NCBI GenBank assembly: GCA_029071285.1
Contig: JAIEAS010000083.1
Coordinates: 1-11,149, forward strand
Length of the DNA stretch: 11,149 bases
Source of the DNA: Clostridia bacterium
GTDB lineage: Bacteria > Bacillota > Clostridia > Christensenellales > Borkfalkiaceae
Reading direction: 5' to 3'
Shown here: positions 1 through 11,149 of the stretch, one piece after another
Layout of the letters: each line of letters begins with the position of its first letter
How positions within the stretch are numbered: the stretch's first letter is position 1
The notes under the pieces: model-generated
What the model was told of the DNA's origin: nothing
Seen by the model: only the letters and a program-made list of their open reading frames with translations
Databases searched by the model: none
Program-made: the position numbers and the translations under genes

Positions 1-16
1 CTTTAATTCTGAGCAT
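1..16 (-). CDS. N-terminal stub of a leftward gene, cut by the window edge
   Basis: On the minus strand, an ATG at 16-14 is preceded by AAAAGGAGAAAAT, a textbook ribosome binding site at good spacing (plus-strand positions 21-28). Only five codons (M-L-R-I-K) lie inside the window, so no function can be given. A TATAAT is present on the minus strand at 39-44, about 7 nt upstream of a plausible start site near 32, but I see no convincing -35 hexamer at 16-18 nt spacing. The gene would be divergent from the large surface protein gene at 171 and would share its roughly 150-nt control region. The call rests on the RBS/ATG/-10 arrangement alone. Confidence 0.4.
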
Positions 17-66
17 ATTTTCTCCTTTTAGTATGGAAATTATAGTATAAAAATACTCAAAAACAC

Positions 67-95
67 TTGACAAAGCGCGTTTACGCTCATATAAT
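67..95 (+). promoter_or_regulatory. Perfect consensus sigma-A promoter for the surface protein gene
   Basis: TTGACA at 67-72 and TATAAT at 90-95 are separated by exactly 17 nt, so both hexamers and the spacer match the housekeeping consensus. The predicted transcript starts near 102 and leaves a leader of about 70 nt before the ATG at 171. The spacer contains a small inverted repeat (AGCG at 74-77 and CGCT at 84-87 around CGTTTA) that could be an operator, but this is weak. Confidence 0.85.
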
Positions 96-131
96 AAAGT
101 AAATTGAGTGCATATACACTCATATAATAAA
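86..131 (+). repeat. 13-bp direct repeat spanning the -10 and the leader
   Basis: CTCATATAATAAA occurs at 86-98 and again at 119-131, 33 bp apart, and similarity continues a few bases on (GTAAATTGAG versus TTAAACGAG). The first copy contains the -10 hexamer of the promoter. The second lies in the transcribed leader and repeats TATAAT at 123-128 without a suitably spaced -35. Possible explanations are a local duplication, a regulator binding pair, or chance in AT-rich sequence. Confidence 0.55.
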
Positions 132-170
132 TTAAACGAGCATAAATTTACTCACGGTAAGGAGAAAGAT

Positions 171-2726
171 ATGAAAATTAAAAGCAGGAATTTATTAACG
201 GTAATACTTGCCTTGCTTTGCGCCGCGGCGGTATTCCTCGGTATAGGTTTAATATTGCCCAAAGCAGAAAAAGTAAACGCCAACGCCGCCAGCAGCGTTT
301 CTACATTAGGGATAAAAAATCCTGGCTACACTTGCGACCCAAGCATAACAAAAGTAACACCTTATGATTATAGTATTTCTTTTGAAGATGTTGGGATATC
401 AAAGAATTTGTCAAGCGCAAGCGGCACGTTTGATATCGAAGTTATTATTCCCGCAGATTCGTCATACACGGTTAAATTCAAATTCGAGGCGACAGGAGGT
501 ATAGGCAGTTTTGTTGATAATAAAGCCGGAGGGGTCGTGGCTTCATTAACTGTAAACGGCGGTTCCGCTCTGATGCTTTCATATAGCGGTAGTACTCAAG
601 GTATAGACGGTATCCAAAAGGCTTCGGGTGAGTATGAGCAAACTTTTACAAATCCGACGGCATCAGACAAAACCGAGACTGTCACCTTTACTTTCGATTT
701 TAAAGTTACCACAAAGAACGTGTCCGCTGGTTTCGGCGTTTCGCTTAATTTTAAAGGCGTAGAAGCTATTCCGCCGAAACTGGCAAAGCCCGCTACGTCC
801 GACCCTATGAAACTGACGTATAGCGAGAGCGGGTGTACGCTGAACTTCACGTACGCCGATTCGGTGCTGTATAACAACGTTGAAGTAACGGTTGTAGGCG
901 GCGACGGCAACGCAGTTGACGCAAGCGATTTTACTCTGACAGACACTTTGCAGGGCGGCGGCAGCATTGCCGCAACCAAAGCGGGAACTTACACCGTAAT
1001 ATTTTCGCTTACGCAGGATGCAATAAACAAAGGTTTTGAGTGGAAGGGCGGCGGCACGGATAACCAAAAGCTTACTTTAACGATAGAAAAAGCCAAACCC
1101 AAAACCGACCCGAAAATAGGCGAGGGTCCGTGGTATACGAACAAAACTCTTGACGACATAGTTTTAGAACCGGGCGAAAACGACACCCCCGGCAGCTACA
1201 GCTGGAAAGAGGGTCAATCAATCACCGCGGGCACGAAAAATTATGTCTGGGTATTTACTCCCGACGACGAAGATAACTACAAGTCCGTAGAGGGTAAAAT
1301 TTCGATTGAAGTAGAGGCACTGGAAATTACCGGCATAGAAGTAGTTTTCGAGCCGGGCGAAACCAAATTTTACACTACGAGCAAGAAAGAGGATTTAAAA
1401 GCAAAGCTGACGGTAAGAAAGATTTACGCCGACGGCTCGAAGGTTGCCACCACCGATTACGAGCTGGACGGAGATATATCCAAAGCGGGCACGGCAAAAA
1501 TCGGAGTAGTTTATACTGCGAAAGAAAACGAAATCCCCAAATTTGAAAAATTCAACGGCGAGTTTGACGTTGAAATCAATCAGCCGGCGCCTACGCTCTG
1601 GGAGAGAATCGTTGCGTTCTTTACGGGAACCGCACTCGGTCTGCCCGTTTGGGCTTGGTTCTTAATAGGACTTGCCGCGCTGATACTGCTGATAATAATT
1701 ATCGTAGTAGCGTGCAAACGCCGCAAGACCAAAGAAGAAAAAGAGGAAATCAAAGCCCGCAAAGAAGAGGAAAGACAGCGCAAGCTGGAAGAAAAGCAGC
1801 GCCTCGAAGAGGAACGCCGTTTGCAGCGCGAGCGCCTCGAAGAGGAGCGCAGATTACAGCGCGAAAAGCTCGAAGCCGAGCGCGAAATGGCAAGGGCGAA
1901 GCAGGAAGCCGAGCTTGAAAGGATACGCGCACAAGCGCAGGCACAGGCGGGACTTGCAGGCGCAGGTATGGCAAGTATGGCTATGGCTCAACAGCCCCAA
2001 CAGCAACAGATACCGCCTCAGCCTGTGGATAATACCAACAACGAACTGTTACGCGAAATGACCCGACAGATGGCGGAACTGCGCGCGGACAACAAGGCAA
2101 CGCAGGCGCAGCTGCAGGCAATGCAGAATTCACAGAATTTACAACAGGCAATGCCTCAACCTATGCAGTATCAGCAGCCTATGATGCCGCAGTATCCTCA
2201 ATACCCGCAGTATCAGCAACCTATGATGCCGCAGTACGGCAGTAACGATTTGGCAATGGCGAGAATGGAAGCACAGCTTAACGCAATGCAGGCGGAACAG
2301 CGCGCAAGGTACGACGCCGAGCAGCGTATAGAGCTTGCGGCAATGCGTGCGGAATCACACGTAGACAGAGATTCGCGCCACAGCGTAGACCTTGCCGCAA
2401 TGCGCGAGCATATCAACGGACACAACTACAACCGCATACCCGATTACAGCCAACCCGCACAACCCGCATATAATCAGCCTAACTCAATGGATATGATGGG
2501 TGCGCTTGTTGCGGCAACACTCAGAAATATGGCGAACGGCGAACTTGCGGCAACGCAGTCCGTTCCCGAACTGCCTCAAAAGACCGAAACTGCGCACGCG
2601 GCGAAGTACCCTTCCGACGCGGTGATTACTACCACGACCACGGTTGACACCACCAAGAACAAACCTATACGGCGTGAAGAGCAATTCGACGTTGACGGTT
2701 TTTACGACAGCTTTGACGGTAATTAA
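171..2726 (+). CDS. Membrane-anchored Ig-like surface protein with coiled-coil and Q/M/P/Y-rich cytoplasmic tail
   Basis: This 851-aa protein has an unknown specific role. The ATG at 171 is chosen because GGTAAGGAGAAAG sits just upstream and a signal peptide follows directly; an in-frame GTG at 108 has no such support. Residues 1-40 are a Sec signal (KIKSR, then a hydrophobic core to about 29, possible cleavage after NANA near 39). Residues 40-485 are a beta-rich ectodomain. From about 200 onward it resembles bacterial Ig-like repeats, for example NYVWVFTPDDEDNYKSVEG and ITGIEVVFEPGE followed by YADGSK. Residues 492-514 form one very hydrophobic helix (PVWAWFLIGLAALILL...), followed by KRRK, which sets the C-terminus in the cytoplasm. 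Residues 520-595 are a charged Glu/Arg coiled coil with two 11-residue units (544-554, 555-565). The rest is Gln/Met/Ala/Pro/Tyr-rich, with PQY and QPMMPQY repeats, ending in an acidic DGFYDSFDGN. There is no LPxTG. It is monocistronic, with its own promoter and terminator. Surface sensing or envelope scaffolding is conceivable but unproven. Confidence 0.85.
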   Translation: MKIKSRNLLTVILALLCAAAVFLGIGLILPKAEKVNANAASSVSTLGIKNPGYTCDPSITKVTPYDYSISFEDVGISKNLSSASGTFDIEVIIPADSSYTVKFKFEATGGIGSFVDNKAGGVVASLTVNGGSALMLSYSGSTQGIDGIQKASGEYEQTFTNPTASDKTETVTFTFDFKVTTKNVSAGFGVSLNFKGVEAIPPKLAKPATSDPMKLTYSESGCTLNFTYADSVLYNNVEVTVVGGDGNAVDASDFTLTDTLQGGGSIAATKAGTYTVIFSLTQDAINKGFEWKGGGTDNQKLTLTIEKAKPKTDPKIGEGPWYTNKTLDDIVLEPGENDTPGSYSWKEGQSITAGTKNYVWVFTPDDEDNYKSVEGKISIEVEALEITGIEVVFEPGETKFYTTSKKEDLKAKLTVRKIYADGSKVATTDYELDGDISKAGTAKIGVVYTAKENEIPKFEKFNGEFDVEINQPAPTLWERIVAFFTGTALGLPVWAWFLIGLAALILLIIIIVVACKRRKTKEEKEEIKARKEEERQRKLEEKQRLEEERRLQRERLEEERRLQREKLEAEREMARAKQEAELERIRAQAQAQAGLAGAGMASMAMAQQPQQQQIPPQPVDNTNNELLREMTRQMAELRADNKATQAQLQAMQNSQNLQQAMPQPMQYQQPMMPQYPQYPQYQQPMMPQYGSNDLAMARMEAQLNAMQAEQRARYDAEQRIELAAMRAESHVDRDSRHSVDLAAMREHINGHNYNRIPDYSQPAQPAYNQPNSMDMMGALVAATLRNMANGELAATQSVPELPQKTETAHAAKYPSDAVITTTTTVDTTKNKPIRREEQFDVDGFYDSFDGN
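1800..1865 (+). repeat. 33-bp tandem repeat coding 11-residue coiled-coil units
   Basis: Two adjacent in-frame 33-bp units (1800-1832 and 1833-1865) both encode R-L-E-E-E-R-R-L-Q-R-E, differing only at synonymous positions. A third, degenerate unit (KLEAEREMARA) follows. An 11-residue (hendecad) period is typical of straight or right-handed coiled coils. The tandem structure could change length by recombination without breaking the frame. Confidence 0.75.
2165..2236 (+). repeat. 30-bp direct repeat (42-bp period) in the Q/M/P/Y-rich tail
   Basis: The 30-bp stretches at 2165-2194 and 2207-2236 differ at one base (G/A) and encode QYQQPMMPQY in the same frame. Between them lies PQYPQYP-type filler. 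Because the period (42 bp) is a multiple of three, gain or loss of a unit would keep the frame. This is in-frame low-complexity expansion. Confidence 0.75.
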
Positions 2727-2769
2727 AAACCACGTCATCTGATTTTGCGGCAGGCAATTGAAGAGAAAT

Positions 2770-2804
2770 AACCGCCCGCGGATATTCCGCGGGCGGTTTA
2801 TTTT
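2770..2804 (+). terminator. Strong intrinsic terminator of the surface protein gene
   Basis: A perfect 13-bp GC-rich stem (AACCGCCCGCGGA at 2770-2782 with its complement at 2786-2798) has a TAT loop and is followed by TTATTTT. It lies 44 nt after the stop codon of the 851-aa protein gene. The U tract is interrupted by one A, but the stem is very stable. Confidence 0.9.
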
Positions 2805-2812
2805 CAGGGCGG

Positions 2813-2869
2813 GCGGCGGCGCAATAAAAAAAGGAAGTGCGAATGTGGAAATTCAGCGCCGCCGCTTTT
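2813..2869 (+). other. GC-rich inverted repeat with 33-nt loop
   Basis: GCGGCGGCGC at 2813-2822 pairs perfectly with GCGCCGCCGC at 2856-2865, followed by TTTT. The loop is A-rich and includes AAGGA. It may be a backup terminator behind the main one at 2770. I see no gene that it would serve otherwise. Confidence 0.4.
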
Positions 2870-2884
2870 GCTTTGTGCACACCA

Positions 2885-2985
2885 CGTCATTGCGAGGGAG
2901 TGAAACGACCGCGGCAATCCAGGCATACGCTCTTTTTAAGTGCTTCGTTTCTGGATTGCTTCACTTCGTTCGCAATGACGATAAG
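2885..2985. repeat. Dispersed palindromic repeat, copy 1 (GTCATTGCGAG family)
   Basis: The element is about 100 bp long with inverted ends: the left arm begins CGTCATTGCGAG and ends CAATCCAG near 2922; the right arm runs from CTGGATTG at 2951 to CGCAATGACG at 2980, then ATAAG. A second copy of almost the same length is at 10726-10825, sharing both arms and the ATAAG flank. Such elements are widespread non-coding repeats in many bacteria. They give spurious peptides such as RSVATRQSR or LLRFARND, and those readings appear here. No transposase is present. The element may act as a transcript hairpin. No exact target-site duplication is obvious. Confidence 0.85.
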
Positions 2986-2996
2986 GAATTAAAAGG

Positions 2997-3082
2997 GGAT
3001 CCCTCGGCTAACGCTTTGCGCCATAGTAAATAATTTTTAAAACTAAGGTGCGCAAACCGTCGCTACACTCGGGCGGGATGAC
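2997..3082. repeat. Imperfect inverted repeat, second dispersed-repeat family
   Basis: The left half begins GGGATCCCTCGGCTAACGC and the right half ends CGCTACACTCGGGCGGGATGAC, which are inexact inverted copies. In the middle TTTGCGC at 3015-3021 pairs with GCGCAAA at 3050-3056. The right end resembles the widespread bacterial repeat that ends in GGATGAC. Twelve bases of it (3060-3071) recur inverted at 7677-7688, just upstream of the RNase III-like gene. This appears to be a decayed copy and shows no coding capacity. Confidence 0.6.
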
Positions 3083-3157
3083 ATAAGCGGGTTTATGTGT
3101 TTTATGTGAACGGGAAGTTATGCGTAAACGAAATAAACGCGCGGTCGGGCGGAACGC

Positions 3158-3186
3158 TTGCAATTTATTTATCTTTATGCTATGAT
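3158..3186 (+). promoter_or_regulatory. Promoter of the trpS operon (extended -10)
   Basis: TTGCAA at 3158-3163 and TATGAT at 3181-3186 are 17 nt apart, with TG one base upstream of the -10 (TGCTATGAT), an extended -10. The predicted start is near 3193, giving a leader of only about 18 nt before the trpS ATG. This leaves no room for a T-box or other leader riboswitch. Confidence 0.75.
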
Positions 3187-3210
3187 TTACACGGAGTAAA
3201 TTAGAAAAAT

Positions 3211-4212
3211 ATGGAAGAAAGTAAAAATACGCTGTACTCGGCGGTGCAGCCCACAAATAATTTAACCATAGGCAACTACCTCGGCGCAATCAAAAACTGG
3301 GTTGCGCTTCAGGACGACTATAACTGCTTTTACGCTATTGCGAATATGCACTCGATAACCGTCAGGCAGAACCCCGCGGAATTAAGACAGCGCACACTGT
3401 CCCTTCTCGCGCTGTATATCGCCTGCGGAGTAGACCCCGAAAAATGCACGCTGTATCTTCAGTCGCACGTGCCCGCGCACGCCGAGCTTTGCTGGGTTTT
3501 AAACACTTTCACCTACGTCGGCGAAATGGAAAGAATGACCCAGTTCAAGGATAAGAGCGCGAAACACGCCGATAATATAAATATGGGTTTAATGGACTAC
3601 CCCGTGCTGATGGCGGCGGATATTCTTCTGTATCAGGCTTCGGTCGTGCCTATCGGCAAGGACCAGACCCAGCACCTTGAAATCGCCCGCGATATAGCGC
3701 AGCGTTTCAACAACGCTTACACCCCGACCTTCACCGTTCCCGAGGGAGTTTATCTTAAAATTGCGGCAAGTATCCGCGACCTTTTAAACCCCGATAAAAA
3801 GATGTCTAAGTCAGCGGAAAACGTGAACGGCTCGGTATTTTTATCCGACGACAAGGACACGGTTATGCGCAAATTCAAACGCGCCGTAACCGACAGCGAC
3901 GCGACTATTAAATACGACCCCGAAAACAAGCCCGGCGTAAGCAATCTTCTTTCGATATATTCGGTGTTTACCGATAAAACGATTGCGGAAGCCGAAAAGC
4001 AGTTTGCGGGTCTGGGCTACGGCGAATTCAAGCTCGCCGTCGGCGAGGTGGTCGCGGACAAGCTTGCGCCCATTCAGTCCGAACAGGCTAAGCTGCTTGC
4101 GGACAAGGCTTACCTTGACAAAGTTTTAAAAGAGGGCGCGGAACGCGCGGCTTATACCGCAAACAAAACCCTTTCAAAGGTGTACAAAAAAATAGGATTT
4201 TATCAAATATAA
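3211..4212 (+). CDS. trpS: Tryptophan--tRNA ligase
   Basis: This class I aminoacyl-tRNA synthetase joins tryptophan to tRNA-Trp with ATP in the cytoplasm. At 333 aa it has the normal bacterial length. The HIGH-type signature is T-I-G-N at residues 19-22, inside QPTNNLTIGNYLGAIKNW. The KMSKS loop is exact at residues 197-201 (DKKMSKSAEN). MAADILLY with Asp137 matches the indole-recognising aspartate region, and GKDQTQHLE is the expected motif downstream. The start is ATG 3211; GGAG at 3193-3196 is 14 nt away, rather far, so translation initiation may be weak or partly leaderless-like. It heads a five-gene operon and its stop codon overlaps the next start (TAATG). In many Firmicutes trpS is under T-box control; here the promoter sits directly upstream and no T-box is visible. 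Confidence 0.97.
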   Translation: MEESKNTLYSAVQPTNNLTIGNYLGAIKNWVALQDDYNCFYAIANMHSITVRQNPAELRQRTLSLLALYIACGVDPEKCTLYLQSHVPAHAELCWVLNTFTYVGEMERMTQFKDKSAKHADNINMGLMDYPVLMAADILLYQASVVPIGKDQTQHLEIARDIAQRFNNAYTPTFTVPEGVYLKIAASIRDLLNPDKKMSKSAENVNGSVFLSDDKDTVMRKFKRAVTDSDATIKYDPENKPGVSNLLSIYSVFTDKTIAEAEKQFAGLGYGEFKLAVGEVVADKLAPIQSEQAKLLADKAYLDKVLKEGAERAAYTANKTLSKVYKKIGFYQI

Positions 4213-5090
4213 TGTTCGGTTACGTAACCCCCGACAGACCCTATCTTTTTATCAAGGACGAAACCCTTTACAAAGCGCTGTACTGCGGACTTTGCAAAAG
4301 CATAGGCGCGGGCTGCGGGCAGAGGGCGCGTTCGGCTCTGACCTATGATATGGCATTTATGTCGGCGCTGATTCATAATATTAAACACGAGGACGTAACC
4401 GTAAAAAAATCGCACTGCGTGCTGCATATTTTCAGGCGCAGACCGATTGCCGCCGTGGACGAAACCACCGTTATGCTCGGCTGTATCAACACCGCGCTCG
4501 CGTACTATAAGCTGTGCGACGACAAGGCGGACGGCGATAAAAAAGGCATTTTCAGACACTACTTCAAAGCGGGTTTCAGGCGCGCGAAGCGCCGCCACCC
4601 CGAAGCGGTTGAAATTATAAAGTCCCAGCTCGAAAAGCAGGCCGAGCTTGAAAAGGCGGGCTGTGCGGTTATCGACGAGGCGTGCGAGCCCACCGCGCAG
4701 ATGATGAAAAAGCTTTCGCGCTACGCGCTCGGCGAATACTCGACCGAAGACACCGAATGGCTGTTTTACGACTTGGGCAAGTGGGTGTATCTCGCGGACG
4801 GGCTGGACGATTACGACAAGGACGTTAAAAAGGGCAGGTACAACGTTTTGTACAACGCCTTTAAAAAAAGCTGCAAGGCGGAAGCCTTAAAATCCAACGC
4901 GGAAGAAATTACCTTTCTTTTCGACTCGCTTTTCGCGGATATGCGCGTGCGGCTTGCAAATATTAAATTCAGATACAATCACGACTTAACCGACAATATA
5001 ATTCTTCGCGGCATACCGCTTAAGACACGCAGTCTTTTAAGCGGCGGATGCGGCAAAAAAGGGTGTATAAATGAACAAACAAAATCTTGA
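4212..5090 (+). CDS. DUF5685 family protein
   Basis: A 292-aa protein of unknown function whose N-terminus, MFGYVTPDRPYLFIKDETLYKALYCGLCKSIG in outline, matches the conserved opening of the Clostridia DUF5685 family. Visible features are the C-G-L-C pair at residues 25 and 28, a further Cys35, SALTYDMAF, and His68-Cys69. A mid-to-late segment (YDLGKWVYLADGLDDYDKD) is rich in conserved aspartates, which could bind metal. The C-terminus has Cys residues in SGGCGKKGC. No signal peptide or clear membrane helix is seen. The ATG shares its A with the trpS stop codon (TAATG), so translation is coupled, and the end overlaps the next gene by 20 nt. In related genomes such proteins are often next to a J-domain protein, as here. 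The cysteines and acidic cluster suggest metal or redox chemistry; that is inference. Confidence 0.8.
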   Translation: MFGYVTPDRPYLFIKDETLYKALYCGLCKSIGAGCGQRARSALTYDMAFMSALIHNIKHEDVTVKKSHCVLHIFRRRPIAAVDETTVMLGCINTALAYYKLCDDKADGDKKGIFRHYFKAGFRRAKRRHPEAVEIIKSQLEKQAELEKAGCAVIDEACEPTAQMMKKLSRYALGEYSTEDTEWLFYDLGKWVYLADGLDDYDKDVKKGRYNVLYNAFKKSCKAEALKSNAEEITFLFDSLFADMRVRLANIKFRYNHDLTDNIILRGIPLKTRSLLSGGCGKKGCINEQTKS

Positions 5091-5700
5091 AATTCTTGGA
5101 CTTTCCGAGGGCGCAACTAAGGAAGAAATTAAATCCTCTTACGAAGCTTTGCGCGAAAAGTATCTTGAAGAAAGATTTATGGACGGCGAAAAGGGAAACA
5201 ACGCCGCCAAAATGCTGACTAAAATCGAGGTTGCATATAACGAGCTTTTGAACGAGCTGAGCGAAACCGCCTCGGAATTCGACGCGGACGGCGCGTATAA
5301 TAAAGTTGAAGAAATTATAAAGAGCGGCGACCTTGACGGAGCCCAGCGCGAGCTGGACGCTTTCAACGAGCGCGGCGCGCAGTGGCACTATTTGCAGAGC
5401 GTAATTTTCTACCGCAAAAACTGGATGAACGAGAGCAAGAAACAGCTTGAAATCGCTTTGCAGTTAGAGCCCGAAAACGAGAAGTACAAGGATTCTTATA
5501 AAAAGCTCGTAGACAAACTGAACTACGACGCAAACCGCAGCGGTGCCGCCGCAAACGACGGCAACCGTACGGTGTACGAGGGGCAGAATATAGAGGCGGG
5601 ACCCGAGGACCAGATGGGCGGAAATTTCTGCTCGTCGTGCATACAGTGCTGCTATCTGAATATGTGCATTAACTGCCTGTGCAACGGCTGCTGCCGTTAA
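5071..5700 (+). CDS. Degenerate J-domain protein with TPR-like middle and Cys-rich tail
   Basis: 209 aa. Residues 1-65 follow the J-domain pattern (LEILGLSEGATKEEIKSSY, later AAKMLTKIEVAYNELL), but the loop that normally carries His-Pro-Asp reads YLEERFMDGEKG, so the HPD needed to stimulate Hsp70 ATPase is absent. Residues 75-150 look like a TPR helix pair (SGDLDGAQRELDAFNERGAQWHY and NWMNESKKQLEIALQLEPEN). After a linker, the last 23 residues hold nine cysteines (187, 190, 193, 194, 199, 202, 204, 207, 208), a possible metal-binding or palmitoyl-like membrane tail. The start codon is preceded by AAAAAAGGG at suitable spacing, lying inside the upstream gene, which it overlaps by 20 nt. The pairing with DUF5685 suggests the two act together; a classical DnaJ co-chaperone role is unlikely without HPD. 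Confidence 0.8.
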   Translation: MNKQNLEILGLSEGATKEEIKSSYEALREKYLEERFMDGEKGNNAAKMLTKIEVAYNELLNELSETASEFDADGAYNKVEEIIKSGDLDGAQRELDAFNERGAQWHYLQSVIFYRKNWMNESKKQLEIALQLEPENEKYKDSYKKLVDKLNYDANRSGAAANDGNRTVYEGQNIEAGPEDQMGGNFCSSCIQCCYLNMCINCLCNGCCR

Positions 5701-5704
5701 AGTA

Positions 5705-6259
5705 ATGGGCAAGCGCAACAATTCACGCACCTTTGAAATCGCCCTCTCCGCCATATCCTGCGCGGTCGCGGCGGGCGCTCTGGCACTGGGACTTTTGAGC
5801 GGCTGGCTCGTGGGGACGGGCTACGTAATCGCGGTGGTCGCGCTGATGGTTCCACTTTCAAAGCAGTTTTTCTGGGGCGACTTTTTAGCCTATCTTGCCA
5901 CGGTTATTTTAGCCGTAGTGCTGGGCGCGGCGCGAAATTTTTGGGACCTCGTGCCCTTTGCAATGTTCTTCGGACTGCATCCGCTTGTGAACTGTCTGCA
6001 AATTCGCTTTAATATTAACCGTTGGCTGGCGTTTGCAATCAAGGCGGTGTGGTTCGACTGCACGCTGATAGCGGGGTACTTCTTAATCTACGTTCTGGGC
6101 GGAATAGTTCTTCCCGAACAGGTGCAGGCGGTAATAGACGGCTGGAGGCTGTACGTGATTATTTTCACGGTCGGCACGGCGCTGTTTCTTTTATACGACT
6201 ATCTTATTTTCAAAATTCAAATCGGCGTAAATAAACTCGTTTACAGGATACGCAAATGA
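5705..6259 (+). CDS. Small polytopic membrane protein, unassigned
   Basis: A 184-aa integral membrane protein with about five to six hydrophobic helices (roughly 10-34, 36-50, 58-76, 80-96, 107-133, 146-166) and short basic ends (MGKRNNSR and KLVYRIRK), which indicates inside termini. Conserved-looking polar points within the membrane region are NFWD near 78-81, GLHPLVN near 88-94 and WFD near 115. I do not recognise the family; the size and layout are compatible with a substrate-binding S component of an ECF transporter, but no hallmark motif supports this. It starts 4 nt after the J-domain gene stop, without a clear ribosome binding site, so it probably depends on translational coupling. 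Its TGA overlaps the rlmD start (ATGA). Confidence 0.8.
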   Translation: MGKRNNSRTFEIALSAISCAVAAGALALGLLSGWLVGTGYVIAVVALMVPLSKQFFWGDFLAYLATVILAVVLGAARNFWDLVPFAMFFGLHPLVNCLQIRFNINRWLAFAIKAVWFDCTLIAGYFLIYVLGGIVLPEQVQAVIDGWRLYVIIFTVGTALFLLYDYLIFKIQIGVNKLVYRIRK

Positions 6260-7617
6260 TTAAAAACGAAGAATACACGGGCACCGTTCAGGGGCTCGGC
6301 TCGGACGGCGAGGGAATAATCTATTGTGAAGGCGCGGCGGTGTTCGTGCCTTTTTGTCTTGTCGGGGAAGAGGTAAAATTTAAGGTTTTAAAGGTCAAGG
6401 GCAATATCGCGTACGGAAAACTTATTGAGGTTTTAAAGCCCTCGCCCGAGAGGGTAAATCCGCCCTGCCCAGTTTTCGGCAAGTGCGGCGGGTGCGACTT
6501 GCAGCACGCAAGCTATGCGGCGCAGCTCGATTTCAAACGCGGGCTTATAAAAAACTGTCTTCTTAAAATCGGTGGTATTTCCGCGGAAGTTGAAAAGGCG
6601 GTGCCCTGCGCCGAGCAGTACGGATACAGAAACAAAATTTCACTTCCGATAGGCGAGGAGGGCGCGGGACTTTACGCACGGCACAGCCACAGAATCGTGC
6701 CGACCGAAAACTGCGCAATCCAGAAGCCGTGGGCGGAAAGAGTAATCGCGGCGGCAAACGGCTTTGTGAAATCGTCCGAAGATAAAAAGCTTTTGCGCCA
6801 CTTGGTCGTGCGCGAAATTCAGGGCAAGTTCATCTTCGCGCTGGTCGCAGAAAAACAGGTTGACGCCCGGCCGCTTATCAAAAGTCTTGAAAGGGATTTT
6901 GACGAGTTTACTTTTCTTATTAATATTAACGACGGAAGCGGCAACGCAATCTTCGGGAAGGTTTGGCGAGTCGTTAAGGGAAGCGGATTTTTCAAAGCCG
7001 AGGAGGGCGGAATAAAATACACCGCCGGCGCGAACACTTTTTTGCAGGTCAACGACGGCGTGCGCGCAAAGTTATACGCGAAGGTTCTCGAAGAGGCGGG
7101 CGAAAACTCGGTTGCGATAGATTTGTACAGCGGCGGCGGTATGCTCACCGCAATGCTCGCCAAAAAGTGCAAAAAGGCGTACGGCATCGAGATTGTGCCC
7201 GAGGCTTCGCGCTGTGCGGACGAGCTGAAAAAAGAAAACGGTCTTGACGGAAAAATGACCAACATCTGCGGCAAGGTTGAGGAGCAGATTGAAAAGGTTA
7301 TATCGGAAACCGCGGGCGAAAAGAGAGTTATCGTCTGCGACCCGCCGCGAAAGGGTATGGAGCGCAGCGTGGTATACGCGATAAAGAACAGCGGCGCGGA
7401 GAAAGTTATTTTAATTTCTTGCAACCCCGCAACCCTCGCAAGGGATTTGGGTGTTCTTTGCGGCACGCTCGAAGAGAAGGGCGGCGAACTTATAAAATCC
7501 CCTTCCCCCGACGGAGTTTATGAAATCGAAAGCATAACCCCATACGATATGTTTCCCCAAACCAAACACGTCGAGACGCTGGTCGTGCTATCGAAAGTAC
7601 AAAAAGAAGGGTTTTAA
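6256..7617 (+). CDS. rlmD: 23S rRNA (uracil-5-)-methyltransferase, RlmD/RlmCD (TrmA/RumA) family
   Basis: This 453-aa enzyme transfers a methyl group from S-adenosylmethionine to C5 of a uridine in 23S rRNA (U1939 in RlmD; also U747 in Firmicutes RlmCD). Residues 1-65 are a TRAM RNA-binding domain (TGTVQGLGSDGEGIIY...). A 4Fe-4S site is formed by Cys71, Cys77, Cys80 (CPVFGKCGGC) and Cys153 (TENCAIQ). The SAM motif is IDLYSGGGMLTAML from residue 288, with acidic Glu in GIEIVPEA. DPPRKG is at 362-367. The catalytic nucleophile is Cys389 in SCNPATLARDL, and the general base Glu440 lies in TKHVETLVVL. All key residues are present and the length is normal. It is the last gene of the operon and overlaps the membrane protein gene by 4 nt. 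Whether it modifies one or both 23S sites, or a tRNA, cannot be told from sequence. Confidence 0.95.
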   Translation: MIKNEEYTGTVQGLGSDGEGIIYCEGAAVFVPFCLVGEEVKFKVLKVKGNIAYGKLIEVLKPSPERVNPPCPVFGKCGGCDLQHASYAAQLDFKRGLIKNCLLKIGGISAEVEKAVPCAEQYGYRNKISLPIGEEGAGLYARHSHRIVPTENCAIQKPWAERVIAAANGFVKSSEDKKLLRHLVVREIQGKFIFALVAEKQVDARPLIKSLERDFDEFTFLININDGSGNAIFGKVWRVVKGSGFFKAEEGGIKYTAGANTFLQVNDGVRAKLYAKVLEEAGENSVAIDLYSGGGMLTAMLAKKCKKAYGIEIVPEASRCADELKKENGLDGKMTNICGKVEEQIEKVISETAGEKRVIVCDPPRKGMERSVVYAIKNSGAEKVILISCNPATLARDLGVLCGTLEEKGGELIKSPSPDGVYEIESITPYDMFPQTKHVETLVVLSKVQKEGF

Positions 7618-7697
7618 AATAAATTTGACCAAAAAATAAAGGCGTATAGTGAAAAGGAATAGGTCGATATTTTCGGCGAGTGTAGCGAAAGAGAACG
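7618..7697. other. Short intergenic segment between rlmD and the RNase III-like gene
   Basis: No terminator hairpin is visible after rlmD. TTGACC at 7625-7630 and TATAGT at 7645-7650 resemble a promoter, but the 14-nt spacing is too short to trust. CGAGTGTAGCGA at 7677-7688 matches, inverted, part of the repeat at 3060-3071, so the right side appears to be repeat-derived. Confidence 0.4.
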
Positions 7698-8153
7698 ATG
7701 GATATTTTTGAAGAATACATATCAAATAATAAGTGCAATCCGGAATGCCGTGCGTTGACTTGCAGGTCGTACGGCGAAGTTTACAAAAGGGAACACCACG
7801 AAGAACTAAAACCTACACAGCATAACTATGAGTTGGCAACTTACGGTGATGCTTTATTGAAGTTCGCGCTATGCTCTCTTTTATTGGATAATTGTGAACA
7901 GCTATCCAAAAAAAAGGAAAAATACGAAACAGATACGTTTTTAATTGAAACCGTGGCGAAACATTATCGCCTTTTGGAGTATATGAACTTTGATAGAAGT
8001 GATGACAATATACCAAAATGTTATAAGACTTTTGAAAACAAAAACACAAAGTATATTGCCACCACGGTTGAAGCGGTTTTAGGTGCAATCTATCGGCAAA
8101 ATGAAGATTTTCAAGCGATATGTAATCTTGTAGATTGTTGGATGAAACTTTGA
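7698..8153 (+). CDS. Small RNase III-fold protein, Mini-III-like active site, AT-rich
   Basis: 151 aa, one RNase III domain and no double-stranded-RNA-binding domain. The signature region reads YELATYGDALLKFALCSLL: Asp51 matches the second acidic residue of the RNase III motif, while the first acidic position is Ala47, as in Mini-III proteins (LAYxGDA). The second half of the site reads ATTVEAVLGAIY: Glu125 is kept and the usual Asp is Thr122. So the two acids retained by Mini-III are kept and two of the canonical four are lost. ETDTFLIETVAKHYRLLEY fits the middle helix. Three 60-nt blocks inside the gene (7861, 7921, 7981) contain 21, 22 and 15 G+C, against about 30 in comparable blocks of the neighbours. 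The RBS is weak (AAAGAGAACG). The gene stands alone between two operons, so recent acquisition is likely. It may process or degrade dsRNA; activity is unproven. Confidence 0.75.
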   Translation: MDIFEEYISNNKCNPECRALTCRSYGEVYKREHHEELKPTQHNYELATYGDALLKFALCSLLLDNCEQLSKKKEKYETDTFLIETVAKHYRLLEYMNFDRSDDNIPKCYKTFENKNTKYIATTVEAVLGAIYRQNEDFQAICNLVDCWMKL

Positions 8154-8228
8154 TTCCCCGCTCGCTGAACGCGCTCCGCTGTGTGGAAGAAGCGGCAAAA
8201 TAATAATGACAAAAAAGGAGAAACCGCT
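8154..8228. other. Intergenic segment before the aldo/keto reductase gene
   Basis: Positions 8157-8182 (GATTCCCCGCTCGCTGAACG and onward) resemble the GCTCGCT-type inner part of widespread bacterial repeats, a possible decayed repeat on the other side of the AT-rich gene. No clear promoter is seen. AAAAAAGGAG at 8211-8220 is the strong ribosome binding site of the next gene. Confidence 0.4.
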
Positions 8229-9341
8229 ATGTTTAATGAAGTACGCAAAAATTTCGGGTTCGGCTGTATGCGCCTGCCTATGAATGGCGAAGAGGTCGAC
8301 TACGCCGAGTTCAATAAAATGATTGACGCGTTTATTGAAAACGGCTTCAACTATTTCGATACGGCGCACGGATATTTGCAGGGCAAAAGCGAAACCGCGC
8401 TGAGGGACTGCCTCGTGGCGCGCTATCCCCGCGACAATTTTATACTCACGAATAAGCTGACGCAGCCTTATTTTAACAGCGAAGCGGACGTCCGTCCCTT
8501 CTTCGAAAGTCAGCTTAAAATCTGCGGCGTGGACTACTTCGATTTCTATTTAATGCACGCGCAGAGCAAAGAAATTTTCGCCCACTTCAAAAAGTGCCGC
8601 GCTTACGAGCAGGCGCTCGAGTTTAAGGCGGAGGGCAAAATCAAGCACTTCGGAATTTCATTCCACGATACCGCGGACGTGCTGGACGAAATCCTGACCG
8701 AATATCCGCAGATAGAGGTCGTGCAGATTCAGCTCAATTACGTTGACTACGACGACCCCGCGGTTCAGTCCAAAAAGTGTTTAGAGGTTTGCAACAAGCA
8801 TAAAAAACCCGTAATCGTTATGGAGCCCGTAAAGGGCGGAAACCTCGTCAATCTTCCCGACGGTGCGAAAAAGTATTTCGAGGAGCTCGGTGGCGCAAGC
8901 CCCGCAAGCTATGCGATACGCTTTGCTGCGGGCTGCAAGGGCGTGTTTATGGTTTTATCGGGAATGAGCGATTTGGCGCAGATGAGCGATAACCTTTCGT
9001 ATATGAAAAACTTTAAACCGCTCAACGAAAAAGAAATGCAGGCCGTTCAAAGCGTGTGCGGCGTGTTCAAGGCAATGAATTTAATTCCCTGCACCGCCTG
9101 CCGTTACTGTATTGACGGCTGCCCGAAAAGAATTTCCATTCCCGATTTATTTGCCTGCCTTAACACCAAAAATATATACCACGACTGGAACGCCGACTAT
9201 TACTACAACGAGGTACATACAAAGGCGGGCGGCAAAGCTTCCGAGTGCATAAAGTGTGGCAAGTGCGAGGCGGCGTGCCCGCAGCATCTGTCTATACGCA
9301 ATTTACTTATAGACGTTGCAAAGGAATTTGAAAAGAGTTGA
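8229..9341 (+). CDS. Aldo/keto reductase with C-terminal 4Fe-4S ferredoxin domain
   Basis: A 370-aa cytoplasmic oxidoreductase. The start at 8229 is preferred to an upstream in-frame GTG at 8181 because AAAAAAGGAG lies 8 nt before it and the family N-terminus (FGFGCMRLPM) follows. Residues 1-270 are the (beta/alpha)8 aldo/keto reductase barrel with the tetrad Asp44, Tyr49 (YFDTAHGY), Lys76 (LTNKL) and His110 (YLMHAQ). QIQLNYVDYD and VIVMEPVKGGNL are the usual later motifs. The C-terminal 80 residues carry two cluster motifs, CTACRYCIDGCP and CIKCGKCEAACP, each with four cysteines, enough for two 4Fe-4S clusters. Such fused enzymes are common in anaerobic Firmicutes; their electron donor and substrate are mostly unknown. 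A DUF1893 gene begins 4 nt after the stop, so the two form an operon. Confidence 0.95.
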   Translation: MFNEVRKNFGFGCMRLPMNGEEVDYAEFNKMIDAFIENGFNYFDTAHGYLQGKSETALRDCLVARYPRDNFILTNKLTQPYFNSEADVRPFFESQLKICGVDYFDFYLMHAQSKEIFAHFKKCRAYEQALEFKAEGKIKHFGISFHDTADVLDEILTEYPQIEVVQIQLNYVDYDDPAVQSKKCLEVCNKHKKPVIVMEPVKGGNLVNLPDGAKKYFEELGGASPASYAIRFAAGCKGVFMVLSGMSDLAQMSDNLSYMKNFKPLNEKEMQAVQSVCGVFKAMNLIPCTACRYCIDGCPKRISIPDLFACLNTKNIYHDWNADYYYNEVHTKAGGKASECIKCGKCEAACPQHLSIRNLLIDVAKEFEKS

Positions 9342-9345
9342 AAAA

Positions 9346-9765
9346 ATGACTGATTTACAAATTGCAAAAAACAATCTTTCGGGGCACACGATTTGCCTTT
9401 GCAGGGACGGCGAATGCCTTTACAGCGAAAAGAGGGGCATTGCGCCGATGATGAACTTTATCGCAAGCGGCAAAGAGCTGGCGGGCTATTCTGTCGCGGA
9501 CGTGGTGGTTGGCAAGGCGGCGGCGCTTCTTTTCGTCAGGTGCGGAATAAAAAGCGTTTTTGCCGGAACCCTTTCCGAGCACGGCAAAAGGATTTTACAG
9601 CTTTACGGAATTAATTACGAATACGGAGCGCTTACCGAAAGAATAATCAACCGCGAGGGGACTGACACCTGCCCGATGGAAAAGGCGGTAATAAACACCG
9701 ACGACCCCGAAGAGGGGTACGTAATTTTGAAAGACAAATTAAAGCAGTTGTCTTCACAAAATTAA
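9346..9765 (+). CDS. DUF1893 (TM1506-like) protein
   Basis: A 139-aa protein of the DUF1893 family (the TM1506 type, known for a cytidine-deaminase-like fold). The domain covers nearly the whole chain: NNLSGHTICLCRDGECLYSE, GIAPMMNFIASGKELAGYSVADVVVGKAAALLF, SVFAGTLSEHGKRIL, and a late CPME motif (DTCPMEKAV), in which the Cys corresponds to the family's conserved C-terminal motif. The ATG at 9346 fits the family start and is 4 nt after the aldo/keto reductase stop; AAAGGAA lies further upstream. No signal peptide or membrane helix is present. Function is unknown. Linkage to a ferredoxin-fused reductase suggests a shared metabolic or redox setting, by context only. A terminator follows at 9773. 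Confidence 0.9.
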   Translation: MTDLQIAKNNLSGHTICLCRDGECLYSEKRGIAPMMNFIASGKELAGYSVADVVVGKAAALLFVRCGIKSVFAGTLSEHGKRILQLYGINYEYGALTERIINREGTDTCPMEKAVINTDDPEEGYVILKDKLKQLSSQN

Positions 9766-9772
9766 CAGAAAT

Positions 9773-9808
9773 AAAAAACGGCTTTACTTTGCGTAAAGCC
9801 GTTTTTTT
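9773..9808. terminator. Bidirectional intrinsic terminator
   Basis: A 15-bp perfect stem (9773-9787 with 9793-9807; core ACGGCTTTAC / GTAAAGCCGT) has loop TTTGC and runs of A before and T after, so it works on both strands. On the plus strand it ends the reductase-DUF1893 operon; on the minus strand it ends the pair 10611-9807, whose last stop codon lies at the stem edge. Confidence 0.93.
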
Positions 9809-9965
9809 AATCCCCGGATTTTTCGTCCTCGGTGTACTGCTTGTGGAATTTTGCAATTTCTTTTTTATCGAGCGATACTTTCTGATACAGCCCGGTGCAC
9901 TCGTTCGCGCTGGCGGTGTTTTCAAAAATATCTTCAATCATTTTTTTGGATCTGTGCTTGCTCAT
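9807..9965 (-). CDS. 52-aa acidic/basic small protein, unrecognised
   Basis: On the minus strand, ATG at 9965 opens 52 codons: MSKHRSKKMIEDIFENTASA, then NECTGLYQKVSLDKKEIAKF, then HKQYTEDEKSGD and TAA at 9809-9807. It is hydrophilic, with a basic N-terminus, one Cys, and a predicted helical SLDKKEIAKFHKQY. It lies 28 nt after the stop of the 205-aa gene on the same strand and ends exactly at the terminator, which is the placement expected of a real last gene of an operon. AAGGG is one base before the ATG, too close for an ideal ribosome binding site; Met9 (ATG at 9941) is an alternative start. I do not recognise the family. Confidence 0.6.
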   Translation of the reverse strand: MSKHRSKKMIEDIFENTASANECTGLYQKVSLDKKEIAKFHKQYTEDEKSGD

Positions 9966-9993
9966 ACCCTTAGTATGCCGCGCCCGCCCGAAA

Positions 9994-10611
9994 TTATTTA
10001 TTTTTCAGATAATTTTTATAAGTCTTCGTGTCGGGGTTGCCGTCTTTGATAATAAATGTAACCTTGCCCGACTTGCGGCGTGTGCCTTCGCGCTCGGCAA
10101 AGCACACCTCGGCATATTTCGCGCCGCGCTCCCAAAGCCTGCAAAAGGTTGCCGAAAGGCGGTTTTCAATCGCGGTCAAAGCCGAAATTTTTCTCATAGC
10201 CGTAAAATTGCCGAAGCTTGAAAAATCGAAAATGATTTTATCCTTATAGCCGTTCACCTGCAGCACGACCGCATTTTCTTCAACCGTTATATAAAAGGAA
10301 AGGGAATTGCGCTCGGGGTGCAGAAGGGGCGCGTTTTCAATGCAGACCTCGCGGACGTATGAATTAACCTCTTTTTCAATCGCGCCGCCGAATTTAATAT
10401 TGCAGACCGCCGCAACCGCCGCCCCGATTGCAATAAGTGCGGGCGCGGCAATAAGGCTTGCAAGCTCAAGCGGGTAAATTCCCTGAGTTTTTGCGACCGT
10501 GTAGCACACGATAAAGAGAGCCACGACCGCCGCGCAGAATGCCGTTGCAACAGTTCCCGCAAGCTCGCCCTTTTTGAGTTTTGTTATTTTTTCCTTGTCT
10601 AACTGTGCCAT
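9994..10611 (-). CDS. Two-helix membrane protein with soluble C-terminal domain, unassigned
   Basis: 205 aa. A short charged N-terminus (AQLDKEKITKLKKGE) is followed by two hydrophobic helices (about 19-40 and 48-71) joined by a short loop (KTQGIYPLE), then a soluble domain to the end that should face the cytoplasm. The soluble part contains alternating beta-type segments (NSLSFYITVEENAVVLQVNG, KIIFDFSSFGNF) and a basic end (EGTRRKSGKVTFIIKDGNPD). I do not recognise a named family. No Shine-Dalgarno precedes the ATG; the promoter places the start site at or within a base or two of the start codon, so the mRNA is probably leaderless. The 52-aa gene follows 28 nt later in the same direction. 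Confidence 0.85.
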   Translation of the reverse strand: MAQLDKEKITKLKKGELAGTVATAFCAAVVALFIVCYTVAKTQGIYPLELASLIAAPALIAIGAAVAAVCNIKFGGAIEKEVNSYVREVCIENAPLLHPERNSLSFYITVEENAVVLQVNGYKDKIIFDFSSFGNFTAMRKISALTAIENRLSATFCRLWERGAKYAEVCFAEREGTRRKSGKVTFIIKDGNPDTKTYKNYLKNK

Positions 10612-10617
10612 ATAATT

Positions 10618-10646
10618 ATTGTATCATTTAACGCTTTTTCAGTCAA
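10618..10646 (-). promoter_or_regulatory. Leftward promoter predicting a leaderless mRNA
   Basis: On the minus strand TTGACT (10646-10641) and TACAAT (10623-10618) are 17 nt apart, with TG one base before the -10 (TGATACAAT). Counting 7 nt from the -10 puts the transcription start at about 10611, the A of the ATG itself. No other start with a ribosome binding site is visible in the first codons. Confidence 0.7.
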
Positions 10647-10664
10647 GTAATTCCCAAATTTAAG

Positions 10665-10737
10665 CGAATTGCTCCGTACCGTCATTGCGAGGGGTTTTTG
10701 TCATTCTGAACGAAATGCTCCGTACCGTCATTGCGAG
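10665..10737 (+). repeat. 27-bp direct repeat with 46-bp period
   Basis: CGAATTGCTCCGTACCGTCA and its continuation ATTGCGAG at 10665-10691 recurs at 10711-10737 with one mismatch (T/A at the fifth base). Each copy ends in the GTCATTGCGAG terminus of the dispersed palindromic repeat. The first terminus is orphaned; the second continues into a full element. Between them is GTCATTCTGAACGAA (10700-10714), typical of another widespread repeat family. This suggests nested insertion or partial duplication. Confidence 0.7.
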
Positions 10738-10825
10738 CGAAGCGAAGCAATCCAGGAGCGCGGCATTTAAAATGAGCTTTTCGTCTGGATTGCCGCGTCG
10801 CTACGCTCCTCGCAATGACGATAAG
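10726..10825. repeat. Dispersed palindromic repeat, copy 2 (GTCATTGCGAG family)
   Basis: Inverted arms run from CGTCATTGCGAGCGAAGCG to CAATCCAG near 10755, and from CTGGATTGCCGCGTCGC at 10785 to CGCAATGACG at 10820, followed by ATAAG as in copy 1. The centre is AT-rich and of nearly the same length as in copy 1 but differs in sequence. The element sits in the divergent region between the leftward membrane protein gene and the rightward terminal gene. Translations of it are spurious. Confidence 0.87.
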
Positions 10826-10867
10826 TCGGTTAAAAACGGCAAAAAACGGGGCGGAAAGACAGCAAAA

Positions 10868-10883
10868 CCACAATATATTGTGG
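10868..10883. repeat. 16-bp perfect palindrome
   Basis: CCACAATATATTGTGG reads the same on both strands. It overlaps the left arm of the hairpin at 10878-10905 (shared TTGTGG), so the two stems exclude each other in RNA. Its form, with central ATATAT, is reminiscent of NrdR-type boxes, but those usually come in pairs and no ribonucleotide reductase gene is seen. It lies 46 bp upstream of the next -35. Confidence 0.6.
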
Positions 10884-10918
10884 TCGGGCGGAATCCCGAC
10901 CACAAGTTTTAATTTTTT
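10878..10918 (+). terminator. Terminator-like hairpin in the divergent region
   Basis: TTGTGGTCGGG (10878-10888) pairs perfectly with CCCGACCACAA (10895-10905), with a 6-nt loop and then GTTTTAATTTTTT. This is a good intrinsic terminator shape on the plus strand, yet no plus-strand gene lies between 10612 and here. It may insulate the downstream promoter at 10930 from readthrough, or be part of a repeat. Confidence 0.6.
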
Positions 10919-10929
10919 GAAAAAAAGGC

Positions 10930-10958
10930 TTGAAAATGTCGAAAATCCATGTTATAAT
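10930..10958 (+). promoter_or_regulatory. Near-consensus promoter of the terminal gene (extended -10)
   Basis: TTGAAA at 10930-10935 and TATAAT at 10953-10958 are 17 nt apart, with TG one base before the -10 (TGTTATAAT). The predicted start is near 10965, with a leader of about 39 nt to the ATG at 11004. Confidence 0.85.
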
Positions 10959-11003
10959 TTTAGCACTTAATTTTCATAGTATAGTAATGAGGAGAAAAGC
11001 AGA

Positions 11004-11149
11004 ATGAAAAGAAACAGCAACTTTACCCGCATAGGGGGGGGGGCAGACACTTTCTGATTTAAGGCAAAGCAAAAGGCTTTGGCTATCTTTAATCTTGTCA
11101 TTTTTATGCGCAGCATTATTATGCTGTGCTTTTGTATTGCCTTTTTCGG
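11004..11149 (+). CDS. 5' part of a secreted/membrane protein gene, frame broken at a poly-G tract
   Basis: ATG 11004 is preceded by GAGGAG at 10989-10994 (9-nt spacing) and a strong promoter. As written, the frame reads MKRNSNFTRIGGGADTF and stops at TGA 11055-11057, 17 residues. If one G is removed from (or two are added to) the G10 run at 11034-11043, the frame continues MKRNSNFTRIGGG-QTLSDLRQSKRLW-LSLILSFLCAALLCCAFVLP and stays open to the window end. That is a basic N-region followed by a hydrophobic helix, as in a signal peptide or anchor, and it resembles the start of the surface protein at 171 in type. The gene continues beyond the window, so the mature product is unknown. The break could be real (phase-off state or pseudogene) or a homopolymer error. 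Confidence 0.75.
11034..11043 (+). repeat. G10 homopolymer tract within the coding start
   Basis: Ten consecutive G residues begin at the eleventh codon of the terminal gene. A tract of this length is prone to slipped-strand mispairing. Lengths of 9 or 12 put the downstream signal-peptide-like frame in phase with the ATG; 10 and 11 give early stops (TGA at 11055 in the present state, TAA shortly after with 11). Confidence 0.9.

Follow-up and report, generated by a model that had tools for sequence, protein, structure and literature searches.

A start-proximal poly-G tract and the probable phase variation of a large surface-protein family in uncultured Clostridia

Does a run of ten guanines a few codons past an ATG act as a genetic switch, or is it the trace of a misassembled, decaying or frameshifted gene? 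The run lies close to the end of the window, the 11,149-nucleotide stretch of DNA analysed here, which is the complete contig C341 of a 358-contig, 1.54 Mb MAG, so that the tract-bearing gene is cut by the contig end. Taken together, the evidence makes it very probable that a phase-variable gene begins at this locus and that it encodes a large, secreted surface protein with a membrane anchor. Slipped-strand ON/OFF switching at the level of translation is the mechanism we strongly favour for the multigene surface-protein family to which it belongs, and we infer the same mechanism at the window locus from sequence comparison.

The window gene and its relatives in the same genome

The 5' end of the gene, read on the forward strand, begins with a -35 element (TTGAAA, 10930-10935) and a -10 element (TATAAT, 10953-10958) separated by a 17-base spacer, followed by a ribosome binding site (GAGGAG, 10989-10994) with the ATG 9 bases on. 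Ten leader codons (MKRNSNFTRI, 11004-11033) run directly into the G10 tract (11034-11043), the proposed switch, for which 27 other copies have a homologous counterpart of 8-12 G. At the present tract length, the ATG frame yields the 17-residue product MKRNSNFTRIGGGADTF and is closed by a TGA at 11055-11057. The frame starting at 11044 reads QTLSDLRQSKRLWLSLILSFLCAALLCCAFVLPFS and is open up to the contig end at 11149, beginning with a signal peptide-like segment in which the positively charged QTLSDLRQSKR is followed by a strongly hydrophobic part, including a 19-residue stretch with a mean hydropathy of 2.75. This part of the window (11044-11149) matches the N-terminal profile of the family at an E-value of 2.1e-12, the profile including a row from the same stretch. 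Among 200 dinucleotide-shuffled versions of the window, 0 contain a G10. A sequence-only reading of this DNA had described a promoter, ribosome binding site and ATG leading into G10, an ATG frame that closes soon afterwards and an open, signal-like frame offset from that of the ATG; all of these elements were found, with the run measuring exactly G10.

Upstream of the gene, the region 10677-10823 contains inverted repeats, with arms at 10677-10692 or 10723-10737 pairing with 10808-10823, which are perhaps a dispersed palindromic element. A similar stretch sits upstream of a tract-less copy on contig C61 (L189).

A 50-base query covering the ribosome binding site, leader and tract start, with up to three mismatches allowed, retrieved two sites in the genome, the window and contig C238. 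The C238 paralogue differs from the window at 2 of the 50 bases and carries a G11 tract, behind which a 1634-codon body lies out of register with the ATG. Apart from this paralogue, the other runs of at least ten G in the genome are confined to contigs C62 and C189, in each case within 83 bases of the contig start. Contigs C328 and C60 share their opening 77 bases, without a difference, with the end of the window (11073-11149, forward strand; positions 1-77 of L066 and of L069), and their frames remain open for 1478 and 1515 codons, respectively, encoding surface-protein bodies that differ from each other. The overlap reflects either an assembly branch or two genes with a common 5' end; where the assembly branches at this overlap, the window's own body could be that of C328 or that of C60. 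The product had been proposed to be a surface or secreted protein, and the contigs that carry on the window sequence appear to encode secreted, membrane-anchored proteins of the surface type, in agreement with that proposal.

The long proteins of this genome fall into two subfamilies, one tract-bearing and one tract-less. In both, a signal peptide precedes divergent ectodomains, and proteins whose C-terminus is present also have one transmembrane segment and a charged, Q-rich tail that finishes in a conserved motif (transmembrane segment and tail judged by eye). The tract-less subfamily (MKIKSRNLLTV... and variants) is represented in the window itself at 171-2726 on the forward strand, by a gene with the C-terminal anchor and tail motif of the family, and by twelve others in the genome, all with open frames. 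Homologues that lack the tract and also carry further stops, the sign of a plain pseudogene, were looked for; tract-less relatives exist, but their frames are open and they form a separate subfamily.

Tract lengths and reading frames across the genus

Tract-bearing copies with a readable ATG number 28 in seven species, with one genome examined per species: two in G000, three in G039, two in G019, 12 in G108, three in G105, two in G022 and four in G119. They were found with the pattern ATGAN{8,38}G9, which matches 37 of 93 genus genomes but is noisy, with non-zero reversed controls, and was used solely for finding copies. The tract, sitting 23-33 bases past the ATG throughout, measures G8 in one copy, G9 in six, G10 in 15, G11 in five and G12 in one, these being assembly lengths and thus uncertain. 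Only the six G9 copies are in frame, leaving 22 of the 28 out of register, and in-frame and out-of-register copies occur side by side in G108, G105 and G119. The body is open for at least 262 codons in 20 copies; the remaining eight are cut by contig ends, degenerate or, on contig C321 of G105, interrupted by an extra frame break 35 codons downstream, near the contig end. Both wrong frames close 3 and 5 codons past the tract in 26 of 28 copies, the two exceptions, on G019 C271 and a degenerate copy ending G108 C14, having no readable body. This count excludes G105 C289, where a G10 tract is present but the contig start truncates the leader, as well as the interrupted versions found in G038 and in G130.

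The best genome for this purpose is G108 (99% complete, about 30 contigs), in which 12 tract copies and 19 N-terminal profile matches were recorded. Three of the 12 copies (C7, C17 and C20) are in frame, corresponding to three exact G9 runs, all of which are located at family gene starts. Runs of at least ten G mark eight family starts, among them a degenerate one near a contig end (C14, at 38653). One more such run is in a promoter spacer, and six are at places inside artefact stretches no more than 95 bases from the ends of C9 and C12. With these contig-end artefact stretches excluded, 11 of 12 runs of at least nine G in this genome coincide with family gene starts. Across the genus, a profile of the segment after the tract, built from 13 rows, matches 16 of 93 genomes (E<=1e-3), and the translational family is therefore not general.

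In the proposed mechanism, slipped-strand mispairing during replication would add or remove a G. In the ON state, translation would run through the tract into the signal peptide; in the OFF state, it would stop no more than five codons past the tract in either wrong frame, and the window would have been caught in this OFF state. As many such genes are present per genome, each with a separate tract, a population is proposed to display shifting combinations of surface proteins. Counting tract lengths in related genomes had been suggested as one test of this idea, and the homologues indeed carry the tract at 8-12 G, with both in-frame and out-of-register alleles. The earlier proposal of an ON/OFF gene captured OFF accordingly gains support, at the level of sequence, from the 28 copies, their range of lengths and the open bodies behind out-of-register tracts.

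If every true tract were nine G and the departures from nine arose in sequencing or assembly, the genes would be plainly ON. Poly-G is error-prone, and in many of the sister contigs the sequence breaks off at the tract with an artefact run that matches the "G's end" effect outlined in PMC9187656, where caution over annotated G-tract lengths is also advised. This explanation would nevertheless have to account for lengths of 8, 10, 11 and 12 in the 22 out-of-register copies, drawn from seven separate assemblies, alongside six copies with 9 G in three of the same assemblies, G108, G105 and G119 holding both states. Errors at a majority of loci would be unusual, whereas from a mixed population an assembler picks one length. 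We therefore regard error as quite unlikely, and the window's G10, judged by the second copy in its genome and by the relatives, as more than a lone assembly slip.

Where the sister contigs end at the tract, they do so in long C runs on the coding strand, which are probably products of the Illumina "G's end" effect outlined in PMC9187656. This artefact would explain the runs on C62 and C189 and the poor assembly of the family. Contig-end G or C runs (C62, C189; L161, L162, L165, L166, L172, L173, L179, L183, L194) were considered as further tracts, rejected and excluded from all counts, because they are G runs when read outward and, in family copies, lie on the wrong strand where the true tract should begin.

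Decay of pseudogenes left by an expansion of surface-protein genes would fit the out-of-register majority (22 of 28), the few copies that are broken elsewhere (L077, L085) and the interrupted tract in G130. Fourteen out-of-register copies, however, keep bodies open for 541-1883 codons, the tract and leader are retained in seven species, and in-frame copies exist, which together render general decay extremely unlikely. G130 C65 (L195), with the interrupted tract GGTGGGGG and out of register, may itself be a decayed copy.

A third alternative is that transcriptional slippage or ribosomal frameshifting carries expression across the tract, so that full-length protein is made at a constant low level for any tract length, with no heritable switching. 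Long G runs can in principle slip in transcription or translation, and wrong-frame stops close behind the tract fit such slippage or frameshifting and switching alike. The lengths, however, range over 8-12 with no single retained value, one relative in G038 is in frame without a G run, and the poly-G runs in promoter spacers of related genomes cannot act by frameshifting. We consider this alternative unlikely and retain heritable slipped-strand switching as the preferred reading.

The G038 relative on C99 (L186) reads GGGGGAGGA, with mixed Gly codons replacing the G run; leader, Gly-Gly-Gly and signal peptide follow one another in a single unbroken frame of at least 186 residues. Its unbroken reading shows that leader and body constitute one protein. 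The database proteins P0003, P0004 and P0006 are likewise in-frame versions composed of leader, GGG and signal peptide.

Poly-G runs in promoter spacers and across the order

A second class of poly-G locus was first seen among other runs of at least nine G, some of which lie between -35 and -10 boxes (L201, L206, L210, L211, L214, L218). A spacer pattern (TTGAC, up to 11 bases, G8, up to 9 bases, TAHHAT) gave 33 matches in 22 of 93 genus genomes and 0 with the reversed pattern. In the order, represented by an even sample of 297 genomes with ten from the window's genus, it gave 266 matches in 67 genomes and 26 of 125 genera, a few overlapping at one site, and again 0 when reversed. The pattern has 0 matches in the window's own genome. 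Spacers of 15-20 bases account for 27 of the 33 genus matches, with 47% expected from an even choice of gap lengths, and in one orthologous promoter the spacer measures 17 bases in G022, 16 in G105 and 15 in G119. Of the 33 genus loci, 30 were fetched (L221-L250), 25 having a downstream gene by the rule applied; 15 of these 25 match a simple pattern for a lipobox-like N-terminus, this being a raw count. A poly-C form of the spacer has two genus matches (G015 C20:18442-18471 and G127 C8:43278-43304) and 0 when reversed. The arrangement points to transcriptional phase variation, to judge from promoter sequences.

The start-proximal pattern is found in 28 of the 297 order genomes with reversed controls that are non-zero, and for this reason we do not extend the translational class to the order as a whole. 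Fifteen of the order-level start-proximal stretches were fetched, none of them counted as family members; G192 contributes five copies and the others are single genes. The five copies of G192, a genome from another family of the order (L280-L284), carry a leader resembling MKRDITHI followed by G10-G12, leading only into short frames or the contig end. Single start-proximal G9-G10 tracts occur elsewhere in the order (L285 in G229, L288, L290, L292), some in secreted or lipoprotein-like genes, and one such gene, beginning MIPKLIHYVWL..., we take by resemblance to be glycosyltransferase-like. Two pattern scans of viral contigs returned 0 matches.

Combining both classes, we find it reasonably likely, with less confidence than for the window locus, that a two-tier poly-G contingency system operates across the order. 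Start-proximal tracts in some species would switch arrays of giant surface proteins translationally, spacer G runs would tune transcription of lipoprotein and membrane-protein genes in several families, and each cell would thereby carry a random surface combination.

The encoded proteins and comparison with known systems

In in-frame copies, the tract is read as glycines and is followed by the signal peptide and a body of ~1300-1900 residues, with one transmembrane segment and a charged, Q-rich tail at its C-terminal end. The signal peptide is followed by A-x-A in all 13 aligned pieces, which were cut to end there. An LPxT[GA] motif is absent from P0001-P0007 and from the final 450 residues in 18 bodies, of which four are truncated ahead of the C-terminus. 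The single Pfam match above the curated cut-off is DUF6273 in P0007, others falling below it, and a search of solved-structure sequences with P0001 gave 0 matches. The 260-residue stretch before the transmembrane segment is predicted to be β-rich (mean pLDDT 74.8; model from a 7-row alignment). In the PDB, this model best matches a fragment from the Aureispira grappling hook protein (E 1.2e-4, low TM-score), and further, weak matches include tandem Ig-like, S-layer, cadherin and other chains, some unrelated, with TM-scores below 0.3 among the 50 matches listed. The model is consistent with, and weakly suggestive of, an Ig-like stalk. Surface location and function are putative for the family proteins, which may serve in binding or help the cell to evade phages or immunity.

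If this interpretation is true, it is at the starts of these surface genes that short-read MAGs of the species concerned break and are mis-called, and the family loci become targets for tract-length counts in existing read sets. Repeat-driven phase variation has been described chiefly in pathogens adapted to a host. The restriction of multi-locus phase-variable genomes to pathogens is discussed in the review PMC11868660, which lists bias of the genome databases among the possible causes. A start-proximal poly-G family and widespread poly-G spacers in uncultured Clostridia bear on this question of pathogen restriction. Poly-G phase variation in such Clostridia was not found among the titles and abstract openings of open-licence literature, which does not prove its absence.

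A close parallel in logic is Neisseria opa, a set of many unlinked paralogues with pentamer repeats in their first codons that encode outer-membrane β-barrels. In both systems, paralogues each carry a repeat in the first codons, which in the family described here would likewise act as a switch and vary the surface combination; this family differs in its poly-G tracts, its very long single-pass proteins and its Clostridial host, as opposed to pentamers and Gram-negative β-barrels. For the second class, the counterpart is Neisseria porA and opc, in which a G run between the -35 and -10 boxes sets promoter strength at a few genes. The spacer G runs proposed here follow the same principle but involve many promoters across an order.

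Campylobacter poly-G and poly-C loci are mostly glycan and flagellar modification genes, unlike the one large paralogous surface-protein family found here. They are nonetheless similar in G length, in being many per genome and in their surface functions, as outlined in PMC8355987 and PMC4965091. In the Gram-positive commensal Bifidobacterium breve, an intragenic G tract of about ten decides pilin production, and populations hold several lengths, according to the account outlined in PMC9187656. A G tract of ~ten in a Gram-positive setting is shared with that switch; the two sortase-dependent pilus clusters of B. breve (PMC9187656) differ from the many paralogues, start-proximal tract and transmembrane anchor seen here. 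The 5' poly-A tract of Listeria inlA, as outlined in PMC2831843, is likewise a homopolymer close to the start that cuts a surface protein short within a few codons, in that case an A tract of 6-7 in a single gene, in contrast to poly-G in many paralogues. The logic is that of known SSR contingency genes, seen here in a lineage for which we found no such description, with an unusual protein family and an extra class of poly-G promoters.
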